Source: Ignavibacterium sp. (GTDB lineage Bacteria > Bacteroidota > Ignavibacteria > Ignavibacteriales > Ignavibacteriaceae). From it: a stretch of 64,000 nucleotides of DNA. Both the position numbers and the translations under genes were made by a program. The stretch lies in the NCBI GenBank assembly GCA_032027145.1, contig JAVSMP010000001.1, positions 2,609,116-2,673,115 on the forward strand, written 5' to 3'. Below the pieces are notes generated by a model. The model had not been told where the DNA came from and did no database searches. It saw only the letters and a program-made list of their open reading frames with translations. This document shows, piece by piece, positions 1 to 64,000 of this stretch. Positions within the stretch are counted from its first letter, which is position 1; each line of letters opens with the position of its first letter.

Positions 1-542
1 TTGCAATCTTTATTATTTCAGTTGTGTACTTACTATTTGCATCGCAACCATATTTCTTTTTCAGATATTTATCTGTCCATATATTGATTGCCATACCATT
101 TTTAGCTTTACTGATTTTAAATTTACTTGAAAACAGAACAACAAAAATCAAATACAGCTTTATAACAATCGTTGTGCTGGTATTCTTCTTAAATACCGGA
201 TATTATTTCCATTATCCAAAACAGATAACCAGTTTAGCTTTAAGAACATCTTTTTTAAAAGAAAACAATTTTAATAACGAAAAAGTCGGAATGGCTCAAA
301 GCGGAATATCAGGATTTTTTTTCGATAACGTTATAAATCTTGATGGTAAGGTTAACGACAAAGCATTAAATGCAGTTAAAGGTAATTATTTATATAACTA
401 TATTGCTAGCGAGAATATTTCCATACTGATTGAATGGAAGGAGTGGTTTGACGGTATATCTTCATCTGATCTGAAGCAGGATTGGCAAATATTTGATAAG
501 CAAATTAAAGACAATAAAACTTTGGTAATGATAAAAAAATAA
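1..542 (+). CDS. C-terminal part of a membrane protein, possibly a GT-C type glycosyltransferase (5' truncated)
   Basis: The reading frame is open to the left edge of the window (frame begins at base 3), so the gene starts outside; the GTG at 24 is probably internal. What remains is about 180 residues. Hydrophobic segments lie at the beginning and again after a short basic loop, followed by a soluble tail of about 100 residues. This architecture (last membrane helices plus a small extracytoplasmic domain) fits PMT/ArnT-like glycosyltransferases of family 39, but no catalytic motif is left to test. It ends 7 bases before the end of the convergent GDPD gene. Confidence 0.5.
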   Translation, partial: AIFIISVVYLLFASQPYFFFRYLSVHILIAIPFLALLILNLLENRTTKIKYSFITIVVLVFFLNTGYYFHYPKQITSLALRTSFLKENNFNNEKVGMAQSGISGFFFDNVINLDGKVNDKALNAVKGNYLYNYIASENISILIEWKEWFDGISSSDLKQDWQIFDKQIKDNKTLVMIKK

Positions 543-549
543 AATCTTT

Positions 550-1560
550 TTACTTTGCCTTTAAGTTATACTGATTTGCAAGATTTTTTAATCTTCTTGG
601 ATAGTCGGTTTGCATTCCATTTATCCCCGATTTAATCAAGCATTCCATTTCACGTTTATCATTAATTGTACACCCGATAAGAAAATCTATTTTCTGTGTA
701 TTCAAAGTTCTATTCAGTTTTAATCTCCTCCTAACATCGTACCAAATAACTCTTCTAAAAGTCATCCAACTAGCAATAGTAATTTGACGCGGTCTCATTA
801 TAATTGCAACATTGTTATTATTTTTGGCGGCAACCTTAATTGTGCTGTGTATTTTGGGCATAAAGATAAAACCTGGCGGGATTTCAACATCCAAGCTATA
901 ATTTAAGTCCGGGTATTTACTTTTTGCAATTTCCAGTACTTCTGGAAAGAAAGTTTCAACTATAAAGTTAGTCTTCAAATTGAATTCATTCTTATACGTA
1001 TCTAATTGTTCAAGGATAACTAAAATTAATTCTTTTTCATCTTTAGGAACTTTTATATCAAGAAAGACAAATTGTACTTGGGGTTTCTCTTTAAGCCAGA
1101 TAATAAACTCTTTTAAAGTCGGGATATGTGCATTGACGGGAAATGATTCACCTTTTTTAATATAGTTAAAATGTTTTCGCATCTCCTGTAAAGTCAACTC
1201 TGATGTTTTATTTCTAAATCCACTAAACGGTGCAGGAAAATCAGGTTTGTAAGCTACTTCTGGTTCAAGACCTTTTTCTCTTAATAACGCTACTAAATCA
1301 TCCGGATTCCAATCATGCCAAAGTATAACCACGTTATCTTTTGTTATACAAATATCAACTTCAAGTGAATTTGCACCTTCTCTGACAGCACGCTCGAAAG
1401 AGGGAATAGTATTTTCTGGTTCATTAACCGGAGATCCGCGATGCCCGCAAATCAGAAATAGATTATCTCTATCAACTTTAGAATAACTTATCGGACAAAA
1501 TCTAAAAAGTTCTTTAAACCATATCAGATATTTTAATAGTCTTCGTTTTAAACTTGCCAT
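550..1560 (-). CDS. Glycerophosphodiester phosphodiesterase family protein
   Basis: 336 residues. GDPD enzymes hydrolyse glycerophosphodiesters to glycerol 3-phosphate and an alcohol. The family signature is clear: GHRG with His40-Arg41, PENT at 48-51, the metal ligands Glu67 and Asp69 in LEVDI, and the second catalytic His82 in WHD. It is longer than the usual 250 residue enzyme because of a basic N-terminal extension of about 30 residues and insertions after the WHD motif. No obvious signal peptide is seen, so it may be cytoplasmic or loosely membrane associated. ATG start. It converges on the upstream partial gene and is divergent from the alkyltransferase-like gene. Confidence 0.88.
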   Translation of the reverse strand: MASLKRRLLKYLIWFKELFRFCPISYSKVDRDNLFLICGHRGSPVNEPENTIPSFERAVREGANSLEVDICITKDNVVILWHDWNPDDLVALLREKGLEPEVAYKPDFPAPFSGFRNKTSELTLQEMRKHFNYIKKGESFPVNAHIPTLKEFIIWLKEKPQVQFVFLDIKVPKDEKELILVILEQLDTYKNEFNLKTNFIVETFFPEVLEIAKSKYPDLNYSLDVEIPPGFIFMPKIHSTIKVAAKNNNNVAIIMRPRQITIASWMTFRRVIWYDVRRRLKLNRTLNTQKIDFLIGCTINDKREMECLIKSGINGMQTDYPRRLKNLANQYNLKAK

Positions 1561-1634
1561 AATTATGTTTTATTGTGATTTTGCATTCAAAATTATTGCA
1601 TTAAAGTATCAGATAAAAATAAATCATTTACATT

Positions 1635-1988
1635 GTGAAAAAGAAAAAGAAGTTAACCCAGAAAAAGGATCAAACACACAAAGATTTTTTTAATAAAGTT
1701 TATAAGATCACAAAAAAGATTCCTTATGGTAAAGTAACAACTTATGGCGACATCGCTGAAGCTTGTGGGATTCGTTCTGCTGCAAGAACAGTTGGCTGGG
1801 CATTAAACGGTTGTGCATCTGATATTCCGGCTCACCGTGTTGTCAATCGTTATGGAGCATTAACAGGAAAATTTCATTTTGGAGATCCCAATCTGATGGA
1901 AGAACTTTTACGAAGCGAAGGAATTGAGTTTGATGAAAAAGGCTGTGTAAGACTGGATAAGCATCTTTGGAAACCAAAGAAAAAGTGA
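1635..1988 (+). CDS. Alkyltransferase-like protein (MGMT fold without the active-site cysteine)
   Basis: 117 residues with a GTG start. It matches the DNA-binding domain of O6-alkylguanine-DNA alkyltransferases: IPYGKVTTYGDIA (29-41), the arginine-finger region AARTVGWAL (49-57) and the active-site block PAHRVV (65-70). True alkyltransferases have PCHRV there. Ala66 replaces the methyl-accepting cysteine, so the protein cannot repair by transfer. This is the hallmark of ATL proteins (for example S. pombe Atl1 and Thermus TTHA1564), which bind O6-alkylguanine and hand it to nucleotide excision repair. The N-terminus is lysine rich. Likely monocistronic. Confidence 0.9.
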   Translation: MKKKKKLTQKKDQTHKDFFNKVYKITKKIPYGKVTTYGDIAEACGIRSAARTVGWALNGCASDIPAHRVVNRYGALTGKFHFGDPNLMEELLRSEGIEFDEKGCVRLDKHLWKPKKK

Positions 1989-2126
1989 TAATTGATTGAT
2001 TGCAAATATTTAATTAACTAACTTTTACAGTGTATTATTGTATTTAGATAAACTGATTTAAGACTTTTAACATATCCGTTTTAGATTTTAATAAATTCAA
2101 TATCTTATCTTTTCAGAGGGGTTCTT

Positions 2127-5100
2127 ATGAAACACATTATTTTTAGTGCGGTTATTAGTATTGCAATAGTATTTAGCTGTTCATTTAATAATGTTGAAGT
2201 AATTTCATTTTCACCGCAAGGAAAAATTGAACAACTTTCAAATTTTACTATTGAATTTTCACACGATCTTGCGCCTGCAGAATTGATCGGTCAATGGATT
2301 GATACCAAATTTATAGAATTTGAACCGCAGATTAATGGCAAATTTATGTGGTCCTCAGCTAATACATTAGTGTTTTCTGCTGAAAGCCAGCTGAGTCCAA
2401 TCCAAAAATACACTGCTATTATAACCGATAAGGTATTATTCAATACAAAACTAAACTCAGATTTTAAAAAATTTTCATTTAACACTCCGGATTTTGATGT
2501 AAATAAAGTAGAGTATTTCTGGACAAATATTCCTCATCAGGATTATAAACTAAGTGTTCAGGCAAACATTGTTTTTAATTATCCAGTTGATCCAAAAAAA
2601 TTACAAGGTATGATCGAAGTAAAAAATGATGGACAAGTGATAGATAATTATCAGATAGTTTCTGAACAGATTTCAGATGTCATAGCAGTAAATTTTGGTG
2701 AAGTTAAACAGAAAGATAAAAAACAATTATTCAGTATAAAGATTAAAAAAGGTTTGTATTCTGTCTATGGAAAGAAACCCTTAGAGGATGAAAGAACTTT
2801 TGACAGTGAATTACCGCCGATTACAAAACTGGTTATTACTGATGTTACCTCAGGATTTTCTGGTGAAACTCCCTGGATAGAGATATATACTACTCAGAAA
2901 GTTGAAGAAAATATAAAATCATTTATTGTATTAGAACCTAAAATTGATTTTGATATAATGATTAATGATAACAACATCAGATTGGAATTACTAAAATTTA
3001 CTCAGCAAAATGTTAGCCTTACAATTAAGTCCGGTATGCCTGGATTATACGGCGGAAAACTCGAAAGTGAATTTAGCCAGGATATTGTTTTAGCTAATGT
3101 TACACCTTCACTCAGATTCAATGATCAACATGGGCTGTATCTTTTAAGAGGCGGAAGTCAGAAACTTGTTATAGATGCTGTAAATGTAAAAGAGATGGAA
3201 GTAACTTACTTGCAGGTGTTTGATAATAATCTTATACACTTCTTGAATGGCAGCTATTCCGGTAATTATTACGGTGGCGATTATTATTATGACAGCTATT
3301 ATGATGATAGTTATGATGATGATCAATATGATTATACTGATTACTATTACTCCAGTGGTAACTCATATTCAATTGGAAATTATGGCAAACAAATCTTTAC
3401 TGAAAAAGTTAAAATAGATAACAAAAATAATCTCCTCACTAAAGTTAATCTTGATATAAAAGAGAAACTTAATAAACAGTTTAAAGGCATCTATGTTATT
3501 ACAGTAAGGTCAGCTGATAAAAGATATATAAGTGATTCTAAAATAATTTCACTATCAAATCTCGGAATAATTGCAAAAAGTGTCAGCGATGAGATAATTG
3601 TATTTGTGAATCAGATTAACACCACAGAAAGTGTAAGCGGCGCCACTGTAAAAATTATTTCAAGAAATAATCAGAAATTATTTGAAGGTATTACTGATAG
3701 AAATGGAATTTTAAAATGCAATTTAAAAGATGAATCAATAAAGGGGTTTGAACCTTCTTTAGTTATTGTGGAAAAAGATGATGATTATAATTTCCTGAAC
3801 TTCAGTAAAACAAAAGTGAATACTTCCAGATTTGATGTTGGCGGTTTATCAACGCCCCAGGCTGATTATAAATTATTTCTATACGGTACTAGAAATCTTT
3901 ACAGACCTGGCGATGACGTGAATATCTCAGGTATTTTGAGAAATGAAAAATTTGAAATAATTAAAGACTTCCCTTTAATTATTAAGATTATTAATCCCTC
4001 GGGAAAAATTTTTGATGAATTTAAAAAAGACATTGATGAGCAGGGTGCCTTTGATCTGAAATTTAATCTGCCTGTATTTGCTCAAACTGGTCAATATGCT
4101 GCTGAAGTTTACTCAGGAAGCAAACAATTTATCGAGTCTTATTATTTTAGTACCGAAGAATTTGTTCCGGATAAAATACGTGCTGATGTTAAAACCGATA
4201 AACAGAAATATTTACCCAATGGAATAGTTAATTTATCAATTGTGGCAGAATATCTTTATGGCGCAAAAGGTTCTGGATTAGATTACCAGATTTATTACAA
4301 GTTCAGTCATCTGCCTTATAAAAGCAAAAATTACCCCGTCTATAGTTTCAGTAGAACATCAATAAAAAATTCTTCTATGAATGATATTAATGTAGAAGGA
4401 AAACTTGATGAAGACGGTAAAGCGACTGATAAACTTCAGATACCTGATAAACTAAGCAGCAGCGGATATATAAATACAACTGCTTTTGTAAGTGTTTTTG
4501 ATCCTACAGGGAGAACCATTAACAGGTCTGTTGATTTTAGTATTTACACCAGAGATTATTTTATTGGTATAAAACCAGGTGGAGATTACTTCAATGTAAA
4601 TGAAAAAATTAATTTTGATCTTATTGCTGTTAATTCCAATGATCAGATAATTCAAGGTTTTAGTGCTAAAGCAAAACTCTTTAAACTTGAGTGGCAGACA
4701 GTATTAAAAAAAGATGGCTCAGGAAAATATTATTATACTTCAGAAGAAAAATATATCAGTGAGTGGGAAAAAGAGATATCAATAAGTGAAAAAACTCAGT
4801 TTAGTTTTAAAGTAAGCAAATCCGGAAAGTATGAGTTAAGAGTTTATAAAAAAGATAGCGACGAGTTTGTAGCCCGGAATTTTTATGCCTGGGGATGGGG
4901 CAGTTCAACATCAACTTCATTTAAAGTTGATAGAGAAGGCAGAGTTGAAATTACACCCGATAAAAAGGAATATCAGCCCGGTGAAACAGCTAAACTTCTA
5001 TTTACATGTCCGTTTTCAGGTAAAATGTTAGTAACGCTCGAGAGAAATAATGTTTATTCTTATGAATACGTTGATGTTAAAAATAAATCTGTCGAGTTAA

Positions 5101-7577
5101 GTGTTAAACTAAAAGATGAATTTATGCCGAATGTGTATGTAACAGCTACACTATTTAAGGAGCATTCATCTGATCAGGAATCACCATTATTTGTTGGTCA
5201 TGGATTTACTTCTTTAGGTGTAATTAAAAATGAAAATAAAATTGATATTAAGATCAATGCACCTGATAAGATTAAACCAAATGTAACCCAGACTATAACC
5301 ATAAAGACCAATCAGTCAAAAAAATTGAAAGTAACATTGGCTGCTGTTGATGAAGGTATTTTACAGATAAAAAATTATGAAACTCCGGATCCTTTTGAAT
5401 TTATGTTTGCAAAAAGACCTCTAGGTGTTTCATCTTATGATCTTTACGAATTGCTGTTACCGGAGTTCAAAAAATCATCATCAACCGGCGGTGACGGAAC
5501 TGAAAGCCCATTAGAGAAAAGAGTAAATCCGATAACAGTTAAAAGATTTAAACTTCTTTCATACTGGAGCGGAATAAAAACAACAGGTAATGACGGGAAT
5601 ATCAATATTCCTGTTTACATTCCGCAGTTTAACGGAAATGTAAGGCTGATGGTAGTTGCTTATTCTGATCAAAGTTTTGGAAGTGCAGAAAAAAATATGC
5701 TTGTTGCTGATGATATAATAATTGAACCGCAGGTTCCGAGAACGTTATCACAAAATGATAAACTAAATTCAGTTGTTACTTTACTTAATACAACAGACAA
5801 TGAAAAGAATATTAAGATAAATCTGAATGTTGAAGGACCATTAAAAATTGATGGTGAATCACAAATGAATGTAAAGATTAAACCAAAGTCTTCTGCATTT
5901 GTTTCATTTGGGATTAATGCACAATCCGAAATCGGAGCTGCTAAAATTATCTTTACTGTAACCGGAGATGCAAAAGCTAAAGAAGAAATTGATATTGCTG
6001 TTAAACCAATATCTCCTTTGTATGTTGAATCAGGAAACGGAAGTATAAAAGCAGGTGAAACTAAAGTTATAAACATCCCTAAAGATTTTCTTGCCAATAC
6101 TCAAAATACAATGCTTACTATCAGTAAGTTTCCGGCAATTAAATTTGCTAAACAGTTAAAAGCACTGATTGGCTATCCTTATGGTTGTGCCGAGCAAACT
6201 GTCTCGAGACTTTTTCCACAACTGTATTTTGAAGATCTTGCAAAACTTGCTGCGCCGGAATATTACAAAACAACTAATCCTGTTTATTATGTAAAAGAGG
6301 GAATTAAGAAAATTGAGTCAATGCAGTTATATGATGGTTCGATAGCGTATTGGCAGGGAGATAATTACTCAAATTGGTGGGCAACTGTTTATGCAGCTCA
6401 TTTTCTTATCGAAGCCCGTAAAGCCAAGTATAATGTTTCTGAGACTGTCTTAAATAATCTTTTATCGTATATCGGCAAAAAAGCAAAAGAGCCATCAACC
6501 TATGATTATGTAACTTATTCAGTTGAAAACAAAAGGACAATAACAAAGATTGCCAGTAAAGAAATACTTTATTCACTTTATGTTCTTGCCCTTGCTAAAA
6601 AAGAAGATATCTCTACAATGAACTATTACAAAGCCAGGATGCATCTTCTTTCTGAAGATTCAAAATATTTACTTGCCGGATCTTATGCTGCAATAGGTAA
6701 ATGGAATTCTTACTATGAAATTATTCCTAATTCATTTCAATCTGTTCATCCTGAAAGAACTATGGGTGGCAGCTTTGATTCTGATGTAAGAGCAAATGCA
6801 ATTATGTTAAACGTTTTACTGGATACCGAGCCTTCAAATAAACTAGTTCCGACAATAACTAAATATCTGGTAAACAAGATTGATAGAGCATACTCAACAC
6901 AAGAAAACGCATTTGTATTTTTAGCTCTTGGTAAAGCCGCAAGAAATGTTTCAGCAACTGATATGAAAATTGATGTCATTGTTAATGATAAAGTTATTAA
7001 ATCTTACACCGGCAGTGATATTAATATAAAAGATGCTGCATTAAACCAGGCTAAGGTTACACTGAAAGCCAGTGGAAAAGGAGAATTATTTTATTTCTGG
7101 AGTACTGAAGGGATAAAACTTAATCAAAAAGTAAAAGAAGAAGATTCAAATCTAAGAGTCAGAAGAGAGTATTATAGCTTCAAAACAAAATCTCATATAA
7201 CAAACAGTAACTTTACACAAGGCGAATTGATAATATGTAAAATTTCTATAACGGGAATTGATAAAAGTGCAGAAAATGTTGTAATAACTGATATAGTTCC
7301 GGCAGGATTTGAAATTGATAATCCGAGACTCGGTACAAGCACAAAACTTGATTGGGTATCAAAATTCCCGATGAGAATTAATTCACTTGATATTAGGGAT
7401 GACCGGTTGATTATCTTCACTAATGCTGAAACAAGATGGACTGAGTATTTCTATTTATTGAGAGCTGTAAGTCAGGGGACTTTTCAGTTACCGGTAATTG
7501 GTGCTGAAGCAATGTATGACAGAGATTATCACTCTTATAACGGTGCAGGCACAATTAAAGTTAATGCAAAGAATTAA
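2127..7577 (+). CDS. Bacterial alpha-2-macroglobulin family lipoprotein
   Basis: 1816 residues, preceded by a G-rich ribosome binding site (agagggg). The N-terminus is a hydrophobic signal ending in VFSC, with Cys18 as probable lipidation site. Repeated MG-type beta domains fill the first two thirds, the A2M domain (SYWSGIKTTGNDG region) is near residue 1150, and the thioester motif CAEQ is at 1354-1357, inside GCAEQTVSRLFPQLY, so the reactive thioester is intact. Such proteins are thought to trap proteases in the periplasm when the wall is breached. The next gene, 27 bases on, is PBP1C, the same partner as for E. coli YfhM. Oddity: residues about 375-420 are extremely rich in Tyr and Asp. 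Confidence 0.92.
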   Translation: MKHIIFSAVISIAIVFSCSFNNVEVISFSPQGKIEQLSNFTIEFSHDLAPAELIGQWIDTKFIEFEPQINGKFMWSSANTLVFSAESQLSPIQKYTAIITDKVLFNTKLNSDFKKFSFNTPDFDVNKVEYFWTNIPHQDYKLSVQANIVFNYPVDPKKLQGMIEVKNDGQVIDNYQIVSEQISDVIAVNFGEVKQKDKKQLFSIKIKKGLYSVYGKKPLEDERTFDSELPPITKLVITDVTSGFSGETPWIEIYTTQKVEENIKSFIVLEPKIDFDIMINDNNIRLELLKFTQQNVSLTIKSGMPGLYGGKLESEFSQDIVLANVTPSLRFNDQHGLYLLRGGSQKLVIDAVNVKEMEVTYLQVFDNNLIHFLNGSYSGNYYGGDYYYDSYYDDSYDDDQYDYTDYYYSSGNSYSIGNYGKQIFTEKVKIDNKNNLLTKVNLDIKEKLNKQFKGIYVITVRSADKRYISDSKIISLSNLGIIAKSVSDEIIVFVNQINTTESVSGATVKIISRNNQKLFEGITDRNGILKCNLKDESIKGFEPSLVIVEKDDDYNFLNFSKTKVNTSRFDVGGLSTPQADYKLFLYGTRNLYRPGDDVNISGILRNEKFEIIKDFPLIIKIINPSGKIFDEFKKDIDEQGAFDLKFNLPVFAQTGQYAAEVYSGSKQFIESYYFSTEEFVPDKIRADVKTDKQKYLPNGIVNLSIVAEYLYGAKGSGLDYQIYYKFSHLPYKSKNYPVYSFSRTSIKNSSMNDINVEGKLDEDGKATDKLQIPDKLSSSGYINTTAFVSVFDPTGRTINRSVDFSIYTRDYFIGIKPGGDYFNVNEKINFDLIAVNSNDQIIQGFSAKAKLFKLEWQTVLKKDGSGKYYYTSEEKYISEWEKEISISEKTQFSFKVSKSGKYELRVYKKDSDEFVARNFYAWGWGSSTSTSFKVDREGRVEITPDKKEYQPGETAKLLFTCPFSGKMLVTLERNNVYSYEYVDVKNKSVELSVKLKDEFMPNVYVTATLFKEHSSDQESPLFVGHGFTSLGVIKNENKIDIKINAPDKIKPNVTQTITIKTNQSKKLKVTLAAVDEGILQIKNYETPDPFEFMFAKRPLGVSSYDLYELLLPEFKKSSSTGGDGTESPLEKRVNPITVKRFKLLSYWSGIKTTGNDGNINIPVYIPQFNGNVRLMVVAYSDQSFGSAEKNMLVADDIIIEPQVPRTLSQNDKLNSVVTLLNTTDNEKNIKINLNVEGPLKIDGESQMNVKIKPKSSAFVSFGINAQSEIGAAKIIFTVTGDAKAKEEIDIAVKPISPLYVESGNGSIKAGETKVINIPKDFLANTQNTMLTISKFPAIKFAKQLKALIGYPYGCAEQTVSRLFPQLYFEDLAKLAAPEYYKTTNPVYYVKEGIKKIESMQLYDGSIAYWQGDNYSNWWATVYAAHFLIEARKAKYNVSETVLNNLLSYIGKKAKEPSTYDYVTYSVENKRTITKIASKEILYSLYVLALAKKEDISTMNYYKARMHLLSEDSKYLLAGSYAAIGKWNSYYEIIPNSFQSVHPERTMGGSFDSDVRANAIMLNVLLDTEPSNKLVPTITKYLVNKIDRAYSTQENAFVFLALGKAARNVSATDMKIDVIVNDKVIKSYTGSDINIKDAALNQAKVTLKASGKGELFYFWSTEGIKLNQKVKEEDSNLRVRREYYSFKTKSHITNSNFTQGELIICKISITGIDKSAENVVITDIVPAGFEIDNPRLGTSTKLDWVSKFPMRINSLDIRDDRLIIFTNAETRWTEYFYLLRAVSQGTFQLPVIGAEAMYDRDYHSYNGAGTIKVNAKN

Positions 7578-7604
7578 TCAAATTATTGGTTAAGCAGGAT
7601 ATTT

Positions 7605-9932
7605 ATGGATTATACTGCTTTCATTAAAAAAGCTTTTGATACGAGTAAGAAAAAAAAACTATTCTTATTAATATTATTTCTGATAGTTTTCCTTTTCTTA
7701 CTCGACTTATTATTTCCGTTACCTGATTTAAAACCATATTCAAAAGCTATTTATGCTTCTGATGGAACTCTTTTAACTGCATATCTTACTGAAGATCATA
7801 AGTGGAGGTTAAGAACAAATATTGAGGATGTTTCACCTGATCTTATCAAAGCAATAATTACCAAAGAGGACAAGAACTTCTTTTTTCACAGGGGTGTTGA
7901 TTTTTTTGCAATTATAAGATCCGGGATAAAAAATTTAACTCAAGGTAAAGTTGTAACGGGTGCATCAACAATTACAATGCAGGTTGTAAGGATCCTTGAA
8001 CCGAAAAAGCGAACGATCATCAATAAGATGTTAGAAGCACTCAGATCAATTCAATTTGAGGTTCATTACTCAAAAAAAGAAATACTAAGTATTTATCTCA
8101 GTCATCTTCCTTTGGGAGGAAATATTGAAGGTGTAAAATCAGCCTCCTTTTTTTATTTCAATCATCCCCCAAATACTTTAAGTCTTTCACAGGCAATATT
8201 GATTTCAATCATTCCTGCTAACCCGAATAAACTACGTCTTGATAGAATAAATAATGGTGTTGGTGCACAGCGGGATTATTGGATCAAGAGATTTATGAAG
8301 TTAAATATCTTCAGTCAAACTGATTTGAAAGATGCACTTAATGAGCCGATTGTTCAGAAGAGATATAACATGAGAAATTATGCGCCTCATTTTTCTAATT
8401 ATGTTAAGAATTATAATAAGGAAGAAGATGATGAGGTGTTTTCAACATTGAACCTTAACGTACAAAAAATAACAGAAAATATTTTATTTAATTACATAAA
8501 CAGGATACGTGATAAAAATATTTCTAACGGAGCTGTAATTGTAGTTGATAATATGAAATCTGAAGTGGTTGCTTATTGTGGTTCAGCAGCTTTTTTTGAT
8601 AAACAAAATCAAGGAGAAGTTAACGGGATTTTAGCTGTACGATCTCCAGGTTCTACATTAAAACCTGCATTATATGCCGAGGCGATTGAACAGGGTTTTT
8701 TAACTACTGGTACAAAAATGCTTGATGTTCCTATGGAATTTGGCGGATATGAACCGGAGAATTTTAATCAGAAATTTAACGGAATGGTAACAGCACAATA
8801 TGCGCTTGTAAATTCGCTAAACATTCCAGCAGTAAATCTGCTAAATGAAATAGGTGTAAATAAATTTATTGAGCTATTAAATAGCCTTGAATTCAAAAAA
8901 CTGAATTCACAAAAAAATAAATTAGGATTATCAATGATACTCGGCGGTTGTGGTGTAACCCTGGAAGAGCTTACAAATCTATATTCAACTTTTGGAAGAA
9001 AGGGAATATTTAAAACACTTAAATACACAAAAACACAGAATGATGATGAGACAAAAAGAATTTTCTCGGAAGAAACAAATTATCTAATAGCAGATATACT
9101 TTCAGGGCTAAGCCGTAATGATATAAATGCCGGAATTGATTTTTCTAAACTGCCAAAATTTGCATGGAAAACAGGAACATCTTATGGTAAAAGAGATGCC
9201 TGGTCTGCCGGTTTTAATCCAAATTATACGATAGTTGTTTGGGTTGGTAATTTTAATAATGATGGATCACCTTTTTTGATTGGTGCAGATGCAGCATTAC
9301 CTTTATTAGCAGAGTTGTTTAATGCAATTGATTATAACAGTGGAATTAAATGGTTTGATAAACCTGAAAAAGTTATTACCCGGAAAGTCTGCTCTGAATC
9401 AGGGCTGCTGCCTTTGCAATTTTGTAAAGAACAGATAAACGATATTGCTATTGAAGACCGCTCTCATAATTCTTATTGTGATATTCATCAGGAAGTATTT
9501 GTAAATGAAGAAGAGAGTATTCAATATTGTTTTGAGTGTTTACCCACTAGTAATTATAAAAAGAAAATTTATACAGTTTACAAAGTAGAATATCAAGACT
9601 TTATCAAAAAGCAGTTTATTAATTATGATAAAGTTCCATTTCATAATCCTGAATGTGCAAGATTAAAATATGACGGTGAACTTAAAATAATTTCTCCATC
9701 TGAGAATTTTGAATACTTTATTGATCGGAATGATCCGCAGGAAATTACTCTACAAGCTGTTGCAGATTATAAGGCAAAACAAGTTTACTGGTATGTTGAT
9801 GACAAATTAATCAGAAGAGCAAGTTCTTCAGAAAAGGTGTTTCACAGATTTGATGAAGGAAAACATACTATTGTTTGTATGGATGATCAGGGTAGATCAG
9901 TTAAGATTGTTATAAATGTAAAAAAGTATTAA
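7605..9932 (+). CDS. pbpC: Penicillin-binding protein 1C, bifunctional peptidoglycan glycosyltransferase/transpeptidase
   Basis: 775 residues. One membrane helix (about 19-40) is followed by the family 51 glycosyltransferase domain with catalytic Glu88 in KEDKNFF and the GASTITMQ motif. The transpeptidase domain carries all three active-site motifs: Ser350 in STLK (350-353), SLN in VNSLNIPAVN, and KTGTS at 522-526. A C-terminal BiPBP_C domain with several cysteines follows from about residue 600. It polymerises and cross-links peptidoglycan on the outer face of the inner membrane. Its place directly downstream of the alpha-2-macroglobulin is the classic pairing, which supports PBP1C rather than PBP1A. 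Confidence 0.95.
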   Translation: MDYTAFIKKAFDTSKKKKLFLLILFLIVFLFLLDLLFPLPDLKPYSKAIYASDGTLLTAYLTEDHKWRLRTNIEDVSPDLIKAIITKEDKNFFFHRGVDFFAIIRSGIKNLTQGKVVTGASTITMQVVRILEPKKRTIINKMLEALRSIQFEVHYSKKEILSIYLSHLPLGGNIEGVKSASFFYFNHPPNTLSLSQAILISIIPANPNKLRLDRINNGVGAQRDYWIKRFMKLNIFSQTDLKDALNEPIVQKRYNMRNYAPHFSNYVKNYNKEEDDEVFSTLNLNVQKITENILFNYINRIRDKNISNGAVIVVDNMKSEVVAYCGSAAFFDKQNQGEVNGILAVRSPGSTLKPALYAEAIEQGFLTTGTKMLDVPMEFGGYEPENFNQKFNGMVTAQYALVNSLNIPAVNLLNEIGVNKFIELLNSLEFKKLNSQKNKLGLSMILGGCGVTLEELTNLYSTFGRKGIFKTLKYTKTQNDDETKRIFSEETNYLIADILSGLSRNDINAGIDFSKLPKFAWKTGTSYGKRDAWSAGFNPNYTIVVWVGNFNNDGSPFLIGADAALPLLAELFNAIDYNSGIKWFDKPEKVITRKVCSESGLLPLQFCKEQINDIAIEDRSHNSYCDIHQEVFVNEEESIQYCFECLPTSNYKKKIYTVYKVEYQDFIKKQFINYDKVPFHNPECARLKYDGELKIISPSENFEYFIDRNDPQEITLQAVADYKAKQVYWYVDDKLIRRASSSEKVFHRFDEGKHTIVCMDDQGRSVKIVINVKKY

Positions 9933-10050
9933 GAACCGTAGTTTGATTAAGTATTTAACTTTCAAAAAATATGATAAATAATTTATTACAACAGGAATAA
10001 ATAATAAATCTATCTTACCTATTAGTTCTATTAAATCATTTAAGAATACA

Positions 10051-10083
10051 AAAAAAGCGGCTCGAATGAACCGCTTTTTTTTT
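10051..10083. terminator. Bidirectional rho-independent terminator
   Basis: An A-tract plus GCGG arm is followed by a short loop and CCGC plus a run of nine Ts. The stem extends inward as gcggctc/gaaccgc with one mismatch. It lies between the convergent pbpC and toast-rack genes and can serve both, because A- and T-runs flank it symmetrically. Confidence 0.85.
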
Positions 10084-10103
10084 AGATGTAGTTACTTTGC
10101 TTT

Positions 10104-11027
10104 TTAGTATCTCTTTACATCTATTGAAGAAACTCCGCAGTCAATTTCGATATATATTTTTTTTGGATACTTATCAAAATCCTCTGTTCGGTATAAATCA
10201 TTACCGGTTTTAACAAAGCCTTCATAGTTTCTGGCGGATAATGCTGCATCAGATCTAATTTCACAGCTTACAGAATCCGGAATAAGAATATTTATATCAG
10301 AAGCACCAGCATCTATATCTATTTTGGTTATATCCGAAAGGTTACCAAGTTTTACATTTAATTTTGCGGCTCCCATATCAACATCAAGTTTTTTGATTTT
10401 ATAATGTGTAAGATCAAGATCAACTGATGCTGCACCCACTGAAAAATTTAATTCCCATTCAGGTTTTGTATTTAATGACATTTCAACAAGGTTCTTATAA
10501 TTTTTATCACCAATGTTGAATTTGGTACTTTTCATTTGAAAATTAATTTCAGCATGGGAATCAAAATCTTCCCGCTGAAGATTGAGTTTATATTTATTTT
10601 TTGATCCTTCGGTTTTAAAATCAAAAAGTTTTTCTGTCGGAACTAATATCTTAAAACTGCCGGCTCCGGCACTAAAATTTAATGCTGCACTTTTTATTGA
10701 GTCACTAAACTCTTTTGAAAAATAAGTAGTATCATACATTGTGGTTCCGTTATCAAAATTTATCTCAAAGTCATCATTAAATAAATTTGTAGTTGCACTA
10801 ACTGATGCATATATGGTTAATGCCAAAACTAATGCAGCTAACCCAGCTACTATTGCTTTACCGATTTGATTTTTTACAAGAATTGAAACACCTATAAGAA
10901 CCAGCACAGTTGGCCAGAATTTCCAGGCAGAATCCCAAGTAAAAGTTAAGTTGGCATAATTACCAAGCAGTAATAAAACACCTATTGCTAAAAAGAATAC
11001 TCCCCAAAAAATGCTTGATGGTTTCAT
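10104..11027 (-). CDS. LiaF/toast-rack type membrane protein
   Basis: 307 residues. The first 85 residues form a compact membrane module with three or four hydrophobic segments (starting SSIFWGVFFLAIGVLLLLGN), as in the LiaI/LiaF-like DUF5668 region. The rest is a soluble beta-rich domain with repeating short strands (GAASVDLDLTHYKI, MGAAKLNVKLG, AGASDINILIP), typical of the toast-rack/DUF4097-like fold. The start codon overlaps the stop of the PspC gene by one base (TAATG) and has a strong GAGGTGA ribosome binding site, so the two are co-translated. Its probable role is envelope-stress sensing or signalling; this is inferred from family and partner only. Confidence 0.75.
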   Translation of the reverse strand: MKPSSIFWGVFFLAIGVLLLLGNYANLTFTWDSAWKFWPTVLVLIGVSILVKNQIGKAIVAGLAALVLALTIYASVSATTNLFNDDFEINFDNGTTMYDTTYFSKEFSDSIKSAALNFSAGAGSFKILVPTEKLFDFKTEGSKNKYKLNLQREDFDSHAEINFQMKSTKFNIGDKNYKNLVEMSLNTKPEWELNFSVGAASVDLDLTHYKIKKLDVDMGAAKLNVKLGNLSDITKIDIDAGASDINILIPDSVSCEIRSDAALSARNYEGFVKTGNDLYRTEDFDKYPKKIYIEIDCGVSSIDVKRY

Positions 11028-11500
11028 TAAATCACCTCATTAGTTTTATTATTTTTTGCTTTATAGATTATCGCTAATCCAAGAATTATTAAGACAACAG
11101 GCCAATAATCTTTAAAATAAAATCCAGGAATAAAATTACTTAATAAAATAATCACACCTAAAACAATAAGAAATACTCCAGCGAAAACAGTTTTGTTATT
11201 ACTTATGTTTTTGTAAAACAAATTTGATTGCAGATCATTTGAAGTTTTTTTTTCACTCTCGACATCATTTAAGTTATCATCAGATTTATTTTCCTGATTA
11301 AAAGGAGTAATAATGTATGGCTTCTGAGGAATAATAATCCATAAAATTATATAAGCTAATATTCCGCTACCGCCAAAGATAACTGCCAAAACAAAAGTAA
11401 GTCTGATAATAACAGGGTCAATGCCAAAATATTCAGCAATACCGCCGCAAACACCACCTAACATTTTATCTGTAACTGACCGATATAGTTTTTTGTTCAT
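11027..11500 (-). CDS. PspC domain membrane protein
   Basis: About 157 residues from the ATG at 11500. The open frame extends upstream to 11653, but residues before MNKKLYRS do not resemble the family and the ATG at 11500 has a GAAAGGA site upstream, so the shorter start is preferred. The PspC domain is unmistakable: LYRSVTDKMLGGVCGGIAEY, then FGIDPVIIRL and a hydrophobic segment ending LWIIIPQKP. A charged linker follows, then two more membrane helices like those of the downstream protein. PspC proteins regulate or execute the phage-shock envelope stress response. It is the first gene of a two-gene operon. Confidence 0.88.
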   Translation of the reverse strand: MNKKLYRSVTDKMLGGVCGGIAEYFGIDPVIIRLTFVLAVIFGGSGILAYIILWIIIPQKPYIITPFNQENKSDDNLNDVESEKKTSNDLQSNLFYKNISNNKTVFAGVFLIVLGVIILLSNFIPGFYFKDYWPVVLIILGLAIIYKAKNNKTNEVI

Positions 11501-11733
11501 TTCAGAATTCCTTTCTAAATCAAATTCCTGATGCAAAACTAATATATAAATAGATAGAAGGTTGTTTTTATAGTATGAATGGTTATGCAGGATTAGAACA
11601 GGAAAAAACAATTTATTTTCGGGCGAATAGTATCGGTGAATGGTGGATAACACTGCTAAAATTATTGCATTCAGAAAAACTTATCTTATTTTAGATACAG
11701 TATTTTATTTAATATTGAGATTAAAACTTCTTT

Positions 11734-13371
11734 ATGAAAATAGCTCTTTGTCAGATAAACCCTATTGTAGGGAATCTCGAATACAATAAGAAAAAAATTT
11801 TAGAAGAATATAATAAAGCGGTTAAAGCAAAAGTTGATTTAGCTGTTTTTCCAGAACTTGCACTTGTTGGTTATCCTCCATTAGACCTGATTGAAAAATC
11901 TGAATTCAGACTTGCTGTTAAAAATGCTGCTGACGAAATTGCATCACAAACAGATTCTGTTGGATTGATTTTTGGAGCTATCACTGAAGAATTGAATAAG
12001 GTCGGAACAGATATTTATAATTCAGCTCTGCTTTGCTTCAACGGTAAAATTCAATTTATCCAGCATAAAACACTGATTCCAAATTATGATGTGTTTGATG
12101 AGATGCGTTATTTTAATTCAGCTAAAAGTGTTGATGTATTTGAATTCAAAGGAGAAAAACTTGGTATTTCGATTTGTGAGGATATTTGGAATGATGAAAA
12201 CTACTGGTATAGAAGAAGATACCGGAGAAATCCAATTAAGGATTTAATAGATCAGGGTACATCATTGTTGATTAACATCTCTGCAAGTCCTTATTATTAC
12301 GGCAAACGCTCTACCAGAAAAGAAATGCTGTCAGCTTTATCGAAAAAAGATAAAACTCCTCTTGTGTATGCTTGCTGTGTCGGTGCACAAACTGATCTGA
12401 TATTTGACGGCACAAGTATGTGTTTTGATAAAGATGGAAATCTGGTAAAACTTGGGAAAGCTTACGAGGAAGATTTTATTGTATTTGATACTGATGAAAA
12501 ATTAAATCCAATTTTTAAGTGTGAAGAAACATTTGAAGAAGAGGTTCTTAACTCCCTTATCTATGGATTAAGAGAGTATTGTTCAAAACTTAGTTTTAAG
12601 AAAGTTGTAGTCGGATTAAGCGGCGGAATGGATTCGGCGCTTGTAACTTATATTGCTGTTAAAGCAATAGGAGCAGAAAATGTTAATGTGTTGGTTATGC
12701 CATCAAAGTACTCAAGTAAACAAAGTATAAAAGATGCAGAAGAATTAATAAAAAATTTGAATATTAAATCTGATAATGTAAGCATCCAACCCGTAGTTGA
12801 TGAAACATTAAAGCAGTTGGATAATATTTTGAATTCAAACTCAAAATCAATAACAGAAGAAAACTTACAGGCACGAGTAAGAGGAATTTATCTGATGGCA
12901 TACTCGAATAATTTTGGTCATCTTTTACTAACAACCGGTAACAAATCTGAAAGTGCAGTTGGTTATTGTACTTTATATGGAGATATGTGCGGCGGTATTG
13001 CTGTTATTGCTGATGTGTACAAAACAGATGTATATAAAATTGCAAATTATATTAACAGAAATGACGAGATAATTCCAAAAAATATTATTGATAAAGCACC
13101 ATCAGCAGAATTAAAACCAAATCAAACTGATCAGGATACTTTACCTCCTTATGAAATACTCGATAAAATTTTAAAAATGTATCTGGAAGAGAATAAAGAA
13201 TTTAATGAAATCAATAAAGTTATTAATGATGGAGCATTGGTGAAAAAGGTTCTAAGGATGGTTGATACAAGTGAATTTAAGCGTAATCAGTCTGCACCTG
13301 TACTTCGAATATCATCAAAAGCCTTTGGATATGGCAGAAGATATCCTATTGTTCAAGGCTGGCGGACCTGA
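11734..13371 (+). CDS. nadE: Glutamine-dependent NAD+ synthetase
   Basis: 545 residues. The N-terminal nitrilase-type glutaminase domain has the Glu41-Lys112-Cys148 triad (FPELALVGYPP, QHKTLIP, ISICEDIW). The C-terminal synthetase domain has the PP-loop SGGMDSA at 296-302 and the downstream TTGNKSE motif. It amidates nicotinic acid adenine dinucleotide to NAD+ using glutamine-derived ammonia and ATP. Length and domain order are normal for the two-domain enzyme. It stands alone between the divergent PspC operon and korA. Confidence 0.96.
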   Translation: MKIALCQINPIVGNLEYNKKKILEEYNKAVKAKVDLAVFPELALVGYPPLDLIEKSEFRLAVKNAADEIASQTDSVGLIFGAITEELNKVGTDIYNSALLCFNGKIQFIQHKTLIPNYDVFDEMRYFNSAKSVDVFEFKGEKLGISICEDIWNDENYWYRRRYRRNPIKDLIDQGTSLLINISASPYYYGKRSTRKEMLSALSKKDKTPLVYACCVGAQTDLIFDGTSMCFDKDGNLVKLGKAYEEDFIVFDTDEKLNPIFKCEETFEEEVLNSLIYGLREYCSKLSFKKVVVGLSGGMDSALVTYIAVKAIGAENVNVLVMPSKYSSKQSIKDAEELIKNLNIKSDNVSIQPVVDETLKQLDNILNSNSKSITEENLQARVRGIYLMAYSNNFGHLLLTTGNKSESAVGYCTLYGDMCGGIAVIADVYKTDVYKIANYINRNDEIIPKNIIDKAPSAELKPNQTDQDTLPPYEILDKILKMYLEENKEFNEINKVINDGALVKKVLRMVDTSEFKRNQSAPVLRISSKAFGYGRRYPIVQGWRT

Positions 13372-13395
13372 CAGTTTTTCCACTTTAAAATAGTT

Positions 13396-13428
13396 GACTG
13401 CAAAATAGATTGTAAAATCTAAACAGTC
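13396..13428 (+). terminator. Possible weak terminator after nadE
   Basis: A two-part stem (GACTG/CAGTC outside, TAGATT/AATCTA inside, GTAA loop) is followed by TTATT. The T-tract is poor, so this is only a candidate. Confidence 0.35.
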
Positions 13429-13474
13429 TTATTAGTTTAGCATTAGCAAATTATTAATTTTTAGAGTAAATGAC

Positions 13475-15322
13475 ATGACAAATGAAAAAGAATTACAAAT
13501 AATTGAAGAGGTTACCGTAAGATTTGCTGGAGATTCAGGCGATGGAATGCAGCTTACTGGTTCTCAATTTAGTGATACAACAGCTTGGGTAGGTAATGAT
13601 CTAAAAACCCTGCCTGATTATCCCGCTGAAATACGCGCACCTGCCGGAACAATTTACGGCGTTAGTGGATTTCAATTACATTTCAGCAGTGAAAATATCC
13701 ATACACCTGGCGATCAGCCGGATGTTTTAGTTGCAATGAATCCTGCAGCTTTAAAGAAAAATCTTTCTGAGTTAAAGAAAAACGGAATGATAATCGTTAA
13801 CAGCGATGCTTTTGATTCAAAGAATTTAAAACTTGCTCACTATGATTCAAATCCGTTGGAAGATAATTCACTTGAAGGTATAACAGTATTTACTGTACCA
13901 ATAAGTTCATTAACTGAAAATGCATTAAAAGAAACTAAATTATCAGTAAAAGAAATTGCAAGATGCAAAAACTTTTTTGCACTTGGATTAATGTATTGGT
14001 TGTATAACAGACCACTTGAAAATACAGAAAAATGGATCGAAGAAAAGTTTGCTAAAAGTCCTGAATTTATTGAAGCAAATACAAAAGCCTTGCATGCCGG
14101 ATATAATTACGGCGAAATGACAGAAGTTTTTACAACACGTTATGCAGTTGAACCTGCAAAACTGCCAAAAGGCACTTACAGAAATATTTCTGGTAACGAA
14201 GCTACAGCATTAGGATTCCTTACAGCATCAGTGAAAAGCGGATTACCTTTGTTTTTAGGTTCTTATCCAATTACTCCTGCTACAGAAATATTACAGTTCT
14301 TAAGTACATATAAAAATTTTGGAGTTAAAACATTTCAGGCAGAAGATGAGATCGCCGGAATTGCTACTGCTATTGGTGCTTCGTTTGCTGGTAATCTTGC
14401 AATTACTTCAACCAGCGGTCCAGGATTAGCATTAAAAACTGAAGCAATTGGTCTTGCTGTAATGACTGAATTACCTTTGGTTATTATAAATGTCCAAAGA
14501 GGAGGTCCTAGTACTGGTTTGCCTACAAAAACAGAGCAAGCAGATCTTTTGCAGGCTGTTTTAGGAAGAAATGGTGAATCTCCTGTTGCAGTTGTTGCTG
14601 CTAAAACACCGAGAGATTGTTTCTATATGGCGATTGAAGCTTCAAGAATTGCATTAAAATATATGACACCGGTTATTCTTTTAACCGATGGTTATCTGGC
14701 AAATGGCAGTGAACCCTGGAGAATTCCCAATATAGATAGTCTGCCTAAAATCGATGTGAAATTAAGAACTGAAGCAGATGGATTTTATCCTTATTTAAGA
14801 AATGAATTTCTTGCAAGACCTTGGGCAGTACCTGGTACTCCAAATCTCGAACACAGAATCGGTGGTCTTGAAAAAGCAGATATTACAGGAAATGTGAGTT
14901 ATGATCCCGAGAACCATAATAAAATGTCCCGACTTAGAGCTGAGAAAATAAAAAATATTGAAAATGATATTCCACTTCTTGAAGTTGATGGCGACCAATC
15001 AGGCGATCTTTTGGTCCTTGGCTGGGGTGGAACATACGGTTCAATTAAAGAAGCAGTTATTAAGGCAAGGATTTTAGGTTATAAGGTTTCTCAGGCACAT
15101 CTGCAATATCTGAATCCTTTTCCAAAAAATACCGGAGAAGTTCTTAAAAGTTTTAAAAAGGTGCTTGTACCTGAAATCAATCTCGGGCAGTTAGCTAAAT
15201 TATTAAGAAGCGAATATCTCATAGAAGTAGAACAGTTTAATATGATGAGAGGATTGCCGTTAAGAGTATCCTATATTTTAAATAAGATTAAAGAAATCCA
15301 CGGAGGAAGTAATGGAAAGTAA
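13475..15322 (+). CDS. korA: 2-oxoacid:acceptor oxidoreductase, fused gamma-alpha subunit (KorA type)
   Basis: 615 residues. The N-terminal gamma domain starts with FAGDSGDGMQLTG and is joined to the alpha (pyrimidine-binding) domain from about residue 230, with GSYPITPATEI and TSGPGLALKTEA. With KorB it forms the TPP and iron-sulfur enzyme that oxidises 2-oxoglutarate (or a related 2-oxoacid) and reduces ferredoxin, reversibly. The gamma-alpha fusion is typical of the two-subunit KorAB type. The end overlaps korB by 11 bases, so the subunits are translationally coupled. The exact substrate cannot be read from sequence. Confidence 0.93.
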   Translation: MTNEKELQIIEEVTVRFAGDSGDGMQLTGSQFSDTTAWVGNDLKTLPDYPAEIRAPAGTIYGVSGFQLHFSSENIHTPGDQPDVLVAMNPAALKKNLSELKKNGMIIVNSDAFDSKNLKLAHYDSNPLEDNSLEGITVFTVPISSLTENALKETKLSVKEIARCKNFFALGLMYWLYNRPLENTEKWIEEKFAKSPEFIEANTKALHAGYNYGEMTEVFTTRYAVEPAKLPKGTYRNISGNEATALGFLTASVKSGLPLFLGSYPITPATEILQFLSTYKNFGVKTFQAEDEIAGIATAIGASFAGNLAITSTSGPGLALKTEAIGLAVMTELPLVIINVQRGGPSTGLPTKTEQADLLQAVLGRNGESPVAVVAAKTPRDCFYMAIEASRIALKYMTPVILLTDGYLANGSEPWRIPNIDSLPKIDVKLRTEADGFYPYLRNEFLARPWAVPGTPNLEHRIGGLEKADITGNVSYDPENHNKMSRLRAEKIKNIENDIPLLEVDGDQSGDLLVLGWGGTYGSIKEAVIKARILGYKVSQAHLQYLNPFPKNTGEVLKSFKKVLVPEINLGQLAKLLRSEYLIEVEQFNMMRGLPLRVSYILNKIKEIHGGSNGK

Positions 15323-16349
15323 AGTTGAGATGAATACAAAGAAGTTAACAGCTAAAGATTTTGCATCGGATCAGGAAGTAAGGTGGTGTCCCGGATGTGG
15401 TAATTACTCTATTCTTGCTCAGGTTCAAAGAACTTTTCCTGAAATAATTGAAGTGCCAAAAGAAAATATAGTTTGGATATCTGGAATTGGATGTTCCAGC
15501 CGATTCCCATATTATATGGATACTTATGGATTCCATGGAATTCATGGAAGAGCACCAGTATTAGCAGCAGGTGTAAAACTTGCAAATCCAAAGTTAGATG
15601 TTTGGGTTGCTACAGGAGATGGTGATTTACTCAGTATCGGTGGTAATCATTTTATACACGCTTGTAGAAAAAATATTGATTTGAAAGTGCTTCTGTTCAA
15701 TAATCAAATCTATGGTTTAACAAAAGGACAGTATTCACCTACATCCGAAAGAGGAAAGGTTACAAAGACTACACCTTATGGAAGTGTGGATTATCCGTTT
15801 AACCCTACAATGCTTGCAACAGGTGCTGATGCTACATTTATTGCACGTTCGATCGATCGGAATACAAAACATTTACAAGAAATGATAAAAAGAGTTGCAA
15901 AACATAAAGGATTAGCTTTTCTGGAAATATATCAGAATTGTAATATCTTTAACGACGGAGCATTCGCTCTGCTTACTGAAAAAGATACAAAGGATGATAA
16001 TGTTTTAATGTTGGAACATAATCAGCCGATGGTATTTGGAAAAAATAAAGATAAAGGAATTAAAATTGATGGACTAAAACCAATTGTCGTTGATTTATCG
16101 AACGGGAAATATTCCATCAATGATGTCTTAGTCCACGACGAGTTTGATGAATCTCCGATGCGTGCAACTATATTATCAAGTTTTACTACTACACCAGGTT
16201 TTCCAACTCCGGTTGGTGTATTCAGACAAATCTTTAAGCCAACTTATGGTCAGGGACTTACTGAACAAATAGAAGATATTAAGAAGCAAAAAGGCGAAGG
16301 TGACTTGAAAAAAGTATTGTTTGGCAGTAATACCTGGGAAGTTAATTGA
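15312..16349 (+). CDS. korB: 2-oxoacid:acceptor oxidoreductase beta subunit (KorB type)
   Basis: 345 residues. The ATG at 15312 has GGAGG six bases upstream, inside the end of korA. The cluster-binding CPGC (Cys26, Cys29) and GIGCSSRFP are near the start, and the thiamine diphosphate motif GDGDLLSIGGNH with the FNNQIYGLTKGQYSPTS block follows. No separate ferredoxin-like delta subunit is encoded nearby, as is normal for the KorAB type. A strong terminator follows, which closes the korAB unit. Confidence 0.94.
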   Translation: MESKVEMNTKKLTAKDFASDQEVRWCPGCGNYSILAQVQRTFPEIIEVPKENIVWISGIGCSSRFPYYMDTYGFHGIHGRAPVLAAGVKLANPKLDVWVATGDGDLLSIGGNHFIHACRKNIDLKVLLFNNQIYGLTKGQYSPTSERGKVTKTTPYGSVDYPFNPTMLATGADATFIARSIDRNTKHLQEMIKRVAKHKGLAFLEIYQNCNIFNDGAFALLTEKDTKDDNVLMLEHNQPMVFGKNKDKGIKIDGLKPIVVDLSNGKYSINDVLVHDEFDESPMRATILSSFTTTPGFPTPVGVFRQIFKPTYGQGLTEQIEDIKKQKGEGDLKKVLFGSNTWEVN

Positions 16350-16393
16350 ACTTTTCAATTTTGAATTTTTATTAAGCTTATATTTATTTTTCG

Positions 16394-16420
16394 GGGCTTG
16401 AATTATTGTCAAGCCCTTTT
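16394..16420 (+). terminator. Rho-independent terminator after korAB
   Basis: A perfect 8-bp stem GGGCTTGA/TCAAGCCC with a 7-base loop is followed by TTTTATTTTT. Confidence 0.9.
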
Positions 16421-16435
16421 ATTTTTAAATGATAT

Positions 16436-17419
16436 ATGATAGATTTTTCTAAACTTAAAGAAATAGTTCTGAATAATAACTCGTTTCTACTTACAACTCA
16501 TGTTAATCCGGATGCTGATGCTATTGGTTCAGAAGCAGCATTTTATTATCTGCTGAAAAAACTTGGGAAACAAGCATACATAATCAATCACAGCGAAACT
16601 CCCTACAACATGGAGTTTTTCAATAAAGATAAAATCCTGCATAAGTATGATGAAAATCTTCATAAGAATTTGTTTAATAGTGTTGATGTACTTGTAGCAC
16701 TTGATTTCAACCGCTCTGATCGGGTTGTTAGTATGCAGGAACCTTTTATGAATTCTGATAAATTAAAAATTTGTATTGATCACCATCAGTTGCCTGAAGA
16801 TTTTGTTGATCATCTTTTTATTGATAGTAACTATTGTGCAACAGGACAGATTATTTTTGATTTCATAAAACAAACAAATATCGTAGAACTTGATTTACAA
16901 ATTGCAAATCCAATATATGCCGCAATTATGACTGATACAGGCTCGTTTAGATTTGAGAGAACTACGGCTGAAGTGCATAGAATAACAGCAGAATTACTTG
17001 ATCTTGGGGTTTGCCCCTGGGAAATTTATGATCAGCTTTATGATCAAAGTAAATTCAGTAAAATAAAATTACTCGGGCGAGCACTGGATTCTGTAAAGTT
17101 GGATGCAGAAGGCAGAATAGGTTATATGATGTTAACTCAAAAAGATTTTGATGAGCTTGGTGCTTTAGAAAGTGATACTGAAAATTTTGTTAACTTTAAT
17201 CTTTCTGTTGAAAATGTTGTAATCGGAATAATATTTATTGAACTTAAAGATGGTTTCAAAGTTAGTATCCGTTCAAAGGGAGATATCCCTGTTAATCTTC
17301 TTGCAAGAGAGTTCGGCGGCGGAGGACATATTAACGCATCAGGTGCAAGGTTCTTTACAAATAATATGCAGAAAATGATACCTGTAATTCTTGCTAAAGC
17401 AAAAAGTTATCTTAAATAG
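16436..17419 (+). CDS. DHH/DHHA1 phosphoesterase, NrnA-like oligoribonuclease/pAp phosphatase
   Basis: 327 residues, the usual NrnA length. The metal-binding motifs of the DHH superfamily are complete: THVNPDADAIGS (His22, Asp26, Asp28), VALDFNRSD, and the namesake CIDHHQ. The C-terminal DHHA1 domain ends with GGGGHINASGARF. NrnA-type enzymes degrade 2-5 nt RNA left by other RNases and dephosphorylate 3'-phosphoadenosine 5'-phosphate. It is 14 bases upstream of pepA and probably co-transcribed. A general DHH phosphoesterase with another substrate (such as a cyclic dinucleotide product) cannot be excluded. Confidence 0.88.
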   Translation: MIDFSKLKEIVLNNNSFLLTTHVNPDADAIGSEAAFYYLLKKLGKQAYIINHSETPYNMEFFNKDKILHKYDENLHKNLFNSVDVLVALDFNRSDRVVSMQEPFMNSDKLKICIDHHQLPEDFVDHLFIDSNYCATGQIIFDFIKQTNIVELDLQIANPIYAAIMTDTGSFRFERTTAEVHRITAELLDLGVCPWEIYDQLYDQSKFSKIKLLGRALDSVKLDAEGRIGYMMLTQKDFDELGALESDTENFVNFNLSVENVVIGIIFIELKDGFKVSIRSKGDIPVNLLAREFGGGGHINASGARFFTNNMQKMIPVILAKAKSYLK

Positions 17420-17433
17420 TCAAGGTTGTAAAT

Positions 17434-18951
17434 ATGTATAAAATAAGTCTTTCCTCTGGCGGGACAAAAATTTCTTATAAGCCATTATCAATTACTCTTA
17501 AATATTTGATTGATGATAATAAACTTGAAAAGAGTCTCCCAAATCTAGAAAAGATTTTTAACATAAAATTTTCTGAACTTCAAAAGAAAAGCTTTCTATC
17601 CTCTGATGTTAATAAAATCCGAATTACAAAGCCCACTGGAAAACCGGATGAAATAATATTGTTTAAAATAAAACCAGATGATTTAAATCCAGATTATTTT
17701 AGAAATCAATTAGCAGAGTTTATAGTTAATCTGCAGTCTGAAGTGATAGAAAACTTGTACATATTTATACCATCCTTTTCTGTTGTAAAAAAGTATTTTG
17801 ATAGTGAAGAATATTATTATCAGTCACTTGCAGAAGGTGTATTGCTGGGTAATTATTCTTTTGATAAGTATAAAAAAGAAAAACAAAAACAGAAATCTCT
17901 GAATGTTTGTTTTTATGCAGAAGATGAAAGGAAACTTAAGTCTGCATTAAAAAATGCTTTTAATATAATTTCTTCAGTTGCACTTACACGTGATCTGCAA
18001 AATGAGCCGGCAAATAATCTTACACCGGATATTTTTGCAAACAGAGTATCGAATGAGCTGCGTAAACTTGGTATTAAGACAACTGTGTTCGGACAAAAAG
18101 AAATTCAAAGAAGAAAGATGGGCGGTTTGATCGCAATCGGGCAGGGAAGTATCAACAAGCCAAAGTTTATTATTCTTGAATACAAACCTGCGCTAAAATC
18201 AAAAAGGAATAAAAAAGAAGATGTAAAGACTATCGCTTTGGTTGGAAAGGGAATTACTTTTGATACCGGTGGAATTTCTCTGAAGCCTTCAAAAGGTATG
18301 GGTGCAATGAAAGCAGATATGTCCGGTGCCGCCGTTGTTGTTGGAACATTAAGCGCTGCTGCTAAATCAAATCTGAAAGTTCATTTATATGGTATTATTC
18401 CTGCAGCAGAAAATATGTGTTCAGGAGAATCGATAAGACCCGGAGATATTGTAAAAATTTCAAATGGAAAGAGTGTAGAGATTGAAGATACAGACGCTGA
18501 AGGTAGAGTAGTATTAGCCGATGCACTTCATTATGCTTCGCAGTTGAAACCTGATCAGATTATTGACCTTGCTACATTAACCGGCGCTTGTGTAGTTGCA
18601 CTTGGAGAATTTGTAGCTGGTATGTTTACTAAGGATGAACAAATGGCTGACCGACTTTATAAAAGTGGAATGAAGACTTATGACAGAGTATGGCGTTTGC
18701 CATTGTGGGACGATTTTAATGAATTAATTAAAAGTGATGTTGCAGATGTGGCTAATCTGGGTTCAACCAGATGGGCTGGAGCAATTACAGCTGCTAAGTT
18801 TCTTGAGCATTTTGTTGATAAAAATATTCCCTGGACTCATCTTGATATAGCTGGTCCAGCAATTAATAATTCATCAAAAAGTTATACAAAAAAATATATG
18901 ACAGGTTTTGGTGTAAGATTATTGTTTGACTACCTGTCAAACAAAATATGA
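17434..18951 (+). CDS. pepA: Leucyl aminopeptidase (M17 family)
   Basis: 505 residues. The catalytic half is canonical: KGITFDTGGISLKPSKGM, MKADMSGAA (metal-binding Lys/Asp), the signature DTDAEGRVVLADAL, and the C-terminal HLDIAGPA segment. The N-terminal domain is divergent, as usual in M17. The hexameric cytosolic enzyme removes N-terminal residues from peptides using two metal ions. It follows the DHH gene by 14 bases and converges with lolD. Confidence 0.93.
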   Translation: MYKISLSSGGTKISYKPLSITLKYLIDDNKLEKSLPNLEKIFNIKFSELQKKSFLSSDVNKIRITKPTGKPDEIILFKIKPDDLNPDYFRNQLAEFIVNLQSEVIENLYIFIPSFSVVKKYFDSEEYYYQSLAEGVLLGNYSFDKYKKEKQKQKSLNVCFYAEDERKLKSALKNAFNIISSVALTRDLQNEPANNLTPDIFANRVSNELRKLGIKTTVFGQKEIQRRKMGGLIAIGQGSINKPKFIILEYKPALKSKRNKKEDVKTIALVGKGITFDTGGISLKPSKGMGAMKADMSGAAVVVGTLSAAAKSNLKVHLYGIIPAAENMCSGESIRPGDIVKISNGKSVEIEDTDAEGRVVLADALHYASQLKPDQIIDLATLTGACVVALGEFVAGMFTKDEQMADRLYKSGMKTYDRVWRLPLWDDFNELIKSDVADVANLGSTRWAGAITAAKFLEHFVDKNIPWTHLDIAGPAINNSSKSYTKKYMTGFGVRLLFDYLSNKI

Positions 18952-19020
18952 ATTTATTATTGTACAATATTTATTTTTAATCAGTCAATAGAGCAATTAT
19001 ATCTAAAAATAATTAAAGTT

Positions 19021-19719
19021 CTATTTAACAGATTGATTATTAGTTTGTTTTATCATTCCATCTTTAATTTCGAAAATCACATCGGCAAGTTTCATTAGGT
19101 CAGGATTATGTGTAACGATTACAAATGTTTTTTGATATTTATCTCTAAGTTCAAACAATAGTTTATGAATTGAATCACTATTAACCGAATCAAGATTCCC
19201 GGTTGGCTCATCAGCAAGAATAATTTTAGGATTATTTGCAATTGCTCTTGCAACAGCTACTCTTTGCTGTTCGCCGCCTGAGAGTTCAGCAGGTTTATGG
19301 TTTTTTCTTTGGGCAAGACCAACTATTTCTAATAGTTTCTCAGATTCTCTTAAAGCTGATTTTAAGTTTTTGCCGTTAATCATCATCGGAATTGCAGCAT
19401 TTTCAAGTGCAGTAAATTCTGGTAATAAATGATGAAACTGAAACACAAATCCCATATTTTCATTTCTGAACTTTGCAAGTTTGTCATTACTAAATTTATA
19501 AATGTTGCTGTTCTCAAACAGAACATTTCCGCTGTCAGGTCTATCAAGACCACCGAGTAAATGTAACAATGTCGATTTGCCTGCACCAGAGGCTCCAACT
19601 ATAACAGATATTTTCTGCTCCTCAATATCAACCGAAATATCCTTAAGAACATTAAGTTTGTTTTCTTTATTTACCAGATATGATTTATTAAGATTATTTG
19701 CACTTAAAATTATACTCAT
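19021..19719 (-). CDS. lolD: Lipoprotein-releasing ABC transporter ATPase (LolD)
   Basis: 232 residues. Walker A GASGAGKST (42-50), Q-loop FVFQFHHLLPEF, signature LSGGEQQRVAVARA, Walker B IILADEPTGNLD and the switch His in IVTHNP are all present. LolD powers release of lipoproteins from the inner membrane to the LolA shuttle. GGGAG lies upstream of its ATG and only 4 bases separate it from the preceding permease. The pairing with two LolC/E-type permeases supports this over the related MacB or FtsE ATPases. Confidence 0.92.
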   Translation of the reverse strand: MSIILSANNLNKSYLVNKENKLNVLKDISVDIEEQKISVIVGASGAGKSTLLHLLGGLDRPDSGNVLFENSNIYKFSNDKLAKFRNENMGFVFQFHHLLPEFTALENAAIPMMINGKNLKSALRESEKLLEIVGLAQRKNHKPAELSGGEQQRVAVARAIANNPKIILADEPTGNLDSVNSDSIHKLLFELRDKYQKTFVIVTHNPDLMKLADVIFEIKDGMIKQTNNQSVK

Positions 19720-19723
19720 TTAT

Positions 19724-20956
19724 TTACTCCCATTTGATAGATTGTAATGCATCTACTTTTGCAGCTCGCTTTGCAGGAATATAAGCTGCAATCAATGCAA
19801 GTAAAATTGAAATTCCTGTGATAAAGAAAAAATCTGTTACTCTAAGTTCCATTGGCAGTGAGTCAATCTTGTACTGTGTTGGGTCTAATGGATAAATATT
19901 GTATTGCAGTTGTAAATAACAAATTAAATAACCGAGGATCACTCCTAAAAGAGTTCCGGTTAATCCAATCATCAATCCTTCATACATAAAAATTTTTAAG
20001 ATTGATTTTTCTTTTGAACCCATTGATCTTAAAATACCAATATCTCTTTTCTTTTCAATTACAGACATTGAAAGTGAACCAAGAATGTTAAAAGACGCAA
20101 CTGCAATAATAAGCGAAAGTAAAATATATGCGACCCATCTTTCAATTTGCATCATCGAATAAAGTTCTTTATGAAAATCATACCACGTGTTTATTGAATA
20201 ATTCTCAGTGCCAAGCAATGCTTCAAGTTGATCTTTAACTTTAAACGAGTTATTAAAATTATTAAGTTTAATATCGTACCCCTGATAACTATCATCATAT
20301 CCCAATAAATATTGAGCGTCATCCAATGGAACAAACATTAAGTTTCCATCATATTCATTATTTTGCGAACTGAAAATTCCACTGACCACAAATTTTTGCA
20401 TATTAGGCATACCAAACTGGGTTATCGCTCTTTCGATTCCTTCTGCTGAAACAATAGTTATTGTATCACCAATCAGTGTTTGTAGTCTGTCGGCTAATCT
20501 AAGCCCAATTATTGCTCCAGAAAGATTATCAGATACAGAAAAACTATCATCACCATAAAGAATACTATTTTTAATTTTATATAATTTGTTTACTGCTGAT
20601 GTATCAATGCCTTTAAGCGAAATTACTTGTGTTATCCCACTGGCATAAGCAAGAACTTTTCCACTGACGAAAGGTGCATAAGAATTTATATCTTCAATAT
20701 GTTTCATAGCTGATATTATATCTTCACTTGTGTTCAATGCTTTTTCTGTTTGAAATTCTATTCTTAAATCGGGATCAAAATTTGTTAAAAATTTTGTAAC
20801 AAGACTTCCAAATCCGTTAAATACTGAAAGAACGACTATTAATGCTGCTACCCCAATCGTAATTCCAGTAATTGATATCAAAGAAATGATTGTAATAAAA
20901 TTAAGCTTGTGTTTCGAAAACAAATATCTTTTAGCAATAAATCGTTCGTAGTTCAT
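19724..20956 (-). CDS. LolC/LolE family lipoprotein-releasing permease (second copy in operon)
   Basis: 410 residues. It has the FtsX/MacB-like permease layout: an N-terminal membrane helix preceded by FIAKRYLFSKHKLNFITIIS, a large periplasmic domain (about 45-265), then three C-terminal helices with the coupling segment VIEKKRDIGILRSMGS. The end AKRAAKVDALQSIKWE is typical of Lol permeases. Its ATG overlaps the stop of the first permease by one base (TGATG). With LolD it would form the inner-membrane complex that extracts lipoproteins, of which this window encodes several. Confidence 0.9.
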   Translation of the reverse strand: MNYERFIAKRYLFSKHKLNFITIISLISITGITIGVAALIVVLSVFNGFGSLVTKFLTNFDPDLRIEFQTEKALNTSEDIISAMKHIEDINSYAPFVSGKVLAYASGITQVISLKGIDTSAVNKLYKIKNSILYGDDSFSVSDNLSGAIIGLRLADRLQTLIGDTITIVSAEGIERAITQFGMPNMQKFVVSGIFSSQNNEYDGNLMFVPLDDAQYLLGYDDSYQGYDIKLNNFNNSFKVKDQLEALLGTENYSINTWYDFHKELYSMMQIERWVAYILLSLIIAVASFNILGSLSMSVIEKKRDIGILRSMGSKEKSILKIFMYEGLMIGLTGTLLGVILGYLICYLQLQYNIYPLDPTQYKIDSLPMELRVTDFFFITGISILLALIAAYIPAKRAAKVDALQSIKWE

Positions 20957-22170
20957 CAGTCAAACCTTAATGCAGTTACAGGATTTGTTTTAGAAGCAAA
21001 ATAACTTGGAAGGATAGAAGAGATTAAAGATAAAACAAAAGTAATCACCGAAATAAGGATGAAGAATTTTATATCCATTTCTATAGGTACTCTGGTTACA
21101 AAATACACACTAGATGGAATTTTAATAATATTAAACTTTAATTGGATACTCATTAAAAGCCAGGCTAAGATGTTACCAGAAATAATTCCAATTAAGCTTA
21201 AATAAATTCCCTGGTAAACAAATATTCTAATAATTTCCCTGCTCTTTGCACCGAGTGATTTTAATATTCCAATGGATTTTGTTTTTTCCAATACCAGCAT
21301 CAATAATGTGCTGATAATATTAAAAACAGCAACGATTATTATTAATCCCAGAACAATTGGAATTGGTTTTTTTTGCAAATCAATCCATGTAAAAATATTT
21401 CTGTGGATTTCAAAAATCGTTCTTGCATAATAAGGATATTTTAATTCTTTTCTGATAAGAGTTGATAAACTATCAATTTTAGCTACCGATTTAAGTTTTA
21501 TATCCAAACCATTTATTTCATCTTGCATAGAAAAAAGAGATTGTGATGCTTTTAAACTTGTGAATCCAATCAGATTGTCATAATCAGCCATACCACTTTC
21601 ATAAATTCCGGATATCGTAAAGACTTTTATATTTGGTAAATTGAAAGTAGTAGGGAGTTTATCATTTTTTAGAGCAAAAAGTTTTACTTTATCTCCGGGT
21701 TTAACAAGAAGTTTAGTTGCTAAAGTTTTACCGAGTAAAATAGAAGTATCGCTGTTTTCCAGATATTCACCAACGATAATATTTGATTGAATTCTTTTGA
21801 TATGTTTATCTTCAATTAATCCTTGCAGGTTAATTCCTTCCTTACGATGCTTTGAAGAAATTATTGCCAGCTTAGAAACGAAAGGGGATATGTAATCTAG
21901 TTGGTTTGAAATTTTATTTGAAATTTTGTCAATATTGGATTTGTAATTGGGCAAATCTTCTTTAAACGAAGAAATTCTAATATGAGAATCAAAATCTATA
22001 ATTTTTTCAGTTAGAGTATTTTCAAATCCATTTAATACACTTAGAGCAATAATAAGTGTTGCAACTCCCAGACTGATTCCAATAATTGCAATTACAGATA
22101 TAAGATTTAGTAATCTCGAATCTTTATTAGAAAAAATATATCTTGTTGATATAAATAACGGGAATTTCAT
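20956..22170 (-). CDS. LolC/LolE family lipoprotein-releasing permease (first gene of operon)
   Basis: 404 residues from the ATG at 22170. The frame extends to a TTG at 22272, but MKFPLFISTRYIFSNKDSR is exactly where related permeases begin, so the extra 34 residues are rejected. The topology is the same as its neighbour: helix, periplasmic domain, three helices, coupling motif VLEKTKSIGILKSLGAKS and C-terminal SKTNPVTALRFD. It heads the minus-strand operon with the second permease and lolD. Two different permeases imply a LolC-LolE heterodimer rather than a LolF homodimer. Confidence 0.9.
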   Translation of the reverse strand: MKFPLFISTRYIFSNKDSRLLNLISVIAIIGISLGVATLIIALSVLNGFENTLTEKIIDFDSHIRISSFKEDLPNYKSNIDKISNKISNQLDYISPFVSKLAIISSKHRKEGINLQGLIEDKHIKRIQSNIIVGEYLENSDTSILLGKTLATKLLVKPGDKVKLFALKNDKLPTTFNLPNIKVFTISGIYESGMADYDNLIGFTSLKASQSLFSMQDEINGLDIKLKSVAKIDSLSTLIRKELKYPYYARTIFEIHRNIFTWIDLQKKPIPIVLGLIIIVAVFNIISTLLMLVLEKTKSIGILKSLGAKSREIIRIFVYQGIYLSLIGIISGNILAWLLMSIQLKFNIIKIPSSVYFVTRVPIEMDIKFFILISVITFVLSLISSILPSYFASKTNPVTALRFD

Positions 22171-22484
22171 TAAAAGTAAGTAGATTTTAGTTGCTTCATA
22201 CTTTTGAGAATTTGTTCTAAAAATCAAAAACTTAAGTAGATCACACTTTCTATCGAAAATGGATGGTTTCAAAATCTTTGATTTTAATTTCGAGACAACT
22301 CCAAAGAGATAATAACAATAACTTTTTTGAAGTTTCTATTTGTAATTTAAGTATTATCCAATTACCAAAAAATTGTTTTTAAAGTATCAATGGTATATAT
22401 TTTCAATCTATTTTTTGAAAATTATGTTTTGGGATTGGATGTTAGGTTATTCGGGGTTGAGAAATTCAAACAAAGTATAATTAT
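22171..22484. other. Intergenic region between the lol operon and the tRNA cluster
   Basis: This AT-rich stretch must hold the divergent promoters for the lol operon (minus) and the tRNA cluster (plus). No convincing hexamer pair with correct spacing, and no ORF, was found. Confidence 0.5.
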
Positions 22485-22559
22485 CGGGGCGTAGCGTAGT
22501 CCGGCTATCGCGCTTGCTTTGGGAGCAAGAGGCCGCAGGTTCGAATCCTGCCGCCCCGA
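22485..22559 (+). tRNA. tRNA-Pro (TGG)
   Basis: Full cloverleaf: acceptor CGGGGCG/CGCCCCG, D-arm, anticodon stem CTTGC/GCAAG with loop TTTGGGA (anticodon TGG at 22520-22522), T-arm GCAGG-TTCGAAT-CCTGC and discriminator A. CCA is not encoded. Its 3' half is the source of the tandem repeats that follow directly. Confidence 0.97.
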
Positions 22560-22560
22560 C

Positions 22561-23016
22561 ATAGCAGCTTAATCAATTAAGTTGTTCTTGAAAATAGTTA
22601 TCGATTTTAAGTTGTCGGCTATCGCGTCCCGATTTGATCGGGAAGGCCGCAGGTTCGAATCCTGCCGCCCCGACATAGTAGCTTAATCAATTAAGTTGTT
22701 CTTGAAAATAGTTATCGATTTTAAGTTGTCGGCTATCGCGTCCCGATTTGATCGGGAAGGCCGCAGGTTCGAATCCTGCCGCCCCGACATAGTAGCTTAA
22801 TCAATTAAGTTGTTCTTGAAAATAGTTATCGATTTTAAGTTGTCGGCTATCGCGTCCCGATTTGATCGGGAAGGCCGCAGGTTCGAATCCTGCCGCCCCG
22901 ACATAGCAGCTTAATCAATTAAGTTGTTCTTGAAAATAGTTATCGATTTTAAGTTGTCGGCTATCGCGTCCCGATTTGATCGGGAAGGCCGCAGGTTCGA
23001 ATCCTGCCGCCCCGAC
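22561..23016 (+). repeat. Four tandem 114-bp repeats carrying a tRNA-Pro-derived tRNA-like fragment
   Basis: Units start at 22561, 22675, 22789 and 22903. They are identical except for unit base 5 (C, T, T, C). Each has an AT-rich leader with a CTTAAT/ATTAAG inverted repeat, then a segment (22614-22674 in unit 1, and +114, +228, +342) nearly matching tRNA-Pro from the D-arm to the 3' end. The last 31 bases, including the T-arm and CGCCCCGAC end, match the tRNA exactly. The 5' acceptor strand is absent. The anticodon arm is replaced by a perfect 7-bp hairpin TCCCGAT-TTG-ATCGGGA. The segment is bounded by GTCGG and CCGAC, which can pair, so each unit could fold as a closed D-armless tRNA-like RNA. 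Confidence 0.95.
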
Positions 23017-23045
23017 TTTAGATGTTCAAAATTATATTCTGAGTT

Positions 23046-23119
<74 letters not shown>

Positions 23120-23142
23120 CGATATTAGATTGTTCTTTTGAT

Positions 23143-23217
23143 GGTGAGCGTAGCTCAGTTGGTTAGAGCACCAGGTTGTGGCCCTGGGGGTCGTGGGTTC
23201 AAATCCCATCGCTCACC
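23143..23217 (+). tRNA. tRNA-His (GTG)
   Basis: Acceptor GTGAGCG/CGCTCAC with the extra 5' G opposite C73 that is diagnostic for tRNA-His; anticodon stem CCAGG/CCTGG with loop TTGTGGC (anticodon GTG at 23178-23180); T-loop TTCAAAT. Confidence 0.96.
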
Positions 23218-23259
23218 CAAATGTTGTTTTAATGCGCTGTTAAATTGAAAAATTTCCTT

Positions 23260-23331
23260 GGCCCCATCGTCTAGTGGTTAGGACATCGCCCTTTCACGGC
23301 GGTAACAGGAGTTCAAATCTCCTTGGGGTCA
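23260..23331 (+). tRNA. tRNA-Glu (TTC)
   Basis: Acceptor GGCCCCA/TGGGGTC, anticodon stem TCGCC/GGCGG with loop CTTTCAC (anticodon TTC at 23293-23295), T-arm GGAG/CTCC with TTCAAAT loop. Last tRNA of the cluster; a terminator follows at once. Confidence 0.95.
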
Positions 23332-23334
23332 CTT

Positions 23335-23364
23335 AAGCCTCAGTATCTTGCTGAGGCTTTTTTT
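23335..23364 (+). terminator. Rho-independent terminator of the tRNA cluster
   Basis: A perfect 9-bp stem AAGCCTCAG/CTGAGGCTT with a 7-base loop is followed by a T-run. Confidence 0.92.
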
Positions 23365-23430
23365 ATTGCTAATTGGAAATAGTTATTTCAATTTCCTTTT
23401 GTTAAGTTTGAAAAAAGATGGAGAAATGTA

Positions 23431-26019
23431 ATGAAACCTATTATCCAAATCCGGTTTTTCACATTTGTTCTGCTTTTCCTGCAACTCAAAACTTACTCAC
23501 AAGTTTTTAATATCGAAGATTATAAACTGTTTCTTCAACAGCATCAGAATATGAGTACTGAAGAACTCCTGCAAATGCATGATGCGGGATTCTTTTCTGA
23601 TCAAATTAACACAAGTTATGGTGATGCGCTTTATTTCGATTCTCTCAATGGTTATTACAATTTTTCCGAGTATGAAAAATCTCTGATTCAAGATCATGGA
23701 TTTATGGTTAGTGAGAGATTAAAGAGAATTTCATTCGGAGAATCATTACTTGAAATATTTAATCAGGATTTTCCTGTCTTCGTTTCAACAGATGCAATAC
23801 TGCACGCATTCCATATTTCTTACGACAGAATATTAACCGATATGGAAGCTGGACTGCTTGAAGACAGACTTACTGAACTTCTCTGGAATCTGAGAAACTC
23901 AATCAGCCAGTTGCATAATAATTACGGCAGCAATCCTGATATGATTACCATGCTGCAGGATGTTGATCTCTATGTGACAGTTCCACTTCTATTATTGGAG
24001 GAAAACGTTCAGCCATACTATCCGGAAAATAATGTAATGATAGATTCAATCCTGAACTGGATTGATAATGAACAGGGAGGTATATCTTCAAAGATTTTTT
24101 CATCAACATGTCGTGTTATGGACTGGAGTCAGTTTAAACCCAGAGGACATTACGTGTACAATCCTTCAACTCAGATTGATCTCGAAGGTTACTTCAGAGC
24201 AATGATGTGGCTTGGGAGAATTGAACTATATCTTACCGCACCATCTTCATATCCTGTTCAATGTCCGAATCAAAAATTTCAGGATATCCAGAGACAAGCT
24301 ATTGATGCATTCCTGATTGATGAATTATTTGATATTGCAAATGCTGCTCCGATTTATGAAGAGATGGAAAACATTCTTAAGTTTTTCGTTGGTGAATCCG
24401 ATAATGTAACACTTGATAATCTTGATTACTTAAAACAAGCAATCTCATTAAATAATCCAACCGAACTACTCGACAGTTTGAAGATGGTTGAGTTCCAGGA
24501 TACGTTGAGCAATCAGGCTTTTGCATACCAACTAATACTTTCCCAGATTTTATTTAGTAATCCGATGAGTCCTGACACGATTGTTCCGGCTTCAGCATTT
24601 ATGATATTCGGACAGAGATTTGTAATTGATTCTTATGTAACCGGCACTGTAGTGTTCGACAGGATTTTGTACTATGGAAATAAAATTTGCAGATTATTTC
24701 CTTCAACTCTCGATGTTCTGTTCTCGCTTGGTAACAGCGCATCAGCTCAACTTCTTGTAGAAGAGTTAAATCAATTTCATTATTCAACAAATCTTGCTGC
24801 GCTCAGATATTTAATCGATCACTATGATCAGAATTTCTGGGGAAGTTCTATTTATAATTACTGGTTGAATTCAATCAGAAAATTAAATCCGCCGGAAGAT
24901 CGAAACGGGTTACCAGAATTTATGAGGACAGCCGCTTTCTGGCAGCAGAAGATGAATACACAGCTTGCTTCTTGGACTGAACTCAGGCACGATAATCTTC
25001 TTTATGCAAAACAATCTTACACTGGTGGTACAATTTGTTCATATCCTTATAGTTTTGTCGAACCGTTCCCGGAGTTTTACGCAACACTTAACGCATATTC
25101 TACTGATGCGCTCAACTATTTCACAAGTCTAAATTTTCCCAACCCAGGAATTAAAAATAAAATCATCTATTACTTTGGAAGATGTAAAGGCATAACTGAT
25201 ACGCTTCAAACAATTTGTGAAAAAGAACTTGCAGGAATTCCTTTTAGTGGAGGCGAACAAGCGTTTTTAGCCGGAATGATTTACCAAACGGGACAAAGCG
25301 GAGTTTCATTAGATGGATGGTACCCAAATCTTTTTTATAATGATGTATTTCGTGGAGAGCTGGGATATGAAGGTTTAATGGAAAGCGATCATATCGTTGC
25401 AGACATTCACACCACACCAACTAATTGTAGTGGTGGTTATATCGGTGCTATCTCACACGTAGGAACAGGTAATATTAATCTTGGAGTTTTTGTTACTGAT
25501 AATCATCTCGGTGAACCAACTGCTTTTGTTGGACCTTTGATGAGTTATTATGAATACAGAACAACTGACTTTTTCAGATTAACTGATGACGAATGGGAAA
25601 ATACTTATCTCCAATCTGCTTTGAGACCTGAATGGGTTAACATTTATCTCGCTAATAGTCTTGGTAATACAAGAGGAAGCGGACCCAAGTTAATAACTTC
25701 TGTTGAGCAAGATAAAAACCCGGTTATTCCTCAATCGCAAATTCTGCTGAACAATTATCCGAATCCGTTTAATCCGTATACGATAATTTCTTTTTCAATT
25801 CCTTATGATTTAACAAACTCATTTGTTGAACTGAAGATATATGATATTAATGGAAGTCTTGTAAAAACACTGGTAAGTGAAAATCTTCCTGCAGGAAATT
25901 ATTTAACCAAATGGGAAGGTGATAATGCCGGTGGAAATAAAGTAAGCAGCGGAGTTTATATTTATTCTATCTGCGTTGGTGACAGAGCAGTTAATAATAA
26001 AATGAATCTGATAAAATAA
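23431..26019 (+). CDS. Secreted DUF3160-like protein with C-terminal NPFNP sorting domain
   Basis: 862 residues. A Sec signal peptide (about 1-24, ending TYSQ) is followed by a long domain resembling DUF3160, with YFRAMMWLGRIELYL near residue 255 and the conserved LRHDNLLYAKQSY near 520. From Asn775 comes NYPNPFNPYTIISFSIP and a beta-sandwich ending SGVYIYSI. That is the type IX secretion sorting/anchoring domain common in Ignavibacteria and relatives. The protein is therefore probably exported across the outer membrane. The biochemical function of DUF3160 proteins is unknown. GGAGA precedes the ATG. It stands alone between the tRNAs and a convergent operon. Confidence 0.8.
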   Translation: MKPIIQIRFFTFVLLFLQLKTYSQVFNIEDYKLFLQQHQNMSTEELLQMHDAGFFSDQINTSYGDALYFDSLNGYYNFSEYEKSLIQDHGFMVSERLKRISFGESLLEIFNQDFPVFVSTDAILHAFHISYDRILTDMEAGLLEDRLTELLWNLRNSISQLHNNYGSNPDMITMLQDVDLYVTVPLLLLEENVQPYYPENNVMIDSILNWIDNEQGGISSKIFSSTCRVMDWSQFKPRGHYVYNPSTQIDLEGYFRAMMWLGRIELYLTAPSSYPVQCPNQKFQDIQRQAIDAFLIDELFDIANAAPIYEEMENILKFFVGESDNVTLDNLDYLKQAISLNNPTELLDSLKMVEFQDTLSNQAFAYQLILSQILFSNPMSPDTIVPASAFMIFGQRFVIDSYVTGTVVFDRILYYGNKICRLFPSTLDVLFSLGNSASAQLLVEELNQFHYSTNLAALRYLIDHYDQNFWGSSIYNYWLNSIRKLNPPEDRNGLPEFMRTAAFWQQKMNTQLASWTELRHDNLLYAKQSYTGGTICSYPYSFVEPFPEFYATLNAYSTDALNYFTSLNFPNPGIKNKIIYYFGRCKGITDTLQTICEKELAGIPFSGGEQAFLAGMIYQTGQSGVSLDGWYPNLFYNDVFRGELGYEGLMESDHIVADIHTTPTNCSGGYIGAISHVGTGNINLGVFVTDNHLGEPTAFVGPLMSYYEYRTTDFFRLTDDEWENTYLQSALRPEWVNIYLANSLGNTRGSGPKLITSVEQDKNPVIPQSQILLNNYPNPFNPYTIISFSIPYDLTNSFVELKIYDINGSLVKTLVSENLPAGNYLTKWEGDNAGGNKVSSGVYIYSICVGDRAVNNKMNLIK

Positions 26020-26078
26020 TTTGTGAAAATTAAGAAATAAAATATTGAAGATGAGGTAAATATTTAACAGAGATATTT

Positions 26079-26906
26079 TTATTCTTTCTTCTTAAATCTT
26101 CGGAATGCATATAAAGTCTGATTGAAATAATGAGCAGGAAAGTAAGTCTTTAATCCATATTCATCAGGTTTTGTATCGGGCAGATATGCTGTTCCAAAAA
26201 TCCAATCCCAAATTGCAAATTTTGTTGCAAAGTTTCTGTTCCTTCCTTTACCAGTTGAGTGATGCCATCTATGCATTTCAGGACCGTTTATTATTTTTTG
26301 CAGCCAGCCTGTTTGCACATTTAAGTTTGAGTGAATGTACATTCCCCAAACAGCACTTATCACTCCTTTGTACGCGATTACTTCAGGCGGTGAACCAAGC
26401 AAAACAATCGGAAGAAATTCAATTGTCTGGTTGATTAAAATTTCTAAAGCATGAGATCTTGAACCAGAAAGCCAATCAACTTTTTTGGGTGAATGGTGAG
26501 CTTCGTGTATGCGCCATAGCCATTTATTGCTGTGCTGCCAGCGGTGCATAAAATAAATATATATGTCGTGTGTTACTGTAAAGAAAACCAGTTGAATCCA
26601 AACCGGAATATCAGCAAACAGTTTCAACCTTGATAAACCCGTAGTTTCATCAATATAACTAATGATAAAACTGAAGATAATAATACTTAGAATATAACTT
26701 TGAGCAATTGTGTAAAGTGCAAGATCGTCGAAGAAACCTTCACGTAGAACTTTTTGTCCTTTAGTGTACGGGAAAAATCTTTCTAGAATAACAAAGAGAA
26801 TCGCTGTAGCTGCAATTATCAGCATCGAATATTTTTCAGCATTTGAGATGTTCAGAAAATAACTGCTTATTGCATCAACTATATCTGATATCATATTTGC
26901 CTGCAT
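26079..26906 (-). CDS. Sterol desaturase / fatty acid hydroxylase family membrane protein
   Basis: 275 residues. It has four or so hydrophobic segments and the eight-histidine di-iron pattern of the family: HDIYIYFMHRWQH (His113, His121, His125), HEAHHS (His134, His137, His138) and HRWHH near residue 215. Members hydroxylate or desaturate lipids or cleave ether lipids, using O2. The substrate here is unknown. It lies 46 bases downstream of neuB on the same strand and may be the last gene of that operon, but the gap leaves this open. Confidence 0.85.
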   Translation of the reverse strand: MQANMISDIVDAISSYFLNISNAEKYSMLIIAATAILFVILERFFPYTKGQKVLREGFFDDLALYTIAQSYILSIIIFSFIISYIDETTGLSRLKLFADIPVWIQLVFFTVTHDIYIYFMHRWQHSNKWLWRIHEAHHSPKKVDWLSGSRSHALEILINQTIEFLPIVLLGSPPEVIAYKGVISAVWGMYIHSNLNVQTGWLQKIINGPEMHRWHHSTGKGRNRNFATKFAIWDWIFGTAYLPDTKPDEYGLKTYFPAHYFNQTLYAFRRFKKKE

Positions 26907-26952
26907 TCACTGATCCTTTTTGCATTCAGATTACTTATTCTGATGAAGTAAT

Positions 26953-27840
26953 TTATTTTAATCCTTTTATTCTTCTTAATTTCTGGATTTGACACAACTC
27001 ACTGTTATAAACTTTTTTAACACCATCACCTAAAGCAAGTTCAATATCGCGGATATTAGAAATCAATCTTTCCATTCCTCCGATTTCTACCGAGGCAGCC
27101 TGATCCGTGCCCCACATTGCTCTATCAAGGGTTATGTGTCTTTCAATAAAACAAGCACCAAGAGCAACTGCTGCCCAGGTAGGAGCCAGTCCAACTTCGT
27201 GTCCGCTGTAACCAATTGGAATGTTTTTGTATTTATTTTTAAGAGTTTCGATCATCCTAAGATTAAGCTCTTCGTTTTTGCAGGGATATGAAGATGTTGT
27301 GTGAGCAATCATTAAATTCTTCTGATCCATAATTGAAATTGCATTTTCAATTTCTTCCATTGTTGACATTCCAGTTGACATCATAACCGGTCTATTTAAT
27401 TTTCTGATTTTTTCTAACAAGGAAAAATCAGTTAAGCAAGCAGATGAAGTTTTGTATAAAGGCGGATCAAACTTTTCAATAAAATCAACCGATGGTTCAT
27501 CCCAACAGGAAGCAAACCAGGTTATCCCGATTTGTTTACAATACCTATCAATCTCTGCGTATTCTTTTTCACCAAACTCAATCCTATGCCGGTAATCAAT
27601 GTATGTCATTCTGCCCCAGGGAGTATCTCTTTCAATATTCCATTGATCTTTATGAACACAAATTTCAGGAGTGCGTTTTTGAAATTTTACAGCATCAACA
27701 CCTGAGTGTTTTGCTCCAGCGATTATTTTTTTTGCAATATTTACATCACCGTTATGGTTTATTCCAATTTCACCAATTACGAAGATCGGATGACCGTCAC
27801 CAATAAAACGATCATTTACTTTTATTTCTCTTTTACTCAT
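26953..27840 (-). CDS. NeuB-type nonulosonic acid synthase lacking the SAF domain
   Basis: 295 residues. NeuB enzymes condense phosphoenolpyruvate with a hexosamine-type sugar to give a nine-carbon 2-keto-3-deoxy acid. The TIM barrel is complete: GEIGINHNGD (23-32), DAVKFQKR, MSTGMST, GYSGHEVGL and ERHITLDRAMWGTDQAAS. The protein stops at KKVYNSELCQIQKLRRIKGLK, about where the C-terminal antifreeze-like SAF domain would begin, so it is some 50 residues shorter than classic NeuB (about 345). In the classic dimer that domain covers the partner's active site. The phosphatase gene is 17 bases upstream. Confidence 0.88.
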   Translation of the reverse strand: MSKREIKVNDRFIGDGHPIFVIGEIGINHNGDVNIAKKIIAGAKHSGVDAVKFQKRTPEICVHKDQWNIERDTPWGRMTYIDYRHRIEFGEKEYAEIDRYCKQIGITWFASCWDEPSVDFIEKFDPPLYKTSSACLTDFSLLEKIRKLNRPVMMSTGMSTMEEIENAISIMDQKNLMIAHTTSSYPCKNEELNLRMIETLKNKYKNIPIGYSGHEVGLAPTWAAVALGACFIERHITLDRAMWGTDQAASVEIGGMERLISNIRDIELALGDGVKKVYNSELCQIQKLRRIKGLK

Positions 27841-27857
27841 TAAGAATCAAAATTATA

Positions 27858-28388
27858 CTATGTAACATTTTTGAATGCAATTATTAATTCAGCAAATTCT
27901 CTGAAAGCTCCATATCCGGCTTTTGTTTCACATACATAATCAACTATTTCTTTTATAAAGCTCATTCCATCAGCAGGTGTAGCAGTAAAACCGCATTGTT
28001 GAATAACATCATAATCATTTGAATCATCTCCGATATATGCAATTTCTTCTTTTAAGAAACCATTTTTTTTCTTGATGATTTCAAGTACTTCAGTTTTATC
28101 TTTAACACCTAAATAATATTCCGCCATTTTTAACTTTTCTGCTCTCGATTTTACAGCAGCAGAATTTTCACCTGTTATAATGATCGTTTCAATTCCGGTA
28201 TATCGTCTTAATCTTTCAATGCCCATTCCATCGCGCACAGAATATCTTTTTAATGCTTCACCTTGTGGACCATAATAAATCCCAGTGTCAGTTAAAACTC
28301 CATCTACATCTGTAAGAATAACTTTTATCTTTTCTGCTTTTTCTTTGAACCTGAAATTCTTATCTCTTAATATTTTATCAATTACCAT
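27858..28388 (-). CDS. KdsC/YrbI-family HAD phosphatase
   Basis: 176 residues. The HAD motif [11 protein letters not shown] (Asp27, Asp29), motif II ITGE and the [11 protein letters not shown] motif III are all present, without a cap domain, as in KdsC. KdsC-like enzymes remove phosphate from Kdo-8-phosphate; in nonulosonate clusters they are thought to dephosphorylate the 9-phosphate product or act on a related intermediate. It overlaps the SDR gene by 7 bases and precedes the NeuB-like gene, so product dephosphorylation is the likely role. That is inferred from context. Confidence 0.85.
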
Positions 28389-29194
28389 GCTGTCCAGCCT
28401 CCATCTACAATTAAATTTGCTCCGGTCATATATGATGAAGCATCACTTGCTAAAAAAATAATTGCTCCTTTATAATCAGTTGGATAAGCCATTCTTCCTA
28501 AAGGAGTTTTTTCAGAATAGTTTTTTATAAAATATGCTTCTTGATTATTTTCAACACCGCCGGGAGTTAAAGTATTAACCCGTACTCCCTTATTGCCCCA
28601 GTAAGCTGCAAGATATCTTGTGAAGTTAATTATCGCTCCTTTTGTTGTTGGATAGGCAGGGGATTTATAAAATGATTGTGAATCATCATGTTTTTTATAG
28701 ATTGATTGATCCGGTCCTACCAATCCATACGTTGATGCAATATTAATTATACTGCCTTTACCAGCTTGTGCCATTTCACTTCCAATAATCTGCGAGCAAA
28801 GAAAAGTACCGGTTAAATTTACATCTAAAGACTTTTGCCACAGTTCAATCGGATAATTTTCAAACATAGATTGTTCAGCAGCAGATTGCGGATTTTCGAA
28901 CATATCATTTATTGCAGCATTGTTAACTAGTATATCAATCCTTCCAAATTTTTTAATTGTTTGATCTCTTAAGTTTTTCACTGCCGATTTGTCCGTAATA
29001 TCTACACCAACTCCTAAAGATTTTACCGGTAATGATTTGGAAAACTCTTCACATTTCTTTTCATCAATATCACACACTATAATGTTAGCTCCTGCTTCAG
29101 CTAATGCAGAACAATGGTTTTTACCAAGCAAACCCAAAGCACCGGTTACAATTGCAACTTTATCTTTTAAAGAAAATAATTCTAATGAGTTCAT
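28382..29194 (-). CDS. SDR-family oxidoreductase of the nonulosonate operon
   Basis: 270 residues. It is a classic short-chain dehydrogenase: TGALGLLG cofactor motif near residue 17, NNAA, catalytic Ser in NIAST and the YPTTK pair (Tyr and Lys four apart), and C-terminal [16 protein letters not shown]. It resembles the PtmA-like SDRs found in flagellin/nonulosonate clusters of other bacteria. It may oxidise a sugar hydroxyl so that the adjacent aminotransferase can act, but neither substrate nor order is shown by sequence. Confidence 0.85.
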
Positions 29195-29265
29195 AAATGT
29201 GACGACTATTTAGCAATTATAAATAATTCTATTAGTTGTTTTTTGTATGAGAAAATATGATTCAA

Positions 29266-30606
29266 TTATTTATTTCTTGGTTTTAAATTAAAATTACCTA
29301 CTTTTCGGAACACTGGCTCGACCGGTTCGCCTTTCAAATATTTTTTTATGTCCTTTTCATCAACTGCTTTTTTTAGGATTGGAAGAACATCCTCATAAGC
29401 TTTTAATGTGTAATTAACATCATTATCTGAATGAGAGAAAGAAATATTGTGAAACCCGCCCCATAAAATTCCTCGTTTTATCATTTCCTGTTGAACGAGT
29501 GATTTCATCTCAAGAGGATTACGGCCGGACTTTTCAGCGTCAAAAGTGATAATTGTTCTGCAATCATAACCGGAACATTTTGTGTAATTCAGACCAAGTT
29601 TTTCTGTGATGCTATTATAACCAGCTTTTAATTTATTTCCTTGCTTGGCTAATTGAGATTGAACATTTTTTTCTATCATCTCATTTATTGTTGCTTTGGC
29701 TGCAGCCAAAGATAAAGCTTCTCCGCCAAACGTATTGAAGAAGAAAACATCTTTTTCAAACAAAGACATAATTTCTTTTTTACCAGTTAAAACTGATAAC
29801 GGCATTCCATTAGCAACAGCTTTTGAAAAACATGCTAAATCTGCTTTTATGCCAAAAAATTCTTGAGCGCCGCCTAATGAGATTCTAAATCCAGTCCACA
29901 TCTCATCAAAAACTAAAACAATTCCTTTTTTTGTGCAGACATCGCGTAGCTTTTGAAGAAAATTATCTTTTGGTTCTTCAAATACAAATGGTTCTAAAAT
30001 TACGCAGGCAGTATCATCATCAATTGAATCAATTACAGATTGTATATCGTTATAGTTAAAAGTAAAAGTCATATCCTGAATTGATTGCGGAATACCCTTA
30101 TTACGATCAGTTACTGAAATATACCAATCGTGCCATCCATGATATCCACAGCAAAGAACTTTATTTTTTCCTGTATAAGCTCTTGAAACTCTAACAGCTC
30201 CGGAAACAACCTCAGCTCCTCCGCGGCTATATCGAATTGATTCAGCGTTTGGAATAATCTTATGAATCAACTCTGCAACTTCAACTTCAAGGGGATGAGG
30301 CATCGAGAAAGTAATACCATTTTTTAATTGTTCTGATATTGCTTCATCCACCTTTTCGTAGGCATAACCAAGCGATAATGGGCCAACACCCATTGTATAA
30401 TCTATGTATTCATTTCCATCCACATCCCAAACATGAGAACCTTTACCTTTTTGTAAAAATTTTGGTGCAACCCCTTTAATGTTTTGTCCTGTTCCTTTAG
30501 CAAGAGTTTGAGTCTGAGCTGGAATTAAATCAAGGGCTATTTTATAGTATTCATCAGACTTTTTAATAACAGGGTAGTCTTTATTAAATTTAATTTTGTT
30601 TGGCAT
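29266..30606 (-). CDS. Class III PLP-dependent aminotransferase (glutamate-1-semialdehyde aminomutase-like)
   Basis: 446 residues. The PLP-site sequence VLVFDEMWTGFR with the catalytic lysine in CFSKAVANGMPLS, plus FFNTFGGEALSLAAA, places it in class III, close to HemL-type enzymes. Its position between cytidylyltransferase and SDR genes argues for a sugar amination role rather than heme synthesis. Canonical legionaminic or pseudaminic pathways use DegT-type aminotransferases instead. ATG start; the next upstream gene ends 10 bases away. Confidence 0.82.
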   Translation of the reverse strand: MPNKIKFNKDYPVIKKSDEYYKIALDLIPAQTQTLAKGTGQNIKGVAPKFLQKGKGSHVWDVDGNEYIDYTMGVGPLSLGYAYEKVDEAISEQLKNGITFSMPHPLEVEVAELIHKIIPNAESIRYSRGGAEVVSGAVRVSRAYTGKNKVLCCGYHGWHDWYISVTDRNKGIPQSIQDMTFTFNYNDIQSVIDSIDDDTACVILEPFVFEEPKDNFLQKLRDVCTKKGIVLVFDEMWTGFRISLGGAQEFFGIKADLACFSKAVANGMPLSVLTGKKEIMSLFEKDVFFFNTFGGEALSLAAAKATINEMIEKNVQSQLAKQGNKLKAGYNSITEKLGLNYTKCSGYDCRTIITFDAEKSGRNPLEMKSLVQQEMIKRGILWGGFHNISFSHSDNDVNYTLKAYEDVLPILKKAVDEKDIKKYLKGEPVEPVFRKVGNFNLKPRNK

Positions 30607-30616
30607 TTTATTTTTT

Positions 30617-31426
30617 CTACAAAATCTTTGTTTGATTTGATGTAATTGTTTTTAATTCTTTTAAATGATTTCGATACCAATTAATACCGATATACTTTGC
30701 GTTAATTTTTTTGATCTCCGGATTTTCATTCAGCAAATTTAATATATCTTCAAGTGAAAAATCAGGTTTTTTTATATACAACTCATCATAAACTTTTTTA
30801 ATGAATTCATAATCTTCCGGATAATCAATTGTAAATCTATGAGTCATTGAATAATCATATCCTGTTTCCCAAACAACATTTCCAATTCTGAATATATCCG
30901 GATTTTCCCAGATAAACGGTGTAGTATGCTCTCTTTCAAATTCACGTTTTGCACTATTCCAGGCTTTTCTCAAGGCATCAAAACTCATTATCTCAACATC
31001 ATTTCCATCAGGATAAGTTGCCGGATGAAGATTACTTACATAATCATAATTATCTATGTTGTCTAAATAAAACTGAATTACTTTATCAATTACTTTTGCA
31101 TCTATTAGAGGACAGTCAGATGGAATTTTTATAACTGCATCAGCAGAAAACATTTTAGCGGCTTGATAATGTCTATCCAATAGATCAGTCTGATGACCCC
31201 TGAAATATTTCAATTGATGATCTTTACAAAATGATTCAACTTTATTATCACTGCTATCTGTTGTTGTTGCAATAACAATTGTTCCTTTTAATCTGGATGC
31301 AGCAACTCGTTCAAACATTCTATAGAGTAAAGGTTTGCCAGTAAGCGTTAAAAATATTTTATTTGCTAATCTGCTCGAACCAGTTCGGGCTTGAATGATA
31401 GTTACTATTTTGATTGGTTTATTCAA
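30617..31426 (-). CDS. SpsF/NeuA-like cytidylyltransferase
   Basis: 269 residues. The nucleotide-binding start IVTIIQARTGSSRLANKIF is the signature of SpsF-type cytidylyltransferases, and IKIPSDCPLIDAKVID holds the metal-binding aspartates. Such enzymes activate 2-keto-3-deoxy sugars with CTP. With the NeuB-like synthase and phosphatase it would produce a CMP-activated nonulosonate. Gap of 9 bases to the GT-B gene upstream. Confidence 0.85.
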   Translation of the reverse strand: MNKPIKIVTIIQARTGSSRLANKIFLTLTGKPLLYRMFERVAASRLKGTIVIATTTDSSDNKVESFCKDHQLKYFRGHQTDLLDRHYQAAKMFSADAVIKIPSDCPLIDAKVIDKVIQFYLDNIDNYDYVSNLHPATYPDGNDVEIMSFDALRKAWNSAKREFEREHTTPFIWENPDIFRIGNVVWETGYDYSMTHRFTIDYPEDYEFIKKVYDELYIKKPDFSLEDILNLLNENPEIKKINAKYIGINWYRNHLKELKTITSNQTKIL

Positions 31427-31435
31427 TTTGGGACA

Positions 31436-32491
31436 TTATTTAAGTGCGAGTTTTCTTTTAAGTAATTGCTTTAGATTGTCCTTTAAATCTTCCAGATATT
31501 TATTTTTTTCTTTCGTCCTGTTTATTGGCTCAGTTGAAGCTAGTAATTCCAGCGCAACATTAGCAATTTCTTTTGCAGAAGTTCCGTCATTCTGGATTGG
31601 AGTTAACTTTTTGATTTCCTCAGCATCAATATGGCTGTAAACTTCTTTGCCGAGTGCAAGGGCAGGGAAAATTGTACTTGAAAATCTTGTAACTAGTGTA
31701 TCGCAATTAGCAATTATCGGATCAATACATACATCTTGATAAACTAATGCATCCGGCAGATATCTTTTTACTTCTGCAGTCCGTTTTTCTAAAATTTCAT
31801 TTGGATGAAGTTTTACGATTATTTTTTTATCCCGGGCAATTTTTTTTGAGTTTAATAAAAACTTTTTACGGTTTTCGTATTTAGTAGTTTCTCTGCTATC
31901 TGAAGTTGTAACAAGAACAAAATTTTTATGCTCAAACTCAAGATCTTTTATTTTAGCAAAGTTATCAAAATTAGGAATTCCTGTTACACGGATTTTTTTT
32001 GGATTAACTCCGCGCTCAACAAATAATTCCTTAAATCCCTCAGATGCTACACAAAAATAATCATACTGATGAGATAAACCTGTCATTGATGTGCTGGCAC
32101 ACCATCTTCCTAATCCAAAGAAACGAGTAACATGATAACGCCAGTCAGGTGGATCTACCATTCCTTCCTGAACTAGAATTGTTTTAAATTTTTTTATTTT
32201 TCTGGGAATAATCAGATCCTGACAAGTAAAAACCAAATCATAATTATCGTTTTTACCTTCATAATCAATTTTTAGGTTATTTGATTTTAAATAATTTAAA
32301 GTTTTTCTTTTAAATTCACCGCCCAATATTGTAAACTCAAGCATTTTTAGTTTAGTCAATAACCATAATGGACCGCTGGCATAATAAGGGGTAAAATAAG
32401 CATCACACTCAGGAAGCTCCTGTGCAATTTTATGCATCATTGTTGTCTGATTGAGCGATCCGCCGATAAACAGAATTTTAGGTTTAGTCAT
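31436..32491 (-). CDS. GT-B-like protein, candidate glycosyltransferase of the nonulosonate operon
   Basis: 351 residues and no signal peptide. The start KILFIGGSLNQTTMMHKIA and the C-terminal block IIVKLHPNE (about 220-235), followed by CDTLVTRFSSTIFPALALGKEV, resemble the second Rossmann half of CDP-glycerol glycerophosphotransferase and capsule Kdo/sialyl transferase type proteins. It is the first gene of the operon and thus could transfer the sugar made by its neighbours. I do not recognise the exact family, so the function is inferred from fold and context. Confidence 0.55.
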   Translation of the reverse strand: MTKPKILFIGGSLNQTTMMHKIAQELPECDAYFTPYYASGPLWLLTKLKMLEFTILGGEFKRKTLNYLKSNNLKIDYEGKNDNYDLVFTCQDLIIPRKIKKFKTILVQEGMVDPPDWRYHVTRFFGLGRWCASTSMTGLSHQYDYFCVASEGFKELFVERGVNPKKIRVTGIPNFDNFAKIKDLEFEHKNFVLVTTSDSRETTKYENRKKFLLNSKKIARDKKIIVKLHPNEILEKRTAEVKRYLPDALVYQDVCIDPIIANCDTLVTRFSSTIFPALALGKEVYSHIDAEEIKKLTPIQNDGTSAKEIANVALELLASTEPINRTKEKNKYLEDLKDNLKQLLKRKLALK

Positions 32492-32843
32492 TCCTGTATT
32501 TTAATTAAATTCATTAAAACCATTTAACTGCAAAAAGACTATAATGAAATATTAATTTGTTATAATCTTTAAAAAACCATTCAAAATATAATGATTTTCA
32601 GCAAATTTATTGAATTTGAATTGTGCTGAGTCATTATCAGTTGTTTTTAGAGACTCCTGAGAAATTATGTAGAATTATCAAAAATGGAGATTAGCATTCT
32701 TTCCCACATTATTGATTATTTTAAAATTCTTCAAATTCAAATTTTAACTAGCTCGGATTAAATTTGGTAACATTTTTTCAAAAGTCTATTAGTTAAAGTT
32801 TGTTCAGATTTTTATGTTTCATTAAATTGCAATTAGTAAGAAA
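32492..32843. other. Intergenic region with one repeat-end fragment
   Basis: Divergent promoter region between the nonulosonate operon and ldcA. It is AT-rich and has no ORF. At 32654-32674 it carries a sequence (CTCCTGAGAAATTAT...) nearly identical to the left terminal inverted repeat of the element at 44433-44564. No second end was found here. Confidence 0.5.
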
Positions 32844-32861
32844 ATGATTAAAGGAAATAAT

Positions 32862-33803
32862 ATGGTACCACTCAAACCCAAGCGATTAAACCCAAAAGAT
32901 GTTATTGGTTTGATATCACCCGCTTCTTCACCAGATGAGTTTTTAAGAGTAGAGAAGGGGGTTAAGTATCTTGAAAGCTTAGGTTATAGGGTTAAGGTTG
33001 GGAATAATGTTGGTAAAGGATATGGTTATTTAGCAGGCACAGACCAGGAAAGATTAGATGATTTACACTCAATGTTTAAAGATAAAAATGTTAAAGCGAT
33101 TTTTACTTTGCGCGGCGGATATGGTGCTTTCAGAATGCTGGATAAAATTAATTTTAACTTAATAAAAAGTAATCCTAAAATATTTGTTGGTTATAGCGAA
33201 ATCACAGCTTTACAAATGGCTTTTTTAGAAAAATCTGGATTGATAACATTTGCTGGTCCGATGGTAGCTGTTGATTTTTATCAAGATATAAGTCCATTTA
33301 CAAATGAAATGTTTTGGGCAACAATTACCTCAAATAAAAAATTAGGGAAGCTTACTTACCCTGAAGAGCAAAAACCATCTTGCCTGGTTAAAGGAATTGC
33401 TGCAGGAAGAATTATAGGAGGTAATCTGGCAGTTTTTACTGCTTTGCTCGGAACACCTTATTTTCCAAACCTTACTGGAAAAATTTTATTGATTGAAGAT
33501 ATTGGTGAATTACCTTATCGAATAGACAGGATGTTAAATCAACTTAGACTTTCTGGAGCTTTTAATAAAGTTAAGGGAGTAATTATTGGAAGATTTGTTG
33601 ACTGCCATGAATATGATCCTAATAAAAAGACTTTAACATTAGGAGAAGTAATCGAACATTATATTAGTTCATTGAAGAAACCTTCAATTTACACATTTCC
33701 GCACGGGCACATTAAAGATTTTGTTACAATACCATTTGGTATCAAAGTAAATCTTAACGCTTCAAAAGGCATTGTTGAATTTGTTGAAGCAGCAGTTAAA
33801 TAG
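32862..33803 (+). CDS. ldcA: LD-carboxypeptidase (S66 family)
   Basis: 313 residues from the ATG at 32862, chosen over an in-frame ATG at 32844 because AAAGGA lies six bases before it and the family usually starts close to PKRLNPKD. Motifs: GYGAFRMLD, nucleophile Ser112 in GYSEITALQ, the Glu in LLIEDIGELPYRIDRML, and the His in FPHGHIKDFVTIPFG, giving the Ser-Glu-His set. It removes the terminal D-Ala from L,D tetrapeptides during murein recycling in the cytoplasm. Its stop codon lies within the 3' end of the convergent ispE (8-base overlap). Confidence 0.9.
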   Translation: MVPLKPKRLNPKDVIGLISPASSPDEFLRVEKGVKYLESLGYRVKVGNNVGKGYGYLAGTDQERLDDLHSMFKDKNVKAIFTLRGGYGAFRMLDKINFNLIKSNPKIFVGYSEITALQMAFLEKSGLITFAGPMVAVDFYQDISPFTNEMFWATITSNKKLGKLTYPEEQKPSCLVKGIAAGRIIGGNLAVFTALLGTPYFPNLTGKILLIEDIGELPYRIDRMLNQLRLSGAFNKVKGVIIGRFVDCHEYDPNKKTLTLGEVIEHYISSLKKPSIYTFPHGHIKDFVTIPFGIKVNLNASKGIVEFVEAAVK

Positions 33804-34638
33804 TTTCCTGTATAAATACAAAATAATTTTTCCTTTTGAAGTATAATTCTGTTTGGAAGGCTGCTTCTTTTTCATCGAACATTCCCCAAACAGTTGAACC
33901 AGTCCCAGTCATCATACTTTGCTTTGCTCCAAGTTCGATCATTTTCTCTTTTACTTCAGAAACCACAGGGAAATGAGTGAAGACTATATTCTCAAAATCA
34001 TTTGAGGCAGAGGTAATAATTTCATCTATGGATATATTCTGTTTTAATGTAAATAATTTAAGGCTGGATTTAGGCAATGAGGGTTTAATCAATCCGAAAG
34101 CCCATTTTGTAGAAATATGAATCCCCGGATTTACAATAAGCAAAAACTTTTTAGTAATAATATTAAGTGGATAAAGCGTTTCTCCTCTTGACTCAGCAAA
34201 CGAAGGAACAGGATTTAGAAAAAAAGGCACATCTGAACCTAATGAAAGTGCTAATCTGGATAAGTCTGAATTAGATATTTTGAGATCAAACAATTTGTTG
34301 AATCCAATTAATGTTGAAGCAGCGTTTGAACTGCCTCCACCTAAGCCTGATCCAATAGGAATTTCTTTTTTTAGAAAAATATTAACATTAAAAGTAGTCT
34401 GAAAAAAGTTTTCTAAAATCTCTTTAGTTTTTATGATAAGGTTGGTTTTTTCAAGATTCAGTTGTTTATCATTACTGTCAAAAGAAAAACTGTTGCTTTT
34501 TGTAATGGTTATTTCATCAAAAAGATCTAAAGGATAAAAAATAGTTTCTAAGTTATGATAACCATCTTCTCTTTTATTAATGATGTTTAATCCGATATTA
34601 ATTTTTGCAGGAGATTTTATTTTAATATTATCCATCAA
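33796..34638 (-). CDS. ispE: 4-diphosphocytidyl-2-C-methyl-D-erythritol kinase
   Basis: 280 residues. GHMP kinase with SPAKINIGLNI (9-19), the ATP loop IPIGSGLGGGSSNAAS near residue 90, and the C-terminal MTGTGSTVWGMF motif. It phosphorylates CDP-methylerythritol in the MEP isoprenoid pathway. Its start overlaps the end of the GT9-methyltransferase fusion gene by 11 bases, so it is translationally coupled to it. Its 3' end overlaps ldcA tail to tail. Confidence 0.95.
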   Translation of the reverse strand: MMDNIKIKSPAKINIGLNIINKREDGYHNLETIFYPLDLFDEITITKSNSFSFDSNDKQLNLEKTNLIIKTKEILENFFQTTFNVNIFLKKEIPIGSGLGGGSSNAASTLIGFNKLFDLKISNSDLSRLALSLGSDVPFFLNPVPSFAESRGETLYPLNIITKKFLLIVNPGIHISTKWAFGLIKPSLPKSSLKLFTLKQNISIDEIITSASNDFENIVFTHFPVVSEVKEKMIELGAKQSMMTGTGSTVWGMFDEKEAAFQTELYFKRKNYFVFIQETI

Positions 34639-36652
34639 TTAAATGTTTAAGTTTTTTAATATGATTAGCATTTGAACCGCAGCAGGCACCAATAAACGAT
34701 GGATTATATTTTAAATATCCTTTAACTTTATCAGAGTATTCAACCGGTGAAATAGCACATTCAATTTTAGCGTCAGTAAAATTTCCGCCACCGCAGTTGA
34801 GATAAAATCCCCAGTTCATTTCAGGTTTAATCCTTTTTACTGCTTGTTCCAATACCTCAAAAGTCATACAATTAAAACCAATCGCAAGAGGGTTGTACTT
34901 CATTACATATTCAATTGCATCAGTCAGGTTTTCTCCAGATAACAGCTTAGGTTTATCTTTTAAGAAAAAGCTCATAATAAATGGAATATTATTTTCTCCG
35001 CAATATTTTGAAATAAATTTAATTTCATCAAAATGACTTTGAGTTTCATTTAAAATAAAATCACATCCCGCTTCTATGAGTAAATCTATATGAACTTTAT
35101 GATTCCATTCAAGATCTTTCTGAGAAATTGTTCGTTCAACCTTATAACAATCTTCAGCAGGCGGATTTGAGCCAGCTATAAATATTGTTGATTTTCCTCT
35201 TGCTTTTTTTGCAAGCTCAACAGCATTTTTTACACTTTCGTTGATATCTGTAATGCCTGTCGATATAAGAGTATATGGATTTGTCCTAAATGTATTAGTA
35301 GTTATGATATCAGCCCCGGCACGTATATAGTCTTTATGAAGAGTAATCACCTCCAGCTTAGAATCATCATTTGCAGTTGCACTCCAGACTCTTTTATTTG
35401 ATGTTAACTTTTTTTCCTGAAGCATACTTCCCATAGCACCATCAAGAATTAAAGGTCTGTTTATTGTTTTGGCTCTTTCAAAAGGATTTAGTCTTTCGTG
35501 GATTTTAATTTTATCAAAAGTCGAATAATAATCTTCAATCTCATTAAGAATTCGATTCAGATCCAGATTCTTTATACATTCAAGATCGTATGGACATTCT
35601 TTTTTCCAGCAAGGAGAGCAAAACAAGTCCGGTTGGTAAATTTTAACTCCTCTATCATACAAATCTATTTCAGTCCAACAGCTCAATCCAAACCACGCAA
35701 TTACATATTTTTTTAATGCAATTGCTAAGTGCATTCCAAAAGTATCTCCGGTAACAATCAGCTGTGGAATCGATTCATAACAAGCACCTTTTCTAATACC
35801 TTCATTAGTCGGAGTATTGATTACTCTGCCCTTAAAATGATCTGCAATTTCTTTATTTCTGGCAGTATCTTCCGGTCCTCCAAGAAGCATAATTTTATAT
35901 TTCTTTTTTGCAAGTAGTCTATTGATTAAAAAGATATGCTGACCAACTGACATTTTTTTATTTGGATAAAGATCAGAACAGCCTGTATTAAATCCGATTA
36001 TTTTATTGGTATCTCTCAGATGAAATTCTTTTTTGAAATTTTCAATAAATCTTAATTCATCTGTGGTAAAATTGAATATGTATTCATCACGTTGATAATC
36101 CAATTCAAAAGTCTCTGCCAGATAATCCTGACCTGTTCTCTGATTAACCTTAAATTTTAAGTGGTCATCCATTCCGAGATCATAATTATATTTTGCGCTT
36201 TTGTTTGCTGGAATTATCGCACCATTTTTATGTAACGCAAAACCTAACTTATTCTTTGCATTAATTGAGTTCAATAATGCACAGGATCTTTGTGATTTGT
36301 CAACATTAAATACATAATCAAACTCCATCTGGTTTAAGATCATCAGAGACTCAGCATCCCAATTAAAAACTTTATCAATATACCCGTTATTATTAAGCAG
36401 GGGAGAAGTTGATTTAAGTGTTATCCAGTAAATACTAGATTCAGGAAATTTTCTTTTGATTGCCGGTAATTGAGCAGTGGTCATCAAAACATCGCCCATA
36501 GCATCCAGATTAATAATTAAAATCCTTGTGCCAATTGTTAATTTATCTTTACAGCCATTCTCCCAACAATTATGGTCAGGGTAACACGGTTTATAGCCGC
36601 TAAATCTTTTACAAGAGAAAACATCACTCTTATCATCAATATTTTTTTTCAT
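34628..36652 (-). CDS. Fusion protein: GT9 (heptosyltransferase-like) domain + homocysteine S-methyltransferase domain
   Basis: 674 residues in one uninterrupted frame. Residues about 40-385 are a family 9 glycosyltransferase: a Cys-bearing leader (Cys14, 23, 29, 34), NLDAMGDVLMTT (48-59), GGPEDTARN, VTGDTFGMHLAIAL, and the cluster Cys345-x2-Cys348-x4-Cys353-x5-Cys359. Residues about 395-674 are a homocysteine S-methyltransferase barrel: ILDGAMGS (402-409), TTNTFRTNP, FNC with Cys595, and GACCGS with Cys657-Cys658, so all three zinc ligands are present. There is no cobalamin domain. No suitable internal start lies at the junction. I know of no standard family with this domain pair. Confidence 0.88.
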   Translation of the reverse strand: MKKNIDDKSDVFSCKRFSGYKPCYPDHNCWENGCKDKLTIGTRILIINLDAMGDVLMTTAQLPAIKRKFPESSIYWITLKSTSPLLNNNGYIDKVFNWDAESLMILNQMEFDYVFNVDKSQRSCALLNSINAKNKLGFALHKNGAIIPANKSAKYNYDLGMDDHLKFKVNQRTGQDYLAETFELDYQRDEYIFNFTTDELRFIENFKKEFHLRDTNKIIGFNTGCSDLYPNKKMSVGQHIFLINRLLAKKKYKIMLLGGPEDTARNKEIADHFKGRVINTPTNEGIRKGACYESIPQLIVTGDTFGMHLAIALKKYVIAWFGLSCWTEIDLYDRGVKIYQPDLFCSPCWKKECPYDLECIKNLDLNRILNEIEDYYSTFDKIKIHERLNPFERAKTINRPLILDGAMGSMLQEKKLTSNKRVWSATANDDSKLEVITLHKDYIRAGADIITTNTFRTNPYTLISTGITDINESVKNAVELAKKARGKSTIFIAGSNPPAEDCYKVERTISQKDLEWNHKVHIDLLIEAGCDFILNETQSHFDEIKFISKYCGENNIPFIMSFFLKDKPKLLSGENLTDAIEYVMKYNPLAIGFNCMTFEVLEQAVKRIKPEMNWGFYLNCGGGNFTDAKIECAISPVEYSDKVKGYLKYNPSFIGACCGSNANHIKKLKHLIDG

Positions 36653-36815
36653 AACCTTTTATAGCTTAATTGTTAATAATATCTTTCTACAAGTTGTTTA
36701 GACTGATCAAATCTTCTACATTTGATTTATTTAAATTTGCTATTTCTGAAAATTGAATCAACTGACTTTTTCACAGAATCAAGCATAGTACACTATTTTG
36801 TTTTTAATATTCAAT

Positions 36816-37841
36816 TTATTTTCTGTTGTATTTTAATTCAATAATTTTTTGAAGCTTTGCTATTACCTGCTGAACAGGTAATTCAGTCATACATTCGTGT
36901 TTGTATGGACAAACTAATTTGTCACAACAGATACACCAAAGATCATCTTTAATTACAAAGTCTGAAGTTTCTGAATATGGTCTGTGACCACGAGGGTTAG
37001 TTGGCCCAAATAAACCAATTGTCGGAACGCCTAATGCTGCTGAAATATGCATCGGACCAGAATCATTCGAGATAACAGCATAACATTTTGATATCAATGC
37101 AGCTAATTGTAAAATACTGGACTTAGGAGCCAATATACTTTTTTCTTTCAGATTAGTCTGAAGAAACTCAGCATCAACTTCATCACCGGGACCCCAAAGA
37201 ATCAATACTTTAGAATTAAATTCTTGGATTAGTGCATTACAGATTTCTAACCATTTCTGCTTAGTGCATCTCTTGGAATCCCAGCTACCTGAGGGTATAA
37301 TTCCAAATACAATATCATCGTCATTAAAAGTTTTTCTAAAGAATTCATCAGCAAAATCCTTTTCCTGGCTGCCAGTATAGTAATGAATTCTTTTAGAGAT
37401 AATCTCTACATTTATTGCTTTCAGTAATTCAAGATTATGTTCTGCAGAATGATGTGTTCCTCTTTCAGAGGTTCCTAAAATATTATAGGCGTATTTTCTG
37501 CCACGGTAAGCAAAACCAACTCTATATTTAGCACGTGTTAAAAATGTTATTTGAGCTGTTTTAGGATTTGACCAGAGGTCAATAATCATATCGTATTTTT
37601 CTTTTCTGATTTTCAGGGCAACTTTAATAACATTATCCTTTTTGTACATTGTAAGTACTTTATTTACGAGAGGATTGTTTGAAACTGAATGCTTTGCAAA
37701 ATATTCTGTCAGATAATCAATCTTGACATTTTTATAATTGTAGTGCAGGTTATCCAACACAATTGTTGATAAAACAATATCTCCGATTCCCCGTGGTTTT
37801 ATTATAAGTATTTTAGAAACTTTATCTGGATTTATTTTCAT
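36816..37841 (-). CDS. Glycosyltransferase family 9 protein (heptosyltransferase-like)
   Basis: 341 residues. The N-terminal motif LIIKPRGIGDIVLST and the donor-site region AVISNDSGPMHISAALGVPTIGLFGPTNP are those of ADP-heptose:LPS heptosyltransferases (WaaF/RfaF group). Near the C-terminus a cysteine cluster, Cys303-x2-Cys306-x4-Cys311-x5-Cys317, has the same spacing as in the fusion protein downstream. It would add a sugar to the lipopolysaccharide core or another surface glycan on the cytoplasmic side. It lies 20 bases downstream of polA and 163 bases upstream of the fusion gene. Confidence 0.88.
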   Translation of the reverse strand: MKINPDKVSKILIIKPRGIGDIVLSTIVLDNLHYNYKNVKIDYLTEYFAKHSVSNNPLVNKVLTMYKKDNVIKVALKIRKEKYDMIIDLWSNPKTAQITFLTRAKYRVGFAYRGRKYAYNILGTSERGTHHSAEHNLELLKAINVEIISKRIHYYTGSQEKDFADEFFRKTFNDDDIVFGIIPSGSWDSKRCTKQKWLEICNALIQEFNSKVLILWGPGDEVDAEFLQTNLKEKSILAPKSSILQLAALISKCYAVISNDSGPMHISAALGVPTIGLFGPTNPRGHRPYSETSDFVIKDDLWCICCDKLVCPYKHECMTELPVQQVIAKLQKIIELKYNRK

Positions 37842-37861
37842 AATTATTTATTAACCGAAGT

Positions 37862-40642
37862 CTAATGAGCATCTAACCAGTTTTTCCCAATACCGGTTTC
37901 AACAATTACCGGAACTTTTAATGGGAGAGCTTTTTCCATCATTCCTTTGATGACAGGAATTAGATCATCAATTTCATTCTTGTGCATATCAAAAACCAAT
38001 TCATCGTGTACTTGTAATATCATTTTTGATTTTGAATTTCTTCTTTTCAGTTCGTTATGGATACTAATCATAGCAAGCTTTATCATATCTGCTGCGGAAC
38101 CCTGAATAGGCATATTGATTGCAACTCTTTCCTCAAATTGTCTTACAACCCTGTTATTGCTGTTTATATTTTTTAAATATCTCCGGCGTTTCATTAAGGT
38201 TTCAGCATATCCGTTTTCCTGAGCAAACTTTACAGAGTTGTCCATAAATTCTCTAACTCTCTTAAACGTTTTAAAGTATGTTTCGATTATTTCCTTAGCG
38301 TGAGTTTGAGTAATACCTAATCTGGTTTTTAATCCAAAAGCTCCAATCCCATATAATATTCCAAAGTTAACCTCTTTAGCTTTTCTTCTCATATCAGGTG
38401 TTACTTCTTCAGGTTTTACTTCAAAAACAAGAGCAGCAGTACTACGATGAATATCTTCACCCTTGTTAAATGCTTTGATCAATGTTTCGTCACCGCATAT
38501 TGAAGCCATTATTCTCAGTTCAATCTGACTGTAATCTGCACTTAAGATCAGATAATCATCATTTCTTGGTACAAAAGCTTTTCTGATTTCTCTACCCATT
38601 TCTGTTCTTATAGGAATATTCTGCAGATTTGGATCAATACTTGAAAGTCTGCCGGTTGATGCTATAGTCTGGTTATAACTTGTGTGAATCCTGCCTGTTT
38701 TTGGATTAATAAGATTAGGCAGGGTATCAGCATAAGTAGATTTTAATTTTGCTGCTTGTCTGTAACCTAATATTAAATCAATAATTTCGTGTTCGCCTCT
38801 AAGATTTTCAAGAGCACGTGCATCAGTTGAAAATCCTGTCTTGGTTTTTCTTCCTGTTGATAGATTCAGTTTGTCAAAAAGTATTTCCTGTAATTGTTTG
38901 GGTGAGTTAATATTAAATTCTGAGCCGGCTGATTTGAAAATTTCAGTTGTATAATTATCCAATAAAATCTGAAGATCTTTACTGAATGATTTTAATGCTT
39001 TTGTATCAATTTTTACTCCTTCATATTCCATTGCTCCGAGAACAGGAGCAAGCGGAAATTCTATTTCATAAGCTACCTTCTCAATACCTTCTTTTTTCAT
39101 CTCTTGATCCAAACGCTGATACAGTCGATAAGTTACATCAGCATCTTCAGCAGAGTAATCCTTTAACGCTTCAAGATCTGCATTAAATATTTCAGCAGGG
39201 TCTTTCTTTTCACCGATTATTGTGGTTAATGATATAGGAGAGTAATCAAGATATTTTTCAGAAAGATCATCCATACCATGTTTTTGATCTGCATCAATAA
39301 CATAGCTTGCAAGCATAGTATCAAAGTAAAAGTTACTTACATCTATTTCAATACTTTTCAATACTGATATATCGTATTTACCGTTCTGACAGACTTTTTT
39401 TATTTCCGGATTTTCGAACACTTTCTTAAAAATTTTTCTGAATGTACTGATATGTAACCTTTCAGCGGTCTGTGTTGTAAACAGATTATCTTCTTCTTCA
39501 AAAGGATTGATCGCAACAAAGTATGCTTCTGCAGGATGAATACAAAAAGCAACACCGGCTATATTAACTTCAAAAGTATTAAGATTATCTGTTTCCGTAT
39601 CAAATACAAATAGATCAGATTCAAGCAATTTAGCGGCAAGTTTCCTTGCATCGTGTTCTTTTGTGATAAGCGAATACTTAACAGATGATTTATCAAATGA
39701 TTTAAGTTGTCCATCATTTACTGATGATACTTCCTTATCAGCATTACTAACTGATGAACTATTTTTATAAAGCTTCATCAGCCTGGTATAAATTGTTTTA
39801 AATTCAAGCTCAAACAATAATTGCTTAAGTTTCACAAAATCAGGATCGGAAAAACGTGAATCATCAAAGTTAAAATCAATTGGAACTTCACAATGGATAG
39901 TAGCTAGTTCTTTTGAAAGGAATGCTGATTCTTTGCTGGTTTCTAATTTGCTTTTTATAGCGGCTTTATCAATTTCATCAATATGTTTGTAAATCTTTTC
40001 AAGTGTTCCGAATTTTTGAATAAGAGGAACAGCTCCTTTTGGACCAATGCCTTTAACTCCCGGTATATCATCACTATTATCACCAACAATAGCTAAATAA
40101 TCAACCATAAATTTTGGTTCAAAACCCAGCTCATCAATTACTTTTTGTTTATCATAAATTACTGCCTCATCCGATTTTTTACCTGGTCTGATAATAAATA
40201 CTTTATCAGAAATTAACTGAAAATAATCTTTATCCGGTGTAACTGCGTAAGAAATAAACCCTTTTTTTTCAGCTAACTTAACTGCAGAGCCTATTATGTC
40301 ATCTGCTTCATAACCAGGTAAAATATAAAGCGGAATGTTTAATGCATTAACAATATCTTTTATTCTTTGAATCTGAGGAATCATATCTTCAGGCATTGCC
40401 TGGCGGGAAGATTTGTAAGCTTCATATCTTTCGTGTCTGAATGTCTTTTCTTTTGAATCAAATGCTACAGCAAGATAGTCAGGTTTTTGATCTTCTAATA
40501 CTTTAATTAGCTGGTTAATAAAACCGTAAACAGCTGAAGTTGATTCTCCCTGGCTGGTTGTCAATGGTCGATTTATAAATGCATAATAACCCCGGTATGC
40601 AAGCGCCATTGCATCTATTATTACAAATTTATTTTTTTTCAT
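37862..40642 (-). CDS. polA: DNA polymerase I
   Basis: 926 residues with all three domains. The 5'-3' exonuclease starts VIIDAMALAYRGYYAF. The 3'-5' exonuclease has an intact DxE (Asp348, Glu350 in FDTETD) plus NGKYD and YSAEDAD, so proofreading is probably active. The polymerase has SADYSQIELRI (motif A), RRKAKEVNFGILYG (motif B) and LQVHDELVF (motif C). Needed for Okazaki fragment maturation and repair. It is the first gene of the minus-strand group leading to the GT9 genes. Confidence 0.97.
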   Translation of the reverse strand: MKKNKFVIIDAMALAYRGYYAFINRPLTTSQGESTSAVYGFINQLIKVLEDQKPDYLAVAFDSKEKTFRHERYEAYKSSRQAMPEDMIPQIQRIKDIVNALNIPLYILPGYEADDIIGSAVKLAEKKGFISYAVTPDKDYFQLISDKVFIIRPGKKSDEAVIYDKQKVIDELGFEPKFMVDYLAIVGDNSDDIPGVKGIGPKGAVPLIQKFGTLEKIYKHIDEIDKAAIKSKLETSKESAFLSKELATIHCEVPIDFNFDDSRFSDPDFVKLKQLLFELEFKTIYTRLMKLYKNSSSVSNADKEVSSVNDGQLKSFDKSSVKYSLITKEHDARKLAAKLLESDLFVFDTETDNLNTFEVNIAGVAFCIHPAEAYFVAINPFEEEDNLFTTQTAERLHISTFRKIFKKVFENPEIKKVCQNGKYDISVLKSIEIDVSNFYFDTMLASYVIDADQKHGMDDLSEKYLDYSPISLTTIIGEKKDPAEIFNADLEALKDYSAEDADVTYRLYQRLDQEMKKEGIEKVAYEIEFPLAPVLGAMEYEGVKIDTKALKSFSKDLQILLDNYTTEIFKSAGSEFNINSPKQLQEILFDKLNLSTGRKTKTGFSTDARALENLRGEHEIIDLILGYRQAAKLKSTYADTLPNLINPKTGRIHTSYNQTIASTGRLSSIDPNLQNIPIRTEMGREIRKAFVPRNDDYLILSADYSQIELRIMASICGDETLIKAFNKGEDIHRSTAALVFEVKPEEVTPDMRRKAKEVNFGILYGIGAFGLKTRLGITQTHAKEIIETYFKTFKRVREFMDNSVKFAQENGYAETLMKRRRYLKNINSNNRVVRQFEERVAINMPIQGSAADMIKLAMISIHNELKRRNSKSKMILQVHDELVFDMHKNEIDDLIPVIKGMMEKALPLKVPVIVETGIGKNWLDAH

Positions 40643-40819
40643 TCAGTAACAGTAATTAGAAATAATCTCCGATCAGAAAATAATGATTAGTTAGTAAAAT
40701 TGAAATAAAAATAAAGTGATTTAATATTTCAATGCAGTAATAAAATAGTATATTTTTGATAAGTCAAAAAATCATAAGGAATAACAGCTTCTCAAATTAT
40801 TCAGTTTGAAGAGCACTAT

Positions 40820-42637
40820 ATGGAAAAATCTACTGTAAGTTCTGCAAAGAATATTATTAAAGCAATGGGAATTGTATTTGGAGATATTGGTACAAGCCCT
40901 ATCTATACTCTACCGATTGTGTTTACGCTTGTTACTCCCACAAAAGAAAATATATTTGGAATACTATCACTGATTGTCTGGACATTGATAGCTTTGGTTA
41001 CAATTCAGTATTCCTGGCTTGCAATGAGCTTAAGTATAAGAGGTGAAGGTGGAATAATTGTATTAAAAGAGATACTAACATCTATTTTAAAGAAAGGGAG
41101 AAAAATTGGCGTCGTATCATTTTTAGGATATATCGGAATTTCACTTTTATTTGGTGATGGGGTAATAACACCCGCAATTACAATTTTATCAGCTGTTGAA
41201 GGATTAAAGTTGATTCCTGGTCTGCATTCCATCGGAACGAACACGATAATCCTGATTACAATATTTATTACCATATTGCTTTTTGCAATACAATATAAAG
41301 GAACAACAAAGGTTGCTTTATCATTTGGCCCGATTATGTTATTATGGTTTATAAGTCTGTTTCTTTCAGGTCTGTTCTATCTGATTCATACACCGGATAT
41401 TTTTCTTGCTCTTAATCCATACTATGCTTTTGATTTTTTTGCAGAAAATGGATTTTCTGGTTTCTTTATTTTAAGTGAAGTAATATTATGTGCTACTGGT
41501 GGTGAAGCTCTTTATGCAGATATGGGGCATTTAGGCGCAAAACCAATTAGAGAAGCCTGGACATTTGTGTTTTTTGCTTTGATAATTAATTATTTGGGGC
41601 AGGGAGCATATATTTATGAACACAATGATTCTTCACAGGTTTTATTCAAATTAGTTAGTACTTTTTCACAATTTTTTTATGTGCCTTTTTTAATCTTAAC
41701 TTTGATTGCCACGATTATTGCATCACAATCTATGATCAGTGCTGTTATGTCCTTGATATTTCAAGGTATTAATATTGGAATATTTCCTCTGATGAGGATT
41801 AAATACACATCAACTGAAATGAGATCTCAGATTTACATTCCTGCAGTTAACTGGCTGCTGCTAATAGCAGTAATATTTATGGTTTTGATTTTCAGAGAGT
41901 CAAATAATTTAGCCGCAGCTTATGGATTGGCAGTTACAGCTACTATGTTTATAAGTTCAATTTTTATTATTACTATTTTAAAGTATAGAAAAGAATATTG
42001 GAAGATGTCGCTCGCTGCAATAGTTCTTATAATTACTTCATCGTATCTGGTAGCGGTTACACAAAAAATACCTCACGGAGGATATTGGTCACTGGTTATT
42101 GCAATAATTGTTTTATTAATTATGGGATTATGGATCACAGGTATGAGTAGATTGAGAAAATCGTTAAAATCGGTTGATCTCGAAACATTTCAGGAAAGTT
42201 TTAATCAGATTTACCAGACTGGTAATTATCTTTCAGGTGAAGCACTATTTTTTACAAAAAATATTAATATAGTTTCACCCTATATTTTACATTGTATGTT
42301 CAGAACAGGTATTATGTATGAAAAAAATGTGTTAGTTTCAGTTGAAAATACAGATCAGCCTTATGGAGTTAAACTTGAACGTTACGAAGAAGTTTCAAAG
42401 GGATTATTTGTAGCAAATATTTTTTATGGTTATATGGAAGTCCTAAATCTACCTGAATTATTTAAGAAATGGGGATTTAATGAAAAAGCTATTTTTTATG
42501 GGGCAGAAGAAATCAAAACTAATAAGTTTCCATTGAAAATATTTATTTTGCTTAAAAAGATTGCGCCGAATTGGGTTAGTTATTTTGATTTCCCATATAA
42601 TAAATTACATGGTGTTGTTACGAGAATCGAGATTTAA
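40820..42637 (+). CDS. kup: KUP-family potassium uptake transporter
   Basis: 605 residues. It begins with the conserved KAMGIVFGDIGTSPIYTLP and has GEGGIIVLKEI and FGDGVITPAITILSAVEGL; about 12 membrane helices precede a soluble C-terminal region (from about 460). KUP proteins import K+ with protons. The 177-base upstream gap shows no recognisable riboswitch. The next gene starts 20 bases on and may be co-transcribed. Confidence 0.94.
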   Translation: MEKSTVSSAKNIIKAMGIVFGDIGTSPIYTLPIVFTLVTPTKENIFGILSLIVWTLIALVTIQYSWLAMSLSIRGEGGIIVLKEILTSILKKGRKIGVVSFLGYIGISLLFGDGVITPAITILSAVEGLKLIPGLHSIGTNTIILITIFITILLFAIQYKGTTKVALSFGPIMLLWFISLFLSGLFYLIHTPDIFLALNPYYAFDFFAENGFSGFFILSEVILCATGGEALYADMGHLGAKPIREAWTFVFFALIINYLGQGAYIYEHNDSSQVLFKLVSTFSQFFYVPFLILTLIATIIASQSMISAVMSLIFQGINIGIFPLMRIKYTSTEMRSQIYIPAVNWLLLIAVIFMVLIFRESNNLAAAYGLAVTATMFISSIFIITILKYRKEYWKMSLAAIVLIITSSYLVAVTQKIPHGGYWSLVIAIIVLLIMGLWITGMSRLRKSLKSVDLETFQESFNQIYQTGNYLSGEALFFTKNINIVSPYILHCMFRTGIMYEKNVLVSVENTDQPYGVKLERYEEVSKGLFVANIFYGYMEVLNLPELFKKWGFNEKAIFYGAEEIKTNKFPLKIFILLKKIAPNWVSYFDFPYNKLHGVVTRIEI

Positions 42638-42657
42638 TAATAATTAAACGGATTAAA

Positions 42658-43710
42658 ATGAATTTATCAAAAGTTTTATTGTTAGTATTGTTAACAGTTA
42701 ATCTTTCTTGTGCTCAGATAGCAAAGAATGAGTTATTTGTTGCCCACTGGAATATTGAAAATCTATTCGATACAATAGATGACTCAAAAACAAGCGATGA
42801 AGAATTCCTGAGTACCGGTAAGAAAGAATGGACAAACGAAAGACTTGAGCGTAAACTCTATAATCTTGCCCGCGTTATCAGATCTATGAATAACAATAAC
42901 GGACCGGACTTGCTTGGAGTATGTGAATCCGAACATGAATATCTGCTTGATTCATTGGTTAAAAGTTTTCTATCAGATAAAAATTACAAAGCAGTTTCAC
43001 TTGAATCTCCAGATTTCAGAGGAATAGATAACGGTATTATTTATAATTCTGATAGACTTTCATTATTGAATGTAAAAGGATATGAAACAAAGTTTAATGA
43101 TAATTATAATACAAGGATAATATTATTAGGAACTTTTTTGTTTGATAAAACCGATACGATTTATTTTTTTGTAAATCATTGGCCTTCACGAAGAGGAGGA
43201 CAGCAGGAATCTGAACCAAGAAGAATTAAAGTTGCTCAAACTCATAAAGCAATTGTTGATTCAATTTTTAATAATAATCCCAATAGCAAAATTATTATTG
43301 TCGGTGATTTTAACGATGAACCAACCAATGTATCCATTACTGAAACCCTCGGAGCTTCTTCGTTTTTATGTGACAGTATAGATTCCAGTTCATTTTCGGA
43401 GGATTCTGGAACAACCCTATTCAACACTTCGTATAAAGCCTGGTCTGATGGATTTGGTAGTTATTTTTATCAAGATAGTTTCAATATGCTTGATCAGATT
43501 ATTGTTTCAAAGGAATTGGTTGTTGGCTCTGATATAGTTTACGAGTGCAATTCATTTGAAGTTTATAAACCGGATTTTATGATTACCCGAACAGGTAAAT
43601 TTAAAGGTGCACCATTTCCAACTTATGGCGGAAACAGATACCTTGGCGGTTACAGCGATCATTTTCCTGTTATTGCAAAATTTAAATTATTGGACGAAAA
43701 AAATGATTGA
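42658..43710 (+). CDS. Endonuclease/exonuclease/phosphatase family lipoprotein
   Basis: 350 residues. The hydrophobic start ends NLSC, so Cys18 is a probable lipid anchor and the protein is likely in the periplasm or outer membrane. EEP motifs are complete: WNIENLFD, GVCESE, NHWPSRRGG, IIVGDFNDEP and C-terminal GYSDHFPV. The family includes secreted nucleases and phosphodiesterases; substrate unknown. The SDR gene starts inside its last codons (8-base overlap). Confidence 0.85.
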   Translation: MNLSKVLLLVLLTVNLSCAQIAKNELFVAHWNIENLFDTIDDSKTSDEEFLSTGKKEWTNERLERKLYNLARVIRSMNNNNGPDLLGVCESEHEYLLDSLVKSFLSDKNYKAVSLESPDFRGIDNGIIYNSDRLSLLNVKGYETKFNDNYNTRIILLGTFLFDKTDTIYFFVNHWPSRRGGQQESEPRRIKVAQTHKAIVDSIFNNNPNSKIIIVGDFNDEPTNVSITETLGASSFLCDSIDSSSFSEDSGTTLFNTSYKAWSDGFGSYFYQDSFNMLDQIIVSKELVVGSDIVYECNSFEVYKPDFMITRTGKFKGAPFPTYGGNRYLGGYSDHFPVIAKFKLLDEKND

Positions 43711-44395
43711 CAGAAAATTAATTGTTTTTGGTGCTTCAGGTGCTCTTGGTAAAGGTGTTGTCAAAACTCTTATCCAAAAACCATTTAAAGAAATAATTCT
43801 TTTCGATAGAAAATTTGAAGAAACATTTTCTGATGAAAGGATAAAAACATATAATATTAAAGATATGAGTGTGGAAAACAATGTTCTAGCTGCTTTGCAC
43901 GAAGTTAATACATCAGACAAAACACAATTGCATCTCTTTTCCACTATTGGCGGATATTACGGAGGAACAAGTGTTTGGGAAACTGAAGAACAAGATTTCG
44001 ATAGAATGATAAATATTAATGTGAAATCAAATTTCTTTATAGCCAAACATTTTGTATCACTTGTTAAAAGAAGTTATAGTGGTTCAATTTGCTTTACATC
44101 CGCATTTACATCTTTACAGCCTGAAAAGCTTAAATTTGTTTATGGTGCATCAAAATCAGCACTTAATTATCTTGTTCAATCTCTTGCTGATGAAGGAAAA
44201 AGTATAAATCTTTCAGTAAATGCAATAGCACCCTACATAATTGATACACCATCAAACAGAGAATGGCAAAAAAATGCAGATTATACTACATGGATAAAAT
44301 CGAATGAAATAGGGGAGTTAGTTTATTCTTTGATTGAAAATCATAATTTTGTTTCAGGAAATATTTTAAGGTTAAAATACAGATTTAATAAATAG
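43703..44395 (+). CDS. SDR-family oxidoreductase
   Basis: 230 residues from the ATG at 43703. The frame runs back to 43607, but the Rossmann start IVFGASGALGKGV directly follows this ATG, so the shorter form is chosen. The catalytic serine is in FTSAFTS and the YGASK motif supplies Tyr and Lys. Short for the family and without a recognisable C-terminal signature; substrate unknown. Translationally coupled to the EEP lipoprotein, an odd pairing that does not suggest a pathway. Confidence 0.82.
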   Translation: MIDRKLIVFGASGALGKGVVKTLIQKPFKEIILFDRKFEETFSDERIKTYNIKDMSVENNVLAALHEVNTSDKTQLHLFSTIGGYYGGTSVWETEEQDFDRMININVKSNFFIAKHFVSLVKRSYSGSICFTSAFTSLQPEKLKFVYGASKSALNYLVQSLADEGKSINLSVNAIAPYIIDTPSNREWQKNADYTTWIKSNEIGELVYSLIENHNFVSGNILRLKYRFNK

Positions 44396-44432
44396 AAATG
44401 TATAAATTTTATTTTAACTAAAGACTGTCATA

Positions 44433-44564
44433 CTTCTGAGAAATTATTATGAAAACTTAAAGTTATAGAATGTCATTCTGTCTGCAAAAGCAGACTATTT
44501 TAGAATCTCTTTATTGTGATTCTGAAACTGATTCAGGATAGTTTCAACAATCATTTTTCAGGAG
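44433..44564. repeat. MITE-like intergenic element with imperfect terminal inverted repeats
   Basis: 24-base ends at 44433-44456 and 44541-44564 match in 18 of 24 positions when one is reversed. Inside are two hairpins: GTCTGC-AAAA-GCAGAC at 44480-44495 and CTGAA/TTCAG at 44522-44536, within text of the type TCATTCTG...GAATCTC. It occupies most of the 291-base gap before exbB. There is no coding capacity. Confidence 0.6.
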
Positions 44565-44686
44565 TCTAACTAAACTATTTTATTGACTTTGTTTTTTGAA
44601 ATACTTATTGTAGAACCACGTTTTTAAGAAAATTATTTGTTAATTACATAATTAGATTTGTCTAATATACCAGGAGGTTATCTTTT

Positions 44687-45382
44687 ATGGATTTAGTACT
44701 AACTATCGCTTCAATTTTCAATGTTATTGCCCAAGCTACTAATGATAGTGGGGTAATGAATTGGCTCACCGAGAAATATGTTGCTGGTGGTATTTTTATG
44801 CATCCAATTCTTGCATCACTTATTATCGGTTTAGGATTCTGTTTTGAAAGACTTTGGACATTGACCAGAGCAAGAACCAATACTAAGAAGTTTATTGTTG
44901 ATGTTAAAAAGGCATTAAATAACGGCGGTATTGAAGCAGCAAAAAAAATATGTGAAAATACCCGGGGTCCAGTGGCTTCAGTTTTTTATGCTGGATTATT
45001 AAGATATAATGAAGGATTAGATGCAGCTGAAAAAGCAATTTCTGCTTACGGCGGAATTGAAATGGGATTTCTTGAAAGAGGACTTATTTGGATTTCCACA
45101 TTTATTACATTAGCACCTATGCTTGGTTTTACCGGTACGGTGCAAGGTATGATTGAGGCATTTGATGCGATTAAAGAAGCTGCTCAGATTTCTCCTGCAA
45201 TCGTTGCTGATGGTATTGCTATTGCTCTTTTAACAACTCTTTTTGGTCTTGTAGTAGCAATGATACTTCAAGTTTTCTATAATTATTTCGTATCAAGAAT
45301 TGACAGACTGGTTGGAGATATGGAACAAACTTCTATTGAATTGATAGATGCTTTATATGAAATGAAATCTCCAAAGAAGTAA
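44687..45382 (+). CDS. exbB: MotA/TolQ/ExbB proton channel family protein
   Basis: 231 residues behind a perfect AGGAGGT site. Three membrane helices and the conserved channel segment TLAPMLGFTGTVQGMIEAF near residue 150 identify it. ExbB pentamers with ExbD use the proton gradient to energise TonB-dependent uptake or Tol-Pal functions. It is followed by two ExbD genes at gaps of 18 and 12 bases. Confidence 0.9.
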   Translation: MDLVLTIASIFNVIAQATNDSGVMNWLTEKYVAGGIFMHPILASLIIGLGFCFERLWTLTRARTNTKKFIVDVKKALNNGGIEAAKKICENTRGPVASVFYAGLLRYNEGLDAAEKAISAYGGIEMGFLERGLIWISTFITLAPMLGFTGTVQGMIEAFDAIKEAAQISPAIVADGIAIALLTTLFGLVVAMILQVFYNYFVSRIDRLVGDMEQTSIELIDALYEMKSPKK

Positions 45383-45400
45383 TTTTTTAAGGGAAGTTAA

Positions 45401-45934
45401 ATGATTAAGAAAAGAAAAATTCCGGATGCCGAAATTCCGACTGCCTCTCAAGCTGATTTGGCATTTCTTCTGTTACTCTTCTTTCTTGTTTCAACTGTAA
45501 TAGATGTTGATACAGGATTAGGCTTAGTCTTGCCTGAATATGTTCCGCCTGACGAGCAAATAGAAGTAAAAGTAGATCCAAGCAGAATGGCAGCTGTTTT
45601 AGTTAATGAAAACGGCGAAGTTTTAATTGACGGAAATATTGTACCTGTATTTAAAATTAAAGATTTATTAAAACCAAGAATTGAATCTAAAATTAGTCTG
45701 CCGCTTAATAAGAAAATGATTGTTTCACTTAAAACTGATCGAAAGACGGTTTATAACGTCTATATTGCAGCTTTGGATCAAATTAAACAGGCGTTTTTTG
45801 AAGTCAGAGATGAATATTCAAATGGAAAATTTGGAAAAAAGTTCAATGACGTGAATCAAGAGCAGCAAGATGATGTAAAGGATGCAGTGCCTATTATAAT
45901 CTCATTGGCAGAACCAGAATCAATAAAGAAATAA
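45401..45934 (+). CDS. exbD: ExbD/TolR family biopolymer transport protein (first copy)
   Basis: 177 residues. Typical layout: basic cytoplasmic start with EIPTAS, then the single membrane helix with the proton-carrying Asp in SQADLAFLLLLFFLVST, then a periplasmic domain. It differs from the second copy in length and in the extended C-terminus rich in Asp, Glu and Gln. Probably forms the stator with the upstream ExbB. Confidence 0.88.
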   Translation: MIKKRKIPDAEIPTASQADLAFLLLLFFLVSTVIDVDTGLGLVLPEYVPPDEQIEVKVDPSRMAAVLVNENGEVLIDGNIVPVFKIKDLLKPRIESKISLPLNKKMIVSLKTDRKTVYNVYIAALDQIKQAFFEVRDEYSNGKFGKKFNDVNQEQQDDVKDAVPIIISLAEPESIKK

Positions 45935-45946
45935 CAAGGTTTTATT

Positions 45947-46360
45947 ATGACATTCGAAAAAAGACGTGCCCAGACAAAACAAGAAATTCCTACTACATCA
46001 ATGCCTGATATTGTGTTTATGCTTCTTATGTTTTTTATGTGCGTTACTACTATGAGAGAGGTTGATGTTCTTGTTCAATTTAAATTGCCTGAAGCGAAGG
46101 CTATTGAGAAAATTGAAAATAAAAGAATTGTTTCTTATATCTGGGTTGGTAAGGATAAAAAAATTCAAATTAATGATTCACTAATTGATCTTGGTAAGGT
46201 TGAAGAGATAATGTACTTAAAGAGAAAAGCTTTACCAGAAGTAATTGTTTCTTTAAGATCTGATCAAAGTGTTGATATGGGAGTAATTACTGATATCCAA
46301 CAAGCTCTAAGAAAAGCTTATTGTCTCAGGATCAATTATTCTGCTTTGATTAAAAGTTAG
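45947..46360 (+). CDS. exbD: ExbD/TolR family biopolymer transport protein (second copy)
   Basis: 137 residues. It starts with QEIPTTSMPDIVFMLLMFFM, again with the conserved Asp at the beginning of the single helix, followed by the periplasmic domain. Twin ExbD genes behind one ExbB are common in Bacteroidota-like bacteria and suggest a mixed ExbD dimer. A terminator follows. No tonB or tolA is encoded in the window. Confidence 0.88.
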   Translation: MTFEKRRAQTKQEIPTTSMPDIVFMLLMFFMCVTTMREVDVLVQFKLPEAKAIEKIENKRIVSYIWVGKDKKIQINDSLIDLGKVEEIMYLKRKALPEVIVSLRSDQSVDMGVITDIQQALRKAYCLRINYSALIKS

Positions 46361-46383
46361 TGATATTGAAATATTCTTTTTCT

Positions 46384-46415
46384 AAGGCAGGTTCGATTTA
46401 TCACCTGCCTTTTCA
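46384..46415 (+). terminator. Rho-independent terminator after exbBDD
   Basis: A 9-bp stem AAGGCAGGT/ACCTGCCTT with a 10-base loop is followed by a short T-run. Confidence 0.75.
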
Positions 46416-46432
46416 ATTTATAGAGGGCATTT

Positions 46433-46885
46433 ATGAATCTAAAAGAAAAAATAAATAACGATCTTAAAGATGCTATGAAATCCGGAGATAAAACCAAACT
46501 GGCTGTTGTCAGATCAATCAGAGCACTAATCCTGGAATTTGAAAAGAGCGGTATCGGCAGAGCATTAAACTCCGAAGATGAATTACAGATGCTTACTACC
46601 GCTGCAAAAAAAAGAAAAGATTCTATTGAACAGTTTAGAAATGCCGGCAGAAATGATCTAGCTGATCAAGAAGAAAAAGAACTAAAAGTACTGCAGGAAT
46701 ATCTTCCTAAACAACTTAATGAAGATGAAATTAAAGCAGAAGTTGTAAAATTAGCATCACAAATCGGAGCAAAATCTAAGGAGGATTTTTCAAAACTGAT
46801 GCCCTTAGTTATGAAAGAACTTAAAGGTAAAGCTGATGGTAAAATTGTTAAATCAATTGTTGAAAACTTTCTGGCATCAAATTGA
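46433..46885 (+). CDS. GatB/YqeY domain protein
   Basis: 150 residues. It starts MNLKEKINNDLKDAMKSGDK and has the internal pattern LQEYLPKQLNEDEI, all as in YqeY. The fold is that of the tail domain of the GatB tRNA amidotransferase subunit, but the free-standing protein has no established function. Overlaps cvpA by 4 bases. Confidence 0.9.
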   Translation: MNLKEKINNDLKDAMKSGDKTKLAVVRSIRALILEFEKSGIGRALNSEDELQMLTTAAKKRKDSIEQFRNAGRNDLADQEEKELKVLQEYLPKQLNEDEIKAEVVKLASQIGAKSKEDFSKLMPLVMKELKGKADGKIVKSIVENFLASN

Positions 46886-47403
46886 ATTATATTGATATTA
46901 TAATACTATTAGCTATTCTTACAGGGTTTCTGCTTGGATTTAAAGATGGTTTTGTTAGAAAGCTGATTGGTATTATTGGTTTTATAATTGCAGTTATTGT
47001 TGCAATACTTTTATCTTCACATTTCGGGAGAGTAATTGAGTCTGTTCTGAATATTGAATATTACCTCGCTGAAATTATGGCAGGAATGATTTTATTTATA
47101 GCCTTAATGATAGTAACCACTATTCTTAAAAGGGTAATCCATCCTTTTGATAAAGTTAACAATTTTATAAATCAGATAATTGGCGGAGTGGTTGGCGTTA
47201 TCCAGCTTCTGTTTTTTATCAGCGCCATTTTTTTGCTGCTTAATGTTTTTAATTTTCCTGATGTAAAAACTCAGAATTCCTCACTCCTCTATAAATATGC
47301 CTACGGTGTTATTCCACATTCAATAGATTTTCTAAAAGCTTATACTCCTGATACTGAAGACATAATAAAAGAGTATATAAATGAAAAAGATACTCTTAAA
47401 TGA
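46882..47403 (+). CDS. CvpA family membrane protein
   Basis: 173 residues with a TTG start that overlaps the yqeY stop. Four membrane helices, beginning NYIDIIILLAILTGFLLGFKDG, and the polar kink segment of the family are visible. CvpA proteins have been linked to colicin V export and envelope homeostasis. It overlaps mutS2 by 4 bases, an arrangement (cvpA before mutS2) seen widely in bacteria. Confidence 0.88.
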   Translation: MNYIDIIILLAILTGFLLGFKDGFVRKLIGIIGFIIAVIVAILLSSHFGRVIESVLNIEYYLAEIMAGMILFIALMIVTTILKRVIHPFDKVNNFINQIIGGVVGVIQLLFFISAIFLLLNVFNFPDVKTQNSSLLYKYAYGVIPHSIDFLKAYTPDTEDIIKEYINEKDTLK

Positions 47404-49745
47404 TTAATAAATCAGTTATAGAAAAATTGGAGTTTCCTAAAGTTCTAGACTTCATTTCGAGATACGCCATTACTGAATCCGGCAGAAAAAAAGTTCTGAG
47501 TCTTCTACCTGTAAGTAACCTGAGCTTTATTAAAAATGAAGGAGATGTAATAAATGAAGCTAAAGAATTAATCAATAAAGTCGGCTATCCTCCTATTGAA
47601 TATTTATCAGAGATATTTGCTGTTTTGTCAGAAACCAGAATTGATGGAGCAGTAATTACCGGCATTAAACTGTTAGAGATTTTAAAATTAGCTAAAACAT
47701 CCAGATTGCTTAGACAATATATTTTTCAGGAAGCAAAAGAAAATTCAAGTCTTAAGCAAAAAGCATACGGTTTGTTTTCGGATAAATTATTTGAGAATAG
47801 AATAGAAAAAATTATTACTGAACAAGGCGAAGTTAAAGAAAATGCAAGTAATGAGTTGGCAAGGCTTAGAAAAGAAATAAACAATAAAAAATCAGAGCTT
47901 GTAAAATCAATTAATCGCATTATTAAATCGCTTAAAGAAGAAGATATTGTCCGCGAAGATTATCTTACTTTGCGGGATGGAAGGATGGTTATTCCCGTTA
48001 AAGTTGAACATAAGCGTCACCTAAGAGGTTTCATTCATTCCGAATCTTCCACAGGACAGACTGTATATATCGAACCTGAAGAAACACTCGATTTAAACAA
48101 TGACATAATCTCTACATCATTTGCAGAAAAAAGAGAAATTGAAAGAATACTTAAAGAATTAACAAAAGTAATTGGTCAATCAGCTGAACAATTAATAGAT
48201 TCACTTGAAATTTTAGCTGAGATAGATTCAATCTTTGCGAGAGCAAAATACTCTTTAGAGATTATTGGAGAATGTCCCGGAATAGATAACAACAAACCTT
48301 TGTATTTATCTGAAGCCAGACATCCGTTGTTATTAAAAAAACTTGGAAGACAAAATACAGTTCCTCTTAGTTTTGAATTAAATGACATAGATATAGTTGT
48401 AATTACAGGTCCCAATGCCGGAGGTAAAACAGTTGTTTTAAAAACGATTGGATTACTGAATTTGATGCTTCAGGCAGGAATTCATGTTCCGGTAAATTCA
48501 GAGTCCAATTTTCATATATTTGATAATATTCTGATTGACATCGGAGATCAGCAGTCTATTGAAGATGATCTTTCAACTTTTAGTTCTCATTTGAAAAATT
48601 TAGCTCATATTATAAATTCATCAGATTCCAAAACACTTATACTCTTGGATGAAATCGGAACAGGAACAGAACCTGCTGAAGGTTCTGCATTAGCTGCTTC
48701 AATATTGGAAGAACTGCAGAAGAAAGGCTCCTTGGTTTTTGCTACAACTCATCATGGTAGTCTTAAAGTTTTTGCATTTAATCATAAGAAAATGCAAAAT
48801 GCCGCTATGGAGTTCGATCATTCTAATTTATCCCCAACATATCGGTTTCATCTCGGTATACCCGGATCAAGTTATGCTTTTGAAATAGCACAAAGGAGTG
48901 GAATTAGTGAATCAATTCTTAATAATGCAAAAAAAAATATTGATGACGATAAGTATAGTCTGGAAAGATTTCTTTCTGAACTTGAGGAAAAATCAAATAA
49001 ATTGAACAAAAAGTTGAATGAACTTGAAATAGAAAATACAAGACTTAAAGGTTTATCAGCTTTGTATAAAAGGAGCTATGAAAAAATTGAAAATGAAAAA
49101 AAGGAGATATTAAAGAAAGTAAAAACAGAAAGTGACTTGTATTTAGATAGTGTAAATAAACAAATAGAGAAAGTGATTAAGGAAATCAGGGAAAAAGATG
49201 CCAGTAAAGAAGTTATAAAAGAAGCAAAAAAAATCATTAAAGATATTAAAGAAGAAAACAAAAATATTTTTATTTTTCTGAATGATAAAACTGACAACAA
49301 CAGACAATATAAAGTTGGTGATACAGTTGGTATTAAAAATTCATCAACTGTTGGAAAAATTGTGGACATAAATACTGAAAAAGAATATGCAACTATTCTG
49401 GTTGGTGCTATAAAAATGAAAGTTAAATTATCTGAACTGATTGAAGCAGTTGAAAGTAAATCTGTACATAAAGAAACTTTTAATAATTTTCCGGTTACTG
49501 AAATTAACTACAGATTGGATATAAGAGGTGAGCGGCCGGAGGAAGCCGAGTATAAAGTAATCCGTTTTGTTGATGAAGCATATCAGGCTTCTTTGGATAA
49601 AGTAGAAATTTTACATGGAAAAGGTACCGGAGTATTAAAGAAAACTGTTTGGGATATTTTGAAACATCACGATAAAATTAAAAATTATTATTATGCTGCA
49701 ATTGAATTTGGTGGTGAAGGTATTACGATAGTTGAATTAATTTAG
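47400..49745 (+). CDS. mutS2: Endonuclease MutS2
   Basis: 781 residues. Walker A ITGPNAGGKTVVLKT near residue 335, Walker B LILLDEIGTGTEP, a long coiled coil (about 515-630) and the C-terminal Smr nuclease domain with LDIRGERPEEA and HGKGTG. It lacks the mismatch-recognition domain of MutS, as expected. MutS2 suppresses homologous recombination and acts on branched DNA or collided ribosomes in other species. Its start ATGA overlaps the cvpA stop. Confidence 0.95.
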   Translation: MINKSVIEKLEFPKVLDFISRYAITESGRKKVLSLLPVSNLSFIKNEGDVINEAKELINKVGYPPIEYLSEIFAVLSETRIDGAVITGIKLLEILKLAKTSRLLRQYIFQEAKENSSLKQKAYGLFSDKLFENRIEKIITEQGEVKENASNELARLRKEINNKKSELVKSINRIIKSLKEEDIVREDYLTLRDGRMVIPVKVEHKRHLRGFIHSESSTGQTVYIEPEETLDLNNDIISTSFAEKREIERILKELTKVIGQSAEQLIDSLEILAEIDSIFARAKYSLEIIGECPGIDNNKPLYLSEARHPLLLKKLGRQNTVPLSFELNDIDIVVITGPNAGGKTVVLKTIGLLNLMLQAGIHVPVNSESNFHIFDNILIDIGDQQSIEDDLSTFSSHLKNLAHIINSSDSKTLILLDEIGTGTEPAEGSALAASILEELQKKGSLVFATTHHGSLKVFAFNHKKMQNAAMEFDHSNLSPTYRFHLGIPGSSYAFEIAQRSGISESILNNAKKNIDDDKYSLERFLSELEEKSNKLNKKLNELEIENTRLKGLSALYKRSYEKIENEKKEILKKVKTESDLYLDSVNKQIEKVIKEIREKDASKEVIKEAKKIIKDIKEENKNIFIFLNDKTDNNRQYKVGDTVGIKNSSTVGKIVDINTEKEYATILVGAIKMKVKLSELIEAVESKSVHKETFNNFPVTEINYRLDIRGERPEEAEYKVIRFVDEAYQASLDKVEILHGKGTGVLKKTVWDILKHHDKIKNYYYAAIEFGGEGITIVELI

Positions 49746-49753
49746 GAGAGATA

Positions 49754-51241
49754 TTGTTTAATAAAATTCTTATTGCAAACAGAGGTGAAATTGCTGTTAG
49801 AATTATCAAAGCCTGTAAAGAGTTAGGTATTAAGGCAGCAGCAATTTATTCCGATATTGATATTACTTCTATGCATTCCAAACTTGCAGATGAATCATAT
49901 CATATCGGTTCATCTGATGTTTCAGACTCTTATCTTAATAAAAATAAAATAATTGAGCTGGCAAAAAGAATCTCAGCTGATGCAATCCATCCGGGTTACG
50001 GCTTCTTCGCAGAAAACGCTTCTTTTATTGAAGATGTTGAAAGAGCAGGAATTACTTTTATCGGACCTTCATCCAGGTCTGTAAAGATGATTGGCAGTAA
50101 AACTTCTGCACGGGCTTTAATGAAGAAAAGCAATGTTCCCATTGTTCCAGGAGGCACTGAACCGATAGGCAGCATTAAAGAAGGTTTAGATTATGCTAAG
50201 GAAATCGGGTTCCCAATTTTGTTAAAAGCCTCTGCAGGCGGTGGTGGAAAGGGTATGCGGAAAGTTAGCTCAGCAGAAGAGTTTGAAGCGGCTTTTGAAT
50301 CGACCAAAAGAGAAGCATTAAAAGCATTTGCAAATGACGATATCTATATTGAAAAATTTATTGAAAAACCTAAGCATATTGAAGTTCAAATTATATCTGA
50401 CAAGTTTGGGAATTTCAGACACATATTTGAAAGAGAATGTTCGATACAAAGAAGACATCAAAAAATTATTGAAGAAGCACCATCATCTTTTGTGGATGAA
50501 GCAACCAGGGAAAAACTTGTTACCTCTGCAATTAATGCTGCAAGAGCTTGTGATTATTTTAACGCAGGAACGATTGAATTTTTAATGGATCAGAATAAAA
50601 ATTTTTATTTTCTTGAAATGAATACAAGAATACAGGTTGAACATCCTGTTACCGAACTTATCTCCGGTATTGATCTTGTCCGCGAACAAATCTCAATTGC
50701 TGCGGGAAATAAAATCTCTTTTATGCAAGAAGATATCTCAATTAAAGGATTTGCACTTGAGTGCAGAATATATGCAGAAGATTCAGCTAATAATTTTTTG
50801 CCCTCTAGCGGAAAACTATTAAAATATGTGGAACCAAATGGTCCAGGGGTAAGAGTGGATTCAGGGTTTTCTGAAAATTCCGAGATATCAATTTATTATG
50901 ATCCAATGATCGCAAAATTAATATGCTGGGATAAAGATAGAGCCAGTTCCATTCTGCGTATGAAAAGAGCTTTAGCTGAATACATTATAGCAGGAATCGT
51001 TACAAATAAAGATTTTCTTTATCATATTCTTGATCATCCAAAGTTTATCAAAGGTGATTATGATATAAATTTTATCGATACAATGGATTTAACAGAAGTT
51101 GACTTTAAAGAAAAACAATTGAATGATATTGAAGATTCTTCTGCTTTATTTGCTGCTTTAATGAAAGATAAAAAATCCTCTGTTAGTGTAAAGAAAAATG
51201 TAAACAATTACTCAAAATGGTGGGATTTAAATCATGAATGA
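49754..51241 (+). CDS. Biotin carboxylase (AccC-like) of an acyl-CoA carboxylase
   Basis: 495 residues, TTG start with GGAGAG upstream. The ATP-grasp signature is complete: FNKILIANRGEIAVRII, HPGYGFFAENA, KASAGGGGKGMR, ERECSIQRRHQKIIEEAPS and FLEMNTRIQVEHPVTE. It carboxylates biotin using bicarbonate and ATP. The C-terminal tail and the form of the following carrier gene suggest an acetyl/propionyl-CoA carboxylase alpha subunit split in two. No carboxyltransferase gene is in the window. Confidence 0.93.
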   Translation: MFNKILIANRGEIAVRIIKACKELGIKAAAIYSDIDITSMHSKLADESYHIGSSDVSDSYLNKNKIIELAKRISADAIHPGYGFFAENASFIEDVERAGITFIGPSSRSVKMIGSKTSARALMKKSNVPIVPGGTEPIGSIKEGLDYAKEIGFPILLKASAGGGGKGMRKVSSAEEFEAAFESTKREALKAFANDDIYIEKFIEKPKHIEVQIISDKFGNFRHIFERECSIQRRHQKIIEEAPSSFVDEATREKLVTSAINAARACDYFNAGTIEFLMDQNKNFYFLEMNTRIQVEHPVTELISGIDLVREQISIAAGNKISFMQEDISIKGFALECRIYAEDSANNFLPSSGKLLKYVEPNGPGVRVDSGFSENSEISIYYDPMIAKLICWDKDRASSILRMKRALAEYIIAGIVTNKDFLYHILDHPKFIKGDYDINFIDTMDLTEVDFKEKQLNDIEDSSALFAALMKDKKSSVSVKKNVNNYSKWWDLNHE

Positions 51242-51737
51242 GTTTGTAGTTAGATTAAACGATAAGATTAAAAACGTAAAAATCATTGATGAGTCAAATG
51301 CTGAGATTGATGGAGTCGATGTAGAATATCAAATACTTGCTATTGATGATAATAATTTTCTTTTGAAGCTAAATGATAAGCTCTTTCACTCTTCAGTTAT
51401 ATCAAATTCAAATGGTAAACTGTCATTTGTAATAAATGGTACATCTGTAATTGCAAACACAAAATCCAGTCTTGAAGAAAAAGCATTTCAATTATTATCA
51501 AAATCTAAAAGCATAGATCACAATAAAATTGAAGTAAAATCTCCAATGCCAGGATTAGTTTTAAAAATAAAAAAACAAAAAGGTGAATCTCTAAAAAAAG
51601 GGGAGGCAGTGTTAATACTTGAAGCGATGAAAATGGAAAACGAAATCAAATCTCCAGCTGATGGTATACTAGAAGAAATACATGTTAGTGAAGGTGCGGC
51701 AATCGAAAAAAATATTTCTTTATTTACTGTTAAATAA
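51234..51737 (+). CDS. Biotin carboxyl carrier protein of an acyl-CoA carboxylase
   Basis: 167 residues. The C-terminal biotinyl domain has the modified Lys in EAMKMENEIKSP and the SPMPGLV start. The first 90 residues form a beta-rich linker region like the BT domain of propionyl-CoA carboxylase alpha subunits. Overlaps the biotin carboxylase gene by 8 bases, so the pair is made together. Confidence 0.9.
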   Translation: MNEFVVRLNDKIKNVKIIDESNAEIDGVDVEYQILAIDDNNFLLKLNDKLFHSSVISNSNGKLSFVINGTSVIANTKSSLEEKAFQLLSKSKSIDHNKIEVKSPMPGLVLKIKKQKGESLKKGEAVLILEAMKMENEIKSPADGILEEIHVSEGAAIEKNISLFTVK

Positions 51738-51810
51738 TTTGTTATTAGAAAATTTTTAACAATTTTAGCTTAATTAATTATCAACTAATTAAATTCAGGA
51801 GATAAAAAAA

Positions 51811-53052
51811 GTGAAATCAAAGTTACTTCTTCTAATTGTTACACTATTGTTGATATCTACAAATACTTTTGCCGGTGGATTTCAACTTAACGAGCACGGA
51901 GCTAAAGCTCTTGCTATGGGAGGGGCATTTACAGCAATTGCAAATGATCCTTCCGCTGTTTATTGGAATGGTGCTGGTTTATCCCAGTTTTCCGGAACAC
52001 ACCTGATGTTTGGCACCTCTCTGATAGCACCTCAAAGTTCTTTCCGTGGTGTTTACCCTGATATTACTAAATACAGAGCTATGAATTTAGTGTTCTTTCC
52101 TTCGCACTTTTTTGGTACTCATTCCTTTAATGAAAAATTCTCTGTTGGTTTTGGTTTCACAACTCCATTCGGTTTGGGAACTGAATGGGATAATGATTGG
52201 ATTGGAAGATATCTTGCAGTAAAAACTCAACTTATGACTTTTACTATGAGTCCGGTTGTAACTTATGCACCCATTAAACAAATAGCTTTAAGTGCAGGAT
52301 TTGTTTATAGTTTTGCAAATGTTGTTATTGAAAGAAAAGTTCAGCCGAGCACAATCCTTGCTAATGATGCTTATGTTTCATTGGAAGGTAATGATAACGC
52401 TGCATTTGGTTTTAATGCTGGGATAATGATTAAACCCTTAGCGTATCTTACGATTGGTGCTTCATATCATAGTGAAGTAAAATATGGATTTACCGGTACA
52501 GCAACTTCTACAGGACCTGCACAACTTCAATCTCAGTTACCCTCTGGTGATATTTCGGCAGAGCTTACAACTCCGCAAAATATTGCTGTAGGTATCGCAG
52601 TTGATATTACTAAAGATTTAAAAGTAAGTGCTGATTATCAGATGGTTGGCTGGTCAAGTTATGATAAACTTGAAGTTACTTTTGAAGAAACAGGAACAAA
52701 AAGTACCAGTCCAAGATTGTACGATGATTCTTATATTATAAGATTTGGTGCTGATTACAGGCTTAATAAACAGGTTAGTTTAATGGGAGGTGTTTACTTT
52801 GATAAAAATCCTGTATCAACAGAGTATTTAAACCCCTCTTTACCTGAGTCTGACAGATTAGGTTTAAGCTGTGGAATTGAAGGAAGATTATTTGATAATT
52901 TCACTATTACAGGTTCATATCTTTTTATCCGCGCAAAACAGCTAACTGTTAGTGATTCTAAGGAAATTTATTCAGGTTTAAACAGTACCTTTAATGGCAC
53001 CTATAATTCAAGTGCAAATATATTTTCACTTGGTTTTGTTTATAGTTTTTAA
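51811..53052 (+). CDS. OmpP1/FadL family outer membrane transport protein
   Basis: 413 residues, GTG start with AGGAGA upstream. A signal peptide ending NTFA is followed by GGFQLNEHGAKALAMGGAF, the conserved N-terminal hatch of FadL proteins, then NDPSAVYWNGAGLS. The rest alternates in beta-strand fashion and ends with an aromatic residue (FVYSF), as outer-membrane barrels do. FadL-type channels admit long-chain fatty acids or other hydrophobic compounds. The SGNH lipoprotein starts 14 bases later. Confidence 0.9.
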   Translation: MKSKLLLLIVTLLLISTNTFAGGFQLNEHGAKALAMGGAFTAIANDPSAVYWNGAGLSQFSGTHLMFGTSLIAPQSSFRGVYPDITKYRAMNLVFFPSHFFGTHSFNEKFSVGFGFTTPFGLGTEWDNDWIGRYLAVKTQLMTFTMSPVVTYAPIKQIALSAGFVYSFANVVIERKVQPSTILANDAYVSLEGNDNAAFGFNAGIMIKPLAYLTIGASYHSEVKYGFTGTATSTGPAQLQSQLPSGDISAELTTPQNIAVGIAVDITKDLKVSADYQMVGWSSYDKLEVTFEETGTKSTSPRLYDDSYIIRFGADYRLNKQVSLMGGVYFDKNPVSTEYLNPSLPESDRLGLSCGIEGRLFDNFTITGSYLFIRAKQLTVSDSKEIYSGLNSTFNGTYNSSANIFSLGFVYSF

Positions 53053-53066
53053 GGAGGAAGATTAAC

Positions 53067-54557
53067 ATGAAATTGAAAGTTAAATTTTTTGTATCGTTGT
53101 TTTTATTAGCTCTGATTTTTATTGGTTGTGATGATTATTCTGATCTAACACCGGTTGTTAAAGATCAAGTTAGCGGTACTGCTGATTTTACCCGTTTTGT
53201 AACAATTGGCAACAGCATAACTGCAGGATATCAGAGCGGAACAATTTATGAATCCGCACAGATGTATAGTTATGGTAATTTAATTGCCAAACAAGTTGGT
53301 ACAGATTATCAGATACCCTATGTTTCTGATCCTGGTTTAGGCGGAAGAATGGAAGTACAGAGCTTAAGTCCTTTTACTCTTTTTACTAATACCTCCAGTG
53401 GAATGCCGTTAAATGCCAGTTATCCGAAAGCATACAATAATTTAGGTATTCCGGGTGCACTTACATATGATGTTTTGTTTGCGAGAAGTTCAACTACCTG
53501 TGCTTCATTCGTATTTTCAGGTTCTGCTAATCCATATTTTGATTTTATTTTACGCGGCAAAGGAACACAATTAGAACAAGCTTTATCCTTATCTCCAACA
53601 TTTATTACAATCTGGATCGGAAATAATGATGTATTGGGTTATGCTACTTCCGGTGGAACATCGCCTGCTGCACCAACTAGTATTCCTCAGTTTACTCAAT
53701 TATTTGGCGGAATTGCACAAGGAATTCAACAGTACAAAACTCAATCAGGTACTAATCCGGGAGTCTTAGTTGGAAATATTCCAAATGTTTCTGCTATTCC
53801 ATTTTTTACTACTGTAGGACCAGCACTTGCTGTAAACCCGGCTGTTAAATGGTGGCAAATAAGATTGATGCAGCAGGGTAGTGGATTACCATTAACTGGT
53901 TTAATATATGCCAGCCACGAGGGCGGAACTAATTTAGGTATGCTTCCTTATAAAATTAATTTTGCTGATTCAGCAGCTTTATTATCAGGCAGTACACTTA
54001 TTACATTAAAAGGGCAGACTTATGCGGGACTACTTGGACAATTAACAGGAAAATTTTATCGAGATAACAATATTGCAATACCATTAGGAGTAGATACTAC
54101 AAAACCATTTGGCTTCCATCCACAAAATCCTTTCCCGGATGCTTTTGTTCTTGATCCAGATGAAATAGCAACCTCAAACAATGCTGTTACTGGTTTTAAT
54201 AATGTTATTGCTGGTGTGGCTCAACAAAGTAGTTTCTTTGTTGTTGACATAAATACAAAATTTAATGAACTAAGAGCAGCGGACTTTTCAGGAGGTACTA
54301 TAATCAATGGTATTCCTTTTAAAACCACATATGTTCAGGGTGGTTTATTTAGTTTAGATGGTGTTCATCCATCAAGTCAGGCACACGGAATTATTGCAAA
54401 TGAATTCATCAAAGTAATTAATTCAAAATTCAAAGCTAATATCCCTTTAGTTGATGTTGGTTCAATACCAGGTAGTATTTTCTTTAATGCAAAATATAGT
54501 TACCAAAATAGTTTTCCGATAATTCCTCATAACCTTTTTGATCATTTGTTATTTTAA
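53067..54557 (+). CDS. SGNH/GDSL hydrolase family lipoprotein
   Basis: 496 residues. The signal ends LIFIGC, with Cys21 as lipidation site. SGNH blocks: I in TIGNSITAG (nucleophile Ser50, here GNS rather than GDS), III in IWIGNNDVLG, V in LDGVHPSSQAHG with the Asp and His. It is an esterase or lipase anchored to the envelope. With the FadL-like channel 14 bases upstream it may cleave a lipid or ester whose product enters through the channel; this link is inferred from gene order only. Confidence 0.88.
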   Translation: MKLKVKFFVSLFLLALIFIGCDDYSDLTPVVKDQVSGTADFTRFVTIGNSITAGYQSGTIYESAQMYSYGNLIAKQVGTDYQIPYVSDPGLGGRMEVQSLSPFTLFTNTSSGMPLNASYPKAYNNLGIPGALTYDVLFARSSTTCASFVFSGSANPYFDFILRGKGTQLEQALSLSPTFITIWIGNNDVLGYATSGGTSPAAPTSIPQFTQLFGGIAQGIQQYKTQSGTNPGVLVGNIPNVSAIPFFTTVGPALAVNPAVKWWQIRLMQQGSGLPLTGLIYASHEGGTNLGMLPYKINFADSAALLSGSTLITLKGQTYAGLLGQLTGKFYRDNNIAIPLGVDTTKPFGFHPQNPFPDAFVLDPDEIATSNNAVTGFNNVIAGVAQQSSFFVVDINTKFNELRAADFSGGTIINGIPFKTTYVQGGLFSLDGVHPSSQAHGIIANEFIKVINSKFKANIPLVDVGSIPGSIFFNAKYSYQNSFPIIPHNLFDHLLF

Positions 54558-54624
54558 GTTTTCTTTTACTATGGGATGAGATGGTTATCCATCTCATTCT
54601 ATAGATGGGAGGTTTTCTCAAATT

Positions 54625-55029
54625 ATGAAAAAAAGTCTTTTTATTTTGTTTGCTGTCTTTTTACTTGCTGGATGTACAACTTTGCATCAGGATACTGAAG
54701 AACAAAAGCAAGTATATGTTTTTGATGAAGTGCCGGAGGATAAAACGATTGATGTACCTAAAACAGGGGAGTATCCAAATATTAAAGAAACATATTATGT
54801 TGTTCAGGTTGGTGCATATACTACTGAAGAAAAGGCAAATTCTTTTGCAGAAATGAGCAGAAAAAAAACAAATTACAAATTCAGTGTTGTTTACAGTGAA
54901 AGTTTAAAGCTGCATTTAGTTCAAGTTATTCCATTCTTTAAGTCCAGGACAGAAGCTGAAGAAGTTAGAAATAATCTTTGGAGTATTACAGAATTTGTTG
55001 ATGCATGGATTTTGACCGTTAATAAATAA
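54625..55029 (+). CDS. SPOR domain lipoprotein
   Basis: 134 residues. Lipobox LLAGC with Cys17. The C-terminal half (about 55-132) is a SPOR domain: YYVVQVGAYTTEEKANSFA and LVQVIPFFKSRTEAEEV. SPOR domains bind denuded glycan strands at the septum, so a role at division sites or in wall remodelling is likely. Confidence 0.88.
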   Translation: MKKSLFILFAVFLLAGCTTLHQDTEEQKQVYVFDEVPEDKTIDVPKTGEYPNIKETYYVVQVGAYTTEEKANSFAEMSRKKTNYKFSVVYSESLKLHLVQVIPFFKSRTEAEEVRNNLWSITEFVDAWILTVNK

Positions 55030-55057
55030 AAAAAGGCTGCCTTTGTAAGACAGCCTT
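55023..55057 (-). terminator. Terminator for the pilin-like operon, possibly bidirectional
   Basis: Stem AAGGCTG/CAGCCTT. Read on the minus strand it is followed by a long T-rich run (the A-tract at 55027-55034); on the plus strand only by TTAAT. It sits between two convergent genes. Confidence 0.75.
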
Positions 55058-55077
55058 AATAAATAAAACAATTATTA

Positions 55078-56331
55078 CTAATCTTCATACCAGCTTACAA
55101 CCCTGAAGAATTTTGTACTTGGAAAGTAGGGAGGTGTTACTTTAGTAAATCTTGAATCAAATTTATGAACATAACTATATCCTTTTATAGGTATATACTT
55201 CCCACCAACTAACTGATATTTTGCTGTTGGCTGAACTTTTTGCCCAACGATTCCACCGATCAAATTCATTTTGTGAGCAGTAGTGTAACCTTCATAGTTT
55301 TCCACAACTAATCCATCTTTCTGAGAGAATATTGAAGCATGAATATTTATATCTCCTCTTGAATTGTCATAAGTTACGGTAACTTTATTCTCTGCAACTA
55401 TCCCCAGCATATCATCACTATTAGGATTAGTAAGTGGGTTATCTTTATACTCAATACTATTATTGATAAAAACTTGTCCAGCGGAAGAATTTCCTTTTTG
55501 AGATGCAACAAGTGTTGCTCTTCCGTCTAAAACTCCTTGAAGATTTATATTACCCCTCTCAACATAAATAACCCCATTGGGAGCTAATGTATTAAGTGGA
55601 ACTGTTTTATAAGCAGTATAAGCACCAGTACCAATTTTTATCCTGTATTGAACTTCTCCTGAAGCAAGAAAATTCAAATCAACTGTTGTTAATTTTCCCT
55701 TATTTGTTGTATCACTAAATACTTTTCCGTTAGTATAGGCAGCAATCCGAATTACAGATGTGTCAAACTCTAATGGTATTGGTTCAGTTACTTTTGTACC
55801 ACCGTGAAATTCTGGATGTGAGTATTTATCATATTTTTTTACACCTTTGGAGGTAGTTGCTGGTCCTAAGAAAATAGGATCACCATAACAATTTATCCAG
55901 TCATTTGCATGAAATCTACCCTCTAAGGTATCACCAGTTGCCCACCAAACACCACCCATAACATTATAGAAGTTACCGAAGATGGAAAAATTTTCTGGTT
56001 CAAGAATTACTTCTACGGTTTTAGTTTTTCCATTATAATTTCCTATAGAAACAATTTTTCTGCTATTCCATCCGACAGTATCAATATCAACATCTATTTT
56101 TCCATCAGCAAAAGACAAGTTGGAGATTCCTGCCATCCAGTTTTTATTAAGATATAATTTATTAATTGCAATATTTGCACCGCTAATAGCAATACTTGAT
56201 GCCCTTGTTGAACTGTAATATTCGCTATAATTTTCAGTAATAGTAACACTATTACTTAAAATATTTCTTCCAACCAATGCGAATAAAACACTAAAAGACA
56301 TAACTAATATTAAAGACACTTTGCCGCCCAT
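55078..56331 (-). CDS. Hypothetical protein, PilX-like (large pilin-like component)
   Basis: 417 residues. One N-terminal hydrophobic helix (about 5-26) is followed by a region like those of PilX or type II secretion minor components (SSTRASSIAISGANIAINKL) and a large beta-rich exported domain with low-charge text such as GVIYVERGNINLQGVLDGRATLVAS. Related proteins may carry the DUF4900 label, but I cannot confirm it. Third of a three-gene minus-strand set, 9 bases after the previous gene. Most likely exported and assembled with its two neighbours. Confidence 0.55.
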   Translation of the reverse strand: MGGKVSLILVMSFSVLFALVGRNILSNSVTITENYSEYYSSTRASSIAISGANIAINKLYLNKNWMAGISNLSFADGKIDVDIDTVGWNSRKIVSIGNYNGKTKTVEVILEPENFSIFGNFYNVMGGVWWATGDTLEGRFHANDWINCYGDPIFLGPATTSKGVKKYDKYSHPEFHGGTKVTEPIPLEFDTSVIRIAAYTNGKVFSDTTNKGKLTTVDLNFLASGEVQYRIKIGTGAYTAYKTVPLNTLAPNGVIYVERGNINLQGVLDGRATLVASQKGNSSAGQVFINNSIEYKDNPLTNPNSDDMLGIVAENKVTVTYDNSRGDINIHASIFSQKDGLVVENYEGYTTAHKMNLIGGIVGQKVQPTAKYQLVGGKYIPIKGYSYVHKFDSRFTKVTPPYFPSTKFFRVVSWYED

Positions 56332-56340
56332 ATCAACCTC

Positions 56341-56937
56341 TCAGTTTCTTTTTAAATTTTTTGAAGTTACAGTTAATCGTCTCCAGAATGCCTCAGTATA
56401 TTTTTCATCATAAGCAAATGGATCTTCTACTCTAAAACTAATTTTTATGTATGTTGCTAATCCGGGTGATGCTAAAGGAGTAGTTAGGGTATCGTAAAGT
56501 GCATCTAAATATTGCAATTTGAATTCTGTTACATTATTGCTAACAATAAATGGATAATCTGAATTGACTTTCCGATATAATATCCTATCTCTTGGATTAG
56601 GTGTGTTATTAAGATAATTTGTGTCACTTACATAGTAGTAAACTGTATCATAAACTCCATCTTTATCAACATCAAAGACAATTTTTATTGACGAAGTATC
56701 AGCAAGTATAACCTTTGGATCATCGTTCATATTAAGTGGATTAGCACAATATCCAATTTTATTGAAATCAGAATCCACGATATTTGCAATATTAATAACT
56801 TCAACCTGAAGACTGACATCATGACCGGTTGCGCTATCTACCTGATAAACATTTTCATTCAATTTGAGAAGATTGATTAGTAACAGCCCTCCTATAATTG
56901 CAGCACCGAGGATATCAATTATTGTTGTGAATCCCAT
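56341..56937 (-). CDS. Hypothetical pseudopilin-like protein
   Basis: 198 residues. It starts MGFTTIIDILGAAIIGGLLL, which looks like a minimal prepilin leader (Gly before Phe) plus a pilin-type helix, though the usual Glu at +5 is missing and an Asp sits at +6. The rest is a small beta-rich domain typical of minor pseudopilins. Second gene of the set, 19 bases after the first. No known function. Confidence 0.5.
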   Translation of the reverse strand: MGFTTIIDILGAAIIGGLLLINLLKLNENVYQVDSATGHDVSLQVEVINIANIVDSDFNKIGYCANPLNMNDDPKVILADTSSIKIVFDVDKDGVYDTVYYYVSDTNYLNNTPNPRDRILYRKVNSDYPFIVSNNVTEFKLQYLDALYDTLTTPLASPGLATYIKISFRVEDPFAYDEKYTEAFWRRLTVTSKNLKRN

Positions 56938-56956
56938 TTTTAATCCTTCAAATTAT

Positions 56957-57475
56957 TTATTCTAAAAGTGTCCAGTAACTAAAAACAGAAGATATTCTTA
57001 TTGTATCAACCAAAGCAGTACTAGATACTGATACTGTTATTTTTTTATGATAAGTTTTACCGGCTGCTTTTATATCAGGGTTTGCATCATTGACATATTC
57101 AACTTTAGCTCTGATATCAAAACGAGTAGCCGCACCGGTCAGGGGATCTTTTAGTGACACTGTATCAGGGTAGAAGAGATTATTGTAATCATCAAAATCA
57201 TCAAAGTCTGGATAAACCTCACCACTTTCCAAACCTAAAACAGAAGAAAAATCTGAAGCAGATGTAATTGACTTTGTAGTATCAAGAACAACTGCATCAA
57301 AGACTTTATCCTTTGCCTCTTCAATCAAAGAATTAGCTAATGATGTTGCAACAATTCCAAACTTTGCATTATATGAGGCTTGTGATGAAGTAAGTTGGAT
57401 GCTATTAAATCGTAGTACTAAAAATGATAACAACATCATAGCACCCATAGCAAGCATTGACTGACCAGTATTCAT
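56957..57475 (-). CDS. Hypothetical pilin-like protein
   Basis: 172 residues. It begins MNTGQSMLAMGAMMLLSFLVL, a short polar leader and a hydrophobic helix, then an alpha stretch (AKFGIVATSLANSLIEEAKDK) as in pseudopilin stalks, then a beta-rich tail. First gene of the set. No pilus ATPase, prepilin peptidase or secretin is in the window, so the machinery must lie elsewhere if this reading is right. Confidence 0.5.
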   Translation of the reverse strand: MNTGQSMLAMGAMMLLSFLVLRFNSIQLTSSQASYNAKFGIVATSLANSLIEEAKDKVFDAVVLDTTKSITSASDFSSVLGLESGEVYPDFDDFDDYNNLFYPDTVSLKDPLTGAATRFDIRAKVEYVNDANPDIKAAGKTYHKKITVSVSSTALVDTIRISSVFSYWTLLE

Positions 57476-57823
57476 TTAAACATCCATATTTTTTTCTCTT
57501 CTTAGATTCAAGTATTAAGCCAAAGATTATATGGTTTTAACGTCTTATTATATTTTTAATATCCATTTTTGTGTTTTATAATGAGAAAGTGATTGATATT
57601 TATTCTGTAAATACTCTTTGAAAATAAAGGTTTCTTTTGTCAACAAATCTTGACAGTATCTGCTAAGTTATGCGCAAAATTAGTCGGTAAATATTACAGC
57701 AAAAGATTACATCATATTATTAATTTTTTTTTGTGGCATTTTAATTTAACATCATTTAAATTGTGAAATATATATTGTCTTTCTTAATCAACTTATCTAA
57801 CAATAAATAAACAGGAGGCACTA
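57476..57823. other. Intergenic region between the pilin-like operon and ssb
   Basis: AT-rich divergent promoter region of 348 bases with no ORF. A TTGACA at about 57649 is seen, but no well-spaced -10 partner, so no promoter is called. The ssb ribosome binding site AGGAGG lies just before 57824. Confidence 0.5.
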
Positions 57824-58249
57824 ATGGCTTTTTCATTAAACCGGATTATGTTGATTGGCAATTTGGGTAGAGATGTTGAAACCAGATTTACTGGTGATAC
57901 TCTTTCAATTTCCAGCTTCTCACTTGCAACTACTCATAGTTATAAGGGCAAAAACGGAGAATGGGTAAATGAAACTACCTGGCATAATGTTACTGCTTAT
58001 AATCTTTCAGATTTTATGAAAGATCATTTGAAAAAAGGCAAGAAAATTTATGTTGAAGGAAGGTTAAAAAAAGGTGAATACACTGATAAAGATGGAATTA
58101 AACGGTATTCAACTGAAGTTATTTCTGAAAAGATTATTCCATTAGAAGGAAGCGGCGAAAGTTCCGGATTATCAGATTCAAATTCCGAAAACAATATTCA
58201 GAATGAAAGCATGTCTTCAGTTGACTCAAACGAGGATCTGCCTTTCTAA
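57824..58249 (+). CDS. ssb: Single-stranded DNA-binding protein
   Basis: 141 residues. OB-fold start SLNRIMLIGNLGRDVETR, then WVNETTWHNVTAY and KKGKKIYVEGRLKKGEY. The disordered tail ends in the acidic tip SNEDLPF that recruits partner proteins. Strong AGGAGG site; a perfect terminator follows, so it is a single-gene unit. Confidence 0.96.
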   Translation: MAFSLNRIMLIGNLGRDVETRFTGDTLSISSFSLATTHSYKGKNGEWVNETTWHNVTAYNLSDFMKDHLKKGKKIYVEGRLKKGEYTDKDGIKRYSTEVISEKIIPLEGSGESSGLSDSNSENNIQNESMSSVDSNEDLPF

Positions 58250-58278
58250 ATTATATTCGGAAAATATTTAGAATTAAC

Positions 58279-58310
58279 GGATGAATAATTAAATTTATTC
58301 ATCCTTTTTT
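58279..58310 (+). terminator. Rho-independent terminator after ssb
   Basis: A perfect 10-bp stem GGATGAATAA/TTATTCATCC with a 6-base loop is followed by six Ts. Confidence 0.92.
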
Positions 58311-58349
58311 ATTTAATTTTACTTATTCACTAGCAGGAAAAATTCTTAA

Positions 58350-59267
58350 GTGATCAAAATGAAAAATGAGCGCAAAACAGAAATTAAAGTCGGTATTACT
58401 GTAGTTATTGGATTACTAGTTTTACTATGGATTTTTGGATGGACAAAGAATTTTTCTTTAAGTTCAAATTCTTATAAAATAAATGTCAGGTTTGATAATG
58501 TATCTGGACTGGAAATTGGTGATCAGGTAACAGTTAATGGAATGAAGAAAGGTTTTGTTCAGGATATGAAAGTCGGAGCAAATAGCGTTTTAGTTGAACT
58601 ATCAATTGATAACGATATTATTTTAAAAGAGGATGCAACATTTGCTGTCTCAATGCTTGATTTAATGGGTGGAAAAAAAGTTGAGATATTTCCCGGTAAA
58701 TCAAATATAAATTTTGATAAATCAAAAATTGCAAATGGAGTTTTTTATTCCGATATACCTTCCGCTATGTCTTTATTTGGTTCCGTGCAGGATGATCTGG
58801 TTACAGTTCTTAAAGATGTTAAGATATCTTTAGGTTCGTTAAATAAAATTGTGAGTGATGATAATTTTAATAATGATGTTAGAAAATCTATATCTAATCT
58901 TGTTGTGCTAACTGATAAAGTTAATTCAATACTGAACGAAAACAGAAATGATATAAAAAAACTTACAACAAATGCTGTGGAGCTTTCTGAGAAGACCAAT
59001 AAATTGCTTACTGATAATACAGAAAATATCAATGTGTTATTAGCTGATTTAAAATCGTTGGTTAAAAAAAGCGATGAACTTTTAGCTGATTTGAATACAA
59101 TAACAAGTGAAACAGTAAATCAGCAGAATAATATCGGCAAACTACTTTACGATAAAGATTTATTTGATAAGCTGAATAAAACTTTAGAACAGGTAAACGA
59201 GCTAACTTCTGTCTTGATTGACCAGCTTAAAAATGATGGAATTAATGTTGATGCAAATATTTTTTAG
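58350..59267 (+). CDS. MlaD/MCE domain protein
   Basis: 305 residues from a GTG; an in-frame ATG at 58359 is an alternative start. One membrane helix (about 14-31) is followed by an MCE domain: YKINVRFDNVSGLEIGDQVTVNG and the LMGGKKVEIFPG region. Then comes a long helical C-terminal part rich in Lys, Asn and Asp. MCE proteins form hexameric rings or tubes that move lipids between the two membranes. No mlaE permease or mlaF ATPase is adjacent here; they probably lie elsewhere. Confidence 0.85.
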   Translation: MIKMKNERKTEIKVGITVVIGLLVLLWIFGWTKNFSLSSNSYKINVRFDNVSGLEIGDQVTVNGMKKGFVQDMKVGANSVLVELSIDNDIILKEDATFAVSMLDLMGGKKVEIFPGKSNINFDKSKIANGVFYSDIPSAMSLFGSVQDDLVTVLKDVKISLGSLNKIVSDDNFNNDVRKSISNLVVLTDKVNSILNENRNDIKKLTTNAVELSEKTNKLLTDNTENINVLLADLKSLVKKSDELLADLNTITSETVNQQNNIGKLLYDKDLFDKLNKTLEQVNELTSVLIDQLKNDGINVDANIF

Positions 59268-60951
59268 ATCATTATCAGTTTTTTATCTGATTTTTTTTTA
59301 TTACGCACCCGAAAATACCGCAGCATTACAAGATCCGGTTAGAGGAAAAAACGGAATAGTTGTAACTGCTAGTAAAATTGCTTCAGATGTTGGTTTAGAG
59401 ATTTTGAAAAAGGGAGGTAATGCTGTTGACGCTGCTGTTGCAGTTGGATTTGCACTAGCTGTTACTTATCCATCAGCCGGAAATCTTGGCGGAGGTGGAT
59501 TTATGGTAATCCATCTTTCTGATGGAAAAAATACAACAATTGATTATCGTGAAAAAGCCCCAGGCACTTCTTTCGAAACAATGTATCAGGATTCTTCAGG
59601 TGCCTTTATCCCAGAGTTAAGTCAATACGGTGTAACATCATCCGGGGTTCCGGGCAGTGTTGCAGGATTAATATATGCCTTAAATAAATATGGAACACTG
59701 TCTTTGGATGAGATAATTCAACCTGCTATTGATCTTGCAGAGAACGGTTTTCTTATTGAGAATAGATTTGCACAGTCACTAGAATTTGAGCTGGAAGAAT
59801 TTAATAAGGTTGAATCAACCAGGAAAATATTTACAAAAAATGGATTAGCATTTTCAGAAGGCGAGCTGCTGATTCAAAAAGATCTTGCTAAGACATTAAA
59901 ACTTATCAGCAAATTTGGTTTGGATGGTTTTTACAAAGGTGAAACCGCTGAGCTTATTGTAAAACAAATTAATTCAGATAATGGATATATTTCAAAAAAT
60001 GATCTTGAAAATTATAAACCAATAGAAAGAGAACCTATTTCAATTCAATACAACGGTTATAAAGTAATTACAATGGGTCCGCCAAGCGGTGGTGGTGTAA
60101 GCCTGCTTGAAATGCTAAATATTCTGGAAAATTATAATTTCACAAAAGAAGAATGGGGTAGCAGTAATTATATTCACGCTTTGGTTGAAAGTATGAAGTA
60201 TTCTTTTGCTGACAGATCTAAATATATCGGCGATCCTGATTTTATAGATATTCCTATTGATTCTATCTTATCTGAATTTTACACTAAAAATATTTTTTCC
60301 AAGATAGGCAGCAATGCAGTACCTTCTCTGCAAATCTTACCGGGTAATTTTAAAAGTCAATATGAAAGTGAAGAGACAACTCATTACTCAATAGTAGATA
60401 GATTTGGAAATGCTGTTAGTACTACAACTACTATTAACTCATCTTACGGTTCAAAAGTTGTTGTTGATGGAGCTGGCTTCTTTTTAAATAATGAAATGGA
60501 TGATTTTAGTTCGAAGGTTGGTGAACCAAATCAATTTGGTTTACTTGGAAGTTACGCAAATAGAATTGAACCAAATAAAAGAATGCAAAGTTCAATGAGT
60601 CCGACAATAGTGCTGAAGGATAATATACCAGTTCTTATCGTTGGGTCTCCGGGTGGTTCTACTATTTCGACTGTTGTTTTGCAGGTTATCCTGAATGTCC
60701 TGAATTTTGGAATGGATATACAGCAAGCCATAAACAAACCAAGAATTCATCATCAATTGATGCCTGATCAGATTGATTATGAAAGTTTTGGATTAACTGC
60801 TGATGTTAAAAATTCATTGATTGAAATGGGGCATTCTATTGGCAATGAACGATCACTGGGAAGAGTTGAAGGAATATATTTTGATGTAATGAAAAAAGTC
60901 TTTTATGGTGCTACGGATCCCAGAGGTTATGGTAAAGCAGCAGGTTATTAA
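59251..60951 (+). CDS. ggt: Gamma-glutamyltransferase
   Basis: 566 residues from the ATG at 59251. The frame extends to 59218, but this start gives a proper signal segment (QIFFRSLSVFYLIFFYYA) and overlaps the MCE gene by only 17 bases. The N-terminal part has KKGGNAVDAAVAVGFAL and GGGGFMVI. The autoproteolytic nucleophile is Thr376 in EETTHYSIVD, and SPTIVLKDN and GSPGGSTIS follow. The periplasmic enzyme transfers or hydrolyses the glutamyl group of glutathione and similar peptides. Confidence 0.93.
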   Translation: MQIFFRSLSVFYLIFFYYAPENTAALQDPVRGKNGIVVTASKIASDVGLEILKKGGNAVDAAVAVGFALAVTYPSAGNLGGGGFMVIHLSDGKNTTIDYREKAPGTSFETMYQDSSGAFIPELSQYGVTSSGVPGSVAGLIYALNKYGTLSLDEIIQPAIDLAENGFLIENRFAQSLEFELEEFNKVESTRKIFTKNGLAFSEGELLIQKDLAKTLKLISKFGLDGFYKGETAELIVKQINSDNGYISKNDLENYKPIEREPISIQYNGYKVITMGPPSGGGVSLLEMLNILENYNFTKEEWGSSNYIHALVESMKYSFADRSKYIGDPDFIDIPIDSILSEFYTKNIFSKIGSNAVPSLQILPGNFKSQYESEETTHYSIVDRFGNAVSTTTTINSSYGSKVVVDGAGFFLNNEMDDFSSKVGEPNQFGLLGSYANRIEPNKRMQSSMSPTIVLKDNIPVLIVGSPGGSTISTVVLQVILNVLNFGMDIQQAINKPRIHHQLMPDQIDYESFGLTADVKNSLIEMGHSIGNERSLGRVEGIYFDVMKKVFYGATDPRGYGKAAGY

Positions 60952-60960
60952 AGGATAGTT

Positions 60961-61335
60961 ATGATCATTGGAATTGGAATTGATATAATAGAAATTGATA
61001 GAATAAAAGACAGTGTTAATAAATTTGGTGATATATTTTTAAATAAAATCTATACTCAAAACGAAATAAATTATTGTTTGGCAAAATTCAACAAGTATCA
61101 GCATCTTGCAGCAAGGTTTGCTGCAAAAGAAGCTATCTACAAAGCATTATCTGGCACGTGGGACAAAGTTGCAAGCTGGAAAAATATTGAGATAACCAAT
61201 GAACAAAACGGATTGCCTGTTGTTAAGTTTTTTGGCAAACTAAAAGATTATCTTTCCAATGATAAAGAAATAAAAATTTCTATTAGCCATTCTGACAATT
61301 ACGTAGCTTGTGTTGCGCTGATATATATGAAATAA
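60961..61335 (+). CDS. acpS: Holo-[acyl-carrier-protein] synthase
   Basis: 124 residues. Signature IIGIGIDIIEIDRI at the start and ARFAAKEAIYKAL near residue 55, with the Asp and Glu that bind Mg. It transfers phosphopantetheine from CoA to apo-ACP. Nine bases downstream of ggt. Confidence 0.95.
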   Translation: MIIGIGIDIIEIDRIKDSVNKFGDIFLNKIYTQNEINYCLAKFNKYQHLAARFAAKEAIYKALSGTWDKVASWKNIEITNEQNGLPVVKFFGKLKDYLSNDKEIKISISHSDNYVACVALIYMK

Positions 61336-61398
61336 ATAAATTACTTTTTATTTATTGATAAACTGTTTTACAATTTGTAGTTTTGTTTTAACAAAATT

Positions 61399-61599
61399 GT
61401 GATTCAGATGCAAAAAAATTGGTACAACTATTTTAACTATTCATCTATCATTTTAGCTGTAGTGGCTGCAGTGTTATTGTTTTTCAACTTGGTGCCCAGA
61501 AGCTGGTTCGTACCAGTACTTATAATAATGATAATAATATTTATTCTTCGCATTGTTGCCAGAATTTATTTAATTAAATCCTCCAGAAAATCTGATTAA
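61399..61599 (+). CDS. Small two-helix membrane protein, unknown function
   Basis: 66 residues from a GTG at 61399; an ATG at 61408 is also possible. Two hydrophobic helices (YSSIILAVVAAVLLFFNLV and FVPVLIIMIIIFILRIVAR) are joined by a short loop, with a basic tail. No known family was recognised. It is placed between acpS and an HNH endonuclease; the length and hydropathy argue for a real gene, but evidence is limited. Confidence 0.5.
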   Translation: MIQMQKNWYNYFNYSSIILAVVAAVLLFFNLVPRSWFVPVLIIMIIIFILRIVARIYLIKSSRKSD

Positions 61600-61639
61600 G
61601 GAGATAGTCTTCGAACGGTCTGTTCCAGTAAATGGTAAA

Positions 61640-62143
61640 TTGAATTCTAAAGTGCTTGTCTTAAATAATAGTTATGAGCCGTTATCAATTTGCAGTATTC
61701 GTAAAGCATTTATACTAATATATCTTGGCAAAGCGGAATCAGTAATAAACGATGAGAGAAAAAATCTTCATTCCATATCACGTGAATATCCCTGGCCAAG
61801 TGTTATCAGAATTAATAAGTTCATTAAACTGCCCTACAAAAAAGTTATTCTTACCAGAAAAAATATTTTAAGAAGAGATTCTTTTAAATGTGCCTATTGC
61901 GGCAGGTCAGATATTCCTCTTACTGTTGATCATATCTTCCCAAAAGCACGCGGCGGAGATGATACATGGGAAAATCTTATAACTGCCTGTACCGTTTGTA
62001 ACAACAGAAAAGGTGACCGCACTCCTGAAGAAGCAAATATGAAATTATTATCACGCCCTTTTAAGCCAAGCCATATTCTTTTTATTAAGAATGTTGTAAG
62101 CCGGCTTGATGATAGATGGAAACCGTATCTATATCTGTCCTGA
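61640..62143 (+). CDS. HNH endonuclease
   Basis: 167 residues with a TTG start. The family start VLVLNNSYEPLSICS and a zinc-bound HNH core are present: CAYC (Cys84, Cys87), VDHIFPKARGGDDTWENL (Asp97-His98, Asn112) and CTVC (Cys117, Cys120). Widely found, single-copy type close to the McrA-like chromosomal group; its DNA target and role are not known. Confidence 0.85.
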   Translation: MNSKVLVLNNSYEPLSICSIRKAFILIYLGKAESVINDERKNLHSISREYPWPSVIRINKFIKLPYKKVILTRKNILRRDSFKCAYCGRSDIPLTVDHIFPKARGGDDTWENLITACTVCNNRKGDRTPEEANMKLLSRPFKPSHILFIKNVVSRLDDRWKPYLYLS

Positions 62144-62196
62144 AAGTTTTTATCATTATTTGTATCTTTAACAGTTAAAAACAAAAAATAGTTAAG

Positions 62197-63177
62197 ATGC
62201 CGAAAAAAAGAATTTTAAGCGGAATGAGACCGACTGGCAAGCTTCATCTCGGTCATTACGCAGGTGCTTTGGAAAACTGGATTGCTTTGCAGAATCAGTA
62301 CGATAGTTTTTTCCTGATTGCAGATTATCATGTTCTCACAACTAATTTGGATACAAAAGATATTTATCAGAATTCAATTGATATGCTGATAGACTGGTTA
62401 GCTGTTGGGCTTAATGCTGATCAAAGTCCGATGTTCAGACAGTCTCAGATTAAAGAACATACAGAATTGAATTTGATTTGCAGCATGTTGATAACAGTAA
62501 GCAGACTTGAGAGAAATCCAACTTTGAAGGATCAAATTCGGGACTTACATATTCAGAATACTGTATATGGACATTTGGGATATCCTGTACTTCAGGCTGC
62601 AGATATACTATTGTATAAGGGAAGTGTTGTACCCGTTGGTGATGATCAGGTGCCGCATGTTGAAATTACAAGGGAAATTGCTCGAAGGTTCAATAAACAA
62701 TATGGCAATGTCTTTCCTGAGCCAGAACCTTTGCTCACAAAATTTCCAAGGTTATCCGGTTTGGATGGAAATGCAAAAATGAGTAAGTCGCTGGGCAATG
62801 CAATATTGCTTTCTGATGAACCTGAAATAGTGCAGAAGAAAATGAGAAAAGCTGCTATTGATCCGAATAAAACTAAAAAAGAAACTCCGGGAAATCCTGA
62901 TATTTGTACAGTATTTTCATATCATAAATTTTTTAATAAGGAAGCAGCTAAAGAAATTGATGAGGCTTGCAGAGGCGGTACAATCAGTTGTTTTGAGTGT
63001 AAAATGAAATGTGCTGAAAAAATATCTGAGTTCCTTTCACCAATTATTGAAAAAAGAAAACATTTTGAATCAAACATGAATGAAGTAAAAGATATTCTTG
63101 CAGATGGTGAAAAGAAAGCTAAACAAGTTGCCGTTAAAACAATGAGTGAAGTTCATGATAAGATGAAGCTTGGATAA
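62197..63177 (+). CDS. trpS: Tryptophanyl-tRNA synthetase
   Basis: 326 residues, normal length. Class I signatures HLGH in RPTGKLHLGHYAGAL and KMSKS in NAKMSKSLGNA; VGDDQVPHVEITREIARRFN is characteristic of bacterial TrpS. It charges tRNA-Trp with tryptophan. Stop overlaps scpA by one base (TAATG). Confidence 0.96.
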   Translation: MPKKRILSGMRPTGKLHLGHYAGALENWIALQNQYDSFFLIADYHVLTTNLDTKDIYQNSIDMLIDWLAVGLNADQSPMFRQSQIKEHTELNLICSMLITVSRLERNPTLKDQIRDLHIQNTVYGHLGYPVLQAADILLYKGSVVPVGDDQVPHVEITREIARRFNKQYGNVFPEPEPLLTKFPRLSGLDGNAKMSKSLGNAILLSDEPEIVQKKMRKAAIDPNKTKKETPGNPDICTVFSYHKFFNKEAAKEIDEACRGGTISCFECKMKCAEKISEFLSPIIEKRKHFESNMNEVKDILADGEKKAKQVAVKTMSEVHDKMKLG

Positions 63178-63896
63178 TGTATAAAATTAAATTAGAACAA
63201 TTTGAAGGACCGCTTGATTTACTTCTCTTTTTTATAAAAAGAGATGAACTGAATATTTATGATATTCCTATTTCAAGAATAACAAGTGAGTTTCTGGAAT
63301 ATGTGAATCTTATTAAACTTATGGATTTAGAAGTTGCCGGTGATTTTATTCTTATGGCTTCCACATTGATGCACATAAAAGTTAGGATGCTATTGCCCCG
63401 AGAAGTTAATGAAAAAGGTGATGAAATTGATCCGCGTGCAGATTTGATTAAGGCTTTACTTGAATATAAAAAGTATAAAGAAGTTGCTGAAGATCTTACA
63501 TTTCTTGAATCAAATCAGCGTAAGCTTAATTACAGAGGTTACTTTTCTGCTGATGAAAAGACTGCTCCACCAGAGTATGATATATTATTGAAAAATATTT
63601 CTATTTATGATTTAGCTAAAGCATTCAAAAAGGCAATTGATGGAGTTAAACCGCAGGTTGTTCATGAAATTAAAAAAATAAACATCAGTATTGATGATCA
63701 GATAAAATATATACTGGATAGGATCTTAGAAAAAGGTGAAATTCATTTTTTAAGTCTTGTTTACGGTATGAAAGAAAAAATCAGAATAGTGATAACCTTT
63801 ATTGCATTGCTCGAATTAACTAAGATAGGAAGGATTGGAATAAAAGAATCATCTGAGTTTAATGATTTTGTTATATACGGATTAGCAAATGGATAA
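63177..63896 (+). CDS. scpA: Segregation and condensation protein A
   Basis: 239 residues. Begins YKIKLEQFEGPLDLLLFFIKRDELNIYDIPI, the highly conserved ScpA N-terminus; LLEYKKYKE and the C-terminal winged helix follow. It is the kleisin subunit that bridges the Smc heads with ScpB during chromosome condensation. Overlaps scpB by 8 bases. Confidence 0.95.
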   Translation: MYKIKLEQFEGPLDLLLFFIKRDELNIYDIPISRITSEFLEYVNLIKLMDLEVAGDFILMASTLMHIKVRMLLPREVNEKGDEIDPRADLIKALLEYKKYKEVAEDLTFLESNQRKLNYRGYFSADEKTAPPEYDILLKNISIYDLAKAFKKAIDGVKPQVVHEIKKINISIDDQIKYILDRILEKGEIHFLSLVYGMKEKIRIVITFIALLELTKIGRIGIKESSEFNDFVIYGLANG

Positions 63897-64000
63897 ATCT
63901 TACAGTTCTATAATTGAAGTGCTTATTTTTTCTTCTGATGAACCGATTTCAGAAAACGAAATTATTCGAGCTATCAAGGGAATTGATGGCGAAGATATCG
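63889..64000 (+). CDS. scpB: Segregation and condensation protein B, 5' part
   Basis: Starts at the ATG at 63889 inside the end of scpA and runs out of the window. The 37 residues seen (SYSSIIEVLIFSSDEPISEN and on) match the first winged-helix start of ScpB (usually IIEALLFASDEPLS). The scpA-scpB order supports the call. Confidence 0.85.
   Translation, partial: MDKSYSSIIEVLIFSSDEPISENEIIRAIKGIDGEDI

Follow-up and report, generated by a model that had tools for sequence, protein, structure and literature searches.

Truncated tRNA-Pro copies in an Ignavibacterium genome and their probable link to nuclease-bearing elements at tRNA genes

The tRNA-Pro(TGG) cluster and its repeat units

The window, meaning the whole stretch of 64,000 nucleotides of Ignavibacterium sp. 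that was analysed, harbors a tRNA gene cluster on the forward strand in the order Pro-Arg-His-Glu. It is headed by an intact tRNA-Pro(TGG) (22485..22560; ARAGORN, and 67.8 bits with the Rfam model RF00005), the parent gene of an array of truncated copies that lies directly 3' of it (22561-23016). The array is followed by the native Pro-Arg spacer (23017..23045), tRNA-Arg(TCT) (23046..23120), tRNA-His(GTG) (23144..23218) and tRNA-Glu(TTC) (23260..23332), the last preceding a terminator-like inverted repeat and a T-run. In the congener G005, which has no downstream copy, a 29-bp spacer lies directly 3' of tRNA-Pro, and 22 of its 29 bases are identical to those found after the array in the source genome (by-eye count).

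As the sequence-only reading had reported, the array consists of four tandem 114-bp units that differ by a single base (CAGC/TAGC); Tandem Repeats Finder gives a period of 114, 4.3 copies and 99% match (22530-23016). The units, delimited from the sequence, the repeat period and a pattern search, are all on the forward strand and lie at 22561..22674, 22675..22788, 22789..22902 and 22903..23016, with hairpins at 22627-22643, 22741-22757, 22855-22871 and 22969-22985, respectively. That the genome consists of one contig argues against a contig-edge artefact.

Every unit holds, after a 55-bp spacer, the segment CGGCTATCGCG, which corresponds to the D-loop through the 3' strand of the D-stem (22616-22626 in the first unit). 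Next comes a 17-nt hairpin of the form TCCCG-N7-CGGGA, TCCCGATTTGATCGGGA, which occupies the exact place of the 17-nt anticodon arm of the tRNA, CTTGCTTTGGGAGCAAG. The last 31 nt (22644-22674 in the first unit), comprising the variable loop, the T-arm and the 3' acceptor strand, are unaltered with respect to the tRNA, and the tRNA 3' end of the fourth unit adjoins the native spacer. The units lack the 5' acceptor strand. These features agree with the earlier description of a retained D-arm remnant, T-arm and 3' end, and of a hairpin replacing the anticodon arm in all four units. Just 5' of tRNA-Pro (22440-22484) lies a possible decayed copy of the 5' type, ATTCGGGGTTGAG, and clearer decayed copies are present at the same upstream position in the congeners G002 and G005.

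Truncated copies and hairpins at other tRNA genes

When the neighborhoods of all 43 tRNA genes in the source genome were surveyed, seven genes proved to have same-strand truncated copies, as six tandem arrays and one single copy; the pattern at the six genes other than tRNA-Pro(TGG) had been overlooked in the sequence-only reading. The four 124-bp units of Val-TAC are located downstream of their tRNA, like the four 114-bp units of Pro-TGG. The other sets are located upstream, with about ten units of 67 bp at Asn-GTT, three of 317 bp at Pro-CGG, three of 323 bp at Ser-TGA, five of 90 bp at Asp-GTC and one copy at Ala-GGC. A GIY-YIG nuclease of about 80-100 aa is encoded inside each Pro-CGG and Ser-TGA unit. 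Upstream copies retain the 5' part of the tRNA and downstream copies the 3' part. In the class-I tRNAs surveyed, the anticodon arm is, on both sides, the part lost between two retained blocks: tRNA positions 31-43 survive in no more than 12% of the upstream sets; in the downstream sets, positions 40-47, counted from the 3' end, survive in 15-18%. In the Asn and Ser copies the replaced part is the D-arm region, not the anticodon arm. Arrays of the same kind are also present at tRNA-Arg in G005. Four tandem truncated tRNA-Arg copies of that genome (L012:1772-2378) have the hairpin in place of the T-loop, not of the anticodon arm.

Allowing at most one mismatch, the hairpin motif was found four times in the window against 0.18 expected, the first at 22627..22643. 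The 3.67-Mb genome contains 16 exact hairpins, versus one occurrence of the reversed control, and most of the 16 are located within truncated tRNA copies adjoining other tRNA genes. The same hairpin family is present in the Asp, Ala, Ser, Asn and Pro-CGG copies. Positions N1 and N7 are paired in 40 of the 42 distinct near-tRNA copies versus 33 of the 59 matches far from tRNAs, and both inner positions in 35 of 42 versus 16 of 59. The hairpin of the near-tRNA copies thus stays palindromic while its pairs change; the pairing itself matters or is generated, as DNA or RNA. The exact form is rare across the phylum (12 of 396 genomes). A hairpin-only scan of named genomes, blind to the protein, recovered copies adjacent to tRNAs and often to nuclease genes. 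Its matches include Christiangramia crocea, Sediminibacterium sp. C3, Cochleicola gelatinilyticus and others in the Bacteroidota, and, beyond this phylum, single genomes of Acidobacteriota, Nitrospirota, Chloroflexota and WOR-1.

The copies are polymorphic within the genus. Three units precede tRNA-Pro(CGG) in the source genome and none in G002 and G005, where the left flank, as far as the start of the tRNA, is almost the same. The tRNA-Pro(CGG) of the source genome (L217, L311) is itself a different allele from those of G002 (L317) and G005 (L313), which from the sequences may be a sign of tRNA allele replacement together with the element. At tRNA-Val, copies are found in the source genome, G002 and G005, and are absent from G001 and G003. 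Here the source genome has ORF-less 124-bp units where G002 has ORF-bearing units of 345 bp, and the former align with the 3' part of the latter, including the C-terminus of the ORF (none of 200 shuffles scored as well); therefore ORF-less units do occur where ORF-bearing ones are found. The Pro-TGG spacer has no detectable ORF remnant (72 of 200 shuffles scored as well), and in the fetched genomes and loci no ORF-bearing element was seen at Pro-TGG; shared anatomy is therefore what ties this array to the nuclease.

A small GIY-YIG nuclease beside tRNA genes

The proteins encoded by the Pro-CGG and Ser-TGA units match the Pfam GIY-YIG domain (PF01541) with E-values of 9e-15 to 3e-19, and their nearest solved structures are UPF0213 proteins (PDB 1zg2 and 1ywl). 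The catalytic residues Y5, Y16, R26, H30 and E62 are conserved at 96-99% among 107 distinct ORFs. In the source genome, intact lone GIY-YIG ORFs are found only within these two sets of units. A broken one lies 3' of the Val array. The remaining matches comprise two large proteins, UvrC-like in size with frames of 614 and 579 aa, and another broken GIY-YIG gene, which is not beside a tRNA but in a dispersed intergenic repeat (G000:C1:2112148-2112370; L239).

Homologs are encoded by 87 of 116 relatives. Loci were fetched for the 30 best matches and for 40 weaker ones picked from lower in the list, and a tRNA gene was present in 27 and 32 of them, respectively (59 of 70 combined). The estimated chance of such adjacency is about 3%, taking 33 tRNA places of about 3.1 kb each in 3.67 Mb. 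The other 11 loci have no tRNA inside the fetched stretch, some of them lying at contig ends. The isotypes found beside the nuclease are Pro, Ser, Asp, Asn, Lys, Cys, Ala, Val, Met, Arg and Gly. The ORF is mostly on the strand of the tRNA and no more than tens of bases from it, and many of the 107 distinct ORFs begin 1-2 nt past the tRNA 3' end. A truncated copy of the same tRNA lies beyond the ORF in nearly all tRNA-bearing loci, and some ORF stop codons fall in its D-loop, for example the TAG in CCCGGTTAG (L251). In a full element, the small GIY-YIG gene adjoins an intact tRNA on one side and has on its other side a truncated version of this tRNA, whose anticodon arm, or another loop, has given way to a foreign hairpin or is interrupted by one. 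Full elements harbor a GIY-YIG domain with intact catalytic residues and the array of the window does not. At one tRNA-Met of G012 (L293), a nuclease-bearing element lies downstream, and the six copies upstream, spaced by about 73 bp, have no ORF.

A nuclease tree, built on a short alignment of 86 columns with many forks unresolved, is sorted by tRNA isotype (19 changes, against a minimum of 41 and a mean of 46 for shuffled labels) and by side (7 changes, shuffled minimum 11). Grouping by isotype would be expected of an enzyme that recognizes its own tRNA gene. Pairwise dN/dS in the upstream Pro-CGG lineage is mostly 0.12-0.30, with high dS, and sequence comparison indicates that the nuclease is under purifying selection. 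Elements are widespread in Bacteroidota/Ignavibacteria and also occur in Acidobacteriota, Nitrospirota, Chloroflexota and WOR-1. The plasmid collection gave no match to the nuclease and the viral contigs no relative in a scan for close relatives, while the phage collection gave one distant match in a 484-kb uncultured phage (LR756508.1, L361), with no tRNA within 1.5 kb.

Origin of the units and comparison with known systems

The reading that we favor, at roughly two chances in three, is that the four Pro-TGG units are an ORF-less array of a family of intron-less homing-type elements whose insertion at a tRNA gene also restores that gene. The relation of the array to the tRNA-associated element family is well supported, and as an ORF-less member the array would be either non-autonomous or degenerate. 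Based on their shared anatomy, the Pro-TGG units probably descend from an ORF-bearing element. As in free-standing homing elements, the nuclease gene is adjacent to its presumed target (59 of 70 loci), and alleles with and without the element are both found (Pro-CGG and Val).

The isotype-specific lineages suggest that, in an allele lacking the element, the tRNA gene is cut by the nuclease. Recombinational repair would then copy the element in, and the element would supply a fresh tRNA end, giving a complete tRNA, while the displaced old end would remain as a truncated relic with one arm swapped for the hairpin. The hairpin, or the loss of the recognized arm, may disrupt the relic's cut site and lower recombination between relic and intact gene. 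The resulting direct repeats could expand and shrink into tandem arrays through further cutting and repair or through unequal recombination, and units could lose their ORF and yet persist. Break repair or unequal recombination would likewise have multiplied the array of the window. The odds appear even for the broader proposal that these are a new class of minimal selfish elements of about 70-350 bp, specialized on tRNA genes, whose isotype-specific nuclease lineages enter a tRNA gene and rebuild it, disable the leftover tRNA end by exchanging an arm for a hairpin, and spawn ORF-less arrays that are perhaps moved in trans.

It is unlikely, by comparison, that the units serve to yield tRNA-like RNAs (decoys, sponges or rtT-like RNAs) freed from the tRNA cluster transcript. 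They sit between co-oriented tRNA genes, they fold better than shuffled sequences (-37 kcal/mol, z -3.2), and the hairpin is kept by changing pairs, N1:N7 as well as the inner ones. The predicted fold does include the GTCGG/CCGAC closing stem of the compact D-armless tRNA-like structure proposed in the sequence-only reading, but inspection of homologous units at other tRNAs and in other genomes (L003, L205, L270) indicated that this stem is not common to them, and the structure was dropped. The same inspection found no conserved closed structure across relatives of the kind expected for a described family of tRNA-like small RNAs. The T-loop is also destroyed in some copies (L002, L004, L012), and copies upstream of Pro have decayed in L002 and L012; a family of tRNA-like non-coding RNAs, also suggested earlier, is therefore unsupported as the main reading. 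Moreover, the retained tRNA half is the 5' or the 3' part depending on the type, copy number and side vary inside one genus, and many units are made up of coding sequence. The units score 21.9 bits with RF00005, below the gathering cut-off of 29 bits, and lack both the 5' acceptor strand and the anticodon arm of a tRNA. The rtT RNA (RF00391) has no match in the window in an Rfam search at gathering or E<=1. Weak Rfam matches to YrlA, SpF41 and tmRNA, far under the cut-off, overlap real tRNAs or their copies and were set aside.

We also consider it improbable that a tRNA end was simply duplicated by slippage or recombination without any mobile element, the hairpin being a dispersed palindrome that landed there by chance. 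The near-identical tandem units and the lack of a detectable ORF at Pro-TGG would fit such an origin, and TCCCG-type palindromes do occur in a few other places, one of them in a dispersed repeat. However, plain duplication would predict neither that the anticodon arm is replaced in the same way at several tRNA genes and in different genera nor that there is a strong link to an isotype-specific nuclease. Of the earlier suggestion of a slippage or recombination amplification, the tandem multiplication stands, but the copies that multiplied belong to elements inserting at tRNA genes.

The retention of the tRNA 3' end recalls phages and integrative elements whose tyrosine integrases use tRNA 3' ends as attachment sites, this end being the part usually duplicated there. 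Scars of such elements are nevertheless a very remote explanation: many arrays duplicate the tRNA 5' end, no integrase lies beside the copies inspected, the units are tandem and of only 67-345 bp, and the linked gene is a GIY-YIG nuclease. No integrase was recognized by inspection among the ORFs around the tRNA cluster of the window, and attachment-site scars of a phage or ICE were rejected on this ground and for the GIY-YIG ORF found at other tRNAs. The earlier suggestion of repeated scars at a tRNA integration site was thus right in that elements insert at tRNA genes, but they are linked to a nuclease and not to a phage integrase. Equally hard to credit is that the arrays serve the host for dosage or as decoys against toxins or phages that cleave tRNAs, the nuclease having been domesticated for amplification; SegB of phage T6 offers a precedent (PMC13096335), but the copies amplified here, without the anticodon arm and one acceptor strand, are not functional tRNAs.

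The nearest system known for the homing-type elements favored here is SegB of phages T4/T6, a free-standing GIY-YIG homing endonuclease of T-even phages (PMC13096335; PMC2988022; Brok-Volchanskaya 2008) that adjoins phage tRNAs and drives tandem amplification through homologous recombination (PMC13096335). In both cases a small, intron-less GIY-YIG nuclease is co-located with many tRNA isotypes, and cutting here may, by analogy, similarly lead to tandem amplification of a tRNA segment by homologous recombination. SegB is a phage gene, whereas the nucleases here are encoded on bacterial chromosomes as single UPF0213-like domains of about 80-100 aa. PMC13096335 and PMC2988022 report no truncated relic, hairpin replacement, per-isotype lineages or ORF-less arrays for SegB. 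The UPF0213 or lone GIY-YIG proteins (PF01541; 1zg2, 1ywl) are the sequence family of the nuclease, and we found no description of them as tRNA-linked or mobile in open-access papers. Intron-less GIY-YIG elements are already known, but a layout that restores the tRNA and leaves hairpin-swapped relics, together with arrays lacking the ORF, appears new; these arrays, or bacterial GIY-YIG elements bound to tRNA genes, were not found described in the open-access literature. If the proposal is true, these elements would be common but overlooked parasites of tRNA genes on bacterial chromosomes, among the smallest protein-coding mobile elements known. They would give a function to many genes annotated as "GIY-YIG nuclease family protein", explain truncated tRNA arrays ignored by annotation, and provide a clear test case of how a homing nuclease can exploit an essential gene and yet spare its host. 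The per-isotype nuclease lineages would be a natural set for the evolution of GIY-YIG target specificity.

The earlier statement that no such family had been described was nearly right, the precedent for tandem repeats of a tRNA end being the 178-bp repeats of E. coli tyrT/V (rtT RNA, RF00391). Like the Pro-TGG array, they are in tandem directly after a tRNA and each contains its 3' end; they retain only about 19 bp of it, and we know of no replacement of an anticodon arm by a hairpin and no nuclease ORF in them. Elements with tyrosine integrases that target tRNAs restore the tRNA end and leave a working gene and a truncated relic, as do the elements here, which differ by the absence of an integrase, much smaller units, relics at either end, the hairpin in place of an arm and tandem multiplication. 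Rickettsia palindromic elements, REPs and MITE-like repeats are short palindromes able to sit in RNA genes, whereas the palindrome here lies at fixed arm positions in duplicated, non-functional tRNA copies, and full elements carry a nuclease gene. A dispersed repeat, TGTCATTTCGA...AGATTTCTC, also harbors variable short hairpins, one of which is TCCCGATTTTTTCGGGA (L050:800-1200; L030, oriented 1748-2160).
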